Position numbers and translations under genes: made by a program. Shown in pieces: positions 1 to 64,000 of a stretch of DNA of 64,000 bases. Position 1 is the first letter of the stretch. The number at the start of each line of letters is the position of its first letter. The notes beneath the pieces are model-generated. The model saw only the letters and a program-made list of their open reading frames with translations, made no database searches and had not been told where the DNA came from. Origin of the DNA: Eubacteriales bacterium (lineage in GTDB: Bacteria > Bacillota > Clostridia > Oscillospirales > Acutalibacteraceae); assembly GCA_029225565.1 (NCBI GenBank), contig JAQXWS010000038.1:1-64000 (forward strand), written 5' to 3'.

Positions 1-156
1 AGCGGCTTAGACATCTAATGATGAATCTAAGCCGCTTTTGGCGTTTTTCGTTTTTTGCTCAGTCGAGGTACCATCGTACATCTTCCTTCGCAAGAAAACG
101 AAATTCAATCCCATTTCTCGAAGTCTGTCAGCGTGTAGAAAAAGTGGGTTGAACCA
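1..156 (+). mobile_element. MITE-like repeat copy A (cut by window start); right-end sequence fused directly to a left-end-like fragment
   Basis: Bases 1-140 match the 3' part of copies B, C and E (AGCGGCTTAGACATCTAATGATGAATCTAAGCCGCT...TTCTCGAAGTCTGTCAGCGTGTAGAA). Bases 141-156 AAAGTGGGTTGAACCA match the left end of the same element. Confidence 0.8.
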
Positions 157-178
157 TCTGCTTTTGCAGATGGCTTTT
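154..178 (+). terminator. intrinsic terminator-like hairpin CCATCTGC-tttt-GCAGATGG followed by T tract
   Basis: 8-bp inverted repeat followed by CTTTTT. Confidence 0.6.
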
Positions 179-265
179 TAATTTTTTGTAAACGCATTGT
201 AAATCTTTGTCCGTTCTGTTGTATCCCCGTGTTGGGTATGATATATTCCTGTTGGAGGGATAGAT

Positions 266-1045
266 ATGACCGGAACAAAATCTGTTATTATTCGCGTAAT
301 TATTCTGTTATTGGCAATACTTTTACTATTGGCATACATAGGCCCTTTGATTACAGTGGGAGAACTGAATTTGGGCAATATTTTCGGCTACTGTGTTGCA
401 GGCTTGGTGGCTGTGTATTCAGCCTTTATGAATAAGATTAACACAAAAATTGTGCAGCTTTGGAGCCAAAAAAGGGGAAGAGTCGGTGTGAGCATAGTGT
501 GCGCCCTTTTGATGCTGGGACTGGTGTATTTTGGAACTCTATTTGGTATGATTGCAAATTACAGCAAAACAGATAGTGCCCGCAGTCAGGTGGTTGTTGT
601 TCTGGGTTGTAAGGTGGTTGGCGAGAAACCCGGGGTATTCCTTAGGCAAAGAATCAATACGGCATACAATTACCTACAGGACAATCCCGATGCTGTTGCA
701 GTCCTTTGCGGCGGACAGGGCAGCGACGAAAATATCAGCGAGGGTCAATGTATGTACAACGCTTTGGTTGATATGGGCGTATCACCACAGCGATTGTATG
801 TTGAGAATCAATCCACATCAACGCAGGAAAACTTTATGTTTGCCCGACAATTGCTTGATAAGCAGGGGATTACTGCAAAGGAAATTACCGTGGTTACTCA
901 TGATTTTCACCAATTCAGGGCCTCTCTGTACGCAAAGAAATATGGGTTTGTTACTCACAGTATGCCCGCCAAAACACCATGGTCGGGGTACATTACCTTT
1001 GTTACCAGAGAGATATTTGCAGTAACAGCGATGATATTAAAATAA
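266..1045 (+). CDS. YdcF/SanA-like (DUF218) membrane protein
   Basis: N-terminal TM segments; VVVLGCKVVGEKPGVFLRQRINTAYNYL and AVLCGGQGSDENISEGQCMYNAL motifs typical of the YdcF family. Confidence 0.85.
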   Translation: MTGTKSVIIRVIILLLAILLLLAYIGPLITVGELNLGNIFGYCVAGLVAVYSAFMNKINTKIVQLWSQKRGRVGVSIVCALLMLGLVYFGTLFGMIANYSKTDSARSQVVVVLGCKVVGEKPGVFLRQRINTAYNYLQDNPDAVAVLCGGQGSDENISEGQCMYNALVDMGVSPQRLYVENQSTSTQENFMFARQLLDKQGITAKEITVVTHDFHQFRASLYAKKYGFVTHSMPAKTPWSGYITFVTREIFAVTAMILK

Positions 1046-1069
1046 GGAACGGTGCTCCGTTCCTTATTT
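1044..1069. repeat. left copy of 26-bp terminator-containing direct repeat flanking MITE copy B
   Basis: AAGGAACGGTGCTCCGTTCCTTATTT versus right copy 1353-1378 AAGGAAAGGTGCTCCGATCCTTATTT (2 differences). Confidence 0.85.
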
Positions 1070-1352
1070 CAGACTGTCGATAAAGTGGGTTGAACCACGC
1101 CAAATAATATAATGTTTAACCGATTTCTGCCTCTCTTGAGTAAAGAAAGGTGGGTGCGATTATCGCACTTGGAAAGATTGTAAAAGCGGCTTAGGCATCT
1201 AATGATGAATCTAAGCCGCTTTGGCGTTTTTCGTTTTTTGCTCAGTCGAGGTACCATCGTACATCTTCCTTCGCAAGAAAACGAAATTCAATCCCAATTC
1301 TCGAAGTCTGTCAGCGTGTAGAAATTTATAATTTGACTTATTCTACACGCTG
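1070..1352 (+). mobile_element. MITE-like repeat copy B (283 bp)
   Basis: CAGACTGTCGATAAAGTGGGTTGAACC...TTCTACACGCTG; same sequence recurs at 6723, 9646 (inverted) and 10921. Confidence 0.88.
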
Positions 1353-1378
1353 AAGGAAAGGTGCTCCGATCCTTATTT
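1353..1378. repeat. right copy of 26-bp terminator-containing direct repeat flanking MITE copy B
   Basis: AAGGAAAGGTGCTCCGATCCTTATTT. Confidence 0.85.
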
Positions 1379-1382
1379 TTTG

Positions 1383-3131
1383 CTATTTTGTTGGGAATTG
1401 AGAATTGTACAGAGTATAGTAGAATCCTTTTTTCTTCAGCAGTTCCTTATGAGTGCCCTGCTCCACAATGTTGCCGTCATTCATTACCAATATGATGTCG
1501 GCTTCCTTGATGGTAGCCAGTCTGTGAGCCACAATGAATGTTGTTCTGCCCTCCATCAAAGTGGCAAACGCCTTTTGAATTTTTATTTCTGTGCGGGTAT
1601 CAATTGATGATGTCGCCTCGTCCAGTATAAGCATTGGGGGTTTGCACAGCATCAATCGTGTGATACACAGCAGCTGCTTTTGTCCGGCTGACAGACTGCC
1701 TCCGTCCTCGCCTATTATGGTGTCATATCCCTGTGGCAAACGCTTTATAAATGAGTGTGAGTGTGCCTTTTTTGCCGCTTGGATTACTTCCCGGTCCGTG
1801 GCGTCCGGGGCTCCAATCTTGATATTATCGCGTATTGTGCCGGATTTTAGCCATGTTTCCTGCAGCACCATACCGTAACTGAATCTTAGGGACTTCATAG
1901 TAATGTCGTTGTAGTCCCTGCCGTCCAGCAGTATATGTCCGCTGTCAGGGTCGTAAAATCGCATCAGCAGATTGATAAGTGTGGTTTTGCCGCAGCCTGT
2001 GGGTCCCACAATAGCCACTCTTTGTCCTGCTTTAACGGATAGATTAAAGCTTTCAATCAGCTTCTTGCTCTTTGTGTAGGAAAAGCTGACGTTCCTTATT
2101 TCAAGATTACCGTCAACATTGGTGATTTCCACAGCGCTCTCTTTATCGGGCGCTACGCTTTCTTCTTCCAGAAGCTGCAGCAGTCTTGCAGCGCAGGCTA
2201 TGGCGTTTTGCAATTCGGTTACTACGCCGCTGATTTCGTTAAAGGGCTTTGTATATTGGTTTGCGTATGCCAAAAAGCAGGTCAGCACTCCTACGGTGAT
2301 GGCGCTCTGGTTCGTCTTTACCGCCAGCAATGCGCCGCATAGGGCAACAGCTGCATATACTATTGCGTTTACAAATCTTGTTGCCGGGTTTGTAATGGAC
2401 GAAAAGAATGTTGCCTTTAGCGAATATCCACGCAATCTCTCGTTGATTTCGTCAAACTTGGCTATATTTTCGTCATCGTGACAGTAGGCATATACTACCT
2501 TTTGGTTGCCTATCATCTCGTCAATAAAGGATGTTTGCTCGCCTCTGGTTTCGCTCTGGAGCTTGAACATTGTATATGTTTTTTTTGCCACAAAGCCGGC
2601 GATAAAAAATGACAACGGAGTAATTATAACCACTACCAGCGTAATCCAGATGTTGATACTCAGCATAAAGCAGAGAGTACCGACGATGGTGACAACACCG
2701 GTAAAAAATTGGGAGAATCCCATCAGCAGTCCGTCGGCAAATTGGTCCACATCGGCAATTACCCGCGACACAATCTCGCCGGCAGGGTGGGAGTCGATGT
2801 AACTGATAGGCAGGGACTCTATTTTTGTAAATGCTCTTTGGCGCATATCCCTTACTACATTAAAGGTGATTTTGTTATTGAGCACATTCATTATCCATTG
2901 GCACAGAGCTACTGCCGCTATGATGGCACAAATTTCAACAAGAATCTTAACAATCTCTTTCAGCTCAACAATTCCCGTGCCGATTATTCTGTCTATGGCA
3001 TTGCCTACCAGCACCGGTACGTACAATGTGCCGGCAACGCTGACCAGCGCCATCAGCATGGATAACACCAGGTGGATTTTGTATCTGCCGATATATGACA
3101 GCACCTTTTTGATAACAACCTTGTTACCCAT
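1383..3131 (-). CDS. ABC transporter, fused permease/ATP-binding protein (heterodimer partner 1)
   Basis: TM domain; Walker A GPTGCGKTT, signature LSAGQKQLL, Walker B LILDEATSS. Confidence 0.93.
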   Translation of the reverse strand: MGNKVVIKKVLSYIGRYKIHLVLSMLMALVSVAGTLYVPVLVGNAIDRIIGTGIVELKEIVKILVEICAIIAAVALCQWIMNVLNNKITFNVVRDMRQRAFTKIESLPISYIDSHPAGEIVSRVIADVDQFADGLLMGFSQFFTGVVTIVGTLCFMLSINIWITLVVVIITPLSFFIAGFVAKKTYTMFKLQSETRGEQTSFIDEMIGNQKVVYAYCHDDENIAKFDEINERLRGYSLKATFFSSITNPATRFVNAIVYAAVALCGALLAVKTNQSAITVGVLTCFLAYANQYTKPFNEISGVVTELQNAIACAARLLQLLEEESVAPDKESAVEITNVDGNLEIRNVSFSYTKSKKLIESFNLSVKAGQRVAIVGPTGCGKTTLINLLMRFYDPDSGHILLDGRDYNDITMKSLRFSYGMVLQETWLKSGTIRDNIKIGAPDATDREVIQAAKKAHSHSFIKRLPQGYDTIIGEDGGSLSAGQKQLLCITRLMLCKPPMLILDEATSSIDTRTEIKIQKAFATLMEGRTTFIVAHRLATIKEADIILVMNDGNIVEQGTHKELLKKKGFYYTLYNSQFPTK

Positions 3132-4851
3132 TTGCCGTCACCTCCTCCTGGGAGAATTGCGAGTCGTATATTTCTTTATATACCTCACAGCTTGTCAGTA
3201 ATTCCTCGTTGGTGCCCATACCTACGCACTGGCCGTCATCCAGCACTATGATTTTGTCGGCAGTCAGCATTGACGAGCATCTTTGGGATACAATAAACAG
3301 GGTGGGCTTGTAATCCAGATTTAGTATTGCCTCACGCAACGCCTTTTCTGTAGCAAAGTCCAGGGCAGATGAGCTGTCGTCCAGTATCAGTATTTCCGGC
3401 TTGCCTACCAGCGCTCTGGCAATGGTCATTCTTTGCCTTTGACCACCGGACAAATTTGAGCCGTACTGCTCAATCTGTGTATTCAGTCCGCCTTTTTCGT
3501 ATATAGTATCATACACTTGGGCCGTCTTTAACGCCCGGTCAATTTCCTCATCCGTGGCGTTGGCATTGCCCCATTTGATATTTTCCCTCACAGTTCCCTT
3601 AAACAGTACAGCCTTTTGCATAACAAAGCCAATGTGCCTACTGATTTCTTCCTTGGTGTAGCTGCGTACATCACGACCCAGCACAGTAACCTTGCCCTGC
3701 GTGCAATCGTAGTAGTGAGGTATCAGATTAACCAGCGATGACTTGCCGCTTCCGGTTGAGCCGATAACACCTATTACCTCACCTCTGTCTGCAGAGAATG
3801 TGATATTGCTAAGGCTTTCGTCACCGGCATTTTTGTAGGTCAGCGATACATTATCAAAGGATACGGCATGGCTGTCCACAACAGCGGTATCGTTGCTTGC
3901 TTGCAGGGTATTGTCCATATCCAGAACGGCGGCGATTCTGTCGCCGGATGCAAAGCCCTTTGTGATGGTAACAATCAGGTTGGCAAATTTGATTAGCTCA
4001 ACAAGGATTTGGCTCATATAGTTGTATAGCGCTACCACGCTGCCCTGGGAGAGTGAGCCTCCGTTTACTCTCAGCGCGCCGTAGTGAATCAGCCATACTA
4101 TACCCAGATTGATTACAATATACGTCACAGGATTCATCAGTGCAGATATTCTGCCGACCTGCCTTTGAAAATGCGCCAGCAAATCGTTTTTTGCCTTGAA
4201 TCTTGAAAGCTCTTGTTCTTCTTCTGTAAAGGCTCGTATTACCTTAGCGCCGTTTAGGTTTTCTCTGGTGGCGAGGGTTACATCGTCCAGAGTGTTTTGC
4301 ACCCTTTTGTACATGGGTACGGTCAGCTTCATTATGGTTGCTACTATTACTGATAGTGATGCAATGACAATCAGGAATATCAGCCCTGCCTTTATATCTA
4401 TCATCAGCGCCATAAACAGCGCGCCGCCTACAATGAACGGGGAGCGCAGGAACAGGCGCAGCGTCATATTTACACAGCTTTGTGCCTGATTGACATCGGT
4501 TGTCAGTCGGGTGATTAATGTGGATGTGCCTATTCCGTCTATTTCGTTAAAGGAAAAACCCTGGATTTTTTTGAACAGAGATTGCCTTAATTCGGCAGAA
4601 AAGCCTGTAGCAGCCTTTGCGGCAAAGTATTGTGCAGTAATGGCGGCAATCATACCTACAATGGCCAATGCAACCAGAATTGCAGAGTTTTTTAGTACAG
4701 TTGCTGTACTGCCTGCTCTGATGCCGTCATCGATAATTGCAGCTACCACAAGGGGTACAATTAACTCAAATATTGCCTCCAGCATCTTGAACAGGGGAGC
4801 CATTACAGATTCTTTTTTGTAGTTTTTTAGGAATACTAACAATTTTTTCAT
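3124..4851 (-). CDS. ABC transporter, fused permease/ATP-binding protein (heterodimer partner 2)
   Basis: Walker A GSTGSGKSS, signature LSGGQRQRM, degenerate catalytic site LILDDSSSALD; overlaps the downstream partner ORF. Confidence 0.93.
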   Translation of the reverse strand: MKKLLVFLKNYKKESVMAPLFKMLEAIFELIVPLVVAAIIDDGIRAGSTATVLKNSAILVALAIVGMIAAITAQYFAAKAATGFSAELRQSLFKKIQGFSFNEIDGIGTSTLITRLTTDVNQAQSCVNMTLRLFLRSPFIVGGALFMALMIDIKAGLIFLIVIASLSVIVATIMKLTVPMYKRVQNTLDDVTLATRENLNGAKVIRAFTEEEQELSRFKAKNDLLAHFQRQVGRISALMNPVTYIVINLGIVWLIHYGALRVNGGSLSQGSVVALYNYMSQILVELIKFANLIVTITKGFASGDRIAAVLDMDNTLQASNDTAVVDSHAVSFDNVSLTYKNAGDESLSNITFSADRGEVIGVIGSTGSGKSSLVNLIPHYYDCTQGKVTVLGRDVRSYTKEEISRHIGFVMQKAVLFKGTVRENIKWGNANATDEEIDRALKTAQVYDTIYEKGGLNTQIEQYGSNLSGGQRQRMTIARALVGKPEILILDDSSSALDFATEKALREAILNLDYKPTLFIVSQRCSSMLTADKIIVLDDGQCVGMGTNEELLTSCEVYKEIYDSQFSQEEVTANG

Positions 4852-4961
4852 ACAATTTACCTCATTAGGATATTATACAGAAAAATATAAATTAGTCAAA
4901 TTTGTATTGCAATTGATGTTGGTTATGGTATAATCACCTTGATAATTAGAGAGGTGATTTT

Positions 4962-6272
4962 ATGGAGCAAAAACCTGTTACTGCTATTATTGTCGGCGCC
5001 GGACACAGAGCCTTTGTTTACAGCGAATTGGCTGTTACCAATCCCGATATGCTCAGGATTGTCGGCGTTGCAGACCCTAATCCCGTCAGACGCCAAAAGG
5101 CAATGGAGCACTTTGGATTCGGAGAGGATATGTGCTTTGAGAGCGCAGACGAACTTGCCAAGAGAGGCAGAATTGCCGACACCGTCATCAACGGCACTAT
5201 GGACGAGCAGCATTTGGAGACTGCTTTGCCACTGCTGAATTTGGGCTATGATATGCTGTTAGAAAAGCCCTTTGCAGTCAACGAGAGCGAAATGAGACAG
5301 CTTGTGGATTGCGCAAAAAAGAATAATTCCAAGGTTATGATATGTCATGTTCTGCGATATACACCTTTCTATTACGGTATAAAAGAAATTGTTAACCGCG
5401 GAGAGATTGGCGATATTATCAATATTCAGACCACCGAGCATGTTAGCTATCATCATTTGTCAACCTCCTATGTGCGCGGCAAGTGGGCAAACAGCGATAA
5501 GTGCCACACCACAATGCTGCTGGCAAAGTGCTGCCACGACCTGGATATTATGATGTGGATGATGAGTGAGACCCAACCTCGCAAAATTTCTTCCTTTGGC
5601 GGCAAGTATCAGTTCAAGCCCGAGAACGCCCCAAAGGGCGCAGGCACAATTTGTATGAAGGATTGTCCGCTGGTTGATACCTGCGTATATAGTACCAAAA
5701 GACTGTATATTGACCATCCGGACAGATGGTCATTTTATGTGTGGGATGCGCTGGAGGGCATTGATAATCCTACTATTCAGGACAAGATTGCATTGATGAA
5801 ATCCGATAATCCTTATGCTCGTTGTATCTACAAGTGCGACAACAATGTTGTGGACCACCAGTCCGTTATGGTGGAGTTTGAGTCAGGCGCAACCGGTACC
5901 CACAATATGGTTGGAGGCTCTGCCGAGCCACGCAGAAATATACATATCATCGGTACAAAAGGCGAGATATTCGGCAATTTTGAGGAGAGCAAGTTCACTG
6001 TACTGAAGATTAATCCGTCACCCGATGCACACAACGAGGAGTGCGATGTCGAGGTCCACGACCTCAAGGTATCCGGAGATATGGTGGGTGCTTACGGCGG
6101 ACACGGTGGAGGCGACCAGCGACTTGCAGCCGATTTTGTAAAGTTTATTCGCGGCGAGGAGCCGTCATTGGCTTGCACCTCTATATTTGATAGTGTAGCG
6201 GGTCATCTCAGCGTTTACCTTGCCGATGACTCCCGTGAGAACGGCGGCACACCGCAGAATGTAAACATATAG
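4962..6272 (+). CDS. Gfo/Idh/MocA-family oxidoreductase
   Basis: N-terminal VGAGHRAFVYSEL nucleotide-binding region; EKPFAVNESEM motif (EKP typical of the family). Confidence 0.88.
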   Translation: MEQKPVTAIIVGAGHRAFVYSELAVTNPDMLRIVGVADPNPVRRQKAMEHFGFGEDMCFESADELAKRGRIADTVINGTMDEQHLETALPLLNLGYDMLLEKPFAVNESEMRQLVDCAKKNNSKVMICHVLRYTPFYYGIKEIVNRGEIGDIINIQTTEHVSYHHLSTSYVRGKWANSDKCHTTMLLAKCCHDLDIMMWMMSETQPRKISSFGGKYQFKPENAPKGAGTICMKDCPLVDTCVYSTKRLYIDHPDRWSFYVWDALEGIDNPTIQDKIALMKSDNPYARCIYKCDNNVVDHQSVMVEFESGATGTHNMVGGSAEPRRNIHIIGTKGEIFGNFEESKFTVLKINPSPDAHNEECDVEVHDLKVSGDMVGAYGGHGGGDQRLAADFVKFIRGEEPSLACTSIFDSVAGHLSVYLADDSRENGGTPQNVNI

Positions 6273-6341
6273 GAGATTATATCTATACCGTTTAAAATAA
6301 AGGCTTTGGTGATTATAGAGTAATTGACAAGGTAAAAATAG

Positions 6342-6563
6342 GTGATTGATATGGATAAAACTATCAGAAATAGTCTTGAAAACAGTCTGAGAAAAGTATT
6401 TGATGATGACGAATTTGTTATGTGTGTTATATCACATTTGACAACGGATGAACAACGCAAGGCTTTTATTGGCCATATTAAAAACAATCCCAAAATTACA
6501 TCTGAGGAAATAACTCTAATGTCAATATCTACTTATAGAAATGAATTTAGCACTTTGCAATAG
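6342..6563 (+). CDS. hypothetical small protein (73 aa)
   Basis: ORF MIDMDKTIRNSLENSLRKVF..., followed by a terminator hairpin that overlaps its stop codon. Confidence 0.55.
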   Translation: MIDMDKTIRNSLENSLRKVFDDDEFVMCVISHLTTDEQRKAFIGHIKNNPKITSEEITLMSISTYRNEFSTLQ

Positions 6564-6578
6564 CAAGGTGCTATTTTT
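6549..6578 (+). terminator. terminator AGCACTTTGC-aata-GCAAGGTGCT + ATTTTTA
   Basis: 10-bp stem (one G-T pair) followed by T-rich tract; contains the stop codon of the 73-aa ORF. Confidence 0.7.
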
Positions 6579-6603
6579 ATGCATAAATTTAATAGTTGAT
6601 TAG

Positions 6604-6633
6604 GCACTTTGCTGTATGCAGGGTGTTTTTTTC
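6604..6633 (+). terminator. second, related terminator GCACTTTGC-tgtat-GCAGGGTGT + T7
   Basis: 9-bp stem with G-T pairs followed by TTTTTT. Confidence 0.65.
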
Positions 6634-6692
6634 ATATTCTCGGCAGAGATATAAAATGCCATCATGAGGGTTCAAGTCCGATTATATTAAAT

Positions 6693-6722
6693 AAAGCAGT
6701 CACTCAAAAGAGTAACTGCTTT
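6693..6722. repeat. left copy of 30-bp direct repeat (tRNA-Leu terminator hairpin) flanking MITE copy C
   Basis: AAAGCAGTCACTCAAAAGAGTAACTGCTTT, identical at 7011-7040 and again at 7211-7240. Confidence 0.9.
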
Positions 6723-7010
6723 CAGACTGTCGATAAAGTGGGTTGAACCACGCAAAATAATACAGTATTTAACCGATTTCTGCCTCTCTTGAGTAAAGAA
6801 AGGTGGGTGCGTTTTATCGTACTCGTAGATATTGTAAAAGTTGCTTAGACATCTAATGATTAATCTAAGCCACTTTTTTGCGTTTTTCGTTTTTTGCTCA
6901 GTCGAGGTACCATCGTACATCTTCCTTCGCAAGAAAACGAAATTCAATCCCATTTCTCGCAGTCTGCCAGCGTGTAGAAATTTATAATTTGACTTTTTCT
7001 ACACGCTGAA
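6723..7010 (+). mobile_element. MITE-like repeat copy C (about 286-288 bp)
   Basis: CAGACTGTCGATAAAGTGGGTTGAACCACG...TTCTACACGCTGAA; same family as copy B. Confidence 0.88.
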
Positions 7011-7040
7011 AAAGCAGTCACTCAAAAGAGTAACTGCTTT
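7011..7040. repeat. right copy of 30-bp direct repeat flanking MITE copy C
   Basis: identical to 6693-6722. Confidence 0.9.
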
Positions 7041-7183
7041 ATTTGGTGCGGAAGAAGGGACTTTCGTCGTAACAAACTCCGTGATTGGAGCCAAAAGCAA
7101 GCTTTTGCTAATAATCACTTCATTTGTTACTCCTCTCAAAAACTGCCGTACAGTAGTGCGTCAGTTTTTGTGTTTTTTATTGT

Positions 7184-7263
7184 GAGGGTTCAAGTCCGAT
7201 TATATTAAATAAAGCAGTCACTCAAAAGAGTAACTGCTTTATTTGGTGCGGAAGAAGGGACTT
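7184..7263. repeat. intact copy of an 80-bp direct repeat (tRNA-Leu 3' end + terminator + inverted tRNA fragment); the other copy is 6666-6722 plus 7041-7063, split by MITE copy C
   Basis: GAGGGTTCAAGTCCGATTATATTAAATAAAGCAGTCACTCAAAAGAGTAACTGCTTTATTTGGTGCGGAAGAAGGGACTT present in both. Confidence 0.85.
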
Positions 7264-7329
7264 GAACCCTCATGAACTTGCATTCACTAGAACCTGAATC
7301 TAGCGCGTCTGCCATTCCGCCACTTCCGC
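7244..7329 (-). tRNA. tRNA-Leu (anticodon CAG), CCA encoded
   Basis: Reverse strand GCGGAAGTGGCGGAATGGCAGACGCGCTAGATTCAGGTTCTAG...GGGTTCAAGTCCCTTCTTCCGCACCA; long variable arm; anticodon loop TTCAGGT. Confidence 0.95.
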
Positions 7330-7527
7330 AAGTGCTCATATATATTATCACATCCTTTTTGATTTGTCAAAGGGTTTTTAATCATTTGTAAAAAAAATCA
7401 TATTGAGGCGAGTAATGTATTGCCCAATTAGTAAAAATTCAACTTGTATTTGCTAATTATGTTTGCTATAATATTGTCGCAAATTTATAGGAGAGGAATA
7501 GCAGATAATTTCTGTTTAGGTTTAATT

Positions 7528-8934
7528 ATGGGCGGATTTTTTGGCGTAGCATCCAAAGAGGATTGCGTTTTTGACCTGTTTTTCGGTGTGGATTACCATT
7601 CTCATTTGGGTACCCGCAGAGCAGGTCTTGCGGTTTACAGCAAAGAGAATGGTTTTGACAAGGCGATACACAATATCGAGAATGCCCCTTTCAGAACAAA
7701 GTTTACAAAAGAGTCCAACTCCATGCACGGCGAGCTGGGTATCGGCTGTATAAGCGATTTTGAGGCTCAACCCATCTTGGTTAGGTCACATCACGGTACA
7801 TTTGCTATCGCAACCGTGGGCAAGATAAACAATAGCGACGAAATTGTAGAAGAAATCATAAAGGGCAACACCCATTTTTTTGAGATGCAAGGCGGCGATA
7901 TTAACCAGACCGAGCTTGTTGCGTCGATTATTAACCAAAAAGATAATTTTATCGACGGAATTCGTTATGCACAAGATATTATCGACGGCTCAATCAGTAT
8001 GCTGATTCTCACACCTATGGGCATATATGCTGCCAGGGACAAGCTGGGCAGAACTCCGATTTCTATCGGCAAAAAAGAGGACGGCTACTGTGCGGCGTTT
8101 GAGAGCTTTTCTTATTCCAATTTAGGATATGATTCACATAAGGAATTAGGACCCGGCGAGGTGGTTGTTATGACTGCCGACAGCGTAAAAACGCTGATTC
8201 AACCCGGCGATAAAATGCGTATATGCACATTCCTTTGGGTATATTACGGTTACCCCTCTGCCAGCTATGAGGGTATCAGCGTAGAACAAATGAGATATAA
8301 CTGCGGTCGGGCTTTGGCAAGACGCGACAATGCTAAGCCGGATGTTGTTGCCGGTGTTCCCGATAGCGGTATCGCTCACGCAATAGGGTATTCAAATGAG
8401 GCGCATATTCCATACTCCCGTCCGTTCGTAAAGTACACTCCTACTTGGCCCCGTTCATTTATGCCTACTAATCAGTCAAAGCGCAATTTGATTGCAAAGA
8501 TGAAGTTGATTCCTATTCAGGATTTGATAGAGGACAAAAGTCTGCTGCTTATCGACGACTCCATTGTTCGCGGTACTCAACTGAGGGAAACCACAGAGTA
8601 TCTGTTTTCCAGCGGAGCAAAGGAGGTTCACATAAGAACGGCTTGCCCGCCGTTGTTTTACGGCTGCAAGTACCTTAATTTCTCCCGTTCCACCTCCGAG
8701 ATGGAGCTGATAACCAGGCGGGTAATTAAAGAACTTGAGGGTCGCGACCCCGATGACGCTGTTATTCAGGAGTACATTGACCCCGACAGCGAAAAGTATC
8801 AGCGTATGGTGGAGGAGATAGGCAAACAGCTTCACTTTACATCCTTGCGTTATCACAGACTTGACGATATGATAGACTCGGTGGGCATCGACGCCGACAA
8901 GCTTTGCACCTATTGTTGGGACGGAAGAGAATAA
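7528..8934 (+). CDS. amidophosphoribosyltransferase (PurF)-like protein; start reassigned to MGGFFGV
   Basis: HLGTRRAG glutaminase-domain motif; PRPP-binding LLLIDDSIVRGTQLRET; C-terminal CTYC. The longer ORF from 7444 adds an unlikely leader. Confidence 0.85.
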   Translation: MGGFFGVASKEDCVFDLFFGVDYHSHLGTRRAGLAVYSKENGFDKAIHNIENAPFRTKFTKESNSMHGELGIGCISDFEAQPILVRSHHGTFAIATVGKINNSDEIVEEIIKGNTHFFEMQGGDINQTELVASIINQKDNFIDGIRYAQDIIDGSISMLILTPMGIYAARDKLGRTPISIGKKEDGYCAAFESFSYSNLGYDSHKELGPGEVVVMTADSVKTLIQPGDKMRICTFLWVYYGYPSASYEGISVEQMRYNCGRALARRDNAKPDVVAGVPDSGIAHAIGYSNEAHIPYSRPFVKYTPTWPRSFMPTNQSKRNLIAKMKLIPIQDLIEDKSLLLIDDSIVRGTQLRETTEYLFSSGAKEVHIRTACPPLFYGCKYLNFSRSTSEMELITRRVIKELEGRDPDDAVIQEYIDPDSEKYQRMVEEIGKQLHFTSLRYHRLDDMIDSVGIDADKLCTYCWDGRE

Positions 8935-8944
8935 TTGTTGCTGA

Positions 8945-8972
8945 CAGGTGGTGAAAACCGCCTGTTTTTGCT
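8945..8972 (+). terminator. intrinsic terminator ACAGGTGG-tgaaaa-CCGCCTGT + TTTTT
   Basis: stem-loop with T tract just after the purF-like stop. Confidence 0.75.
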
Positions 8973-9120
8973 ACATATTGCACAATAATATTTGTTATAT
9001 ACTACTTATTGTGCTTTAATATGTAGAATATAACTAAAAAATATTGATTTTCTCTTAGCAATGGATTATCATTATCCCATAATGTGGAAGGCCCACAATA
9101 TGAAGAAAGGATAATTAATT

Positions 9121-9606
9121 ATGGCTACAAAAAAGACAGATGCTGCAAAGAAGGCAGTAAAGGACGAGGTTAAAAAGACAACTAAGGCTGTTAAAGAGAC
9201 TGCCGCTAAAACCGAAAAGGCAGTAAAGGAAGAAGCAAAGAGCACAGCCAAAGCTGTTAAGGAAACTGCTGCAAAGGCTGAGAAAACTGTAAAGGAAGCA
9301 GCAAAGAAGACAGAAAAGAAAGTGGAAAAGAAAGTAGAAAAGGCTGTAGAAAAGGCAGAAAAGAAGACCGAGAAAAAGGCTGCCGCACCAAAGAAGTCAG
9401 CCAAGAAGTCTGCACCCCAGGTTTACTTTGAATTTGCCGGCAAGCAGATTGACCCTGCAAAGGTTGTAGAGGATGTAAAGGCTGCCTATGTTGCAGGCGG
9501 CAACAAGGAATCTGCTATCAGCTCCGTAAAGGTATATGTTAAGGCAGAGGACAGCGCGGCTTACTTTGTTATCAACGACAAGGATACAGGCAAGATTGTA
9601 CTTTAA
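9121..9606 (+). CDS. Lys/Ala-rich histone H1-like N-terminus with DUF6465-like C-terminal domain
   Basis: Repeated KAVKETAAKAEK-type blocks, then QVYFEFAGKQIDPAKVVEDVKAAYVAGGNKESAISSVKVYVKAEDSAAYFVIND. Confidence 0.8.
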   Translation: MATKKTDAAKKAVKDEVKKTTKAVKETAAKTEKAVKEEAKSTAKAVKETAAKAEKTVKEAAKKTEKKVEKKVEKAVEKAEKKTEKKAAAPKKSAKKSAPQVYFEFAGKQIDPAKVVEDVKAAYVAGGNKESAISSVKVYVKAEDSAAYFVINDKDTGKIVL

Positions 9607-9619
9607 TGTAAATTATCTG

Positions 9620-9645
9620 TGACGGATAGCATTTGCTGTCCGTCT
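9620..9645. repeat. left copy of exact 26-bp terminator duplication flanking MITE copy D
   Basis: TGACGGATAGCATTTGCTGTCCGTCT, identical to 9935-9960. Confidence 0.95.
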
Positions 9646-9934
9646 CAGCGTGTAGAAAAAGTCAAATTATAAATTTCTACACGCTGACAGACTTCGAGAA
9701 ATGGGATTGAATTTTGTTTTCTTGCGAGGGAAGATGTACGATGGTACCTCGACTGAGCAAAAAACGAAAAACGCCAAAAGCGGCTTAGATTCATCATTAG
9801 ATGTCTAAGCCGCTTTTACAATCTCTACAAGTGCGATAAATCGCACCCACCTTTCTTTAATCAAGAGAGGCAGAAATCGGTTACATATTTTACATTATTT
9901 GGGGCGTGGTTCAACCCACTTTATCGACAGTCTG
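9646..9934 (-). mobile_element. MITE-like repeat copy D (289 bp, inverted orientation)
   Basis: CAGCGTGTAGAAAAAGTC...ACTTTATCGACAGTCTG; reverse complement of copies B, C and E. Confidence 0.92.
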
Positions 9935-9960
9935 TGACGGATAGCATTTGCTGTCCGTCT
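9935..9960. repeat. right copy of exact 26-bp terminator duplication flanking MITE copy D; followed by TTTT
   Basis: TGACGGATAGCATTTGCTGTCCGTCT; hairpin GACGGATAGC-attt-GCTGTCCGTC. Confidence 0.95.
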
Positions 9961-10021
9961 TTTTGTTTACAACCAAAGCTTTTTGTGCTACAATCTGGAT
10001 ATAAATGATTTGAGGTGTAGT

Positions 10022-10885
10022 ATGAAAAAGATAGTTTCATTGTTTATGAGCGTTGCGCTGCTTCTGTCCCTGCTTGCCGGATGCTCCAAAACAGAGCAAT
10101 ATACCGTAGAGCTTGATGTAAAGGCCGGAGATATTTCTGTTGTGTCCTACAATGTTGCCGCCCCTTGGGGGAATCTGAAGCAGGGTACAAGCGCTCAGCG
10201 TGTAAAACGATTTGCCGCTTATATGAATGCAGTCAGTCCTGACACAATCGGTACCCAGGAGATGAATCAATACTGGATGGATAAGCTGGAAGAACTTATG
10301 CCTGCCTACGATTCCTACGGTATTCCCCGCGGTGGCGACGAGAACGAAAAAAAGAGCGAGATGAACTCCATCTTTTGGCGCAAGGATAAGTTCAGGTGTG
10401 TGGATTGCGGTACCTTTTGGCTTTCGGAAACAATTTATGACGAAAGCAAATATGAGGGCGCCGGATGTAACAGGATTTGTTCGTATGTTGTATTGGAAGA
10501 TAAGAATACAAAAAAGCAGTTTATTCACCTTAACACACATCTTGACAACGCAAGCGAAGATGCCAGGGAGTTCGGTGCGCAAACAATTATGGACACCATT
10601 GAGCTGATTACAGACCGCCATCCCCAGGCAAAGATTGTACTGACCGGTGATTTCAATGATGTTGAGGGCTCTAAGCCATACAATATTGTATCAGCTCAGT
10701 TCAAGGATTGCGCCAAGTCAAATGAGGCTAACGCTGGTCCCACATACACCGACTGGGGCAATAAAGAGTCAATTATCGACTTTGTGTTTACTGACGCCGA
10801 GCCCGTTGATTATTTAGTCCTCGATATGAATAAGGATGGCTTTGTGTCAGACCATAACGGCGTTTTTGCTATGATTAATTTGTAA
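10022..10885 (+). CDS. secreted lipoprotein, endonuclease/exonuclease/phosphatase family
   Basis: Lipobox LLAGCSK; VSYNVAAPWG, GTQEMNQYW, LTGDFNDVEGS, FVSDHNGV motifs of the EEP superfamily. Confidence 0.87.
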   Translation: MKKIVSLFMSVALLLSLLAGCSKTEQYTVELDVKAGDISVVSYNVAAPWGNLKQGTSAQRVKRFAAYMNAVSPDTIGTQEMNQYWMDKLEELMPAYDSYGIPRGGDENEKKSEMNSIFWRKDKFRCVDCGTFWLSETIYDESKYEGAGCNRICSYVVLEDKNTKKQFIHLNTHLDNASEDAREFGAQTIMDTIELITDRHPQAKIVLTGDFNDVEGSKPYNIVSAQFKDCAKSNEANAGPTYTDWGNKESIIDFVFTDAEPVDYLVLDMNKDGFVSDHNGVFAMINL

Positions 10886-10898
10886 AAATTTTTGTTTT

Positions 10899-10918
10899 GC
10901 CACGGGTTTTACCGTGGC
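10899..10918. terminator. terminator hairpin GCCACGG-gtttta-CCGTGGC abutting MITE copy E
   Basis: 7-bp inverted repeat directly after the EEP-family gene; MITE left end starts 2 bp later. Confidence 0.7.
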
Positions 10919-10920
10919 AT

Positions 10921-11511
10921 CAGACTGTCGATAAAGTGGGTTGAACCACGCCAAATAATATAATATGTAACCGATTTCTGCCTCTCTTGAGTAAAGGTGC
11001 GGGTCTCCGGTGGAGACCTCTGCACGAATGTGCAGAAGCACCGACCGAACCGGCAGGCGAGACGGTGGGGGCGATTTATCGCAGTTGTAGAGATTGTAAA
11101 AGCGGCTTAGACATCTAATGATGAATCTAAGCCGCTTTTGGCGTTTTTCGTTTTTTGCTCAGTCGAGGTACCATCGTACATCTTCCCTCGCAAAAAACGA
11201 AATTCAATCCCATTTCTCGCAGTCTGTCAGCGTGTAGAAATTTATAATTTGACTTTTTCTATACGCTGACAGACTTCGAGAAATGGGATTGAATTTCGTT
11301 TTCTTGCGAGGGAAGATGTACGATGGTACCTCGACTGAGCAAAAAACGAAAAACGCCAAAAGCGGCTTAGATTCATCATTGGATGTCTAAGCCGCTTTTA
11401 CAATCTCTCTGAGTGCTATAAATCGCACACACCATTCTTTACACAAGTGAGGCAGAAATCAGTTACATATTATATTATTTGGCGTGTTCAACCCACTTTA
11501 TCGACAGTCTG
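10921..11511. mobile_element. MITE-like repeats E and F arranged head-to-head as a 591-bp palindrome sharing one central hairpin
   Basis: Begins CAGACTGTCGATAAAGTGGGTTGAACCACG and ends ...TTCAACCCACTTTATCGACAGTCTG; centre TCAGCGTGTAGAAATTTATAATTTGACTTTTTCTATACGCTGA. Confidence 0.88.
10996..11063. other. GC-rich structured insertion inside MITE copy E (three-way-junction fold)
   Basis: Absent from copies B, C, D and F; GGTGC[GGTCTCC-ggt-GGAGACC][TCTGCAC-gaat-GTGCAGA]GCACC pairing. Confidence 0.7.
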
Positions 11512-11536
11512 AAAGCCGGTCATATAGACCGGCTTT
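11512..11536. terminator. terminator hairpin AAAGCCGGTC-atata-GACCGGCTTT abutting MITE copy F
   Basis: 10-bp inverted repeat with flanking A/T tracts, downstream of the minus-strand gene 11589-12260. Confidence 0.75.
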
Positions 11537-11553
11537 ATTCTTGCATAAAACAA

Positions 11554-11575
11554 AGCCCTGAAATGAATCAGGGCT
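11554..11575 (-). terminator. terminator-like hairpin AGCCCTGA-aatgaa-TCAGGGCT
   Basis: 8-bp inverted repeat directly downstream of the minus-strand gene 11589-12260. Confidence 0.6.
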
Positions 11576-11588
11576 AATATATTTGGTA

Positions 11589-12260
11589 TTAGTTTTTGTC
11601 AGTTGTGAACTCAAGAAGCTCATCATTATGGAATGTCAACGGTGCGTACTCTCCGTTCTTCTCGATATATACGGCGGACAAATTGCTTGCAACAGCATAC
11701 TTTTTGCCACCTGCAGAGAACATATAACACTCAGAGTTATTAACATTACCCTTGCCGGTGTTGTTGATGGAACCGGATGATGGGTCGCTCTTGTATCCGA
11801 TTGTGTACCAGTTGTCGTGGAGTACCTGCTTAAGCAATTCTTTAGCTTCGGCTACGCTGTATGTAGGTGTTGTGGTAATCTCATGCTGATTTTCGTATCT
11901 GTCATATACGGCAGCAGCAGATGGGCCCTCCTCCTCAGGCGGAGCAACAGCCGGTGCAACATAATTGAACCACATAATAAGGAAGTAGATAAGATACGCA
12001 ATCAACAGAAGAAGAATTACCATCTTAACTATCTGCTTTGCCTTATTATCTGTGTTTGCTGCAAAAGCCTCTTCCTGGGTAGGAATCTCAATCGGTACAA
12101 ATGGCTTGCCCTTCTTTGCGGCCTTTTTTTCTGCCTTTGCGTTCTTTTTATTAATGTTCTTAACAAGCTTTTCGTACTGTTTTGCTTGCTGCTTTTCTAA
12201 CTTAGCCGCTTTTTTTGCAGCCTTCATTTCTTTTTTTGCAAGTTTGGATTCTTTACTCAA
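11589..12260 (-). CDS. hypothetical single-pass membrane protein with long Lys/Ala-rich coiled-coil N-terminus
   Basis: KKEMKAAKKAAKLEKQQAKQYEKLVKNINKKNAKAEKKAAKKG, TM IVKMVILLLLIAYLIYFLIMWF. Confidence 0.6.
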   Translation of the reverse strand: MSKESKLAKKEMKAAKKAAKLEKQQAKQYEKLVKNINKKNAKAEKKAAKKGKPFVPIEIPTQEEAFAANTDNKAKQIVKMVILLLLIAYLIYFLIMWFNYVAPAVAPPEEEGPSAAAVYDRYENQHEITTTPTYSVAEAKELLKQVLHDNWYTIGYKSDPSSGSINNTGKGNVNNSECYMFSAGGKKYAVASNLSAVYIEKNGEYAPLTFHNDELLEFTTDKN

Positions 12261-12439
12261 AGCAGTCCCCTCCTTATAAGTACACAGAAATTATACCATT
12301 AAAGAAATCAAAACGCAACAACAATTTTTAATTTATTGCCTGTATTTTGTTAACAAAGTGTAAACATTTACAGTTATGTTACTATTTATATTAAGAATTG
12401 TAAAAAAATGTGGTATAAATAATATAGTGAGGTGATAAT

Positions 12440-13498
12440 GTGAAAGAATACATAAACATAATTCAATTATTCTTTAGCGAGTACGAAAAATTTATATCTC
12501 TTGGCATAAGCATTGCGCTTTTTGTAGTATTAGCTCTGTTCAGAAACAAAATTGCAAAGTCAATTTTATCAGTTATTGCTAAGATATTTTTAAGGAATAA
12601 AGAAAGCTATAAAAAGCCGCTAAAGGAATCGTTACAAAAGCCCCTAGCTCTTTTCTTCTTACTGCTTGGTATATTTCTGCTGTTTTATATAAACTTTGCA
12701 ATCCCTATTTTGCTAAAAGCCTTTAAAATAGCAACCATATTGATTATCTGCTGGGCGTTTGTAAATTATTTGTCAAACAATCTGTTCCTGCTGTTTCACT
12801 TTGGCGAGGATGCCGATAGCAAGATTAACACCACAGCAATTAAATTCGTATCCAATATACTGAAAATAATTGTTATTGCTTTTGCTGTTGTTATGGTAAT
12901 CAGCGAGCTTGGTTACAATGTTAACGGTTTATTGACCGGTATTGGCGTTGGCGGTCTTGCTATATCTCTGGCAGCACAGGAGGCCGTAGCCGACTTAATT
13001 GGCGGATTTGTTATAGTATTCGACAAGCCGTTCATTGTTGGGGACCTGATACAAACCCCCGATTTAATGGGCGTTGTCCAAGATGTTACTATGCGATCAA
13101 CAAAGATTAGAACCATCGAGGACAGTATAGTAACCGTACCCAATTCCAAATTGGCTGACAGCGCAATAGTCAATCTCAGCAAGATGGAAAAGAGGCTTAT
13201 TTCTCTGGAATTCGGTCTGGAATATTCCACCCCAAATGAACTTATAGAGAATTGTCAGACAGAAATCAAACAAAGCCTTATTGACGACCCGAATGTATTG
13301 CCGGAGCCTGTTAGGGTGAATGTATCAAAGCTTGATGACTCATCGGTTAATCTGGCTATCACCTGCTATTCTAATACAGGAGATATTAACGAACATTTGG
13401 CTATAGTCAATAATGTGAATTTGAGTATAAAAAGGATTATCGAGGACAACGGCGTTTCCTTTGCTTTTCCGTCAACAAGCGTATATATGCACAAATAA
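12440..13498 (+). CDS. mechanosensitive ion channel (MscS family)
   Basis: GVGGLAISLAAQEAVADLIGGFVIVFDKPFIVGDLI MscS core; IPNS-like VPNSKL. Confidence 0.92.
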   Translation: MKEYINIIQLFFSEYEKFISLGISIALFVVLALFRNKIAKSILSVIAKIFLRNKESYKKPLKESLQKPLALFFLLLGIFLLFYINFAIPILLKAFKIATILIICWAFVNYLSNNLFLLFHFGEDADSKINTTAIKFVSNILKIIVIAFAVVMVISELGYNVNGLLTGIGVGGLAISLAAQEAVADLIGGFVIVFDKPFIVGDLIQTPDLMGVVQDVTMRSTKIRTIEDSIVTVPNSKLADSAIVNLSKMEKRLISLEFGLEYSTPNELIENCQTEIKQSLIDDPNVLPEPVRVNVSKLDDSSVNLAITCYSNTGDINEHLAIVNNVNLSIKRIIEDNGVSFAFPSTSVYMHK

Positions 13499-13499
13499 A

Positions 13500-13546
13500 A
13501 TAAATTTAGCACCAATCACACGATTGGTGCTAAATTTATTTTTTAC
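13500..13546. terminator. bidirectional terminator AAATTTAGCACCAATC-acac-GATTGGTGCTAAATTT
   Basis: long perfect inverted repeat between convergent genes. Confidence 0.85.
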
Positions 13547-14189
13547 TGCTTCCGATTTTGTTTTCGGTATGATTTATAAGTCTCTTTATATTCTCTCTGT
13601 GTGCAACTATTACAATAACAGAAAAAACTAAAGAAATGATGGTTATTACCGCACTTCTATGAAATACATACATAAATACCGGATAAAATACAGCCATAAT
13701 AATTGAACCAAGGCTCACATACTTTGTGATTATTACAGTCACAGCAAACATGGCAAGAAGAATCAAGGCTATCCGCCAATCTATAATAAAACACATACCG
13801 CCGCAGGTTGCCACACCCTTGCCGCCCTTAAAATTAAAAAAGCAAGGAAAAATGTGGCCCATTACACAAAAGATACCGGAATACGATTTTATGATTGTGT
13901 CGCTGTTGCTCCCAAATACAGAATGTATCGAGTCACTCTGATTTGTTAATTTAACAATCAGATACGCAATGGCGATAGCTACTCCCACCTTTGCCATATC
14001 TCCAATGATGGTGAGTATTCCCCATGTTTTGCCGTAATTACGCATCATATTTGTTGTGCCGGCGTTACCGCTGCCGTGGGAGCGCACATCATCATTCTGA
14101 ATAATTTTGGAAATTATTATTCCAAAATTGAGACTGCCCAGGAGATAGGATATGGCTGCTATTACAACGCATATAAGAATCATTTTCAT
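13536..14189 (-). CDS. plsY: acyl-phosphate glycerol-3-phosphate acyltransferase PlsY
   Basis: YLLGSLNFGIIISK, SGNAGTTNMMRNYGK, FKGGKGVAT motifs. Confidence 0.95.
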   Translation of the reverse strand: MKMILICVVIAAISYLLGSLNFGIIISKIIQNDDVRSHGSGNAGTTNMMRNYGKTWGILTIIGDMAKVGVAIAIAYLIVKLTNQSDSIHSVFGSNSDTIIKSYSGIFCVMGHIFPCFFNFKGGKGVATCGGMCFIIDWRIALILLAMFAVTVIITKYVSLGSIIMAVFYPVFMYVFHRSAVITIISLVFSVIVIVAHRENIKRLINHTENKIGSSKK

Positions 14190-15517
14190 TTTTTGCCTTC
14201 TCCCCTCTCTCTGACGATAAAGCGTACCGGTGTACCGTCAAGGCCGAATACCTCTCTTATTTGGTTTTCCAAATATCTTTGGTATGAAAAATGAAAAAGC
14301 TCTGCATTATTTACAAAGAATACGAATGTGGGCGGTCTGGTGGAAGCCTGAGTCATATAATAAATCTTTAGCCTCTTTCCCTTGTCGGTAGGCGGCTGAA
14401 CTCGTGCGGTAGCCATGCCCAAAATTTCGTTAAGCTTGCCTGTAGAAATACGCATGGAATTTTGGGAATGGACAAAGGTAATCATCTCGTACAGCTTGTC
14501 TATACGCTGTCCTGTTTGGGCAGATATAAACATTATGGGAGCGTAACTCATAAACGAAAAATCAATCGCCAGCTTGTCCCTATACTCTTTCATAGTATTG
14601 CCATCCTTTTCGATGGCATCCCATTTGTTTACTGCGATGATACAAGCTTTGCCCTGCTCGATGGCTATGCCTGCAACCTTGGAATCTTGCTCGGTGAATC
14701 CCTCGGTAGCATCAATCATAATAACACAAACATTTGCTCGTTCAACAGCCATTCTGGCACGGATTATGCTATACTTTTCTATCTCGTCATTGACCCTGCT
14801 TTTTCGCCTCAGACCGGCAGTATCAATAAAGTTGAACTTACCGTATGCATTTTCTATATATGTGTCGGTTGTGTCCCTTGTGGTACCGGCAATGTCGGAT
14901 ACAATGGCTCTGTTCGTTCCGCTGATTCTGTTGACTAATGATGATTTGCCGACATTTGGCTTGCCGATGATAGCAACATTAATTATATCGTCATCCACAT
15001 CGTCATCTTCTGCATTTTCCGGGAAGTAACTGACAACCTCGTCCAACAAATCTCCCGTACCCAGTCCATGAATGGAGGACACACCAAAGGGCTCACCAAG
15101 ACCGAGATTGTAAAATTCATAGAATTCCGGGTCGGGTGAACCGATTTTGTCACATTTGTTAACACATAGAACAATTGGCTTGCCACTCTTCTGCAGCATA
15201 TTGGCAACATCCTGGTCAGATGCCACAACACCGCAGCGAATATCTGTAACCAAAATAATAACATCGGCGGTCTCAATAGCAATTTGTGCTTGGGAGCGCA
15301 TCTGGGATAAAATCACATCATTGCTGTATGGCTCTATACCACCGGTATCCACAAGCAAAAACTTGTGTCCCAGCCATTCACAATCGCCGTATATTCTGTC
15401 CCTTGTTACACCCGGAGTATCATCCACAATTGACAAACGAGTACCTATTAACTTGTTGAACAATGTTGATTTGCCGACATTGGGTCTGCCTACGATGGCA
15501 ACAACAGGCTTTGGCAT
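14186..15517 (-). CDS. der: ribosome biogenesis GTPase Der (EngA)
   Basis: Tandem GTPase domains GRPNVGKSTLFN and GKPNVGKSSLVN, KH-like C-terminus. Confidence 0.97.
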   Translation of the reverse strand: MPKPVVAIVGRPNVGKSTLFNKLIGTRLSIVDDTPGVTRDRIYGDCEWLGHKFLLVDTGGIEPYSNDVILSQMRSQAQIAIETADVIILVTDIRCGVVASDQDVANMLQKSGKPIVLCVNKCDKIGSPDPEFYEFYNLGLGEPFGVSSIHGLGTGDLLDEVVSYFPENAEDDDVDDDIINVAIIGKPNVGKSSLVNRISGTNRAIVSDIAGTTRDTTDTYIENAYGKFNFIDTAGLRRKSRVNDEIEKYSIIRARMAVERANVCVIMIDATEGFTEQDSKVAGIAIEQGKACIIAVNKWDAIEKDGNTMKEYRDKLAIDFSFMSYAPIMFISAQTGQRIDKLYEMITFVHSQNSMRISTGKLNEILGMATARVQPPTDKGKRLKIYYMTQASTRPPTFVFFVNNAELFHFSYQRYLENQIREVFGLDGTPVRFIVRERGEGKK

Positions 15518-15579
15518 AGGCTACCTCCTAACAAAATAATAAGAAAGGCGGCTCAATTAGCCGCCTAATGCTCCTGATA

Positions 15580-15759
15580 TTAGTCCTTGCTGATTACTTC
15601 TTCGCCTTTGTAATAGCCACAGCTTGCACATACCTTGTGAGGTACTGTGTATGCAGAACAATTAGGGCACTTTACAAGTGTTGGAGCATCGAGCTTCCAA
15701 ACGCTTGAACGTCTCTTATTCTTTCTTGCTTTTGAAGTTCTTCTTGCTGGTACTGCCAT
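15580..15759 (-). CDS. rpmF: 50S ribosomal protein L32
   Basis: Reverse strand translates [59 protein letters not shown] (59 aa; missed by the ORF track length cutoff). Confidence 0.95.
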
Positions 15760-15788
15760 TTTTATTTCCTCCTTATGTGTGAAAACCG

Positions 15789-16292
15789 TCAGTCTTCGTC
15801 AAGTAATTGCAACAGAGCCGCCATTCTCGGGTCAACCTCTTTTTTGCAATTGCATTTTTTATGATTTAAGTTTTGTCCACACTGTGGACAAATGCCCGCA
15901 CAATCGTCCTTGCAGAGCATCTTCAACGGAAGATGAAGATTGATTTCTTCCTCGACTAAATCATCAAGATTAAGCTTGTTGTTATCTACCACGAGATAAT
16001 CGTCAAAATCGTCCTCATCGTTGTCCATGCCATGCACAACAATCTTGCTGACAGAAAATGAATATTCCCTTTTGAAATCGTCAACACATCTATCGCATAC
16101 GCCATAAAAGTTGAAGGATATATCCAAGTCCATATGTACGACATCTGCTTTGCAATATGCTCGACCGCGAACTATAACACCGTCTTTGAGTGGCTGGTAG
16201 GTGCCATAAAAGAAATCATCAAAATTGACTTTGTAATCAATGTCAATAATTTCGTTCGATGAGCCGAACAAATTTGTAAAATCAAGTTGCAT
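15789..16292 (-). CDS. YceD/DUF177 family protein
   Basis: Upstream of rpmF; C-terminal [27 protein letters not shown] typical of the family. Confidence 0.88.
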
Positions 16293-16400
16293 ACATTTCA
16301 CCTTAAGTATTATATATATACATATTGTTTTTGTCAATACCTTTTTTTAATTCGGTAAAAAACAAGCACACGGTAAAGTGTGCTTGCAAAATGTATTATA

Positions 16401-16820
16401 TTACTGGATTTCCTCGCAATAATCAAAAATCTCTACCGGGAGGTCTTCCTTGTCACAACTGATGGTAAAGTAAAAATTAACATCAGTTGCCTCACTAAGA
16501 CTGGACAGCATATCGAAAAACTGAGGCAGTTTTTCGTACTCGCGGCCAACAATCTTGAAAGTAGCGTCAATGAGAATGTCAGTAACATCGTAATTTCCTG
16601 CACAAATGCCGGCAAGGAATCCGTAGAAAGCCTTGTGACCGTTGATTGAGTATGTAGCAGTCTCAAGGAGTCTGGCCTTGGATGAAACATCGTAAGTGAG
16701 CTTTGGCTCGTTTTCGATGCATACTACGTTACCGTCAGAATTCTCGACACAAGAATTTACCAAATCAATAAGCTTCTTTGTCTTTCCTGCGCCTTTGTTA
16801 CCAATAATGAGTTTAATCAT
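16401..16820 (-). CDS. small P-loop protein, function unknown
   Basis: Walker A-like IIGNKGAGKTKKL at N-terminus; 139 aa. Confidence 0.65.
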   Translation of the reverse strand: MIKLIIGNKGAGKTKKLIDLVNSCVENSDGNVVCIENEPKLTYDVSSKARLLETATYSINGHKAFYGFLAGICAGNYDVTDILIDATFKIVGREYEKLPQFFDMLSSLSEATDVNFYFTISCDKEDLPVEIFDYCEEIQ

Positions 16821-16866
16821 TTTTATTCCTCCTAAAGGATTATATTCTATTTACAGTTATATAGTA

Positions 16867-18210
16867 TCATAATCCCAATTGTTTTTCAAGGGTTTCTTTT
16901 TCACTTTCGTAGCCCGGCTTGCCAAGCAGAGCGAACATATTCTTTTTGTAGCTCTCAACTCCGGGTTGATTAAAGGGGTTTACCCCAAGAATGTAGCCGG
17001 AAACAGCACAGCTCTTTTCAAAAAAATATATGAGATAACCGATACTTTCTGCGTCAAGCCTGTCGGCCTCGATAATGAGATTTGCCACTCCGCCTTCGGT
17101 GTGTGCAAGGAGAGTACCCTGGCGAGCCTTGTCGTTGACTACGCTCATCTTTTCGCCGGCAAGGAAATTAAGGCCGTCAATATTACCCTCTTGCATGCCG
17201 ATAACATAGTCATTTGTACATTCGGCAAACTTTACCACTGTCTCAAACATCAAGCTTCCGCCTGATTCCTGAATGTATTGACCCAGTGAATGAAGGTCGG
17301 TTGAGAAAACGCAGGATGACGGGAACAATCCCTTACCGTCCTTTCCCTCACTCTCGCCAAATAATTGCTTAATCCATTCGTTAAACATAGCCATAGCCGG
17401 CTCAAATGACACAAAAGTCTCCAGTTTTTTGCCCTTATTGTACAGGCAATTACGAACCGCTGCATACTTTAGGCACGGATTCTCGTCAATATTATCGGAA
17501 CAAAGTTCGTTCTGCGCATTGCGGGCACCCAGCATAAGTGCGTCAACATCAATACCTGCAACAGCAATTGGAAGGAGGCCAACCGCTGTTAAAACAGAAA
17601 ATCTGCCGCCAACATCATCGGGTACCACAAAGGTGGCATAGCCCTCTTTGTCAGCAAGGCCTTTTAGGGTGCCTTTTGCCTTGTCGGTAGTACAGAAAAT
17701 ACGCTTTGCAGCTTCTCCAGCCGAATACTTTTGGTTGACTAAATCCCTGAATACTCTGAATGCAATAGCAGGCTCTGTGGTTGTGCCGCTTTTGGAAATT
17801 ACATTTACACAAATATCCTTGCCTTCGCAAAGCTCAACAATTTCGTTTAAAGACGCGGGGCTAATGGAATTACCGATAAAGAAAATTTGCGGTGTGTCCT
17901 TGCAAAGGAGATTGTAATTAGGTGACTTAACAGCTTCTATTACGGCACGAGCCCCCAGATACGAGCCACCGATACCGATTACGATAAGAATGTCTGCATT
18001 TTTCTTAATATAATCTGCAGCCTCTTTAATGCGTACAAATTCCTCTTTGTCATAATTTGTAGGCAGGTCTATCCAACCCAAAAAATCATTACCCTCGCCG
18101 GTTTTACTCATAAGAGTTGACATAGCCTCAACAGCTTTTGGTGCCATCTCCCGAATATCGGAGGAGGATACAATATTCTGTGCATATTTTGCATCAAATC
18201 TTATTGACAT
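16867..18210 (-). CDS. pgi: glucose-6-phosphate isomerase
   Basis: [37 protein letters not shown] motifs. Confidence 0.97.
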
Positions 18211-18281
18211 ATTTCAACCTCTTTTAAAATAATAATATAGACAATATAATACTACATTTTGTGAGAAAAATCAACTACTAT

Positions 18282-19409
18282 TCAAATATTTGTCAATATG
18301 TGCGAAAACAACATTTTGAATGTAACTTTTCTTACTGTATTTGCAGATACGAGATCTATGGTTTTGATAACCTTTTTTCCGTTAATTACTTGTATTTCTC
18401 CCAGCTTATCCCCTTTTGTTACCGGTGCGGTAACATCGGATTTTATGACATATTTGTACTTTAGGTTGGAATCGTCTTTTTTTAGTGTTAAAGGCATATT
18501 ATTTTCTACAATCGGTGTAAGTTCCTTGAATACACCATTGATAACCTTAACAGGCGTTAGCTTTTTTTCATCTATTTTTGGCGTTACCGAATGATATTCC
18601 GCAAAACCGTAGTCCAATAGTTTACTTGCAATTTCAAATCTGACTTCACTTGTAGGAGCGCCCAATACAACCGCTACCAAATTAAGATTATCCCTGGTTG
18701 CAGTAGCGCTGACACAGAATCCGGCATTTGAAGTTGTGCCGGTTTTAAGCCCTGTGATACCATCGTATGTATTCACTAATTTGTTGGTATTGTTGAGCTC
18801 TGTTTTACCCCCGCGAAGACTGTCAAGCCATACTGTCGAATATTTCTTAATAACCTTATCGTATTTCATTACCTCGCCGGATATTAACGCAAGGTCATAG
18901 GCGGAAGAATAATGATTTGTTGTGGTATCGTCGAGTCCGGTACAGTTTTCAAAATGAGTATTCTCCAGCTTTAGCTCTTTTGCTCTGTCATTCATCATTT
19001 TTACAAAAGCAGTCTGTGACCCGGCTACATAATCGCCCAAGGCGGTACAGGCATCATTTGCGCTGGCAATCACCACCGCCTTTAGCAACTGGTCAACTGT
19101 CATTACTTCCCCCTCCTCAAGCCAAATTTGGGAGCCGCCCTTTGACACAGCGTCCTTTGTTGCGGTTACCTTGTCATCGAGGGAAATATTGCCTTTATCC
19201 AGAGCCTCGAGAATCAACAACAATGACATAATCTTAGTAACAGATGCGGGAGATAATCTTTCGTTTTCGTTTTGCTTATATAATACCGTTGCGGAATCCA
19301 TATCCATAAGCACAACAGATTTTGCATCATACTTTTCTGCAGCGGATACAACGGTAGGAGTGGCAAAGCAAAACGCCAATGACAATAGCAAACTTAATAC
19401 TTTTTTCAT
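18282..19409 (-). CDS. D-alanyl-D-alanine carboxypeptidase (DacA/DacF-like)
   Basis: Signal peptide; SPASVTKIMSLL (SxxK), SAND (SxN), LKTGTTSNAG (KTG). Confidence 0.93.
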   Translation of the reverse strand: MKKVLSLLLSLAFCFATPTVVSAAEKYDAKSVVLMDMDSATVLYKQNENERLSPASVTKIMSLLLILEALDKGNISLDDKVTATKDAVSKGGSQIWLEEGEVMTVDQLLKAVVIASANDACTALGDYVAGSQTAFVKMMNDRAKELKLENTHFENCTGLDDTTTNHYSSAYDLALISGEVMKYDKVIKKYSTVWLDSLRGGKTELNNTNKLVNTYDGITGLKTGTTSNAGFCVSATATRDNLNLVAVVLGAPTSEVRFEIASKLLDYGFAEYHSVTPKIDEKKLTPVKVINGVFKELTPIVENNMPLTLKKDDSNLKYKYVIKSDVTAPVTKGDKLGEIQVINGKKVIKTIDLVSANTVRKVTFKMLFSHILTNI

Positions 19410-19493
19410 AACAATCACCACTTATTATTATTCAAAATTTGTTGTAATAATTCATCACATTTGGTATAATAGACAAAACTTTGGAGGTAAAGT

Positions 19494-20786
19494 ATGAAAG
19501 CTGCATTCTACACACTCGGCTGTAAGGTCAATCAATACGAAACCGAATATATGGCAGAATTGCTGAAAAAAGCCGGATTTACCATAGTTTCTGCTAACGA
19601 TGAAGCGGATTACTATATCATCAATTCCTGTACTGTAACAGCCACAGCAGACCAAAAAACAAGGCAGAATGTTCGCAAATACAAGCGCAAGCACCCCAAC
19701 AGTACAGTAATTCTGACCGGATGTATGCCCCAGGCTTTTCCTAACGAAGCCAACAGCCTAAAAGAAGCTGACATTATCCTCAGCAATAAAAATAACAGCG
19801 ATATTTTGCAACTGATTAATGAATACGAAGCCTCAAAAAAGCGCGTAATCAGAATCGAAAAGCACCAAACCGGTGATGAATTTACAAAATGCGATATCAC
19901 CTCCTTTAGCGAGAGAATACGCGCTTTTGTAAAAATCGAGGACGGCTGCGACAGATTTTGCTCCTACTGTATCATTCCTATGTCACGCGGCCGTGTACGC
20001 TCAAAGGAGCCGGATGACCTAAGGCAGGAAATAGACAAGCTTGCAAAAAACGGAATAAAAGAAATAGTGCTGGTTGGTATTAATCTGTCCTCCTACGGCA
20101 AAGGCAGTGATTACAACATCGTTGACGCAGTAAGAATCTGTGCCGAGAACGAAAGTATAATGCGTGTCAGGCTGGGCTCCCTTGAGCCCGACCACATAAC
20201 TGACGATATTATTGCCGGACTGTCAAAAATAAGCAAATTCTGTCCGCAGTTCCATATTTCTCTGCAAAGCGGTTGTGACAAAACCCTAAAAAATATGAAC
20301 AGACACTATAGCTCCAAAGAATATCTGGATTTGTGTAATAAGCTGCGTACCGCTTTTTGTGATACCACAATAACTACGGATGTGATGGTTGGCTTTAATG
20401 ATGAGACGGGGGAAGATTTCTTAGACTCCCTTGCGTTTGTTAACAAAGTTAAGTTTGAAAAAGTACATGTATTCCCCTACTCCCAGCGTGAGGGCACAGC
20501 TGCATCACGCAAAGGAGATAATGTACCAAAGGCAGAAAAAGAAAAGCGTGCTGCCATTATGATAGACAGCACAAATAAGCTAAGATATGAATACTTTAAT
20601 TCTCTTATCGGGAGCAGACAGTCAGTACTTTTCGAAAGCTATGAGGGTAACGGCATATACAAAGGATACACAAGGAATTATGTACCTGTGCAGTATGAAT
20701 ATAACCGTGACATTATCGGCAAGGAAATAGAGGTAACTATTGACTCTGTCAGTATGGACAATGATGTATGTATAGCTACGAGTTAG
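19494..20786 (+). CDS. mtaB: tRNA t6A37 methylthiotransferase MtaB
   Basis: GCKVNQYETE, radical SAM CDRFCSYCIIPMSRGRVRS. Confidence 0.94.
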   Translation: MKAAFYTLGCKVNQYETEYMAELLKKAGFTIVSANDEADYYIINSCTVTATADQKTRQNVRKYKRKHPNSTVILTGCMPQAFPNEANSLKEADIILSNKNNSDILQLINEYEASKKRVIRIEKHQTGDEFTKCDITSFSERIRAFVKIEDGCDRFCSYCIIPMSRGRVRSKEPDDLRQEIDKLAKNGIKEIVLVGINLSSYGKGSDYNIVDAVRICAENESIMRVRLGSLEPDHITDDIIAGLSKISKFCPQFHISLQSGCDKTLKNMNRHYSSKEYLDLCNKLRTAFCDTTITTDVMVGFNDETGEDFLDSLAFVNKVKFEKVHVFPYSQREGTAASRKGDNVPKAEKEKRAAIMIDSTNKLRYEYFNSLIGSRQSVLFESYEGNGIYKGYTRNYVPVQYEYNRDIIGKEIEVTIDSVSMDNDVCIATS

Positions 20787-21978
20787 ACAAAGCACCCATC
20801 ATATTGCTTACCTCTTTCTTGCAATTATCATCAAACAAACAGTTATAGGAAAAAATATAATAACCATCGATACTATCAAAATGGGCAATATAATCTATCT
20901 GTCGAGAGATTATGTTGCTCTTATTTTTGAACTCGTTTATCGCTCTTTTGTTGGAGGCTGAGGCATATCTGTCAACGGTATCGGCCTTGTATAAAGGGAG
21001 TCCAATGTATATAGGTTTTTTTGAAAGCTTGACCCACTTTTTTACAGTACTCATAAATGGCATTGTATCACTGTAAAATCCATAGTAAACCTGCGGACAT
21101 ATATAATCAATGTATCCGTCCTGTGTGCACCATTTTTTTACATCGGCATAGAGAGAATTGTAGTTGTTGTCAATATTTGCAGCGGGGCTTATGCCAAACT
21201 GAACATTATTATCAGCATCTTTGATGACACTATATACGGAATGCACCATATTGCTCACCTTGTCCCTGCGCCATGCCGACAAAGACAGAGTACCGCCACC
21301 GGATTTGTAAAGACCGTATTCCTTTGAGTCAATAGATTTGTCGGTAGTGGGATAAAAATAATCATCAAAGTGAATAGCGTCAATGTCATAATTGATGACA
21401 ATTTCCTTTACTCCGTTTACAATAAGTCGGGTAACATCATCACAAGCCGGATTAAAGAATATACCGTTTTTTGCAACATATATGTGTGACTTTTTTGACT
21501 TTGTACTATACCACTTTTTTGCAATATTTGTATCACACAGTTCTTCTATCTTATTGTCCTGGGATACACGATAAGGATTTATCCATGCTTCAATTCGGAG
21601 TCCCAAATTATGAGCCGAGTCACACATTACACTTAGCGGGTCATAGGGCATATAAACCCCTTGGCAGCCAAAGCAATATTTGCTTGACGGATAATAGGCA
21701 GAAATGTAAAAAGCGTCGGCACAGGGCCTAACTTGCACGGTAATTGTGTTAAAGCCCATATCCTTTAGCTGCTTGAACCTTTTGTTTATTAATCTTGAAA
21801 ACGAGGCTTCGGTATCCTTTATCATATCCTGCAGTTCGTAGTAAGCAATCCATACCGACTTGACATAAGCTGCGTTCTCGATATGCTGTTGGCTTGTTTT
21901 TTCCGTATTTTCCGTAATCGGCACTCGACTACAGCCACACAGGAGAACAACTAATAACAAAACAAATATCCTTTTCAT
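20776..21978 (-). CDS. glycoside hydrolase-like GHL10 (DUF187) lipoprotein
   Basis: Lipobox LLCGCSR; VKSVWIAYYELQ, YDIDAIHFDDYFYP, YIDYICPQVYYGF motifs. Confidence 0.9.
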   Translation of the reverse strand: MKRIFVLLLVVLLCGCSRVPITENTEKTSQQHIENAAYVKSVWIAYYELQDMIKDTEASFSRLINKRFKQLKDMGFNTITVQVRPCADAFYISAYYPSSKYCFGCQGVYMPYDPLSVMCDSAHNLGLRIEAWINPYRVSQDNKIEELCDTNIAKKWYSTKSKKSHIYVAKNGIFFNPACDDVTRLIVNGVKEIVINYDIDAIHFDDYFYPTTDKSIDSKEYGLYKSGGGTLSLSAWRRDKVSNMVHSVYSVIKDADNNVQFGISPAANIDNNYNSLYADVKKWCTQDGYIDYICPQVYYGFYSDTMPFMSTVKKWVKLSKKPIYIGLPLYKADTVDRYASASNKRAINEFKNKSNIISRQIDYIAHFDSIDGYYIFSYNCLFDDNCKKEVSNMMGALSNS

Positions 21979-22029
21979 ACTTGAACACAATCCTTAAATA
22001 TAGTAAAATACTGTTAACGAGGTGTTATT

Positions 22030-22320
22030 ATGGAATACAGATTAGGAAATTATAAAAAAGTAAAATCAATCGGCGCAACAGAAAAAATCACCTGTCCGAA
22101 ATGCGATAACAAGGTTAACATGAGCCTATTTTCTAACGGCGAGTTCAGGTTACAAGCCGAATTTCCGTTATATAAATCCGGCAATGTATTCTTTCTCGTT
22201 TGTCCGCATTGTTCGGCTATCTTCGGCGTTGATGAAACTAAGGCTAATAATTTTGCAAAGGGTGAAAAACTGTCCATAGGCAATTATGACCTCAAGGAGT
22301 TAAAAAGTTTCAATGTATAA
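22030..22320 (+). CDS. hypothetical protein with zinc-ribbon-like CxxC pairs
   Basis: CPKC...CPHC. Confidence 0.55.
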   Translation: MEYRLGNYKKVKSIGATEKITCPKCDNKVNMSLFSNGEFRLQAEFPLYKSGNVFFLVCPHCSAIFGVDETKANNFAKGEKLSIGNYDLKELKSFNV

Positions 22321-22591
22321 GGTGTTGATTACTTACCTTGTGGCCATAAACTTGTTAGGGATAATTGTGACCGTCGCAGATAAAAAGAAAGCGATAAAAG
22401 GCAAGCACCGCATTCCTGAGCTTGACCTATGGATAATAGCGTTACTTGGAGGTTCCTTAGGCACATACATAGCAATGAAAATCGTCAGGCATAAAACAAA
22501 GCACAAAAATTTTATGATAGGAATACCGATAATAATTATAATACAATTGGTAACATCAATATTAGCATACATTTTTTTAGGGTGGAATTAA
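22313..22591 (+). CDS. DUF1294 family membrane protein
   Basis: DKKKAIKGKHRIPELDLWIIALLGGSLGTYIAMKIVRHKTKHKNF. Confidence 0.85.
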   Translation: MYKVLITYLVAINLLGIIVTVADKKKAIKGKHRIPELDLWIIALLGGSLGTYIAMKIVRHKTKHKNFMIGIPIIIIIQLVTSILAYIFLGWN

Positions 22592-22604
22592 TTCCACCCT
22601 TTTG

Positions 22605-24080
22605 TTATAGAATAATACAAATCAAACCGCTGCAGCCCTCATTGATTACACGCTCAATTGTTTCTCTGAATTTGATTCGCGCATCCTCCGGCATTCTGTT
22701 AAGCTTGTTGTTAAGCCCCTCGTTAACTAAGGAATGTAATGATTTGCCGAATATGTTAGTATTCCAAATGTCAGACGGATTGTTCTCAAATTCCTTTAGC
22801 AGATACATTACCAGCTCTTCACTTTGTGATTCACTGCCTACAATGGGAGCAACCTCGGTGTATGTGTCACATCTTATCATGTGAATGGAGGGTGCATGCG
22901 CCTTTAGTCTGATACCGTATTTACTGCCCTGCTTCATGATTTCCGGCTCGTTAAGAGACAACTCATCCATAGTAGGCATAACTATGCCGTAGCCCTTTTC
23001 TTCCACATCCTGCAATGCCTTGGAAATGCGCAGATATTTGTCCCTGATTACCGACAACTGTGTTATGTTGTTTAGCAGGTCTTGCTCGTTTTTCATCTCG
23101 ATACCGCATTTATCGGACAGCAGGTCGTAAAAATAATCGTTACTGACATCAAGCCTTATACTTATGTTGCCTGTTGACAAATCTACATTAATAAGCCTTG
23201 ATTCGGTAATATCATCATTTTCGGTGAGCGTATCAACAAATTGATATACCGACCTGATATTTGTAACACCTGATGTTGCCGACTTTATTGTGTCTGTAAT
23301 AGATGTTTTTAGCCTGTCGTTGTCGTCCAATGCCTTGAACCAGCATGGCAGGTCGATACCTATTGAGCAAACCGGGAATTCATACAGTATATCAGTGAGT
23401 ATCCGATTAATTTCGTCCACAGTCAATTCCAGGCAATTCACAGGAAGAACGGGCACATTGTATTTTTCTCTCATTGCGGCTGACAGCTCAACAGCCGATG
23501 TGCTTTCCGGCTCAATAGTATTCATAAGAACTACAAAGGGCTTGTTTAGCTCCTTGAGCTCGTAGATAACTCTTTCCTCTGCCTCCTCGTATTCATCGCG
23601 TGGTATGGAACTGATTGAGCCATCAGTGGTAATTACAAGGCCTATTGTAGAATGCTCCTGTATCACCTTTTTTGTACCTATTTCAGCCGCCATATTGAAG
23701 GGTATCTCTTCGTCACTCCATGGAGTCATAACCATTCTTGGCTGGTCGTCCTCTATGTAACCCTCGCTGCTTGGTACAATATAACCCACGCAGTCTATCA
23801 TTCGTACCTTGAGTTTGAGGTTATCCTGCATCTCAATCTCGATAGAATCCTCAGGAATAAATTTTGGCTCGGTAGTCATTATTGTTCTTCCGGCAGATGA
23901 CTGCGGCAGTTCGTCCCTTGCCCTCTCTTTTAGGAATTCGCTGTTAATATTCGGGATAACTAAAGTATCCATAAATCGTTTTATAAAGGTAGATTTTCCT
24001 GTTCTTACAGGACCCACAACACCAATGTAAATATCTCCCTGAGTACGCCGGGAAATATCAGAATAAATATTATTTTTCAT
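22605..24080 (-). CDS. spoIVA: stage IV sporulation protein A
   Basis: IYSDISRRTQGDIYIGVVGPVRTGKSTFIKRFMDTLVIPNI; C-terminus EGCSGLICIIL. Confidence 0.97.
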   Translation of the reverse strand: MKNNIYSDISRRTQGDIYIGVVGPVRTGKSTFIKRFMDTLVIPNINSEFLKERARDELPQSSAGRTIMTTEPKFIPEDSIEIEMQDNLKLKVRMIDCVGYIVPSSEGYIEDDQPRMVMTPWSDEEIPFNMAAEIGTKKVIQEHSTIGLVITTDGSISSIPRDEYEEAEERVIYELKELNKPFVVLMNTIEPESTSAVELSAAMREKYNVPVLPVNCLELTVDEINRILTDILYEFPVCSIGIDLPCWFKALDDNDRLKTSITDTIKSATSGVTNIRSVYQFVDTLTENDDITESRLINVDLSTGNISIRLDVSNDYFYDLLSDKCGIEMKNEQDLLNNITQLSVIRDKYLRISKALQDVEEKGYGIVMPTMDELSLNEPEIMKQGSKYGIRLKAHAPSIHMIRCDTYTEVAPIVGSESQSEELVMYLLKEFENNPSDIWNTNIFGKSLHSLVNEGLNNKLNRMPEDARIKFRETIERVINEGCSGLICIIL

Positions 24081-24090
24081 ACTTTCCCTC

Positions 24091-25569
24091 CTATACTCCC
24101 GGAATTAACAGAATTTTGTTACAATCCAACACATCAGATGATAGATTGTTTTCTTTTTGTATCAGTGCTATGTCGGATGAAAAGCATTTTGCAATATTCC
24201 AAACCGATTCGTTTTGCTTTGCAAAATACACCGTAAGTGCAGGATAATCCACAACCTCATCGGCTATATCAAGCTCCGATAACAGATTTACCTCTCGATT
24301 GTTGTAAACAAAAGCATCAACATCCAGTACAGCTCTTACATCAATGCAATTAGCTCCGGATAATGTATAATCAAAGCTGTTTATACTAACGCCGGCAATA
24401 GCTTCGCTATAGTTACCAATACCAAATTGGGTCTGCCCTGTCGTGCTGTAACAGACAACGCTGCCCTCCAAATTGATACACAATACATTGAGGCTGAATT
24501 TCATAACAATCGAGCCGTCACGCACACAATAATCAAGCAGGCACAGCTGACAATTCTTTACCTCGCAAATATCATTGTTAAAGCTAAAAGATATGTTATA
24601 TGTTTCGCTATTCTTTAGTAAGCAGCCGTCGACTGACAAACAGCATTTTTCATATCTGCAATCACAATGATGATTAAGAATATATCCGTCAGTAACAATA
24701 TCCACGCTAGACTTGTGTACAATTGTAGTTGTAATAACAGCGTCGCCATATAATTGAACAATGGAGCTTGAACTGTCGCCGGCATTTTTGGCTTTTGCAT
24801 ACAACGAGCCTATTGCAGCGCAAGGTATCATTATGTCATCCTCGTCAATACCCGGAATTTCCACTATTTTGGACAGCTCAAAGGACTTTTCTGCCGTGTT
24901 TATTAGGTCATCGTCCCCTGAAGTATAATTTATAACACAGCGAATATGTACTTTGATTAACGCTTTGTCTTTAATCATCTTAGTATCAATAACGCTTGCA
25001 TAAGCGCATTGATTAATAATTCGGTTTACAGCGTTGTTAATTTGCATATCCTCGTCAAACTCAATTTTGTTATGGCTGGTGTTAACAACATTTACACAAT
25101 CAACGCTCTCATATTTGAGCCTGGAACCGTTACATGCAGATAGGCATGGTGTGCCGGTCTTGTCATATACCGCAACAGTAATACAATGCGCACAGTGAAT
25201 ATCTATTCTGCGCTGGTTAATAACACGAAAGCCATTGTATTTGTCGCATATTTCGGCTGAGGCAAAAGCGGATTGTGATATTCCCTCCACATCTACAGTC
25301 TTATTGAAATTTTCCTCAAAATCAGCGTATGACAACACCGATTCTTCGTTATAATATGTCAAATTTAACTGTATTTTGCCATTGATTACAACACAATTTT
25401 CTGCCACATCAATACCGGTGATATATCCATGACAGCTGCACTTCACCACCCTATATATATCGCTGGAGAATTGCTGCAATGTTTCCTGAAAATCATTTTC
25501 GATTTCCACATTCTTTTTGCATACAAGACTGTTTTTTTCCAGGCATGAATATTTTTTATCAAAATCCAT
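24091..25569 (-). CDS. SipL-like spore protein (DUF3794 domains + C-terminal LysM)
   Basis: DUF3794-type repeats; C-terminal VYFAKQNESVWNIAKCFSSDIALIQKENNL LysM-like; adjacent to spoIVA. Confidence 0.75.
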   Translation of the reverse strand: MDFDKKYSCLEKNSLVCKKNVEIENDFQETLQQFSSDIYRVVKCSCHGYITGIDVAENCVVINGKIQLNLTYYNEESVLSYADFEENFNKTVDVEGISQSAFASAEICDKYNGFRVINQRRIDIHCAHCITVAVYDKTGTPCLSACNGSRLKYESVDCVNVVNTSHNKIEFDEDMQINNAVNRIINQCAYASVIDTKMIKDKALIKVHIRCVINYTSGDDDLINTAEKSFELSKIVEIPGIDEDDIMIPCAAIGSLYAKAKNAGDSSSSIVQLYGDAVITTTIVHKSSVDIVTDGYILNHHCDCRYEKCCLSVDGCLLKNSETYNISFSFNNDICEVKNCQLCLLDYCVRDGSIVMKFSLNVLCINLEGSVVCYSTTGQTQFGIGNYSEAIAGVSINSFDYTLSGANCIDVRAVLDVDAFVYNNREVNLLSELDIADEVVDYPALTVYFAKQNESVWNIAKCFSSDIALIQKENNLSSDVLDCNKILLIPGV

Positions 25570-25656
25570 AGCTTTGCTCCTTTCTGTTACAATTAAACTT
25601 ATGCACAAAGGAGTTGTTATATGCAAAAAAGATGGCAGATTTCTCTGCCACCTATA

Positions 25657-26610
25657 TTAATCAGCAAAGTGCATATATCCATCTCTGTCAAAATATAGAT
25701 TTACACATCCTGATTGTATTGTACCGTCATTATATTCCACAGTAAATGTGACTGTGTCCTTTATTTCGGACAAATCGAAATTTATATCATTGCCGATAGC
25801 TTCATAAAGTTGATAGTTTGGCTTCCATCTTAGGTCATACCCGTAATTAACCCTATGCTCAATCCCGCTTTCAAACATCTTGCTGTCCTGACTTTTGCGC
25901 AATTCGTCACCGCTGATAATTATTTCTTTGCCGTGCACTTGCTTAATGTCGAAGGTTTCATTATTTGCCTCGGAGTCATAATAGGCAATATACATTTCTC
26001 CATATTCGCTATAATTGTTTACAGTCAATTTTTTAACATTGGTATAATCCTTTAAGTTAATCGCTATCTCTCCGCCGTGGATTTCATAAAGGACGGCGGT
26101 TTCTTTTCCGTTACTGTCAAAAAGGACCTCCCTGCTTTTTCCAACGGAAGCGCCGTATCCGTCAGCAGCAATACTCTCTGCCTCAGCTTGAATTTTTGCC
26201 CAATCATTTTTATACAGTTTTTTTAGATTTTCAACTGCCCCCTTGTCATTTATATCTGCAAAATGAATAGCATAAAAGACTTTTTGTTTATTCTGTGAGC
26301 CGACTTTCGACTCAAATTCATCCGCTTCTTTGTATTCACCGGCGTATGCAACCATTACAGACAAGGGCTTGGCTGCCGCAACCTGTGATGAATCGTACGG
26401 TAACGCTATGTCCTGTTTGTGAGTAATTTGATTAAGTCCATAGCCCGAACCTATCAGCACAGCCAATGCAAGTGTTGCTGATGCGATTCGCTTTAATACA
26501 ACATTTTTATTATTTCTCTTATCAACCGTCATATCAAAAATCCTTTCTAACGCTTCATCCGAGTGATGGACACCTGACATAGCATCCTTGTATTTATTTC
26601 TATTACTCAT
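25657..26610 (-). CDS. putative membrane anti-sigma factor partner of the adjacent ECF sigma factor
   Basis: Downstream of and overlapping the ECF sigma ORF; single TM VVLKRIASATLALAVLIGSGYGL; extracellular domain. Confidence 0.65.
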   Translation of the reverse strand: MSNRNKYKDAMSGVHHSDEALERIFDMTVDKRNNKNVVLKRIASATLALAVLIGSGYGLNQITHKQDIALPYDSSQVAAAKPLSVMVAYAGEYKEADEFESKVGSQNKQKVFYAIHFADINDKGAVENLKKLYKNDWAKIQAEAESIAADGYGASVGKSREVLFDSNGKETAVLYEIHGGEIAINLKDYTNVKKLTVNNYSEYGEMYIAYYDSEANNETFDIKQVHGKEIIISGDELRKSQDSKMFESGIEHRVNYGYDLRWKPNYQLYEAIGNDINFDLSEIKDTVTFTVEYNDGTIQSGCVNLYFDRDGYMHFAD

Positions 26611-27085
26611 TTATCCATTCATCTCCTAATATAGATTTTAGTTGTAGTCTGGCACGATGCAGTCTTGATTTTACTGTTGAAGACTTTGTATTAGTAGCCT
26701 TGGCTATATCATCAATTTTCATATCCTCGTAGTAAAACAGGTGAACTGCCAACCGTTCCTTTGGCGGTAATGTGGCAACTGCTCTGAATACATCAAAGTC
26801 AACATCAGTATCAAAAGTATACAACTCCTTTGCTTCATCCAAGGATACACTGTGTTTTACAAACGGCAGCCTAAAATGGTCCTTACACTTGTGAACACAA
26901 GTTACGGTCAGCCATTTGTCAATATGTTCATTATCGTTGAACACCTTGTTTGTTTTCCATAATTTGAGTAGAGTATCCTGCATTACATCCTCGGCGTCAT
27001 AATGATTTTGTAAATAAGACAAAGCAATTAGGTAAAGCCTGTTGCTGTTACGCTTTACTGCGCTTATGTATTCGTCATTTGTCAT
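26603..27085 (-). CDS. ECF-type RNA polymerase sigma factor
   Basis: Region 2 SYLQNHYDAEDVMQDTLLKLWK; region 4 LPPKERLAVHLFYYEDMKIDDIAKATNTKSSTVKSRLHRAR. Confidence 0.92.
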   Translation of the reverse strand: MTNDEYISAVKRNSNRLYLIALSYLQNHYDAEDVMQDTLLKLWKTNKVFNDNEHIDKWLTVTCVHKCKDHFRLPFVKHSVSLDEAKELYTFDTDVDFDVFRAVATLPPKERLAVHLFYYEDMKIDDIAKATNTKSSTVKSRLHRARLQLKSILGDEWINE

Positions 27086-27198
27086 ACTGTCACCGCCTTA
27101 CGAAAGGTCCTTTCATCTATATAGCGATACAAGACTGTAAAAGGTTGCATTTTTTTTAAAATAAAACACCCTGCATTAGCAAGGTGTAATATCATTGG

Positions 27199-28476
27199 TT
27201 ATGCCTCCATAATATCCTTTGCATTAAGGGTGGTAGGCTTTCTTTTTTTGTTTGTTCTAATCAAAGGCTTTTCGTCATTCTTGACGCAATCCTCGGTAAC
27301 AACAATTTTTTCTATTGTGTAATCGGACGGCACCTCGAACATCAGGTCATTGAGTACACTCTCGAACACACTGCGCAAGCCTCTGGCGCCGGTCTTACGC
27401 TCCAGTGTTACATCGGCCATTGCTGCCAAAGCCTCATCACGGAACTCCAGTTGAACATTGTCCATCTCAAACAGCTTTGTATATTGCTTGACAATGGAAT
27501 TCTTTGGCTCGGTCATAATTCGTACCAGTGCGTCCTTGTCAAGCTCGTCAAGAACGGTAACAACCGGTATTCTGCCAATAAGCTCAGGTATAAGTCCGTA
27601 CTTGACTAAGTCGTGCTGAACAACATGCTTCATAATATCGGACTTTTCTACCTTGTTTTTGTCAAGGTCCGAGCCGAATCCGAGAGAATTCTTGCCCAAT
27701 CTCTTCTCAATTATCTTTTCTATTCCATCAAAAGCGCCGCCGCAAATAAACAGTATGTTGGTGGTGTCAATCTGGATAAAATCCTGTTGCGGGTGCTTGC
27801 GTCCTCCTCCGGGCGGTACATTGGATACGGTACCCTCCAGAATTTTAAGCAACGCCTGTTGTACACCCTCACCGCTTACATCACGGGTGATAGAGCGATT
27901 TTCGCTCTTACGACTAATCTTGTCAATTTCGTCAACATAGATTATACCACGCTGAGCCTTTTCTATATCAAAGTCGGCGGCCTGAATAAGTCTGAGGAGT
28001 ATATTCTCAACATCCTCGCCCACATAACCTGCCTCTGTGAGAGTGGTGGCGTCAGCAATTGCAAACGGTACATCAAGAATTTTTGCCAATGTCTGTGCAA
28101 GCATGGTTTTGCCCACACCGGTAGGTCCCAGCAACAAAATATTACTCTTTTGCAGTTCAACATCGCCGTCGTTACCGTAAAGAATACGCTTATAATGATT
28201 ATATACAGCTACGGAAAGTGCCTTCTTTGCCATATCCTGACCGATAACATACTCGTCCAGCTTCGCTTTTATTTCCATAGGCTTAGGTATAACCATATCT
28301 GAAATATCGGTACCGGTAGGATGCGGCGTTGCTTCGCTGATTAATTCGTTACAAAGAGCAATACATTCGTCACAAATAAACACGCCCGGCCCCTCAATAA
28401 GCTTGTGAACCATGGATTCGCTCTTGCCGCAAAAAGAACATCTTGCAACGATTGATGTGCTGTCATCCCTTGCCAT
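27199..28476 (-). CDS. clpX: ATP-dependent Clp protease ATP-binding subunit ClpX
   Basis: Zinc-binding CSFCGKSE...[20 protein letters not shown]. Confidence 0.98.
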
Positions 28477-28487
28477 TTAGCAAACTC

Positions 28488-29087
28488 CTATCTCTTGTCG
28501 ATTACTTTGTCAACAAGGCCATATTCCATAGCCTCCTGGGCTGACATCCAGTTGTCACGGTCGGTATCCTTAACCAAAGTTTCGTAATCCTTTGCGCAGT
28601 TTTCTGCAAGAATACGATTCAGCTTTTCCTTGGTTTTGACCAGGTTCTTTGCTGCAATTTCTACATCGGTTGCCTGACCTGTGATACCGCTGCCACCAAC
28701 CAAAGGCTGGTGAATAAGAATCTCGCTGTTAGGCAGGGCGATTCTCTTGCCCTTTGTACCGCTGGACAGTAAGAATGCGCCCATGCTTGCAGCCATACCG
28801 ACACATATTGTTGATACATCGCACTTGATGTAATTCATGGTGTCGTAAATTGCAAGTCCTGCGGTAACAGAGCCACCGGGAGAGTTAATGTACAGCGAAA
28901 TATCCTTTTCGCTGTCCTGGCTCTCAAGGAATAACAGCTGTGCAACAACAAGTGATGCAGTCTGGTCATTCACTTCATCAGAAAGGACAATAATTCTATC
29001 TGATAAAAGCCTTGAAAAAATATCAACACTGCGCTCGCCGGAACTTGATTGTTCAATTACATAAGGCATTGAAGCCATATAAATCAC
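28488..29087 (-). CDS. clpP: ATP-dependent Clp protease proteolytic subunit ClpP
   Basis: [46 protein letters not shown]. Confidence 0.98.
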
Positions 29088-29117
29088 TATCCTTTTTTAT
29101 AATCTGTTGGTAATATC

Positions 29118-30398
29118 TTACGCTTTCTTTGCGTTTTCTACTACAAAGTCGATTGCTTTCTTTGTAACAATATCCTTGGAAAGCTGTGAGGCAGGTACAG
29201 CTGCCTTAATCTGGTCAGCCTCCATATTGTACTGCTCTGCAAGCTTTGCAACCTCAGCATCGATTTCTTCATCAGATGCCTCAATCTTTTCTGCCTTAAC
29301 AATAGCATCAAGTGCGATTGATACAAGTACCTGCTTCTTTGCGCCCTCAAGAAACTGCTCTCTGAACTGCTCCATGGTCTGGCCAAGATACTGAAGATAC
29401 ATATTGAGGTCAATGCCCTGCATCTGGAGTCTGTAGCTGTAATCCTGAATCATCTCGTCACACTTCTGTGTGTTCATGCACTCAGGCACCTCAACCTCCA
29501 TACCCTCAACAACCTGGTCGATAAGCTGGTTTTCAAAGTCGATGTCAGCATCCTTTTGCTTTTTATCTGCGATTTGCTTTTTAATATCTTCCTTTAATTC
29601 GTCAAGAGTGTCAAACTCGGATACATCCTTTGCAAACTCGTCATCCAGAACAGGAAGCTCTTTAGCTTTAATCTCGTGGATTTTGCACTTAAATACAGCG
29701 TCCTTGCCTGCAAGTGAAGGCTCATACTCCTCCGGGAATGTAACATTTACATCAAATTCCTCATCAACCTTGTGGCCTGCCACCTGCTCCTCAAAGCCGG
29801 GAATAAAGCTGTTTGAGCCAAGCTCAAGAGGATAATTCTCACCCTTGCCACCGTCAAACGCAACGCCGTCAACAAAGCCCTCAAAGTCAATCTCTGCTGT
29901 GTCGCCCATCTCTGCGGCTCTGTCCTCAACAATGATAAGTCTGCTGTTGCGATCCTGCATATTCTTAAGTTCCTCAGCAACATTCTCATCAGTTGCCTCG
30001 GTATCCATCATAGTTGCCTTTAAGCCCTTGTATTTTCCAAGCTTAACCTCGGGGTAAGTGGTTACCTTCATTTTCATTTCTACGCCCTCTGCCTTGCTCA
30101 TTACAGGCACATCAAGGTCGTACGGTTGGTCAACAACATTCAGTCCTGCCTCGTCAAATGCCTGCTGAACAGCCTGTGGATAAACAATCTCGAGTGCGTC
30201 CTCAAAGAAAACGCCCTCACCGTAAACCTTTTCTACCATGCCCTGTGTAGCCTTACCCTTACGGAAGCCGGGAAGTTGAATTGACTTTCTCTGCTTCATA
30301 TATGCAGATTTGCAAGCCTCGGTAAAGGTAGCAGAATCAACCGTTACCTCAATCTCGTATGTATTTGTGTCAATTTTATTTGATGATTTAAGTGCCAT
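29118..30398 (-). CDS. tig: trigger factor
   Basis: PGFRKGKATQGMVEKVYGEGVFFEDAL; FKBP-like domain; upstream of clpP-clpX. Confidence 0.97.
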   Translation of the reverse strand: MALKSSNKIDTNTYEIEVTVDSATFTEACKSAYMKQRKSIQLPGFRKGKATQGMVEKVYGEGVFFEDALEIVYPQAVQQAFDEAGLNVVDQPYDLDVPVMSKAEGVEMKMKVTTYPEVKLGKYKGLKATMMDTEATDENVAEELKNMQDRNSRLIIVEDRAAEMGDTAEIDFEGFVDGVAFDGGKGENYPLELGSNSFIPGFEEQVAGHKVDEEFDVNVTFPEEYEPSLAGKDAVFKCKIHEIKAKELPVLDDEFAKDVSEFDTLDELKEDIKKQIADKKQKDADIDFENQLIDQVVEGMEVEVPECMNTQKCDEMIQDYSYRLQMQGIDLNMYLQYLGQTMEQFREQFLEGAKKQVLVSIALDAIVKAEKIEASDEEIDAEVAKLAEQYNMEADQIKAAVPASQLSKDIVTKKAIDFVVENAKKA

Positions 30399-30484
30399 GG
30401 TAATGACCTCCTCATAAAAATATACTGTATTTTTGTCGTCGAGCGTGTATTATAACATAATACGGAAAAAATTACAAGCATTAT

Positions 30485-31165
30485 TTAATATATTAACTTA
30501 GGTATAAAGCCTAATTTGTCACAGGAAATCAACTTAAAATCAATTCCGTCAATATTATCCTCAACAGCAAGCCTTGCAGCTACACCGTGAAGATGCCCAT
30601 AATAGCATTTTTTTATACCATATTGACTCAATATATCAACAATTTCCCTGCAACAGCTATTGGTGGTAATCGGCGGATAGTGAAGAAAAACTATCTTATT
30701 GTCGCTTTGGGCAGAATCCAGGGACATTTTGATTCTGCCTACCTCACGGGCCAGAACCTTTTCGTCATGGGGCTCGTCACTATCGAACATCCATCCCCTG
30801 CTTCCGCATACGGATATTCCGTCAATATTGTATGAATTATTGTGCAAAATACTAACGGTATCAAAATTATTATCAGCAATAAAATTATTCATTTTGTTGA
30901 TTGTTGTCCACCAATAATCATGATTACCTTTAAGTATTATCTTTTTGCCGTTAAGCTTGTTAATGAAATCAAAATCCGCATACAACTGTTCAAAATTCAT
31001 TGCCCAGCTTATATCACCGGCTATAACAACAGTATCATCGTCAGTAACAATTCTGTTCCAATTGTTTTCAAGGCGCTCAACATAATCATTCCAGCCGGGA
31101 AACGAATCCATGGGCTTGTTGGTGCCAAAAGATAAATGAGTGTCAGCAATAGCAAATAAAGACAT
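30485..31165 (-). CDS. metallophosphoesterase
   Basis: FAIADTHLSFG, VIAGDISWAMN, LKGNHDYWW, GHLHG motifs. Confidence 0.92.
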   Translation of the reverse strand: MSLFAIADTHLSFGTNKPMDSFPGWNDYVERLENNWNRIVTDDDTVVIAGDISWAMNFEQLYADFDFINKLNGKKIILKGNHDYWWTTINKMNNFIADNNFDTVSILHNNSYNIDGISVCGSRGWMFDSDEPHDEKVLAREVGRIKMSLDSAQSDNKIVFLHYPPITTNSCCREIVDILSQYGIKKCYYGHLHGVAARLAVEDNIDGIDFKLISCDKLGFIPKLIY

Positions 31166-31227
31166 AAAATCTCCTTGTATATTTTTATAACAAACAGCAC
31201 AAGATAGTACTGAAGGGAGTGAAACCA

Positions 31228-31395
31228 ATGAAAGAAGAAATCAAAGGAATCTGCTGCGAAGTAAAAAATTGTGTATATCACGATATGTCAAACGGCTGCA
31301 CAGCAGGCGAAATCAAGGTAGGCAGTCAAACAGCAACAAAGTCATACGAGACAAACTGCGAAACCTTTAAATGTAACGAAAACTGTTGTGATTAA
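31228..31395 (+). CDS. DUF1540-like small Cys-rich protein (55 aa)
   Basis: MKEEIKGICCEVKNCVYHDMSNGCTAGEIKVGSQTATKSYETNCETFKCNENCCD; RBS AAGGGAG upstream; below ORF track cutoff. Confidence 0.85.
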   Translation: MKEEIKGICCEVKNCVYHDMSNGCTAGEIKVGSQTATKSYETNCETFKCNENCCD

Positions 31396-31404
31396 TAGCA
31401 AAAA

Positions 31405-31433
31405 TGCGGCTCAACCGAGCCGCTATTTTTTTT
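31405..31433. terminator. bidirectional terminator GCGGCTC-aacc-GAGCCGC
   Basis: stem-loop with flanking T-rich tract between convergent genes. Confidence 0.75.
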
Positions 31434-32928
31434 ATAAATTAAGAAGCTTGAACACCATCTGGCTCATATTCTCCTTGTCGCACACATCGGTAAAACGAAT
31501 TTGCTTATCCTTGAGTGCTTTCAGCGGAGTCGGAATATCAACACCTGTTTTTTTGTTGAGCTCATCAACCATTTGGAATTCGTCAAGCATAGATTCCTCG
31601 CCTCCCATAACTGCGGAAAGAACGCTCTTTGAGAACTTGTACGGTGAAGCTGTAGAATCAATAACTGTTACAATATCGTCGCCGGTTGAGGATACATAGT
31701 TTTCGTAAACCTTGACAGCAACCGCCGTATGTGTATCACATAGATAATTGTAATTGTCAAAATGAGCCTTAATTGTGTCGTCAACTGACTTTTCGTCACA
31801 GAATCCTGCATCGAATATAGCCTTAATGTCGGCAATGAGTTGATCGGATACTGTATATCTGCCGTCGGTAGATAATGAGGACATAAGTGACGCAACAAGA
31901 GTGTCATCCTCTGCGCTGATATGATAGAGCAGCCTCTCAAGATTGGAGGAAATGAGTATATCCATTGAGGGCGAGGTTGTGGTATAAAAGTCTCTGTTAC
32001 GATTGTACTCGCCTGTCTTTAGGAAATCCGTAAGAACATTATTTGAGTTGGAAGCGCATACAAGCTTTTTGATTGGGAGACCCATCTGCTTTGCATAATA
32101 AGCAGCAAGAATGTTGCCGAAATTACCCGTTGGCACAACAACATTAATCTCTTCACCCAAAGCAATTCTGCCGCTGTCGAGCAAGTCGCAATAGGTAGAA
32201 AAATAGTAAACTATCTGTGGCACAAGACGGCCCCAGTTGATTGAGTTGGCAGAAGAAAACATCATATTCTTGTTTGCCAGCTCGGCCTTAATTTCCTCAT
32301 TTGTAAAAATAGCCTTAACTGCACTTTGCGCGTCGTCAAAATTACCGTTGATAGCACATACGGCAACATTGTCGCCCTCCTGTGTTGTCATCTGTAATTT
32401 TTGCATCGGTGATACGCCGTTAACAGGATAGAATACAAGAATTTTTGTGTTATCTACATTTTTAAATCCCTCAAGTGCGGCCTTGCCGGTATCACCGGAG
32501 GTGGCAACAAGAATGACAATTGTCTTGCCTTGGGCGGTCTTTTTTGCCGATACTGTCATAAGATAAGGCAAAAGCTGAAGTGCCATATCCTTGAATGCAC
32601 AGGTTGGACCGTGCCATAACTCAAGAATATTTTCGTTACCGTTTACATTTACTGTAGGCGCAATCTTGTACGAAGAAAACTTTTCTTCATCATAGGCTCC
32701 GTTGACGCAATAATCCAGTTCTTCATCGCTAAAGTCGGTAAGGAATTCCTTGAGTACGGTTTTTGCCCTCTCCGTATATGGCATTGATACCATACTGCCT
32801 ATCTTGTCCAGGTCGAACTGAGGCATTTCGCAGGGTACAAAAAGTCCGCCTTCCTCGCTGATTCCCTGAGCAATAGCTTGAGATGCTGTTACTCTGATGC
32901 TCTTATCTCTTGTAGAAGTATAAAACAT
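31432..32928 (-). CDS. thrC: threonine synthase
   Basis: LFVP, HGPTCAFKDMALQLLPYLM, ATSGDTGKAALEGF. Confidence 0.96.
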   Translation of the reverse strand: MFYTSTRDKSIRVTASQAIAQGISEEGGLFVPCEMPQFDLDKIGSMVSMPYTERAKTVLKEFLTDFSDEELDYCVNGAYDEEKFSSYKIAPTVNVNGNENILELWHGPTCAFKDMALQLLPYLMTVSAKKTAQGKTIVILVATSGDTGKAALEGFKNVDNTKILVFYPVNGVSPMQKLQMTTQEGDNVAVCAINGNFDDAQSAVKAIFTNEEIKAELANKNMMFSSANSINWGRLVPQIVYYFSTYCDLLDSGRIALGEEINVVVPTGNFGNILAAYYAKQMGLPIKKLVCASNSNNVLTDFLKTGEYNRNRDFYTTTSPSMDILISSNLERLLYHISAEDDTLVASLMSSLSTDGRYTVSDQLIADIKAIFDAGFCDEKSVDDTIKAHFDNYNYLCDTHTAVAVKVYENYVSSTGDDIVTVIDSTASPYKFSKSVLSAVMGGEESMLDEFQMVDELNKKTGVDIPTPLKALKDKQIRFTDVCDKENMSQMVFKLLNL

Positions 32929-32960
32929 ATCATTTCTCCTATATCAAAATTATAAATATT

Positions 32961-33329
32961 CTATAACAATTCAAAGGCATTTTCAAGATGTTTAAAGGAT
33001 TTTATTTCATTATTAACGCAAAACACCTCAATTACATCAAACCTCGGCTGCAAATTCACCTTGAATGCAGTAATATATTGAGCCGCTGCTGCAGCAATTC
33101 GCTTTTGTTTTGCGTAATCCACAAATTCCTTTGGTTGCGCAATAGATTTTTCATTTCGCATCTTCACTTCAACAAAGGCGATAACACCATCCTTCTCGGC
33201 GATAATATCCACCTCTCCAAAACGCGTTTGGTAATTACCGTCAAGAATTACATACCCATTACTGCGCAAAAAGTTGGCAGCCTTTTTTTCTGCAAGTCGT
33301 CCGTAATTAATCATTTTTTTGCGTACCAT
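32961..33329 (-). CDS. YraN/UPF0102 family nuclease-like protein
   Basis: GEVDIIAEKDGVIAFVEVKMR. Confidence 0.93.
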   Translation of the reverse strand: MVRKKMINYGRLAEKKAANFLRSNGYVILDGNYQTRFGEVDIIAEKDGVIAFVEVKMRNEKSIAQPKEFVDYAKQKRIAAAAAQYITAFKVNLQPRFDVIEVFCVNNEIKSFKHLENAFELL

Positions 33330-33934
33330 GTTTTTAGAAATGTTTGTCTGTGTATGGGACTTGGGCCGAATTTGTCAAGCATTTCGTAATGGAGCTTTGT
33401 GCCGTAGCCCTTGTGTTTTTCGAATTGGTATTGAGGATACATTTCTGCCATTTTGAGCATAAATCTGTCCCTGGCAACCTTTGCAAGGATTGACGCTGCG
33501 GCAATGCTGGCAGACCTGGCATCTCCTTTGACAATCGTTTCGCCGGGGACGGAAAGCTTTGGCATTCTGTTGCCGTCAATCAGCGCGTAATCTGCCGGGT
33601 GACTCAATCCCTCCACCGCACGACTCATCGCAAGATATGTTGCATTGAGAATATTGTATTGGTCGATTTCTTCAGGTGTTGCAGTGGCAATACAGTAATC
33701 CAAAGCCTCTGTCTTGATAATATCAAACAGCGCCTCACGCTTTTTTTCGGAAAGCTTTTTTGAGTCATTAACACCATCTATGATTTTTCCCTGTGGGAGG
33801 ATAACGGCAGCGGCATACACCGGACCTGCCAGCGGTCCCCTGCCTGCCTCATCAACACCGCAAACGGCAGTATACCCATTTGCAGTTGCTTTATCTTCAA
33901 ATTCAAGCCAATTGATTGTTTCTACGTTTTTCAT
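33311..33934 (-). CDS. rnhB: ribonuclease HII
   Basis: GVDEAGRGPLAGPVYAAAVIL. Confidence 0.97.
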   Translation of the reverse strand: MKNVETINWLEFEDKATANGYTAVCGVDEAGRGPLAGPVYAAAVILPQGKIIDGVNDSKKLSEKKREALFDIIKTEALDYCIATATPEEIDQYNILNATYLAMSRAVEGLSHPADYALIDGNRMPKLSVPGETIVKGDARSASIAAASILAKVARDRFMLKMAEMYPQYQFEKHKGYGTKLHYEMLDKFGPSPIHRQTFLKTWYAKK

Positions 33935-34797
33935 TGCGGTAATTCCAGGGTAATTCTACCCAATTTCCCTCCTCTAAACTCATCGGCAACAATGACAGCG
34001 GCGCGCTCATAATCTATCTCTCCGCCTTTGATGAGAAAGCCTCTTTTCTTGCCAATCATCTCCAAAATCTCCCAACCTTGCAAGTGTTCAACTCCGGAAA
34101 TTTTGTACCGTTCTTCTATAGAACCGGGTCTGGTTTTAGCCAATGCTTCCAGCAAACGGCACACCAAGGTTTCTCGGTCTGTTATCTCATCCTTGACAGA
34201 ACCGATGAAAGCAAGCTTGTCCCCAACCTCGGGGTCATCAAATTTTGGCCACAATACGCCGGGAGTATCCAGTAATTCAATACCGTTGCCAACATTGAAC
34301 CACTGATTCTGTCTTGTTACGCCGGCTTTGTCGGCTACCTTAGCCTTAGAATTTTTGCCCATTCGATTGATGAATGACGATTTGCCTGTGTTCGGAATAC
34401 CTACAACCATAAGGCGCAGCGGCTTACCTGCCATGCCCTTGCTCTCGTTGCGGGCAATAACATCTGCCAAGGCTTTTTTTACTATCGTGTCAAATTTGTT
34501 TAGGCCCTTGCCGGTTCTGCAATCCACAGCAATAGCATAATGACCTTTATTCTCAAAATATTTTAGCCACATGGCAGTAGCGTTTGCATCTGCTACATCG
34601 CATTTGTTGAGAAGTATTACCCTGGGCTTTTTGCTGACAATATCATCAAGCTCAGGATTGCGAGAGCTCATTGGAACTCGGGCATCAACAATCTCCACAA
34701 CGCCGTCAACCAGGCTCAACGATTCTTTGATTTGGCGCCTGGTTTTGGCCATATGACCGGGAAACCATTGCACATTTTGCTTAACATAATCAGGCAT
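33931..34797 (-). CDS. rbgA: ribosome biogenesis GTPase YlqF/RbgA
   Basis: QWFPGHMAKTRRQI, circularly permuted NKCD / GIPNTGKSSFINRM. Confidence 0.95.
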   Translation of the reverse strand: MPDYVKQNVQWFPGHMAKTRRQIKESLSLVDGVVEIVDARVPMSSRNPELDDIVSKKPRVILLNKCDVADANATAMWLKYFENKGHYAIAVDCRTGKGLNKFDTIVKKALADVIARNESKGMAGKPLRLMVVGIPNTGKSSFINRMGKNSKAKVADKAGVTRQNQWFNVGNGIELLDTPGVLWPKFDDPEVGDKLAFIGSVKDEITDRETLVCRLLEALAKTRPGSIEERYKISGVEHLQGWEILEMIGKKRGFLIKGGEIDYERAAVIVADEFRGGKLGRITLELPQ

Positions 34798-34849
34798 AAT
34801 ATCACCACCGAAAATATTATACTAAATTTTTTTGTTCATTGCAAATAAA

Positions 34850-34876
34850 TAAGCCGTACCTAACAGATACGGCTTA
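34850..34876 (-). terminator. terminator of rplS, AAGCCGTA-cctaacaga-TACGGCTT
   Basis: inverted repeat directly downstream of rplS. Confidence 0.75.
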
Positions 34877-34887
34877 AATACGAAAAA

Positions 34888-35232
34888 TTATCTAAGGTTT
34901 TCCTTAACCTTAGCTGCCTTACCAACTCTGTCGCGAAGATAGTAAAGCTTTGCTCTTCTGACCTTACCGGAGCGAACAACCTTTACATCAACTACATTTG
35001 GTGAATGTAATGGGAATACACGCTCAATACCTACGCCATATGATACACGACGAACGGTAAATGTCTCAGAAATACCTGAGCCTCTCTTGGCGATAACTGT
35101 TCCCTCGAACATCTGGATTCTTTCTCTCTGACCCTCACGGATATTAACAGATACTCTAACAGTATCACCGATATTGAACTTAGGGGTCTCTGCTTTGATG
35201 CTGTCGCCAGCGATAATCTTAAGTGCGTCCAT
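34888..35232 (-). CDS. rplS: 50S ribosomal protein L19
   Basis: [57 protein letters not shown]. Confidence 0.98.
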
Positions 35233-35392
35233 TTTATTTCCTCCTTAATTATTTATGAGATGTTCTTATCAATAAAATGAAAGCGGACCATCCTCTAAAA
35301 TGCTGAAACGCCGGCATTTTTCGCATTGCTAAAGAAAACAATGGCTAAATGCTGATATATAATATCACAAACAATCGCAAAATGCAAGCATT

Positions 35393-36058
35393 TTATTTGT
35401 ATTCTTTAAAATCTTTTGTCAACAAATTGATTCTTGCAATGGATTTCCACTGATAATCCATATCTATCAGTCTAATTAAGGTGTCAAACAATAATGCCGG
35501 ATTCAGATTTTTTTCCGGTCCGGCAAGTAATCTGATGTTGATTACTACATTATTTTCCCTGACAGATACATTGTATTTTTCAATAAAAGCCTTTATGTCC
35601 GTTTCCTTAAGGACTCTGCGTTTACCCTGCTTGCCCTTTTTGAGAGCCATAATGGTATCTCCGTCGAGAACGGACTTGATTTTTTCCAAAGCCAAATCAT
35701 TGTCATCAAACTCAATTTTGTAAACATAGTCGCTGTATGCTATTTCACCGCTGGGTAAAAAGTCGTCATACACATCCACAACCCTGATTCCCGTGGGCAG
35801 CGCATCATTCATTCGACGCATTACTTCATCATTGCTTACTTCGTCAAGCAGTCGAATATCAACATTCTCGCACAAACTTTCTACTCCCAATGACAGGGGT
35901 AACGAAAAGCTCATATAGGCATGGGGATTGAATCCCTCTGTGTACCAGATACGCAATTTTGCACGGGATATGGCACGGGAGAATACTCTGTTTGTGTCCA
36001 GGTGGCTAATATACTTTGCCTGCCCGGTTTTAGAAAAACGAAGTCTAATTTCTCGCAT
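35393..36058 (-). CDS. TIGR03936 family radical SAM-associated protein (DUF2344)
   Basis: RLRFSKTGQAKYISHLDTNRVFSRAISRA. Confidence 0.92.
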   Translation of the reverse strand: MREIRLRFSKTGQAKYISHLDTNRVFSRAISRAKLRIWYTEGFNPHAYMSFSLPLSLGVESLCENVDIRLLDEVSNDEVMRRMNDALPTGIRVVDVYDDFLPSGEIAYSDYVYKIEFDDNDLALEKIKSVLDGDTIMALKKGKQGKRRVLKETDIKAFIEKYNVSVRENNVVINIRLLAGPEKNLNPALLFDTLIRLIDMDYQWKSIARINLLTKDFKEYK

Positions 36059-37889
36059 CGCAATGTCCTCCGTTCAGCTTATTTGCACCACAGCCGGAGC
36101 ATTTGATTCTGCAATGAGGAGTAACGGTGTTTTGGTGAGCCTTTTTGTTTTCGTTTTCCAAAAACTTTCGGCTAACGCCGTAATCCAGGTGGTCCCAAGG
36201 CAGTAATTCGCTAAACTCCCTCTTTCTTTGAGTATAAAAATATGGGTCGATATTATGCTGATTAAAGGCATCCATCCAAGCATCAAAATTGAATTTATCG
36301 TCCCAGGAATCAAACTTGCACCCATTACGAAAAGCGGTATAAATAACCTTGGATAATCGTCTGTCCCCTCTTGCAAAAACACCCTCAAGAAGCGAAGTGG
36401 GAGTCTGATGATACGAAACCTTAATCTTTTTGGTGGGAATGGACTCCAGCAAGTGCTTTTGTTTTTGTTGCAAGGATTCCATATTGTCCTCCGGTTCCCA
36501 TTGAAAAGGAGTAAAGGGCTTTGGTATAAAGGAAGCGCAGGAAATAGATACTTGAACACCGGTACCGGCTTGTCTGTTTGGATTTTTGCCAAAGGCGTGA
36601 ACAACCTTCATACCGAGGTCGGCAATACCCTCTATATCCTCCATTGTCTCCGTAGGCAATCCCATCATAAAGTAAAGCTTTACGCTGCACCAGCCGTTGT
36701 CAAAGGCTTTGGTACAAGTACGAAGCACCTCTTCCTCGGTTACATTCTTATTAATTACATCCCGAAGCCTTTGGGTACCGGCCTCCGGGGCAAAGGTAAG
36801 TCCGCTTTTTCGTACGCGATTAAGCTTATCCACCAATTCGTCGGAAAAATTATCAACCCGCAAGCTTGGCAGGGACAGATTGATTTTTTCTTTTTCTGTC
36901 CAATCAATAAGCGTGGTCAGCATCTCGTCAACGCATGAGTGGTCGGAGGTGGACAAAGAGCATAGCGATATTTCGTCATATCCGGTATTATCAATCAAGG
37001 CCTTAGCTTGCTTATTGATTGTTTCAACGCTTTTTTCTCTGATGGGCCGGTAAATAAAGCCGGCCTGACAAAAACGACAGCCCCTGATACAGCCTCTGAA
37101 TATCTCCTCAACTGCCCTGTCGTGAACTATGTTGATAAAAGGAACAACAAACTTGTCGGGGTAATATACCTTGTCCAAATCACTGATGATGGCTTTCTTT
37201 ACCGGCATAGGAGCGCCGTCAATGGGCGTTAGGCTCTTTAGAGTACCGTCATCATTGTACCGGTCAACATACAGAGAAGGAACATATACACCCACAATAT
37301 CCTTAGCTCTATGTAAAAATTCTTGCCTTGTACAATTATTTGCTTTACATTCCTTTAGCAGGTCAATAACCTGATTTGTGGTTTCCTCACCCTCGCCGAG
37401 AAATACTATATCACAAAAATCGGCAATCGGCTCCGGATTGCAGGTACAGGGTCCGCCAACGCAAACAATAGGAGTCAATTCCATTCTGTCCTTAGAAAAA
37501 ACAGGAACCTTTGCCAAATCCAGCATATTGAGTACATTGCTATAACACAGCTCATATTGCAGAGTAAAGCCAATCATATCAAAATCCTTGATATAATCAC
37601 CGGACTCCAAGGCAAACAAGGGCACATTATTGGCTCTCATTTGTTCCTCCATGTCGGTATCGGGAGCAAAGACTCGCTCGCACCATGCGTCATCACGCTG
37701 ATTAACAAGCCCGTACAATATTTTCATACCCAAATGGCTCATACCGATTTCGTAGGTGTCGGGAAAGCAAAAAGCATACCTAATATCAACTTTTGCTGCA
37801 TCCTTAACCACGCTGTTCAGTTCACCGCCAACATATCTTGCCGGTTTTTGAACATACTGGAGTATTTTTTCTACTTCTTTCTTTATCAT
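36045..37889 (-). CDS. TIGR03960 family B12-binding radical SAM protein
   Basis: FRGCIRGCRFCQAGFIYRPIREKS; YVGGELN N-terminus. Confidence 0.93.
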   Translation of the reverse strand: MIKKEVEKILQYVQKPARYVGGELNSVVKDAAKVDIRYAFCFPDTYEIGMSHLGMKILYGLVNQRDDAWCERVFAPDTDMEEQMRANNVPLFALESGDYIKDFDMIGFTLQYELCYSNVLNMLDLAKVPVFSKDRMELTPIVCVGGPCTCNPEPIADFCDIVFLGEGEETTNQVIDLLKECKANNCTRQEFLHRAKDIVGVYVPSLYVDRYNDDGTLKSLTPIDGAPMPVKKAIISDLDKVYYPDKFVVPFINIVHDRAVEEIFRGCIRGCRFCQAGFIYRPIREKSVETINKQAKALIDNTGYDEISLCSLSTSDHSCVDEMLTTLIDWTEKEKINLSLPSLRVDNFSDELVDKLNRVRKSGLTFAPEAGTQRLRDVINKNVTEEEVLRTCTKAFDNGWCSVKLYFMMGLPTETMEDIEGIADLGMKVVHAFGKNPNRQAGTGVQVSISCASFIPKPFTPFQWEPEDNMESLQQKQKHLLESIPTKKIKVSYHQTPTSLLEGVFARGDRRLSKVIYTAFRNGCKFDSWDDKFNFDAWMDAFNQHNIDPYFYTQRKREFSELLPWDHLDYGVSRKFLENENKKAHQNTVTPHCRIKCSGCGANKLNGGHCDARN

Positions 37890-37897
37890 ACATAACC

Positions 37898-38440
37898 TCA
37901 ATCATAACTGTTACACAGTGAGTAAATCACTGCATAAACAGTAATTATCAAAAAACTAACATTACCTACAATGACAGAATAAATAAACAAAACGGTAATT
38001 GAAATAAAACTAACAAAATAGTATATCCTATCAGACAATTTCAAGTCAAACAGGGAATTTAGCACGAGCTTGAGGGCTCTGCCCCCATCCAGAGGATAAA
38101 TAGGCAAAGCGTTAATTAAAAACAACGCTCCGTTAATATCTGTGGATATACCGGCAACCCAAAATAAACCGTTGACAAAAATGCCCGAAAGCAAAAACAA
38201 GCACTCTTTTCCATAGGAAAAACAGGTACTGTGTCGCAAGCCAACACCCACAAATGACAATGATATACTGTCAACCTTGCCACCCAAAAGTATCAAACAT
38301 ATAATATGCGCCAGCTCATGCAATGACGCAAACAACATAACCTGAGCCAATGCTGTATTATCGGTCAGAAAGCATAGGGCAACAAACACAACAAATGTGT
38401 AGTGTATTACCACCGTGGTGCCAAAAGCCTTGATTTTCAT
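37898..38440 (-). CDS. site-2 protease-like (SpoIVFB/M50 family) membrane metalloprotease
   Basis: HELAHI (HExxH) and PIYPLDGGRAL (NPxDG-like) motifs. Confidence 0.85.
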   Translation of the reverse strand: MKIKAFGTTVVIHYTFVVFVALCFLTDNTALAQVMLFASLHELAHIICLILLGGKVDSISLSFVGVGLRHSTCFSYGKECLFLLSGIFVNGLFWVAGISTDINGALFLINALPIYPLDGGRALKLVLNSLFDLKLSDRIYYFVSFISITVLFIYSVIVGNVSFLIITVYAVIYSLCNSYD

Positions 38441-38479
38441 ACTATCACCAAAGGATAATATGTTTTTACAAAAAAATGA

Positions 38480-38890
38480 TTACCTTCTACTGTCCAAAAA
38501 GCTTTGGAGAATCATAACGGCGGATACGGCATCTACTGTTTCTTTTCTCTTTTTGCCGCGTACATTGTTGCTGCTAAGAACATTGTGTGCCATAACTGTG
38601 GTCAATCGCTCGTCTTGATACTCAATGGGAATATCAACAATTTTGGCAAGTTCCTCGCCTAAGCCCTTACATTCGTCACATCTGTAACCGTAGCTTCCGT
38701 CCATGTTCCTGGGCAAGCCGATAACAATGATTCCCGGCTGTTCTGTATTAATAATCTCAACAAGCTTTTTTATCAGCTTTGGTTGATAGCTTTCGCTAAT
38801 AACTGTATATGGAGAAGCAAGAATCTCCCGTACATCACAAAAAGCAACGCCTGTTCTTGCATCACCGTAATCAATAGACATTATCTTCAT
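38480..38890 (-). CDS. ruvX: putative pre-16S rRNA nuclease / Holliday junction resolvase YqgF
   Basis: MSIDYGDARTGVAFCD; IVIGLPRNMDGS; YQDERLTTV. Confidence 0.94.
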   Translation of the reverse strand: MKIMSIDYGDARTGVAFCDVREILASPYTVISESYQPKLIKKLVEIINTEQPGIIVIGLPRNMDGSYGYRCDECKGLGEELAKIVDIPIEYQDERLTTVMAHNVLSSNNVRGKKRKETVDAVSAVMILQSFLDSRR

Positions 38891-38937
38891 ATTACCTACA
38901 AAAGAACAGGAAAATCCTAAGACTTCCCTGTTCGAAA

Positions 38938-41412
38938 TTAATCCTCATTATCGTCGGAGTCAACATCGCCACCGGTACTATCCTCTTCGCCGGTATCAGA
39001 AGCTTTTGTGGTGGATTCCGGTGCAGAGGTAGTTGATTCTGCAGCCGTTGTGTCCGTGTTGTCATTGTCACCACCGGTTGTAGATTCTCCGGACTTTGTT
39101 GAACCGGTCTTATCAGTAGTGCTCTTATCCTTGTCTTTAGCTTTCTTTGTGGTTCTTTTGGCAACTGCGCCTCCAACACCTGTTACGGCGGCTTTACCCT
39201 TTGGTAAATTATTTTTATCAAACCAGCCGGTAGAGCCGTTATAGGATTTTCTTACCAGGCCGTCACATTCCGGGAACTCTCGCTTGTTAATTCCCTTGCG
39301 TTGGTAGATGCCATTGAGTACCTGATTCCACATTGTACCGGCAGGATTGGATGAGTAGTAGTAATGAATGGTCTTGTTATCATCATATCCATACCATACG
39401 CCGCACATATATTCGGGTGTACCGGCGATAAACCACTTGTCCTTGTTATCACTGGTGGTACCTGTTTTGCCAAAGCACTCCACTCCGCTAATCTTGAATG
39501 AGCGACCGGTACCCTGAGTACAAACAGTCTGCATCATTTTGTTCATCAGCCAACCGGTTTCCTCTGATACGGCGCTCTCCTTTGTTGACTCGGGTACTTT
39601 TTCTATCAGAACATTGCCCTGCGAGTCTTCTATCTTATAGTAGGAGTAGCCCTCATAATAGTATCCGCCGTTACCGTAAGCCTGATATGCGGTGGTCATC
39701 TCCAGAACTGTTACACCGTAAGTAACAGAACCGGTAGCCATAGGCGCCAGGTCACAGTCGTATGGCTCCAATGTGGAGATATGGAATCTGTTGGTAATAA
39801 AGTCAAAGGAATAGTCAATACCGATTTTGTCCAGGGTCTGTGCAGATATTGTATTCATAGAATGTGCAAGTCCGTATTGCAGTGACACAGTTCTGCCGGA
39901 ATACGAGCCACCGTCATTAGTCGGGAACGGCTTGCCGTTAATCTTTGTCAACGGAACATCCTTTACAGGTGATGTCCAAAAGATATCGGTATCGTCATCA
40001 TCCAGGCTCTTTTGTAATGCAGGGCCATATACGGAAATAGGCTTGATAGAAGAACCCGGCTGTCTTTTTGACTGCCATGCTCTGTTTAAGCCACGGTTGG
40101 CAGTCTTTTTGCCTGTACCGCCTACCATACCCAGGATTCTGCCCTTGTAGTCCATAACTACACAGGCACCCTGTACGGTATCATCAGGCATCTTTCTGCG
40201 ATTAACATATACATCCTCAATTGCATTCTGCACATCAAGGTCAACAGCCGTATAAATCTTGAGGCCTCCGCCGTAAATCATATTTCTGGCTTTCTTTGCA
40301 GAATAGCCGTTCTTTTGCAGGTCGGTAATAACTTGATCGATAACAAAATCGGTGTAGTAAGAATTAACCTTGTTTTTGGTACTCTTCTTGCTTGATGAGC
40401 TTACCTTGCTGCCCTTATAGTCCTTTGAATTGGTAAATACAAGCTTGTAATTAACTGCCTCGTCATATTCTGACTTAGTAATATAGCCCTGCTTATACAT
40501 CTTCAGCAGGATTCTTTCCTGCTTGGTTTTGTTATTCTCCGGATTCAACAAAGGGTCATAATAGGTAGGCTTTTGTGTTATACCGGCAAGTGTAGCACAC
40601 TCGGCAATGTTGAGGTCCTTTACATCTTTACCAAAATATGTCTCCGCAGCTGTTTTAACACCGTAGCATCCGTGGGACAAATATATGGTATTGAGATATG
40701 CCTCCATAATTTCATCCTTGGAGTAATGTTTTTCCAAATTCAACGCCGACAAAATTTCGTTAAACTTACGGACAAATGTAACATCATTTTGGTCTGTCAG
40801 ATTTTTTATGAGCTGCTGAGTGATGGTGGAGCCTCCCTGTCCGGCATTGGACGGCTTAACGATAACGCCTATTGTGCGTTTCCAGTCAACGCCGTGATGC
40901 TTTTCGAATCGCTCGTCCTCAATAGCCACAAACGCCTTGGACATATACTCGTTCATATCGCTGGCATCCAGCCAAATTCTGTTTTCTTCACCATGGAGGC
41001 GGGTAATCTCTACTAATTTTCCGTCATCGTCATAGGCATAAATAAATGAGGTTTGATTCTGGCTGGTTGCCTCATTCTTAAGGTCGAATACAGGATCACC
41101 GTGAACAACATTATAGCCATATACCGCCATTACGGAAACACACACTATACCAACAACGCCGCAGACCATAAGGATGCCTAACAGAACCTTGCCAAGACCG
41201 GCCAGAGCCTTTTCTGCCGGTGATTTCTGTTTCTTATGCTTAGGGGGCTGCTTGGCAGAACGCTTGTCCCTGGTTTTTTTTGTGTCATCCTTTGAGTATG
41301 TGTTATAGGATGACGGCAAAGTCTTTTCCTGCTTGTTCTTATCTTCGTTATAAACCTTTTGAGAGTTATTCATGAATGATTCCAAAAGATCATCGTAATC
41401 GTTAGATGCCAT
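38938..41412 (-). CDS. class A penicillin-binding protein (PBP1A-like)
   Basis: Transglycosylase EDERFEKHHGVDWKR, GGSTITQQL; transpeptidase PGSSIKP, SMN, GKTGTT; S/T/D-rich tail. Confidence 0.95.
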   Translation of the reverse strand: MASNDYDDLLESFMNNSQKVYNEDKNKQEKTLPSSYNTYSKDDTKKTRDKRSAKQPPKHKKQKSPAEKALAGLGKVLLGILMVCGVVGIVCVSVMAVYGYNVVHGDPVFDLKNEATSQNQTSFIYAYDDDGKLVEITRLHGEENRIWLDASDMNEYMSKAFVAIEDERFEKHHGVDWKRTIGVIVKPSNAGQGGSTITQQLIKNLTDQNDVTFVRKFNEILSALNLEKHYSKDEIMEAYLNTIYLSHGCYGVKTAAETYFGKDVKDLNIAECATLAGITQKPTYYDPLLNPENNKTKQERILLKMYKQGYITKSEYDEAVNYKLVFTNSKDYKGSKVSSSSKKSTKNKVNSYYTDFVIDQVITDLQKNGYSAKKARNMIYGGGLKIYTAVDLDVQNAIEDVYVNRRKMPDDTVQGACVVMDYKGRILGMVGGTGKKTANRGLNRAWQSKRQPGSSIKPISVYGPALQKSLDDDDTDIFWTSPVKDVPLTKINGKPFPTNDGGSYSGRTVSLQYGLAHSMNTISAQTLDKIGIDYSFDFITNRFHISTLEPYDCDLAPMATGSVTYGVTVLEMTTAYQAYGNGGYYYEGYSYYKIEDSQGNVLIEKVPESTKESAVSEETGWLMNKMMQTVCTQGTGRSFKISGVECFGKTGTTSDNKDKWFIAGTPEYMCGVWYGYDDNKTIHYYYSSNPAGTMWNQVLNGIYQRKGINKREFPECDGLVRKSYNGSTGWFDKNNLPKGKAAVTGVGGAVAKRTTKKAKDKDKSTTDKTGSTKSGESTTGGDNDNTDTTAAESTTSAPESTTKASDTGEEDSTGGDVDSDDNED

Positions 41413-41487
41413 GAATATTCCTCCTTAAAAACAATATCACATGTATTATATATTATATTGCCAAAAAAATAAAGTTAATTTTGTAAA

Positions 41488-42411
41488 TTATTTGCTTTTA
41501 TTACTGTTGTCAAGCTTACGGGCGCGTTTTCTGTTCATTTGTGTTGTGCTGATTTTTATATTAACATTGTCGTATGTTTTTTTCGCTCTGACAAACGCCC
41601 AATATGTCTTTTTGCATTTAGGACATTTAACCGCGCCCTTGAATGTGTTGTTAAAAAATTTGAATTTATCCACTCTGTCGGTAATACAACCACAGTCAGG
41701 ACACTTAATTTCTACTTTATCCAAATCAAAGTATTCGTTCTTTGGCTCGTTGATATAGTATGGCTTAAACATCAGGCGCTCAAAAAAGCGGCTATCACAC
41801 TCCACCACAAAATTGTCAAAGCTTTTGGCGTCAAACACTTTCTTTAGGCATTCTGCGGTAACATAGCAATCCTCCAATGCCCTGTGCAGGACTTGATTGC
41901 TAATATCAATATCCATCATCTCGGCACATTTGCTCAGAGCTATTTGATTACCGCCCGGATTGTCCAAAAAAGACATACAATACTTTTGGGCATCGCAATA
42001 ACGCTTAATGAAGCCGACATTCATATTACCGTAAGCGTAAAAATAGTTGTCGGTAAGGACATACAAATCCGAATTACTCCAGCTTAGGAACACGCTGTTG
42101 TCCCCATCGCTCCAGCGGGCAAAATCACTGATAGCCTGCTTAAATGAAATACCGTTCTCCTTAATTTCATCATTGGTAATATTGGTAAGATTTTTGCACC
42201 TGTTGGACAATTTTTTGAATCCGTCTGGTTTTACAAGCTGCTTGAATGTATCTACGATGTTCAAATTCTTGTCCAACTTGATAGCGCCAATCTCTATTAT
42301 GTCATTTGTAAATTTTTTTGCTGCATAATTGTATGCATTATTCCACTCAAAGTCTAAAACAATGTAATTCATTATATCTCCAAACGAAAAAAATAACCTT
42401 GCATAACGCAA
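41488..42411 (-). CDS. 3'-5' exonuclease (DEDDh, KapD-like) with C-terminal Zn-binding segment
   Basis: VLDFEWNNA, EIGAIKLD, HRALEDCYVTAECL; CPDCGC...CPKCKK. Confidence 0.85.
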   Translation of the reverse strand: MRYARLFFSFGDIMNYIVLDFEWNNAYNYAAKKFTNDIIEIGAIKLDKNLNIVDTFKQLVKPDGFKKLSNRCKNLTNITNDEIKENGISFKQAISDFARWSDGDNSVFLSWSNSDLYVLTDNYFYAYGNMNVGFIKRYCDAQKYCMSFLDNPGGNQIALSKCAEMMDIDISNQVLHRALEDCYVTAECLKKVFDAKSFDNFVVECDSRFFERLMFKPYYINEPKNEYFDLDKVEIKCPDCGCITDRVDKFKFFNNTFKGAVKCPKCKKTYWAFVRAKKTYDNVNIKISTTQMNRKRARKLDNSNKSK

Positions 42412-42427
42412 GGTTATTGCTCAATTG

Positions 42428-42676
42428 TTATACAAACAAGAAAACCAAAAACGCTGCAAGTACAATTACAAAAAACAGCACAATAAGCCACTTTGTAATG
42501 CGCTCAAGCTTCTTTTCGTTAGTCATACCCTTCGACTTGCCGCCGTATGAATCGGAGCTACCACCGATTACTCCAGAAAGGTTGGAAGAACGACCCTCCT
42601 GAAGAAGTACAACGATTGTTATAATAACAGATGCCAAAATAAGCACTGCGCCAAATACATAATGATACCAGAGCAT
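42428..42676 (-). CDS. secG: preprotein translocase subunit SecG
   Basis: VVLLQEGRSSNLSGVIGGSSDSYGGKSKG. Confidence 0.93.
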   Translation of the reverse strand: MLWYHYVFGAVLILASVIITIVVLLQEGRSSNLSGVIGGSSDSYGGKSKGMTNEKKLERITKWLIVLFFVIVLAAFLVFLFV

Positions 42677-42749
42677 AATTATACCTCCATAAGATTTTAA
42701 CTACTGCATTATAGCATAACAAATACCATATTGCAAGCATTTTTTATTT

Positions 42750-44987
42750 TTAGAACGAAATTTGGTCGGAGTTATCTGCAGGACCCGGTACCGCACCGGC
42801 GGCCGGCAAATTCTTGGCTCTGAATCTCCAGGCTTTGTCGAACTCCCCTTCTCTGTAAAAATGCATGGAATCCAAGTGCTGATTTTTCTTTAGGGTCATA
42901 ACAGATACGCCTATAGTATCCTTTGTTGTCTTTGAATTAAGGGCGCCGGTATGAACCAACAACATTCTGCCTCCGGTTGATGTAAACACAATCTCGCAAT
43001 CCTCCTCAATATACTTCATTCCTGCCAAAGGACACTTGTTGGAATAAGCCTTGAGTAATTTCTTACGATTAGTTTTTGTTTGGTATGCAGAAATATCAAC
43101 CTTTGCAACCTTTCCGTTTTCAAAAGCAAAAATCATATATCCCTTGTACTCGCGTATTACGCACATATAAACCGTCTTTTCGTCAGGTTCCATTTCAAGC
43201 TTTGAGGCTACATAGATGCCCAGCTGTGATGCTTTTCCGTCTGCAAAATCGTCAATTTTTGCCTTATAGACCTGTGCTTTGTTGGTGAATACAAGAAGCT
43301 CGTCCCTGTTTGAACACTCGAATACACGCTCGACAGAGTCGCCTTCCTTAACCTTTTGTTCGCCGGACATACGAAGATTTGCCGTTCTTATCTTATTGAG
43401 GTATCCCTCTTTGGTAAAGAACAGCGTCACGGGATAATCCTCGGCAACCTGCTCAACAGAAGCATCAAATTCCTCAACCTCATAGAGCACCTGTGATTTT
43501 CTTTGGCCCGAGTACTTGTCGGCAACAGCCTCAAGCTCCTTGACAATAATCTTTTTTTGCTTATTTTTGCTGGCAAGAATACCGTCAAGCTCTTCAATAT
43601 CCTTAATTAAATCCTCAATATCCTTTGTCCTTTTTAGGATATATTCCCTATTGAGGTGGCGCAGCTTGATTTCTGCAACATACTCTGCCTGCACCTTGTC
43701 AATTCCGAAGCCAATCATCAAATTGGGCACAACGTCGGCCTCCGCATCTGTGTTGCGTATAATCTTGATTGCCTTGTCGATATCCAGCAAAATTTTTTCA
43801 AGACCCTGGAGCAAATGCAGTTTTTCTGCCTTTTTATTCCTGGTAAACTCAGTTCTGCGACGAACGCACTCAAGACGAAACGCAATCCATTCCTTGAGAA
43901 TATCGCCAACTCCGAGCACCTTTGGATAACCGTTGATAAGAACATTAAAGTTGCAGGAAAAGCTGTCCTCAAGAGGCGTCATCTTGTACAACTTAGTCAT
44001 CAGCTTGTCAGGGTCGGTACCCCGCTTTAGGTCAAGGGTTATGCGAAGACCCTTCAGGTCGGTTTCGTCACGAAGGTCGGACAATTCCTTAACCTTGTTT
44101 GCTTTAACCAGTTCAACTATCTTGTCGATAATCGCCTCGGATGTTGTGGTGGGCGGAATTTCCGTTATGTCAATACAGTTATACTTTTTGTCGTAGGTGT
44201 ACTTTGCACGCACCTTAACAGAGCCGCGGCCTGTTTGGTATATCCTATCCAATTCCTCTTTGTTGTACACAATCATACCGCCGCCAACAAAGTCCGGAGC
44301 AATCAGGGTTTCGCTGACATCGTGGCCAGGATTCTTGATTAATGATATGGTTGTATCGCATATCTCCCGCAGATTAAAAGACGCTATAGATGAAGCCATG
44401 CCGGCCGCAATACCTGTAGTTACATTGCACAGAATTGACGGGAATGTAACCGGCAGCAGCTTTGGCTCCTTGAGGGTATTGTCATAGTTGTCAACAAAAT
44501 CCACAGTATCCTTGTTGATGTCCTCAAACAATTCCTTTGCAATAGGTGCAAGCTTTGCCTCTGTATAACGGGAAGCAGCGTATGCCATATTTCTTGAATA
44601 AGCTTTGCCGAAATTACCCTTTGACTCAACATAGGGATACAGCAGGCTCTCATTACCTCGTGACAAACGCACCATTGTCTCGTATATTGAAGCGTCGCCG
44701 TGTGGGTTAAGCTGCATAGTTCTGCCTACGATATTGGCACTCTTTATTGTGCCGGAATTAAGCAGTCCCATAGTGTACATAGTGTACAGCAGCTTGCGGT
44801 GTGACGGCTTTAGTCCGTCAATCTCGGGAATAGCACGGGACAAAATAACGCTCATTGCGTAAGGCATAAAATTGGATTTTAATGTCTCTACAATAGGCTC
44901 GTCCTTGATGGTGCCGGCGCCCTGAATATGGACATTATCTGCCAAGGAATTCACAAATTCTTCATCAGCTTTTTTTCTTTTTGCCAT
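42750..44987 (-). CDS. parC: DNA topoisomerase IV/gyrase subunit A-like protein
   Basis: ILSRAIPEIDGLKPSHRKLLYTM; HGDASIYETMVRL; AASRYTEAKL (catalytic Tyr). Confidence 0.88.
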   Translation of the reverse strand: MAKRKKADEEFVNSLADNVHIQGAGTIKDEPIVETLKSNFMPYAMSVILSRAIPEIDGLKPSHRKLLYTMYTMGLLNSGTIKSANIVGRTMQLNPHGDASIYETMVRLSRGNESLLYPYVESKGNFGKAYSRNMAYAASRYTEAKLAPIAKELFEDINKDTVDFVDNYDNTLKEPKLLPVTFPSILCNVTTGIAAGMASSIASFNLREICDTTISLIKNPGHDVSETLIAPDFVGGGMIVYNKEELDRIYQTGRGSVKVRAKYTYDKKYNCIDITEIPPTTTSEAIIDKIVELVKANKVKELSDLRDETDLKGLRITLDLKRGTDPDKLMTKLYKMTPLEDSFSCNFNVLINGYPKVLGVGDILKEWIAFRLECVRRRTEFTRNKKAEKLHLLQGLEKILLDIDKAIKIIRNTDAEADVVPNLMIGFGIDKVQAEYVAEIKLRHLNREYILKRTKDIEDLIKDIEELDGILASKNKQKKIIVKELEAVADKYSGQRKSQVLYEVEEFDASVEQVAEDYPVTLFFTKEGYLNKIRTANLRMSGEQKVKEGDSVERVFECSNRDELLVFTNKAQVYKAKIDDFADGKASQLGIYVASKLEMEPDEKTVYMCVIREYKGYMIFAFENGKVAKVDISAYQTKTNRKKLLKAYSNKCPLAGMKYIEEDCEIVFTSTGGRMLLVHTGALNSKTTKDTIGVSVMTLKKNQHLDSMHFYREGEFDKAWRFRAKNLPAAGAVPGPADNSDQISF

Positions 44988-45004
44988 AAATCAAAGCACC
45001 TCCT

Positions 45005-46987
45005 TTAGCTGACATCTGCAACATCAATATATAGATGTCCGTAGTCGGAAATATACTCTTTTCTGCCCTCCAGGTCGTTGCCCATAATCATATCGAACAT
45101 TTGGGATGCATACTCTCCGTCACTGGGAGTAACCTTAATCAGGCGTCGAGTAGCAGGATTCATTGTGGTCAGTGACATCATCTCAGCCTCGTTTTCGCCA
45201 AGACCCTTGGAGCGCTGAACGGTGTATTTTTTGTCGCCTATTTCTGCCCGTATATCGTCCATTTCCTGCTCGTTGTAGGCAAAATATGTTTGGTTGTTAC
45301 AGGTAACCTCGTACAACGGCGATTCTGCAATAAACACCTTGCCTGCCTCTATCAGCTTTGGCATAAGGCGATAAATCATTGTGAGAATGAGACACCTGAT
45401 ATGAAATCCGTCAACATCTGCATCGGTACATATCATAATCTTGTTCCATCTAAGAGAATCCATATCGAACATGGACACGTCCTTTGCGGCCTTACTCTTT
45501 ACCTCGACACCGCAGCCGAGCACCTTGATGAGGTCGGTAATAATCTCGGACTTAAATATTCTGTCGTAGTCGGTTTTAAGGCAATTGAGCACCTTGCCGC
45601 GCACCGGCATAAGCGCCTGAAAATTAGCGTCCCTGGCTTGCTTACAAGCACCGAGAGCCGAATCGCCCTCTACGATAAAAATTTCTCTCTCTGCAACATC
45701 CTTTGAGCGACAGTCAACAAATTTTTCTATTCTGTTGGTCATATCTACCTTGGATTGGAGAGTTGTCTTTAGGTTTTTGCGTGTCTTTTCCGCCTTGACA
45801 CGGGAGCGCATATTGATAATAATTTGGTCAGCAATTTTGTCTGCATCCATCTTATTCTCAATAAAATATACCTCCAACTGCTTGCGGAAAAAGTCCGTCA
45901 TAGCATCCTGAATAAACTTGTTTGTAATTGCTTTTTTTGTCTGGTTTTCGTAGGAGGTTTGGGTGGAAAAAGAAGACACAACAAATATTACACATTCCTC
46001 AATATCCTGAATATTGATTTGTGTATCTGTTTTGTTGTACTTATTGTTTGCTTTCAGGTAGGCATTGATTTGGTTAACAAACGCGCTCTTGAAAGCCTTT
46101 TCCGGTGCTCCTCCGTGCTCAAGAAAACTGGAGTTGTGATAATATTCTTTAACCTGAGTGTCCAGAGAAAAGCAAAGAGAAGCCTTGATTTTCAGCTTGT
46201 AGTCATTAAGGTCCTCTCTGTCCCTGCCCACTCGCTCACATTCCCAATACTGAGGCGTGGTAAATGCCTTTGTTCCTGCCAAATCCGATACATAATCCTT
46301 AATACCGTTTTCGTACAGGTACTCTGTAGTCTCAAACTGTGAGGCAGTAACCTGATTTTTAAACACAAAAGTAATGCCGTCGTTGACAATAGCCTGTCTC
46401 TTAATAGTTTCCTTAAAATAATCTACAGGCACATTAATGTCGGTAAAAACCTTAAGGTCTGGCTTCCACTTGATTCTGGTGCCGGTGTCGCCTCGTTTTT
46501 TGTACTCCTCTTTTTCAAGTCCGCCGATATTTTCGCCGTGCTCAAAGTGAAGTCTGTATCTGTAACCATTGGACTTTATCTCTGCGTCCATATACTCGGA
46601 GGCGTACTGGGTTGCACACAAGCCCAGACCGTTAAGGCCCAAAGAAAACTCGTAATTGTCTCCGCCGTTGTCATACTTACCGCCGGCATAAAGCTCGCAG
46701 AACAAAAGCTCCCAGTTGTACTTGTCCTCATTTTTGTTATAATCCACCGGTATTCCACGGCCGAAATCCTGCACCTCAACAGAGCCGTCAAGGAACTTTG
46801 TGACAATAATTTTTTTGCCATAGCCCTCTCTGGCCTCGTCAATTGAGTTGGACATAATCTCAAATATAGAATGCTCACAGCCCTCTATTCCATCAGAGCC
46901 AAAAATAACAGCAGGTCTCTTTCGTACTCTATCTGCACCCTTTAGGGATTTGATACTTTCGTTGCCATATTCTTGCTTCTTTGCCAA
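45005..46987 (-). CDS. parE: DNA topoisomerase IV/gyrase subunit B-like protein, probable TTG start
   Basis: VRKRPAVIFGSDG, GRGIPVDYN, EGDSALGACKQARD, TOPRIM; TTG with GGAGGG upstream at about 46987. Confidence 0.88.
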   Translation of the reverse strand: MAKKQEYGNESIKSLKGADRVRKRPAVIFGSDGIEGCEHSIFEIMSNSIDEAREGYGKKIIVTKFLDGSVEVQDFGRGIPVDYNKNEDKYNWELLFCELYAGGKYDNGGDNYEFSLGLNGLGLCATQYASEYMDAEIKSNGYRYRLHFEHGENIGGLEKEEYKKRGDTGTRIKWKPDLKVFTDINVPVDYFKETIKRQAIVNDGITFVFKNQVTASQFETTEYLYENGIKDYVSDLAGTKAFTTPQYWECERVGRDREDLNDYKLKIKASLCFSLDTQVKEYYHNSSFLEHGGAPEKAFKSAFVNQINAYLKANNKYNKTDTQINIQDIEECVIFVVSSFSTQTSYENQTKKAITNKFIQDAMTDFFRKQLEVYFIENKMDADKIADQIIINMRSRVKAEKTRKNLKTTLQSKVDMTNRIEKFVDCRSKDVAEREIFIVEGDSALGACKQARDANFQALMPVRGKVLNCLKTDYDRIFKSEIITDLIKVLGCGVEVKSKAAKDVSMFDMDSLRWNKIMICTDADVDGFHIRCLILTMIYRLMPKLIEAGKVFIAESPLYEVTCNNQTYFAYNEQEMDDIRAEIGDKKYTVQRSKGLGENEAEMMSLTTMNPATRRLIKVTPSDGEYASQMFDMIMGNDLEGRKEYISDYGHLYIDVADVS

Positions 46988-47205
46988 TAATATCCCTCCA
47001 AAACAAGTATGCATATTCCAAATCATTATACAATATATTGTATATCAATGTCAAGAGAATACAATATAGAAAGTTATTTTACATTTTAATTACATAATTG
47101 ATTATATCCACTTATTCCGCCCTTTCTCAGGGTTTTAACAATTCTACAAAAAAACACTTGCATTTTTTATAATAATTTGATATAGTATATGCGTTGCAAA
47201 TACAT

Positions 47206-47281
47206 AGGGGTATAGCTCAGTTGGTAGAGCAGCGGTCTCCAAAACCGCGTGCCGAGGGTTCAAGTCCTTCTGCCCCTGCCA
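47206..47281 (+). tRNA. tRNA-Trp (anticodon CCA), CCA encoded
   Basis: AGGGGTATAGCTCAGTTGGTAGAGCAGCGGTCTCCAAAACCGCGTGCCGAGGGTTCAAGTCCTTCTGCCCCTGCCA. Confidence 0.95.
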
Positions 47282-47289
47282 AAAAGAGA

Positions 47290-47318
47290 AAGCACCGATT
47301 CAGTCGGTGCTTTTTCTT
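47290..47318 (+). terminator. terminator AAAGCACCGA-ttcag-TCGGTGCTTT, copy 1
   Basis: stem-loop plus T tract after tRNA-Trp; near-identical copy at about 47506-47532. Confidence 0.8.
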
Positions 47319-47410
47319 TTTCGATTGTGTAAATAGGCTTAAACGCTCGGCACGCGCGTGCCGGGCATCGTCGCCGAGCGCTGCCGGTGGCAGATGCAGC
47401 GAGGCGAGGA

Positions 47411-47502
47411 TGGCGCAGCGGTCAAAATTTGTCGGCGCCCCAAGCCGTAACAAATTTTGGGAACCGCAAGAGGGCATAATCAAATCCTTCTGCCCCTGCC
47501 AA
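47411..47502 (+). pseudogene. tRNA-Trp 3'-half remnant with hairpin-expanded anticodon loop
   Basis: GCGCAGCGGTC...GGGAACCGCAAGAGGGCATAATCAAATCCTTCTGCCCCTGCC aligns to tRNA-Trp GAGCAGCGGTCTCCAAAACCGC...TCAAGTCCTTCTGCCCCTGCC. Confidence 0.6.
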
Positions 47503-47505
47503 AAA

Positions 47506-47532
47506 AAGCACCGATTCAGTCGGTGCTTTTTT
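47506..47532 (+). terminator. terminator AAAGCACCGA-ttcag-TCGGTGCTTT, copy 2
   Basis: duplicate of the tRNA-Trp terminator after the tRNA remnant. Confidence 0.75.
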
Positions 47533-47741
47533 CAATATAGTCTTGTAATATTGTCACAAAATCAACTCCCTTGCAGTACCACAACATACCACAAGGCAAC
47601 TAATAAGTCCAGACCAAATATTAAATAAAATAAAATCAAAGTGTCATTTTTTACACTATGTCCATTGTATTTTCTATTTCTATTGAATTAACTTAACCAT
47701 AATGATAAAATAATATCATAAATTAATTTCGGAGAAATATT

Positions 47742-50516
47742 ATGAGCATTAATCTAAACGAACAGGAAAGAAGAAAGGCGGCAAAGGCCTTTGCTGAATA
47801 TTGGAAGGATAAGGGCTACGAAAAGGGTCATAGCCAAAAGTTCTGGCTTGAGCTTTTAGGCACCGTTTACGGTGTTGAAAACGCCTCTCACTATATTGAA
47901 TTTGAAGACCAAGTTCACCTAGACCATACCAGTTTTATTGACGGATATATTCCCGAAACAAAGGTGCTTATTGAGCAGAAAGGCCTTGGCAAAGATTTGA
48001 AAAAAGCAATAAAGCAATCCGACGGCAGTTTGCTTACTCCATTTCAACAGGCAAAGCGCTATTCTGCCGAGCTGCCCTTTTCTCGCAGACCGAGGTGGAT
48101 AATCACCTGTAATTTCAGCGAGTTTCTTGTTTACGATATGGAAAATCCTAATTCCGAGCCGGAGCAGATTTTACTTAAAAATCTTGATAAGGAATTTTAT
48201 CGTCTTGATTTTCTTGTTGATACAGGCAACGAAAATATTAAAAGAGAAATGGAAATATCCATTAAGGCGGGAGAAATTGTCGGCAGGTTGTATGACGCAC
48301 TCCGTAAGCAGTATGTAAATCCTGATGATGAAAGCTCGCTTAAAAGCCTTAATATGCTTTGCGTTCGGCTTGTTTTCTGCTTTTATGCAGAGGACGCAGG
48401 CGTTTTCGGTAAGCATCTTATGTTCCACGATTATCTTAAAGAATTTGACGCAAGACATCTTCGCGGTGCTCTTATTGATTTGTTCAAAATACTAAACACC
48501 AAAATAGAAGACAGGGACCCATATATTGAAGAGGAGCTTGCCCAGTTCCCTTATGTAAACGGTGGTTTGTTTGCAGAGGAAAATATTGAAATCCCACAGT
48601 TTACCGATGAAATAAGAGATTTGATTTTGCAAAACGCAAGCGAGGATTTTGACTGGTCGGAAATCAGCCCCACTATCTTCGGCGCTCTTTTTGAAAGCAC
48701 ATTAAATCCCGAAACACGCAGAAGCGGAGGTATGCACTATACCTCTATTGAAAATATACATAAGGTTATTGACCCTCTTTTCCTTGATGATTTGAAAAGC
48801 GAGCTTGAGGAAATTAAACAACTCAAGCAGCCTAATGTACAAAAGGACAGGCTTAATTCATTTTGTGATAAATTATCAACTCTTAAATTCCTTGACCCTG
48901 CCTGCGGTTCAGGTAATTTTTTAACAGAAACATACATTTCCCTGCGTAAGCTTGAAAATGAGGCTTTGGCTATTATAAACCAAAACCAAATTGTATTCGA
49001 TTCCGGCGATATAATTAAGGTTAAAATCAGTCAGTTTTACGGCATAGAGATAAATGACTTTGCCGTAACGGTTGCAAAAACTGCCCTTTGGATTGCCGAA
49101 AGCCAAATGATAAAGGAAACGGAGGATATTGTCAGCACAAAAATTGACTTTCTTCCTCTTACAACAAATGCCTATATTGTTGAGGGCAACGCCCTGCAAA
49201 TTGATTGGGAAACAGTTGTACCTAAAAACGAGCTTAACTACATTATGGGCAATCCACCATTTGTGGGTGCAAGAAGGATGACCGAATCACAAAAGGATGA
49301 TATTACACGTGCTTTTGGCAACTTGAATGTTAGACTTGGAAGTTTAGATTATGTTACTTGTTGGTACAAATATGCGTGTGACTATATTGTAGGAACGGAT
49401 ATTCAAGTTGGTTTTGTTTCAACAAATTCAATCTGTCAAGGTGAACAAAAAACACTATTATGGAAACTGTTAGATGAACAGTATGATATAAAAATTGACA
49501 CAGCTTATCCTACTTTTTTATGGAATAGTGAAGCAAAAGAAAAAGCAGGTGTCCATTGCGTTATTGTAGAATTTTCTGATAAACAGTTGAAAAAAGAAAA
49601 GCGGATTTACAAGAATAGCACAAATTATACAGTGGCTCAAAATATTAACGGCTATTTAGTAAATGCGCCCGAAGTATGGATAGAAAAAAGAACTAAACCG
49701 CTACAGAATGCGCCAATAATCAGTAATGGAAGTAAACCGTTAGACAATGCAATTTGTGCATTTACTCCGGAAGAAAAAGCTGAATTTATTAAAAAAGAGC
49801 CTAACTCTGAACCTTATTTTCATAAATATATGGGTGGGTATGAGTTCATCAATAATGTAGAAAGATATTTTTTACTTATAAACAGAATTCCACCTCATGA
49901 ACTTAGAAAAATGCCAAGTGTTTTGGAAAAGCTTGAAAAAATAAAAGAATATAGATCAAACAGTAATAGTGCTGAAACAAGGAGATTAGCCGATACACCT
50001 GCCAAATTCCATTATGAAAACATGCCTGAAAATGACTTTTTGGTTGTCCCTCAAACATCATCCGGAAGAAGAAAATATGTTCCAATCGGTTTTTTATCAT
50101 CAGACATATTGGTAAACAACAAACTTCAAGTTATGAGAAATGGTGGACTATACGAACTCGGTTTATTATCTTCAAATGTTCACAATGCCTGGGTAAGGTA
50201 TGTTGCCGGTAGGTTGAGAAATGACTACACCTATTCTGTGGGAATTGTCTATAACAATTTCCCTTGGCCTAATCCTACTGACGAGCAAAAGGCTAAAATT
50301 GAGCAGACGGCACAGGCAATCCTTGATGCAAGGGCAAAATACCCTGACTGTTCTCTTGCAGATTTGTATGATGAATTAACTATGCCTTTTGAATTACGCA
50401 AGGCTCATCAGGCAAACGATAAGGCAGTAATGCAGGCTTATGGCTTTGATTATAAAACAATGACCGAATCCGAATGTGTCGCCGAGCTTATGAAAATGTA
50501 TCAAAAATTGGTATGA
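47742..50516 (+). CDS. MmeI-like (Type IIL/IIG) single-chain restriction-modification enzyme
   Basis: N-terminal nuclease-like DGYIPETKVLIEQKG (D...ExK); MTase motif I LDPACGSGNFLTETY, motif IV NPPFVGA; MmeI-type C-terminus NFPWPNPTDEQK. Confidence 0.9.
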   Translation: MSINLNEQERRKAAKAFAEYWKDKGYEKGHSQKFWLELLGTVYGVENASHYIEFEDQVHLDHTSFIDGYIPETKVLIEQKGLGKDLKKAIKQSDGSLLTPFQQAKRYSAELPFSRRPRWIITCNFSEFLVYDMENPNSEPEQILLKNLDKEFYRLDFLVDTGNENIKREMEISIKAGEIVGRLYDALRKQYVNPDDESSLKSLNMLCVRLVFCFYAEDAGVFGKHLMFHDYLKEFDARHLRGALIDLFKILNTKIEDRDPYIEEELAQFPYVNGGLFAEENIEIPQFTDEIRDLILQNASEDFDWSEISPTIFGALFESTLNPETRRSGGMHYTSIENIHKVIDPLFLDDLKSELEEIKQLKQPNVQKDRLNSFCDKLSTLKFLDPACGSGNFLTETYISLRKLENEALAIINQNQIVFDSGDIIKVKISQFYGIEINDFAVTVAKTALWIAESQMIKETEDIVSTKIDFLPLTTNAYIVEGNALQIDWETVVPKNELNYIMGNPPFVGARRMTESQKDDITRAFGNLNVRLGSLDYVTCWYKYACDYIVGTDIQVGFVSTNSICQGEQKTLLWKLLDEQYDIKIDTAYPTFLWNSEAKEKAGVHCVIVEFSDKQLKKEKRIYKNSTNYTVAQNINGYLVNAPEVWIEKRTKPLQNAPIISNGSKPLDNAICAFTPEEKAEFIKKEPNSEPYFHKYMGGYEFINNVERYFLLINRIPPHELRKMPSVLEKLEKIKEYRSNSNSAETRRLADTPAKFHYENMPENDFLVVPQTSSGRRKYVPIGFLSSDILVNNKLQVMRNGGLYELGLLSSNVHNAWVRYVAGRLRNDYTYSVGIVYNNFPWPNPTDEQKAKIEQTAQAILDARAKYPDCSLADLYDELTMPFELRKAHQANDKAVMQAYGFDYKTMTESECVAELMKMYQKLV

Positions 50517-50641
50517 TGTAAAAACCGATAATTGACTCGATTATTTTTCATTTACAACTGATTACTAATATGGTATAATTACAACAATATTATCGTGCAA
50601 CAAACATAATATGAATACAAGTAGTATAACAGAGGTAAAAA

Positions 50642-52141
50642 ATGAAAAAGAGAGTTACAAAAATTAATTCAATATTTCTGAGCATCATTATGGCGCTTAC
50701 CTGCGCCACATTGCCTATCACCGCAATGGCAGAAAGCACACCTATAAAGAACTCAAGTACAAGCGTAAAGCTTGCCTTTGCTGCGTGGGGTGACCCGCAG
50801 ACATCGTCATCAACCATTACATCGGCGCTTGCTGCCAGGGCAAAGAACACAGAGGCTTCTGCAAAGGATTTGGGCAATGCAAAATCAACATTGGACGCTC
50901 TGCTTATCGCCGGTGATATTACCGAAAATCATACTGCCGATGAATACGCAATGATGCACGGATTCCTGGCAGACAAGGGCGTTAAGAACATAATTGCAGC
51001 CGAGGGAAATCACGATATTCGCAGCAGTGATTACTCCGAGGCAAAAAGCGGATTTGTTAATTTTACCAACGGAATTAACGCCGCTGTGGGCAGCAGCCTA
51101 AAAATAAGCAAAATGTATTACAGCTATACTGTAAACGGCTACAAATTCATTGTATTGGGCAGCGAGAAGTCAATGCCTGAGGAATCATATATCAGCCAAA
51201 CTCAGCTGAACTGGCTGGATTCCCAACTAAAGGCGTCCACAAAGTACGGCAAGCCTGTATTCGTTACAATGCACCAGCCGCTAAAGGACACTCACGGACT
51301 ACCCGACACCTGGAACAATAATATAACAAAGAAGGCCGGCTCGGTTGGTGAGCAATCCGACAAAATCAAGGCAATACTGAATAAATACAAAAATGTTATA
51401 CTCATCACGGGACACCTGCACACAGGATTCGGCAAGTATTCGTACCAAAAAATCGGTAATTTCCATTCGGTAAATCTGCCATCAATCGGTATAACTAACC
51501 GTGACGGATACGAAGCACCGGGACTCGGCTATGTGGTTGAGGTGTTCGACAACAAGGTTGTATTCAGAGCGAGGGATTTTATCAACGGCGAATATCTGTC
51601 TCAGTATAACATCAAGATATATCCCGACAGAGTAAAGTCAGCCTCTCTGTCAACCACAAGCTATGTATATAACGGCAAAATAAGAAAGCCGACAGTAACT
51701 CTGTACAACTACAGCTCACAAAAAATCAGCAGCGACAACTATACTGTTACTTATCCGTCAGGATGCAAATATGTAGGCACATACAAAGTAAAGATTGCAT
51801 TCAAAAACAAGTATGCCGGCAATCCGTCAAAGTATCTCACCTTTACAATCAAGCCAAAGGCAACAAGTATTTCTTCCCTGACTTCGGGCAAAAGAAAATT
51901 CACGGTAAAGTGGTACAAACGCAGTACCCAGACCACCGGATACCAGGTACAGTACAGTACATCGAGCAAGTTCACTAATCCAAAAACATACACAATATCC
52001 GGTACTTCCACAATCAGCAAGACTGTATCAAATCTAACATCAGGCAAGAGATACTATGTACGAGTTAGGACCTACAAAACTGTAAGCGCAAAGAAGTATT
52101 ACTCATCATGGTCCGGCTACAAATCAATAGTTACAAAATAA
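50642..52141 (+). CDS. secreted metallophosphoesterase with fibronectin type III-like C-terminus
   Basis: Signal peptide; LIAGDITENH, AEGNHDIR, TGHLHTGFG; C-terminal GYQVQYSTSSKF...SGKRYYVRVRTYK. Confidence 0.88.
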   Translation: MKKRVTKINSIFLSIIMALTCATLPITAMAESTPIKNSSTSVKLAFAAWGDPQTSSSTITSALAARAKNTEASAKDLGNAKSTLDALLIAGDITENHTADEYAMMHGFLADKGVKNIIAAEGNHDIRSSDYSEAKSGFVNFTNGINAAVGSSLKISKMYYSYTVNGYKFIVLGSEKSMPEESYISQTQLNWLDSQLKASTKYGKPVFVTMHQPLKDTHGLPDTWNNNITKKAGSVGEQSDKIKAILNKYKNVILITGHLHTGFGKYSYQKIGNFHSVNLPSIGITNRDGYEAPGLGYVVEVFDNKVVFRARDFINGEYLSQYNIKIYPDRVKSASLSTTSYVYNGKIRKPTVTLYNYSSQKISSDNYTVTYPSGCKYVGTYKVKIAFKNKYAGNPSKYLTFTIKPKATSISSLTSGKRKFTVKWYKRSTQTTGYQVQYSTSSKFTNPKTYTISGTSTISKTVSNLTSGKRYYVRVRTYKTVSAKKYYSSWSGYKSIVTK

Positions 52142-52224
52142 AATGCGCAGCACTGCTTTAGCGGTGCTGCATTTCTATTATATAGTTATCAAAAAAAGAA
52201 AGCCCTCGATATAATCGAGGGCGA

Positions 52225-52301
52225 TGGTGACCCATCCGGGAATCGAACCCGGGACACCTTGATTAAAAGTCAAGTGCTCTGCCGGCTGAGCTAATGGATC
52301 A
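52225..52301 (-). tRNA. tRNA-Lys (TTT)
   Basis: Reverse strand TGATCCATTAGCTCAGCCGGCAGAGCACTTGACTTTTAATCAAGGTGTCCCGGGTTCGATTCCCGGATGGGTCACCA. Confidence 0.95.
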
Positions 52302-52479
52302 TAAGGTCAAAATGTGACCGACTGTTATTATATATTAGTTATACTTTAATGTCAAGAATAATTTTAGTACAATCGATATTTTATAGGTTCTATAATAAAT
52401 TTTTGGTAAGAATACCTCAACATTTGACATAGAACCAAAAAAGCACTCACATAAGTGAGTGCAGAATACTGTTACTTAT

Positions 52480-52554
52480 TGGCTGGGGAGGCGGGATTCG
52501 AACCCACGCATGACGGAGTCAAAGTCCGTTGCCTTACCGCTTGGCTACTCCCCA
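52480..52554 (-). tRNA. tRNA-Gln (TTG)
   Basis: Reverse strand TGGGGAGTAGCCAAGCGGTAAGGCAACGGACTTTGACTCCGTCATGCGTGGGTTCGAATCCCGCCTCCCCAGCCA. Confidence 0.95.
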
Positions 52555-52563
52555 TCAAAAAAA

Positions 52564-52641
52564 TGGGGTGGGATATCAGATTCGAACTGATGACCTCCAG
52601 TGCCACAAACTGGCGCCCTAACCAACTAGGCCAATCCCACC
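52564..52641 (-). tRNA. tRNA-His (GTG)
   Basis: Reverse strand GGTGGGATTGGCCTAGTTGGTTAGGGCGCCAGTTTGTGGCACTGGAGGTCATCAGTTCGAATCTGATATCCCACCCCA. Confidence 0.95.
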
Positions 52642-52646
52642 ATAAA

Positions 52647-52723
52647 TGGCGCGCTGTGGGGGACTCGAACCTCCGGCCTACTGCTTAGAAGGCAGTTGCT
52701 CTATCCAGCTGAGCTAACAGCGC
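52647..52723 (-). tRNA. tRNA-Arg (TCT)
   Basis: Reverse strand GCGCTGTTAGCTCAGCTGGATAGAGCAACTGCCTTCTAAGCAGTAGGCCGGAGGTTCGAGTCCCCCACAGCGCGCCA. Confidence 0.95.
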
Positions 52724-52739
52724 ACATTATATAAAAAAT

Positions 52740-52813
52740 TGGAGCGGGTGATGGGAATCGAACCCACGCAATCAGCTTGGAAGGCTGAGATTCTACCATT
52801 GAACTACACCCGC
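52740..52813 (-). tRNA. tRNA-Gly (TCC)
   Basis: Reverse strand GCGGGTGTAGTTCAATGGTAGAATCTCAGCCTTCCAAGCTGATTGCGTGGGTTCGATTCCCATCACCCGCTCCA. Confidence 0.95.
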
Positions 52814-52867
52814 AAGTATCAACGCACATTATTATATCTAATGTGCGTTGAATTGTCAAGTGCTTTT

Positions 52868-55174
52868 TTAATTAATTTTAATATCTATTTCGTCCTTTGC
52901 TGACAGAGAAATCGAGGTAATTTCCCTATCTTGGTTGAATACAATTGCGTTGGCTAACTTCTCTTCAACCTGACGGCGAATCACATCTCGCAGACCTCTT
53001 GCATTCTTCTTTGAGCCATAAGCTTCCTTGGCTAAGAACACAGGAACTGATTGGTCATAGGTTAGTTCTATTCCCTTGTCCTTAAGGCTGGGAACCAACT
53101 CATCCAACATAAGTCTGGCAATGCGCTCAAAATTATCAAAGCTAAATTTGTTGAAAATAACGACCTCGTCAACTCTGCCAAGGAACTCCGGCCTCAGGAA
53201 GCGCTCAAGGGCCTTCATAGTAACCTCGGCGTTAATGTCGGCGTCGGACTTGCCGAATCCCATAGTATTTTGGTCGGTGGAGCCGGCATTGGAGGTCATT
53301 ATGATGATAGTATTCTCAAAATTAATACTCCTGCCCTGGGCGTCTGTAATTCTGCCCTCATCCAAAATTTGCAGCAATATGTTGAGAACATCCTTGTGTG
53401 CCTTTTCTATCTCGTCAAAAAGAATAACGCTGTATGGCTTGCGCCTAACCTTTTCTGTCAGCTGGCCTGCATCGTCATACCCAACATAACCCGGAGGAGA
53501 GCCGATAATGCGAGAAACGCTGAACTTCTCCATAAACTCGCTCATATCCAGTCTAATCAGGTTATCAGGAGAATCAAACATGGCATTTGCAAGCTGCTTT
53601 ACAAGTTCTGTCTTACCGACACCGGTGGGACCCACAAAGATAAATGACTGAGGTCTTTTCTTGGGGCTAATCTGGATTCTGCCGCGTCTTACGGCATTTG
53701 CAACCTTGCTGATGGCATCGTCCTGGCCGATAATATGAGCCTTAAGTTCATCCTCAAGAGAAGCCAATTTTTTTATATCTCCCTGCTCTATCTTGGATGC
53801 GGGAATACCTGTCCAAAGAGAAATAACGGTAGCAATATCCTTTTCTGTAACATAATTGTCCTTTGCCATTTCTTCCAATTCGGGCAGTTCGTTCTCTATA
53901 TTAATAAGCTCGGATTTAAGCTTGCTTATCAATTCGTAATCAATCTCTTCTCCCTCATCAGGCAAAGACAATTTTTCTATATTAGTGGTGAGATTATCCC
54001 GTTTTGCAGAAAGAATTTGGTACCGGCTGATTGCAGGATTACGCAAATTGGCGCTGGTACAAGCCTCGTCCAGCAGGTCTATAGCTTTGTCCGGCAGGTA
54101 CCGGTCTGTAACATAACGCTCGGACATTATAACAGCCTTATACACCAAAGAATCGTTAATCTGCACCCTATGGTAATCCTCGTAATATGACTTAATTCCC
54201 AACAGCATCTTGTAGGCATCGTCAATGGACGGCTCCTCAATCTTTACAGGCTGGAATCTGCGCTCAAGAGCAGCGTCCTTTTCGATATACTTGCGATATT
54301 CGTTAAAAGTGGTTGCGCCGATAACCTGAATTTCGCCACGGGATAATGCAGGCTTTAGGATATTGGCAGCATTCATCGTTCCCTCGCTGTCACCGGTGCC
54401 TACAAGGTTGTGCACCTCATCAATAAAGAGAATTATGTTGCCCTCCTGCTTTACCTCATCAACAAGTCCCTTGATACGGCCCTCGAATTGTCCCCTGAAC
54501 TGAGTGCCCGCAACAAGTGCGGTAAGGTCCAAAAGATATATCTCCTTGTCTGCCAAACGGGCAGGTACCTCCCCTTTTGCTATACGGATGGCAAGTCCCT
54601 CGGCTATGGCAGTTTTGCCTACGCCGGGCTCACCGATAAGGCAGGGATTGTTTTTTGTACGACGGCAGAGGATTTGGATAGTACGGGAAATCTCGCTACT
54701 GCGGCCGATAATCTTGTCAAGCTTGCCGGACCTTGCCTTGTCGGTCAGATTGTTGCAATAGCTGTTAAGAAATTTTCTGCTATCGTCCCTTTGGTTCTTA
54801 TGATTTTTCTTTTTTCGCTTATCGTTTTTGCTTTTGGAATTTGCGGTTTCTCCGGTATCCCCTGCACCGCCAAACAGATTTGCAAAGGGCATGGTCTGTG
54901 CGCCGTCCATATTGTCAGGATTGAACATATCGCCGAGACTGCCGAAATCGAAGTCATCCATATTTTCCATAAACTGGCTCATCTGCTCACTGGCAAGCTC
55001 CAATTCCTCGTCGCTAATCCCCATCTTGTCAATCATCTGGCGTATGGGGCCTATGTTGAGTTCCTTTGCACACTTTATGCAAAGTCCCTCGGGCTTAACT
55101 TCGTCGCCCTCCATTTTTTGTACAAACACGACTGCCGGCCTTTCGCCGCAGCGTGAACACATTTGTTGCATCAT
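52868..55174 (-). CDS. ClpC/ClpA-type AAA+ unfoldase with N-terminal McsA-like zinc-finger segment
   Basis: N-terminus MCSRCGERPAVVFVQKMEGDEVKPEGLCIKCAKEL; two AAA+ modules GEPGVGKTAIAEGLA and [15 protein letters not shown]. Confidence 0.92.
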   Translation of the reverse strand: MMQQMCSRCGERPAVVFVQKMEGDEVKPEGLCIKCAKELNIGPIRQMIDKMGISDEELELASEQMSQFMENMDDFDFGSLGDMFNPDNMDGAQTMPFANLFGGAGDTGETANSKSKNDKRKKKNHKNQRDDSRKFLNSYCNNLTDKARSGKLDKIIGRSSEISRTIQILCRRTKNNPCLIGEPGVGKTAIAEGLAIRIAKGEVPARLADKEIYLLDLTALVAGTQFRGQFEGRIKGLVDEVKQEGNIILFIDEVHNLVGTGDSEGTMNAANILKPALSRGEIQVIGATTFNEYRKYIEKDAALERRFQPVKIEEPSIDDAYKMLLGIKSYYEDYHRVQINDSLVYKAVIMSERYVTDRYLPDKAIDLLDEACTSANLRNPAISRYQILSAKRDNLTTNIEKLSLPDEGEEIDYELISKLKSELINIENELPELEEMAKDNYVTEKDIATVISLWTGIPASKIEQGDIKKLASLEDELKAHIIGQDDAISKVANAVRRGRIQISPKKRPQSFIFVGPTGVGKTELVKQLANAMFDSPDNLIRLDMSEFMEKFSVSRIIGSPPGYVGYDDAGQLTEKVRRKPYSVILFDEIEKAHKDVLNILLQILDEGRITDAQGRSINFENTIIIMTSNAGSTDQNTMGFGKSDADINAEVTMKALERFLRPEFLGRVDEVVIFNKFSFDNFERIARLMLDELVPSLKDKGIELTYDQSVPVFLAKEAYGSKKNARGLRDVIRRQVEEKLANAIVFNQDREITSISLSAKDEIDIKIN

Positions 55175-55206
55175 ATAAAAGTATAACTCCTTTGTCTATA
55201 ACAGTA

Positions 55207-55842
55207 TTACTTGTCGGCGTTCTGCTTATTCTCCTTGATTTGGCGAATGAAGCCGGGAGCATATCCAAACAAGGAAATAAATGCAAATACAGCAGCAATA
55301 ACTACCATAACTGTAATAACAGTGTTATTCAGAATAAACGGCCGGAAGAACGCAATATTCTCCAATGCGCATCCCTCACCGCCAATTGCAATAATAATAA
55401 TCATAAATGTGTAGAATACTACTGTAGCCGCCTTGCCCCATACCTCTGCGGCAACAGGACGCAGGCCCTTGGACATAAGCAGAGCTCCGCCGCAAATCAT
55501 CAGCAGCTCCTTGACAATAAACAGGAACAGAATATATCTGAGATAACCATCCCAAAACTTGACAATAAGAATAATTACAATTGCCATCTGTGATAATTTG
55601 TCTGCAATCGGGTCAAGAATCTTGCCGAGATTAGACACCATATTATACTTACGAGCAATCTTACCGTCAAATACATCGCTGAGAGCCGCAACAATCATAA
55701 TGATAAATGCCGGTATGTACATACCCTTAATGAACAATGTAGTAAATACCGGTATGCAAGCAATTCTAAAAAAGCACAGCCAGTTGGGTATGGTATTCCA
55801 GTTAGTGAACAAATCCTTTAAATTTTCGTTAAACTTACTCAT
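55207..55842 (-). CDS. pgsA: CDP-diacylglycerol-glycerol-3-phosphate 3-phosphatidyltransferase
   Basis: ALSDVFDGKIARKYNMVSNLGKILDPIADKL (CDP-alcohol phosphatidyltransferase motif). Confidence 0.93.
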   Translation of the reverse strand: MSKFNENLKDLFTNWNTIPNWLCFFRIACIPVFTTLFIKGMYIPAFIIMIVAALSDVFDGKIARKYNMVSNLGKILDPIADKLSQMAIVIILIVKFWDGYLRYILFLFIVKELLMICGGALLMSKGLRPVAAEVWGKAATVVFYTFMIIIIAIGGEGCALENIAFFRPFILNNTVITVMVVIAAVFAFISLFGYAPGFIRQIKENKQNADK

Positions 55843-56573
55843 ATCAAGCCCTCCGTAATCGCGTTGAATGGATTTATTTTGTCAAATGCTCCTATGAGAG
55901 CACTGTTGTTTACCTGATTAACAAATTCGCTGCCGCTGTTCTCTGCAAAATCAGCAACATAAACCAGTACCGAAGTAACTGCAAGAACCACAACTGCCGC
56001 CTTAATAATGCCGAACACCGCACCCAGTATCCTATCTGTTTTCTTAAGGGGGGATACGCCCTTGCCCTTTTCTTTTCGCTTTTGTTCATGATGCTTGGAT
56101 GCATTATTTATCAGCTTTATGATAAGGCCGGTAGCAATAAAGAACAGCAAAAATACCACAACAAATATTACGCCCTTTGTCAACGGTAGCAGAACAGGTG
56201 TGAACACATCGTCAAGTATTACCTGTGCCACGTCATCAGCCTTGGGGATTGTCAAGGATTCAAGCCCGATATTGTCGGAAATAAAAGTAGGTAGGCCCTT
56301 GATAAATTGGTCCAAATTGGTGAGAACGGTGTCCAGATTTGTGTCAACAACAATTTTTTCATTTATTACTTCCAGCATACGGGGCGCCACATAAGAGTTG
56401 TATATAGGCTCTGCCAAATTGCTGCTGCAAAAGAAACATGCAGAGAACCCAACAGCATACCTGATAAAATTGATTACCGTCATTAATACGCCCCTGAAAT
56501 AGCCCACAAAGGTCATTATCAGAATCAATGCAATCAATGCAATATCTACATAATTAACCGTCATAAGTATCAC
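55839..56573 (-). CDS. CvpA family membrane protein
   Basis: VDIALIALILIMTFVGYFRGVLMTVINF. Confidence 0.85.
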   Translation of the reverse strand: MILMTVNYVDIALIALILIMTFVGYFRGVLMTVINFIRYAVGFSACFFCSSNLAEPIYNSYVAPRMLEVINEKIVVDTNLDTVLTNLDQFIKGLPTFISDNIGLESLTIPKADDVAQVILDDVFTPVLLPLTKGVIFVVVFLLFFIATGLIIKLINNASKHHEQKRKEKGKGVSPLKKTDRILGAVFGIIKAAVVVLAVTSVLVYVADFAENSGSEFVNQVNNSALIGAFDKINPFNAITEGLI

Positions 56574-57748
56574 TCCTTAACATCAACAACCTGTCCGTGA
56601 TGAACGTATAAGTTGTTGCCGATTAGTACCGCTTGTTTTGTGCCCTCGTCAACCCGGAATGTTCGTTTCTTTTCACCCTTAGTAAGTGAGTAAACCTCGG
56701 CAGAGTTATCAAAAAGAGCCACTATCTTGTTTGAGCTGACAGAGAGATTAACAACCTGCTTTTTTAAAGGGATTTCGGTCTTGACCTTGCCGGAGCTGTT
56801 AACATAAACAATGGTGTTTGCAGATGCGCCTTGGTATTTTGAGTAATCCAAAACAAGTTCATTGTTCCTTGTGTAGCAATACTTATTGACACAAATGCCC
56901 GACTGCTTGTAAACATCTTTGCGCTTGCTTTGGCCGGATATTACGGAAAGACAATTATCCCCCACCACATATAATTTGGACGATGAATAATGCAGGTCCA
57001 GTATGTTGGTACCTATGTATTCAAATTCCGTGTCAGGGCCTTTGTCACCGACGGTGAATGTAACAACGGTTGAAACAAGCTCTGCATTCTTTGAATTAAC
57101 CATAACATAAGCAATTTTTTTGCCGGAGGCATCAATGGCAACATCGGTGATGTAACCGCCGTTTTCGCTATAGGTCAGCATTCTCTCCAGAGAAGCAGAT
57201 ACCACCACCAACTGTGACTTTGCATCGGGATTTTGTGTAGCATAAACAACATTGCCGTTTTTTGCAACAGCGGCAGTAAGCACAATATTGTCCAGCTTTG
57301 ATTCGTACTTTGTGTCGTTATTTGTGTCAAGTCTGATTCGGGTACCGCCCTGGTCAATCATACAAAAATAATTGCCGGCACGGGATATAATAGGCTCTGC
57401 ATAGCCATGGTCAAAGCCATATATTTTTTCTGCATCGGTTGGGTTGATTACAGTCAAAGAGGAATCGGTCAAAATATTAAGTTTGTCGTTGTTAAGGCTC
57501 ATATCCAAAACCTTGGAGGAATCCAAAGTATAAGGATAGGAGTCAACATCTGTGGTTGCAGAGATGGTAAAGTTACCGTTTGAATCGGTAAATCTGTTTT
57601 TTAGTTCGTCAAAATCAATCTCCAAAACCTTCATAATAGCCAAAGCCGCAACAATAATAATCAGGATAATCCAAATTACAGTTCTGTTGCGCTTATTCTT
57701 TTTTTCCTCTCGTTCTCTGCGAGCATTCTGTCTTTCGTTGGATGCCAT
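56570..57748 (-). CDS. DUF5711-like membrane-anchored protein
   Basis: N-terminal TM, beta-propeller-like extracellular region, position next to cvpA. Confidence 0.6.
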   Translation of the reverse strand: MASNERQNARREREEKKNKRNRTVIWIILIIIVAALAIMKVLEIDFDELKNRFTDSNGNFTISATTDVDSYPYTLDSSKVLDMSLNNDKLNILTDSSLTVINPTDAEKIYGFDHGYAEPIISRAGNYFCMIDQGGTRIRLDTNNDTKYESKLDNIVLTAAVAKNGNVVYATQNPDAKSQLVVVSASLERMLTYSENGGYITDVAIDASGKKIAYVMVNSKNAELVSTVVTFTVGDKGPDTEFEYIGTNILDLHYSSSKLYVVGDNCLSVISGQSKRKDVYKQSGICVNKYCYTRNNELVLDYSKYQGASANTIVYVNSSGKVKTEIPLKKQVVNLSVSSNKIVALFDNSAEVYSLTKGEKKRTFRVDEGTKQAVLIGNNLYVHHGQVVDVKE

Positions 57749-57757
57749 TTTTATCTC

Positions 57758-58492
57758 CTAATATATTACGCGATTCAGGTACAATCCCTGTGGCGGTGCT
57801 GTTTTGCCGGCCCGTTTTCTGTCGCGGGATGCAATTACATCGGCAAGCTCATTTTCCTTTATCTTCCCTTCGGATACAAAAAGCAATGTGCCAACCATAA
57901 TACGCACCATATTGTACAAAAAGCCGTCAGCCTCTACAGTGAAGTAAATCATATCTCCGTCCCGCTTGACAGAAAATGCTTTTACATCGCGGACTGTGTC
58001 CTCAACATCACTTTTGACAGAGCAAAAGCCGCTGAAATCATGCTTGCCCAAAAAAGCCTGAGCCTGACGATTAAGATAATCTGCGTCAATACTGCGTCTG
58101 TAATGATAAGCGTAATTCCTAACAAAGGGATCGGGTCGGCTGCCGTTATATAATTTGTACACATATTCCTTTGATTTGCAATCATATCGGGGATGGAAAT
58201 CCATGGACACCTCACGGCAATCAGTAGCGGCAATATCCTCCGGCAGAAATGTGTTGAGAGCCATAATTACATTTTCGCAGCCGATATTCATATCAGTATC
58301 CAGGGTGAGGCAGTACATATTGGCGTGAACGCCGCTGTCTGTTCTGCTGCAGCCCTTAACATCCAGTCTTTCGCCAAAAACTTTTTCTACTGCGTTTTGG
58401 AACACCTGTTGTACGGTAACAGCATTATTCTGTACCTGGTAGCCGTGATAGGCTGTGCCGTCATATTTGATTGTAATAAGCAATCGTCTCAT
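57758..58492 (-). CDS. truA: tRNA pseudouridine synthase A
   Basis: IKYDGTAYHGYQVQ; GCSRTDSGVHA. Confidence 0.96.
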   Translation of the reverse strand: MRRLLITIKYDGTAYHGYQVQNNAVTVQQVFQNAVEKVFGERLDVKGCSRTDSGVHANMYCLTLDTDMNIGCENVIMALNTFLPEDIAATDCREVSMDFHPRYDCKSKEYVYKLYNGSRPDPFVRNYAYHYRRSIDADYLNRQAQAFLGKHDFSGFCSVKSDVEDTVRDVKAFSVKRDGDMIYFTVEADGFLYNMVRIMVGTLLFVSEGKIKENELADVIASRDRKRAGKTAPPQGLYLNRVIY

Positions 58493-58493
58493 A

Positions 58494-59303
58494 CTACATT
58501 ACACTTTTAAAAACAAATCTAAATCCGATAATTGTTGCAATATATATCAATACCACAGCCATAACGGCGTAGTCCCTGCTCTTGAGGGTCATAACATTCA
58601 TTTTTGTTCTGCCGTCGCCGCCGCGATAACACCTGCACTCCATGGCGTATGCCAGCTCGTTAGCGCGCCTAAACGACGAAACAAAAAGAGGAATAATAAC
58701 TGGAACAACAGCCTTTATTCTCTTTATTATACTACCGTTTTCCATATCCGCGCCCCTACTCTTTTGGGCGGCCATAATCTTGTCAACCTCTTCCAGCAGA
58801 GTGGGTATGAATCGCAAAGCGATGGTCATAATCATAGCAAAAGAATGTACATCAACATGCAGTAATTTGAGTGGCTTGAGCAGAGCCTCAATAGCGTCTG
58901 TCAGCGCCGTGGGAGTGGTGGTATATGTCAGCATTGTACCAAACAAAACGAGGCAAATAATCCTAACAGATACCACAATAGCCGTGTATATTCCGTTTTC
59001 CGTAATTTTGAATATCCACCACTTGATAATTGGCTCGCCGGAGCCATAAAACAAATTTAGCAGAGCTGTAAAAATCACAATAAAAATGATGGGCTTTATA
59101 CCCTTAATTATTGTTTTTGCAGGCACACGGGACAATGCACAAACAAGCAAGGTAAACGCTGCCATAAGCCCCAGCGCAGGAAAGCTGTTGCAAAGAAAAA
59201 TAGTAACCATAGAAAAAATGGATAGTGCAATCTTCATTCTCGGGTCAAGCCTGTGCAGAAATGAATCCGCAGGATAGTACTGACCCATAGTAATATCTGT
59301 CAT
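58494..59303 (-). CDS. ecfT: energy-coupling factor transporter transmembrane protein EcfT
   Basis: DSFLHRLDPRMKIAL; AQKSRGAD, RANELAYAMECRCYRGG. Confidence 0.95.
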   Translation of the reverse strand: MTDITMGQYYPADSFLHRLDPRMKIALSIFSMVTIFLCNSFPALGLMAAFTLLVCALSRVPAKTIIKGIKPIIFIVIFTALLNLFYGSGEPIIKWWIFKITENGIYTAIVVSVRIICLVLFGTMLTYTTTPTALTDAIEALLKPLKLLHVDVHSFAMIMTIALRFIPTLLEEVDKIMAAQKSRGADMENGSIIKRIKAVVPVIIPLFVSSFRRANELAYAMECRCYRGGDGRTKMNVMTLKSRDYAVMAVVLIYIATIIGFRFVFKSVM

Positions 59304-60175
59304 TATGCGCCCACCTCCTTAGCAGCCAGGAGGCGTTGCAGCTCCGCTTTGCCCTGCTCCAATGTGAAGATGTCGGTGCGACATTCAATTCCCATATCAC
59401 GGAGCTTGAGGAACACATCGGTTACCTCGGGTACATTGAGCCCCATATCCTTTAGTTCACTACCGCGGGAATACACCTGCTGCACCGTGCCGTACATAGC
59501 CGCCTTGCCTTTGTTCATAACCAACACCCTGTCGGCAATAGTGGCAACATCCTCCATAGAATGGGAAACAAGCAAAACTGTGTTACCCTCACGGGATTGG
59601 TAATCCTTTAGCATACGGAGAATCAACTGTCTGCCCCTTGGGTCAAGGCCGGCACAAGGCTCGTCCAGCACAAGTACCTCCGGCTTCATAGCAATAATTG
59701 AGGCAATGGCAATACGCCTCTTTTGTCCGCCGGACATATCAAAGGGTGACTTGGTAAGCAATTTTTTGTCAAGGCCTACATACTCAATGCTCTCCAAAAC
59801 TCTGCTGTCTATCTCCTGCGGTGATAGCCCCATTTGCTTTGGGCCAAAGGCTATCTCCTTATACACGCTTTCCTCAAAAATCTGGTATTCGGGATACTGA
59901 AAGCACAGACCCACAGCAAATCTGACACAACGAATATTCTTTGCATTCTCCTTGCTCCATATATCCTTGCCATCCAGCATAACAATGCCGCTGTCAGGCT
60001 TGATAAGACCGTTGAGGTGCTGAATCAATGTGGACTTTCCGGAACCGGTGTGGCCTATTATACCGATAATCTCACCTTTTTCGCACTCAAATGAAACATC
60101 ATCGAGAGCTGTGGTCTCAAAGGGAGTACCCTGCCCGTAAAAAAATGTTAAATTTTCACACGATAAAATTGCCAT
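59303..60175 (-). CDS. ecfA2: energy-coupling factor transporter ATPase EcfA2
   Basis: GHTGSGKSTLIQHLNGL; MSGGQKRRIAIA. Confidence 0.94.
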   Translation of the reverse strand: MAILSCENLTFFYGQGTPFETTALDDVSFECEKGEIIGIIGHTGSGKSTLIQHLNGLIKPDSGIVMLDGKDIWSKENAKNIRCVRFAVGLCFQYPEYQIFEESVYKEIAFGPKQMGLSPQEIDSRVLESIEYVGLDKKLLTKSPFDMSGGQKRRIAIASIIAMKPEVLVLDEPCAGLDPRGRQLILRMLKDYQSREGNTVLLVSHSMEDVATIADRVLVMNKGKAAMYGTVQQVYSRGSELKDMGLNVPEVTDVFLKLRDMGIECRTDIFTLEQGKAELQRLLAAKEVGA

Positions 60176-60185
60176 AAATAACCTA

Positions 60186-61028
60186 CTACTTTAATTTGTT
60201 ATACAATAACTCAGCGCACTGCTGAGAATTAAGTACAGTTTCTTCACTGTCGATACCCAACATTGCTATAAGCTCTGTTGACTGGGGTACATCCAATTTT
60301 AGTGACTTCATCATATCTATGTTGCTAAACACTTCGCCGGGGGTGCCGTCCTGCATAATTCTGCCGTCGTCAATAACAACAACTCTGTCAGCAAGTACAG
60401 CCTCGTCCATAAAGTGAGTGATAAGCACAATAGTAATTCCCTCATTGTGATTGAGGTCAAGGATTGTGTCCATAACCTCCTTGCGTCCGCTGGGGTCAAG
60501 CATTGCCGTAGGCTCGTCCAACACAATGCACTTTGGCTTCATTGCGATTATTCCTGCCACAGCAACTCTCTGCTTTTGCCCTCCGGAGAGCATTGACGGG
60601 GACTTGCGTCTAAGCTCGTACATACCTACTCTCTTGAGTGCGTCATCAACTCTGTGCCTGCATTCCTGCGGAGGTAGTCCAAGATTCTCAACTCCAAAGG
60701 CAACATCGTCCTCAACAATGGTGGAAACTATCTGGTTGTCCGGATTTTGGAACACCATACCGACCTTGCGCCTAATATCAAAAACAGTATCGTCGTTAAC
60801 CGACTCCCGGCCGTCAACAATCACTTTACCGGAAGTGGGAAAGAGTATTCCGTTTGTCAGCTTTGCAACCGTAGATTTGCCGGAGCCGTTATGACCCAGT
60901 ATGGCTACAAATGAGCCTTCTTCAATTTTTAACGAAAAGTTATCAAGAACCGGAAATGCTACCTCGTTACCGTTGTCATCATCCACCAGGTAATCAAAGG
61001 ACACTCCGTTAAATTCGATAAGTGACAT
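60186..61028 (-). CDS. ecfA1: energy-coupling factor transporter ATPase EcfA1
   Basis: GHNGSGKSTVAKLTNGIL; LSGGQKQRVAVAG. Confidence 0.94.
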   Translation of the reverse strand: MSLIEFNGVSFDYLVDDDNGNEVAFPVLDNFSLKIEEGSFVAILGHNGSGKSTVAKLTNGILFPTSGKVIVDGRESVNDDTVFDIRRKVGMVFQNPDNQIVSTIVEDDVAFGVENLGLPPQECRHRVDDALKRVGMYELRRKSPSMLSGGQKQRVAVAGIIAMKPKCIVLDEPTAMLDPSGRKEVMDTILDLNHNEGITIVLITHFMDEAVLADRVVVIDDGRIMQDGTPGEVFSNIDMMKSLKLDVPQSTELIAMLGIDSEETVLNSQQCAELLYNKLK

Positions 61029-61907
61029 TTATTTTTTATCTCCTGCCAGCCAAATTGCTGTTGCGCCACAGGGCAGAACGCCGTCGGATACCGTAACCGG
61101 CAATCCAATCTCGTCCGCCGTAGTGGAGCCTCCGTGCTTTTTGACCATAATATCATCCAAGATATATTTCATTACCGAGGCCGATAGGCCGGTTGTGTAG
61201 GAATTGAGAAGGATTGCTATTGGGTTGTCGCTGATTACCTTTTCTACCTCCTGCACAAAATCGTACAGGCTATCCTCAAGATGCCATATCTCGCCCTTTG
61301 GGCCTCTGCCGTATGACGGTGGGTCCATAATAATTATGTCGTACTTGTTGCCCCTTCTAATCTCTCGCTTTACAAACTTGAGGCAATCGTCAACAATCCA
61401 CCTAACATCTGCGTCTGCAACTCCGGACGCCTCTGCATTTTCCTTTGCCCAATTAGTCATACCCTTTGAGGCGTCAACATGCACCACGCTTGCGCCCTCC
61501 TTAAGGCAGGCAACAGTTGCGGCACCGGTATAGGCAAACAAATTCAGCACCTTAATATCGTCCCTGCCGCTGTCACGAATCAGTTGCCTAACATAATCCC
61601 AGTTAACAGCCTGCTCCGGGAATAATCCGGTATGCTTAAAGCCCATTGTTTTTATATTAAAGGTCAAGTCCTTATACCTGACCTGCCAGGCTCCGGGCAT
61701 ACGCTTATATACCTGCCACGAGCCACCACCTGTACGGGAGCGTTTGTATATTGCAGAGGGCTGGTACCACAGCCTATGCTCTCGCTCACTTTTCCATATA
61801 ACCTGCGGGTCGGGTCTAATCAATATTTGTCTTGTCCATCTCTCCAGCTTTTCTCCGCCGGAGCAATCAATAAGCTCGTAATCTTCCCAATCTTTTGTGT
61901 ATCTCAT
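61029..61907 (-). CDS. class I SAM-dependent RNA methyltransferase (RlmI/RlmK-like)
   Basis: VLNLFAYTGAATVACLKEGASVVHVDASKGM; IIMDPPSYGRGPKGE. Confidence 0.9.
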   Translation of the reverse strand: MRYTKDWEDYELIDCSGGEKLERWTRQILIRPDPQVIWKSEREHRLWYQPSAIYKRSRTGGGSWQVYKRMPGAWQVRYKDLTFNIKTMGFKHTGLFPEQAVNWDYVRQLIRDSGRDDIKVLNLFAYTGAATVACLKEGASVVHVDASKGMTNWAKENAEASGVADADVRWIVDDCLKFVKREIRRGNKYDIIIMDPPSYGRGPKGEIWHLEDSLYDFVQEVEKVISDNPIAILLNSYTTGLSASVMKYILDDIMVKKHGGSTTADEIGLPVTVSDGVLPCGATAIWLAGDKK

Positions 61908-63259
61908 TATGAAAGTCTTTCCTTAACTACCGCCGCAATTTCTTCGCCGAGACGGGTGATGTGGTCGATGTCCTTGCCCTCCAGCATTACGCGAACAAGA
62001 GGCTCGGTACCGCTGACTCTAACAAGAACTCTGCCATCGCCCATAAGCTCCATCTCTGCCTTTTGGATTGCAGCAATAATATATTCGTCGTTATTGTATT
62101 TTTGCTTACCCTCGGCGGAAACCTCCACATTAATAAGCACCTGTGGGTAAACCGTCATAACGCTTGCAAGCCGGGATAAGCTTTTGCCGGACTTGACCAC
62201 CGTTTCCAACAGCTGAACGCCGGACAATTCTCCATCACCGGTGGTAGCATAATCAAGAAAAATAACATGACCGGATTGCTCACCGCCAATGTTGTAGCCG
62301 TCCTTGAGCATACGCTCCAGCACATATCTGTCACCTACAGCGGTTTTTGCACATTCAATACCCTGTTCACGACAGAAACTGAAAAATCCCATATTGCTCA
62401 TAACGGTAACAACAGCCGTATTCTTTTTTAGCCTGCCTTCGTCCTTCATTCGCTTGGAGCAAATAGCAATTACCTTGTCACCGTCAACAAGCTCGCCGTT
62501 TTCGTCAACAGCCAACATTCTGTCTGCGTCTCCGTCAAAGGCAAGGCCCAAATCAAGCCCTGCATCCTTGACAAAACTCATCAGCTCTTCAGGGTGTGTA
62601 CTGCCGCATTTGTCGTTGATATTAACTCCGTCCGGTGTGTCAGACAGCAAATAACACTTTGCACCAAGGGTTGTAAATATCTCTTTTGCACAAACCGATG
62701 CAGAGCCGTTTGCACAGTCAAGGGCAATCCTGAGACCGTCAAACCTGACATCGGTAGTACCAACAACATGCTGTATATAATCGCTGACCGCGGTTTTGCA
62801 GTACAATCTGTTGCCTACCTCACCTGCAAATTTAGTGTCCGGTTTTTCTCCCTCGCCGAGAACAATACTCTCTATTTCTTCTTCAATAGCGTCGTCCAGC
62901 TTGTATCCGGATTTTTGGAATATCTTGATGCCGTTGTACTCGCAGGGATTGTGTGATGCAGATATCATAACACCTGCCTCACATTCGTACAGACCCACAA
63001 GATAAGCAACAGCCGGTGTGGGCACAACGCCTACAGACAACACATTGCACCCTACCGAACAAAAGCCCGCCGTAAGTGCCGCCTCCAGCATATCACCGGA
63101 TGCGCGGGTGTCCTTGCCGATAAGGACAGTGGGCTTTTCGCTCTTTGATTCCCTAATGAGAACTGTGGCAGCCGCAGCGCCAATCTTCATAGCAAGTTCG
63201 TTAGTCAAATCCTGATTGGCAATGCCTCTGACTCCGTCAGTTCCAAATAATCTGCCCAT
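61907..63259 (-). CDS. glmM: phosphoglucosamine mutase
   Basis: GRLFGTDGVRGIAN; MISASHNPCEYNGIK; GDADRMLAVDE. Confidence 0.97.
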   Translation of the reverse strand: MGRLFGTDGVRGIANQDLTNELAMKIGAAAATVLIRESKSEKPTVLIGKDTRASGDMLEAALTAGFCSVGCNVLSVGVVPTPAVAYLVGLYECEAGVMISASHNPCEYNGIKIFQKSGYKLDDAIEEEIESIVLGEGEKPDTKFAGEVGNRLYCKTAVSDYIQHVVGTTDVRFDGLRIALDCANGSASVCAKEIFTTLGAKCYLLSDTPDGVNINDKCGSTHPEELMSFVKDAGLDLGLAFDGDADRMLAVDENGELVDGDKVIAICSKRMKDEGRLKKNTAVVTVMSNMGFFSFCREQGIECAKTAVGDRYVLERMLKDGYNIGGEQSGHVIFLDYATTGDGELSGVQLLETVVKSGKSLSRLASVMTVYPQVLINVEVSAEGKQKYNNDEYIIAAIQKAEMELMGDGRVLVRVSGTEPLVRVMLEGKDIDHITRLGEEIAAVVKERLS

Positions 63260-63274
63260 TAATAAATCACCTAA

Positions 63275-64000
63275 CTATAAATCAAAAGTTTGTTGACCGT
63301 TGTCGTTACTGTTAAACTTGATACCCAAGTGCTCATAACCCGCAGGAGTAACGCATCTGCCTCGGGGAGTTCTTGCCAAAAATCCGATTTGCATCAAGTA
63401 CGGCTCATATACATCTTCGATTGTTACGGATTCCTCGCCGATTGCTGCTGCTATTGTCTCCAAACCCACGGGACCGCCGTTGTAATTGACTATCATAGTC
63501 TTGAGTAATCGCCTGTCAATTGAGTCCAGACCGAGCTCGTCAATCTCCATAGAGGTCAATGCCTCACAAGCCGCAACCTCCGTGATAATGCTGTCATATT
63601 TTACTTCGGCAAAATCACGGGCACGCTTTAGCAGTCGGTTGGCAATACGCGGCGTTCCTCTGGAGCGAGAAGCAATTTGGTATGCGCCATCCTCATCCAC
63701 CGGTATTCCCAAAATTTTGGATGACCGTGTAACAATCTGTGCCAGCTCCTCATTTGTGTACATCTCTAATCGGAGAATAACGCCAAATCTGTCACGCAAG
63801 GGTGCGGAAATCTGGCCGGCCCGTGTGGTGGCGCCTATCAATGTAAACTTCGGCAAGCTAAGCTGATAACTTCTTGCGCTGGGACCCTTGCCGATAATAA
63901 TATCAATTTTGCCGTCCTCCATTGCAGGATACAAAATTTCCTCCACCGTTCTGTTAAGTCTATGAATCTCGTCGATAAACAATACATCCCCGGGCTCAAG
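63275..64000 (-). CDS. ruvB: Holliday junction ATP-dependent DNA helicase RuvB (partial, runs off window)
   Basis: [44 protein letters not shown]; frame continues open to the window end. Confidence 0.96.

Follow-up and report, generated by a model that had tools for sequence, protein, structure and literature searches.

How does a short, non-coding mobile element come to lie between two complete copies of a transcription terminator? The question is raised by the window, the 64,000-nucleotide stretch of DNA that was analysed, which belongs to a 1.76-Mb draft genome of a Eubacteriales bacterium (G000). Here the 26-mer TGACGGATAGCATTTGCTGTCCGTCT, a complete terminator hairpin, occurs in exact copies at 9620-9645 and 9935-9960 that directly abut a 289-bp element on both sides. 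This exact duplication, first reported in a sequence-only reading, was confirmed, and two more copies of the element in the window are arranged similarly (Table 1). The upstream gene encodes DUF6465 (domain match, E 4e-25), and the first hairpin copy begins 13 bp 3' of its stop codon. A GC-rich hairpin and a U-tract just after the stop codon form a rho-independent terminator at 9935-9965. When folded as single-stranded DNA, TGACGGATAGCATTTGCTGTCCGTCT formed a 10-bp stem (-8.5 kcal/mol, z -5.8), and none of the shuffled sequences folded equally well. The exact pair of hairpins around the element is not due to chance.

The element is short, non-coding (the longest stop-free stretch is 59 codons) and multicopy, with about 40 copies in G000, and has imperfect terminal inverted repeats and a target-site duplication (TSD), which place it among the MITEs. 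The folded MITE region was far more stable than its shuffles (z -12.6). Only tRNA was found by an Rfam scan of window positions 1-12000, with no match for the MITE, which is thus not a known RNA family.

Table 1. Features of the window that bear on the MITE insertions
Feature	Position	Strand	Remarks
MITE copy	1..171	-	cut by the start of window and contig
Second MITE copy (1070-1352) with flanking hairpins	1044..1378	-	between 26-bp hairpin copies with 2 mismatches
Third MITE copy (6723-7008) with flanking terminators	6691..7040	-	between two tRNA-Leu-region terminators AAAGCAGTCACTCAAAAGAGTAACTGCTTT, 30 bp exact
Paralogous empty site	7183..7263	+	single hairpin; all 81 bp match the joined flanks of copy 6723-7008
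DUF6465 gene	9121..9606	+	PF20069; its terminator is the insertion target
TSD copy 1	9620..9645	+	complete hairpin TGACGGATAGCATTTGCTGTCCGTCT, without the original U-tract
MITE	9646..9934	+	289 bp, non-coding; ends CAGCGTGTAGAAAAAG...TTTATCGACAGTCTG
MITE left-terminal palindrome	9646..9686	+	41 bp; its end matches the IS right end
MITE central palindrome	9776..9817	+	AAAAGCGGCTTAGA...TCTAAGCCGCTTTT; itself terminator-like
TSD copy 2	9935..9960	+	same hairpin, with the original U-tract (TTTTTG) after it
Compound of two inverted MITE copies	10921..11511	.	copies share the left-terminal palindrome; different hairpin on each side

The repeat around the third MITE copy can be read as 30 bp exact or as 32 bp with one mismatch. 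This copy lies in a region (6665-7263) where the 3' end of a tRNA-Leu gene (7244-7329, minus strand) and its terminator are tandemly duplicated, one terminator copy being filled by the MITE and the other empty. Duplication was not seen at every copy in the window, as the compound element has unlike hairpins on its two sides. Within the compound, a few element bases give way to roughly 65 bp of additional GC-rich sequence (10997-11063), which is also present in the copies L029/L041 and L032.

The sequence-only reading had explained the hairpin pair by insertion at the terminator with a long TSD that leaves a full hairpin on each side. Alternatively, the pair may have pre-existed as tandem terminators, with the element inserted between them and no TSD formed, an origin that would suit the two unlike hairpins found at about 25 of the 87 copies surveyed below. 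One-hairpin empty alleles argue against such an origin. In the window, the empty site at 7183-7263 carries a single hairpin; precise loss of a MITE by hairpin-hairpin recombination would look identical. The 342-bp one-hairpin joined flank of an Enterococcus faecium plasmid copy was matched by 85 plasmid records, each spanning at least 80% of it; among the matches listed, the empty-site records aligned in one piece over 100%, and one that was read out had exactly one hairpin. The other site, in E. faecalis, was matched in one piece by 11 plasmid records, and one of these that was read out likewise had one hairpin. DUF6465 orthologs in congeners carried one terminator each, and no element-free ortholog with two hairpins occurred. 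None of 81 congeners yielded a strict ortholog of the DUF6465 locus that shared its terminator sequence, the best orthologs having approximately 50-62% protein identity. In one congener (G059, locus L263), the DUF6465 ortholog was accompanied by a related element in the opposite orientation and by a hairpin duplicated at two differences; judging from these sequences, the DUF6465 terminator was probably hit independently there. We regard pre-existing tandem terminators as extremely unlikely. Insertion with a long TSD agrees both with the one-hairpin empty sites and with a congener insertion sequence (IS), described below, that has a whole-terminator TSD.

Throughout G000, 45 of 50 distinct intact MITE ends abutted a palindrome (score of at least 4, with the flank starting inside the palindrome), compared to 2% of shuffled flanks, so that copies without flanking hairpins were not the majority. 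The five remaining ends comprised the two inner ends of the compound element, two degenerate hairpins just under the score, and one end of the copy L028, at which there was no hairpin. Ten full-length copies retained both flanks; tallied manually from the printed flanks, eight had matching hairpins, some of these differing at one to several positions, and two (L002 and L004) had two unlike hairpins. Several truncated copies lacked the left end together with part of the left hairpin, a pattern that later deletions would be expected to produce. It could be argued that the hairpins are part of the element and are carried along with it, particularly as a 41-bp palindrome forms the left end of the MITE. 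However, the flank sequences in G000 vary from copy to copy yet are palindromes, and at almost every copy the flanking hairpins are unrelated in sequence, which leaves this explanation with next to no chance of being correct.

Related MITEs were present in 48 of 99 genomes searched, all within the genus. Exact whole-hairpin repeats flanked congener MITEs at L277 (25 bp), L062 (31 bp), L055 (27 bp), L051 (26 bp) and L284 (24 bp). A compensatory change (AAAGAGG..CCTCTTT vs AAACAGG..CCTGTTT) separates the two repeat copies at L054, and the pair at L066 is similar; these changes suggest that both hairpin copies may be selected to fold. The elements also varied internally. L015, L028 and L033 carry the central 42-bp palindrome (element positions 131-172) in the opposite orientation to that of the reference copy. 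A further copy, L038 (G000 C10:39148-39416), is a near-perfect palindromic derivative with two right halves that is still flanked by a diverged hairpin duplication, and from its structure two right ends seem to be enough for transposition.

A link to IS1182-group transposases had been suggested from the long, palindrome-associated repeats, and this was borne out by an autonomous IS1182-family IS with matching ends in a congener. The IS (L078, the same element as L124 in GTDB) is 1599 bp long and carries a transposase matching NF033551 (IS1182; E 6e-123, 411 bits vs a cut-off of 270), with matches to PF05598 and PF13751 as well. It is bounded by CAGACTGTCGAAAAAGTC on one side and, reading inwards, by CAGACTGTAGAAAAACC on the other. 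Of 17 terminal bases compared, 16 agree between the MITE right end and the IS left end, and 13 between the MITE left end and the IS right end. This IS is flanked by two exact copies of a 26-bp terminator, AAGGATGCGGTTTTCACCGCATCCTT. Another IS1182 transposase, at L075, was rejected as a partner of the MITE, since its ends are unrelated and have no end motif in common with it. IS1182-type transposases were detected in 10 of 81 congeners, and in G000, which is 91% complete, there was no match to PF13751 or to the IS1182 transposase profile. The enzyme moving the MITE copies of G000 was presumably an IS1182 transposase that acted in trans and has since been lost or lies in the unassembled part of the genome. 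It is highly probable that the window element is an IS1182-derived MITE that inserts at terminators and other palindromes, with a whole-hairpin TSD, by way of an extruded hairpin or cruciform.

For transposases with a fixed active-site pair, a fixed stagger is normal and TSD length is near-constant. We compared repeat and palindrome lengths across the family, using a profile built from three such IS1182 transposases that yielded 80 loci in GTDB genomes. IS ends were fixed first and TSDs then taken from the flanks, and palindrome length was measured on one flank, independently of the other. The scored set comprised 87 non-identical IS and MITE copies, mostly from draft assemblies. Flanks started in a palindrome with a score of at least 6 in 68 of the 87, as opposed to 0.2-0.3% of dinucleotide shuffles. 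Direct repeats of at least 16 bp were present in 51 copies, and all were 20-64 bp long. In 49 of these 51, repeat and palindrome differed in length by no more than 1 bp (Spearman rho 0.98). The longest, at L192, was a 64-bp TSD corresponding to a perfect 30-bp stem. The hairpin-long duplication of the earlier reading stood, and the length rule, by which the repeat equals the palindrome over 20-64 bp, was only implicit in it. Direct repeats of the IS1182 family are reportedly 0-60 bp in the ISfinder family table, which, if right, would make long repeats in themselves less novel.

In Chakrabartyella piscis, whose genome is complete, nine copies of one IS were located at different hairpins, and their TSDs measured 20, 22, 23, 25 and 31 bp, among others. 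Outside the Clostridia, TSDs followed the same pattern, measuring 22 bp in Enterococcus faecium, 21 bp in E. faecalis, 19 bp in Bacillus, 30 bp in Sutcliffiella and 20 bp at ISEfa7. An ordinary staggered cut with a long, structure-independent stagger could also place elements beside hairpins, if selection against other insertions enriched for them, and such selection is plausible because insertions do least harm at gene ends. No result supported a fixed stagger. TSD length is beyond the reach of selection, and it equalled palindrome length across the whole 20-64 bp range; nor is a fixed stagger compatible with the several TSD lengths produced by the single C. piscis IS. We consider a fixed stagger followed by selection very unlikely. 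The MITEs, and autonomous IS1182 elements whose ends are of the CAGnCTGTCGAAAAAG type, are located at rho-independent terminators or other palindromes and are flanked by whole-palindrome repeats, and the length of the repeat, the single-palindrome empty site and the family of the transposase are established by these comparisons.

TSD sequences were unrelated between most copies, indicating that no common primary sequence is recognised. A U-tract was present on at least one side at 45 of the 51 TSD sites. Pairing extended 1-9 bp past the TSD in 33 of the 51 copies, and the TSD began with A and ended with T in 39, indicating that the cut falls close to the foot of the longest possible stem but not in every case precisely there. 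Its exact position may depend on a weak local preference or on junction migration. About 25 of the 87 copies had two unrelated complete hairpins, and IS1182 copies with an unlike complete hairpin at each end include L115, L119, L123, L161, L183 and L190, among others. These two-hairpin copies could result from recombination between copies, from the two ends having been joined to separate targets, or from misassembly. At one E. faecalis plasmid locus (L289), the loops of both TSD copies read TTTTT and that of the empty site (L293) reads AAAAA; at L280 and L008, the two TSD copies resemble each other more closely when one of them is reverse-complemented. Such inverted loops suggest strand switching or cruciform processing at palindromes.

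For the joining reaction we infer a cruciform, joining at its 5' feet, and gap repair. The transposase would recognise an extruded hairpin or cruciform in the target, and both 3' ends of the transposon would be joined to it, one to each strand, where the opposing hairpins have their 5' feet. At the four-way junction these feet would be close together, though 20-64 bp apart on linear DNA. Gap repair would then copy each single-stranded hairpin, giving a complete hairpin on each side. A single-stranded target, on the lagging strand or in an R-loop, could instead form one hairpin that is then copied, with no double-stranded cruciform involved. Hairpins form readily in single strands and are recognised as single-strand structures by IS200/IS605 elements, and the loop inversions between hairpin copies also point to strand switching. 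The transposase, however, is a DDE enzyme (PF13751, PF01609) and not an HUH enzyme, and the orientation of the IS relative to the U-tract showed no bias (14 vs 13). Moreover, repeats of the full hairpin on two sides follow simply from symmetric joining on both strands. A single-stranded target is therefore considered unlikely.

Targeting of hairpins has precedents in this family. IS1272/TnSha1, another IS1182-family member, targets stem-loops, frequently those of terminators, and shows no preference for a primary sequence (Furi 2016, PMC4923244; Wan 2017, PMC5678879), and deletes or replaces the stem-loop without a TSD (PMC4923244, PMC5678879). The elements described here share the family and the stem-loop targeting, but duplicate the whole stem-loop; replacement of the IS1272 type was rejected for them, as the whole stem-loop is kept on both sides and empty sites have one copy. 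A hypothetical 'pathway b' in Fig. 13 of Wan 2017 (PMC5678879), in which joining occurs at the 5' feet of a cruciform, was predicted to duplicate the entire stem-loop; this predicted product is exactly that observed here, and the pathway was assigned to no element. ISCbo5, an IS1182-family element of C. botulinum group III, was described in gene-end hairpins that are probably transcription terminators (Skarin 2011, PMC3098183); its sites resemble those found here, and the main text gives no duplication rule. ISPse1 of Paracoccus, likewise of the IS1182 family, has a 4-bp direct repeat (PMC3281130), indicating that the family is heterogeneous in its TSDs. A plasmid copy of ISEfa7, an IS1182-like element of Enterococcus faecium that is autonomous, unlike the MITE, has the 20-bp hairpin TSD GCTGTCTGTGAGGACAGCTT. 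Hairpin targeting by IS1182 members has thus already been published, and whole-hairpin duplication appears previously to have been only a branch of a hypothetical model.

Taken over all copies, we think it probable that a Bacillota-wide subgroup of IS1182 DDE transposases reads the structure of its target and not the sequence, and that joining of fixed geometry at the cruciform feet lets the palindrome set a TSD of 20-64 bp. TSD length varies threefold here among related elements and equals the target palindrome. A structure-reading DDE transposase is thus directly testable, and would naturally complement the deletion seen with IS1272. In practice, hairpin-length direct repeats can flag IS1182-derived MITEs, and the enzyme could serve as a tool for placing DNA at terminators. 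That every insertion leaves a complete hairpin on both sides may also explain how tens of copies are found at gene ends.
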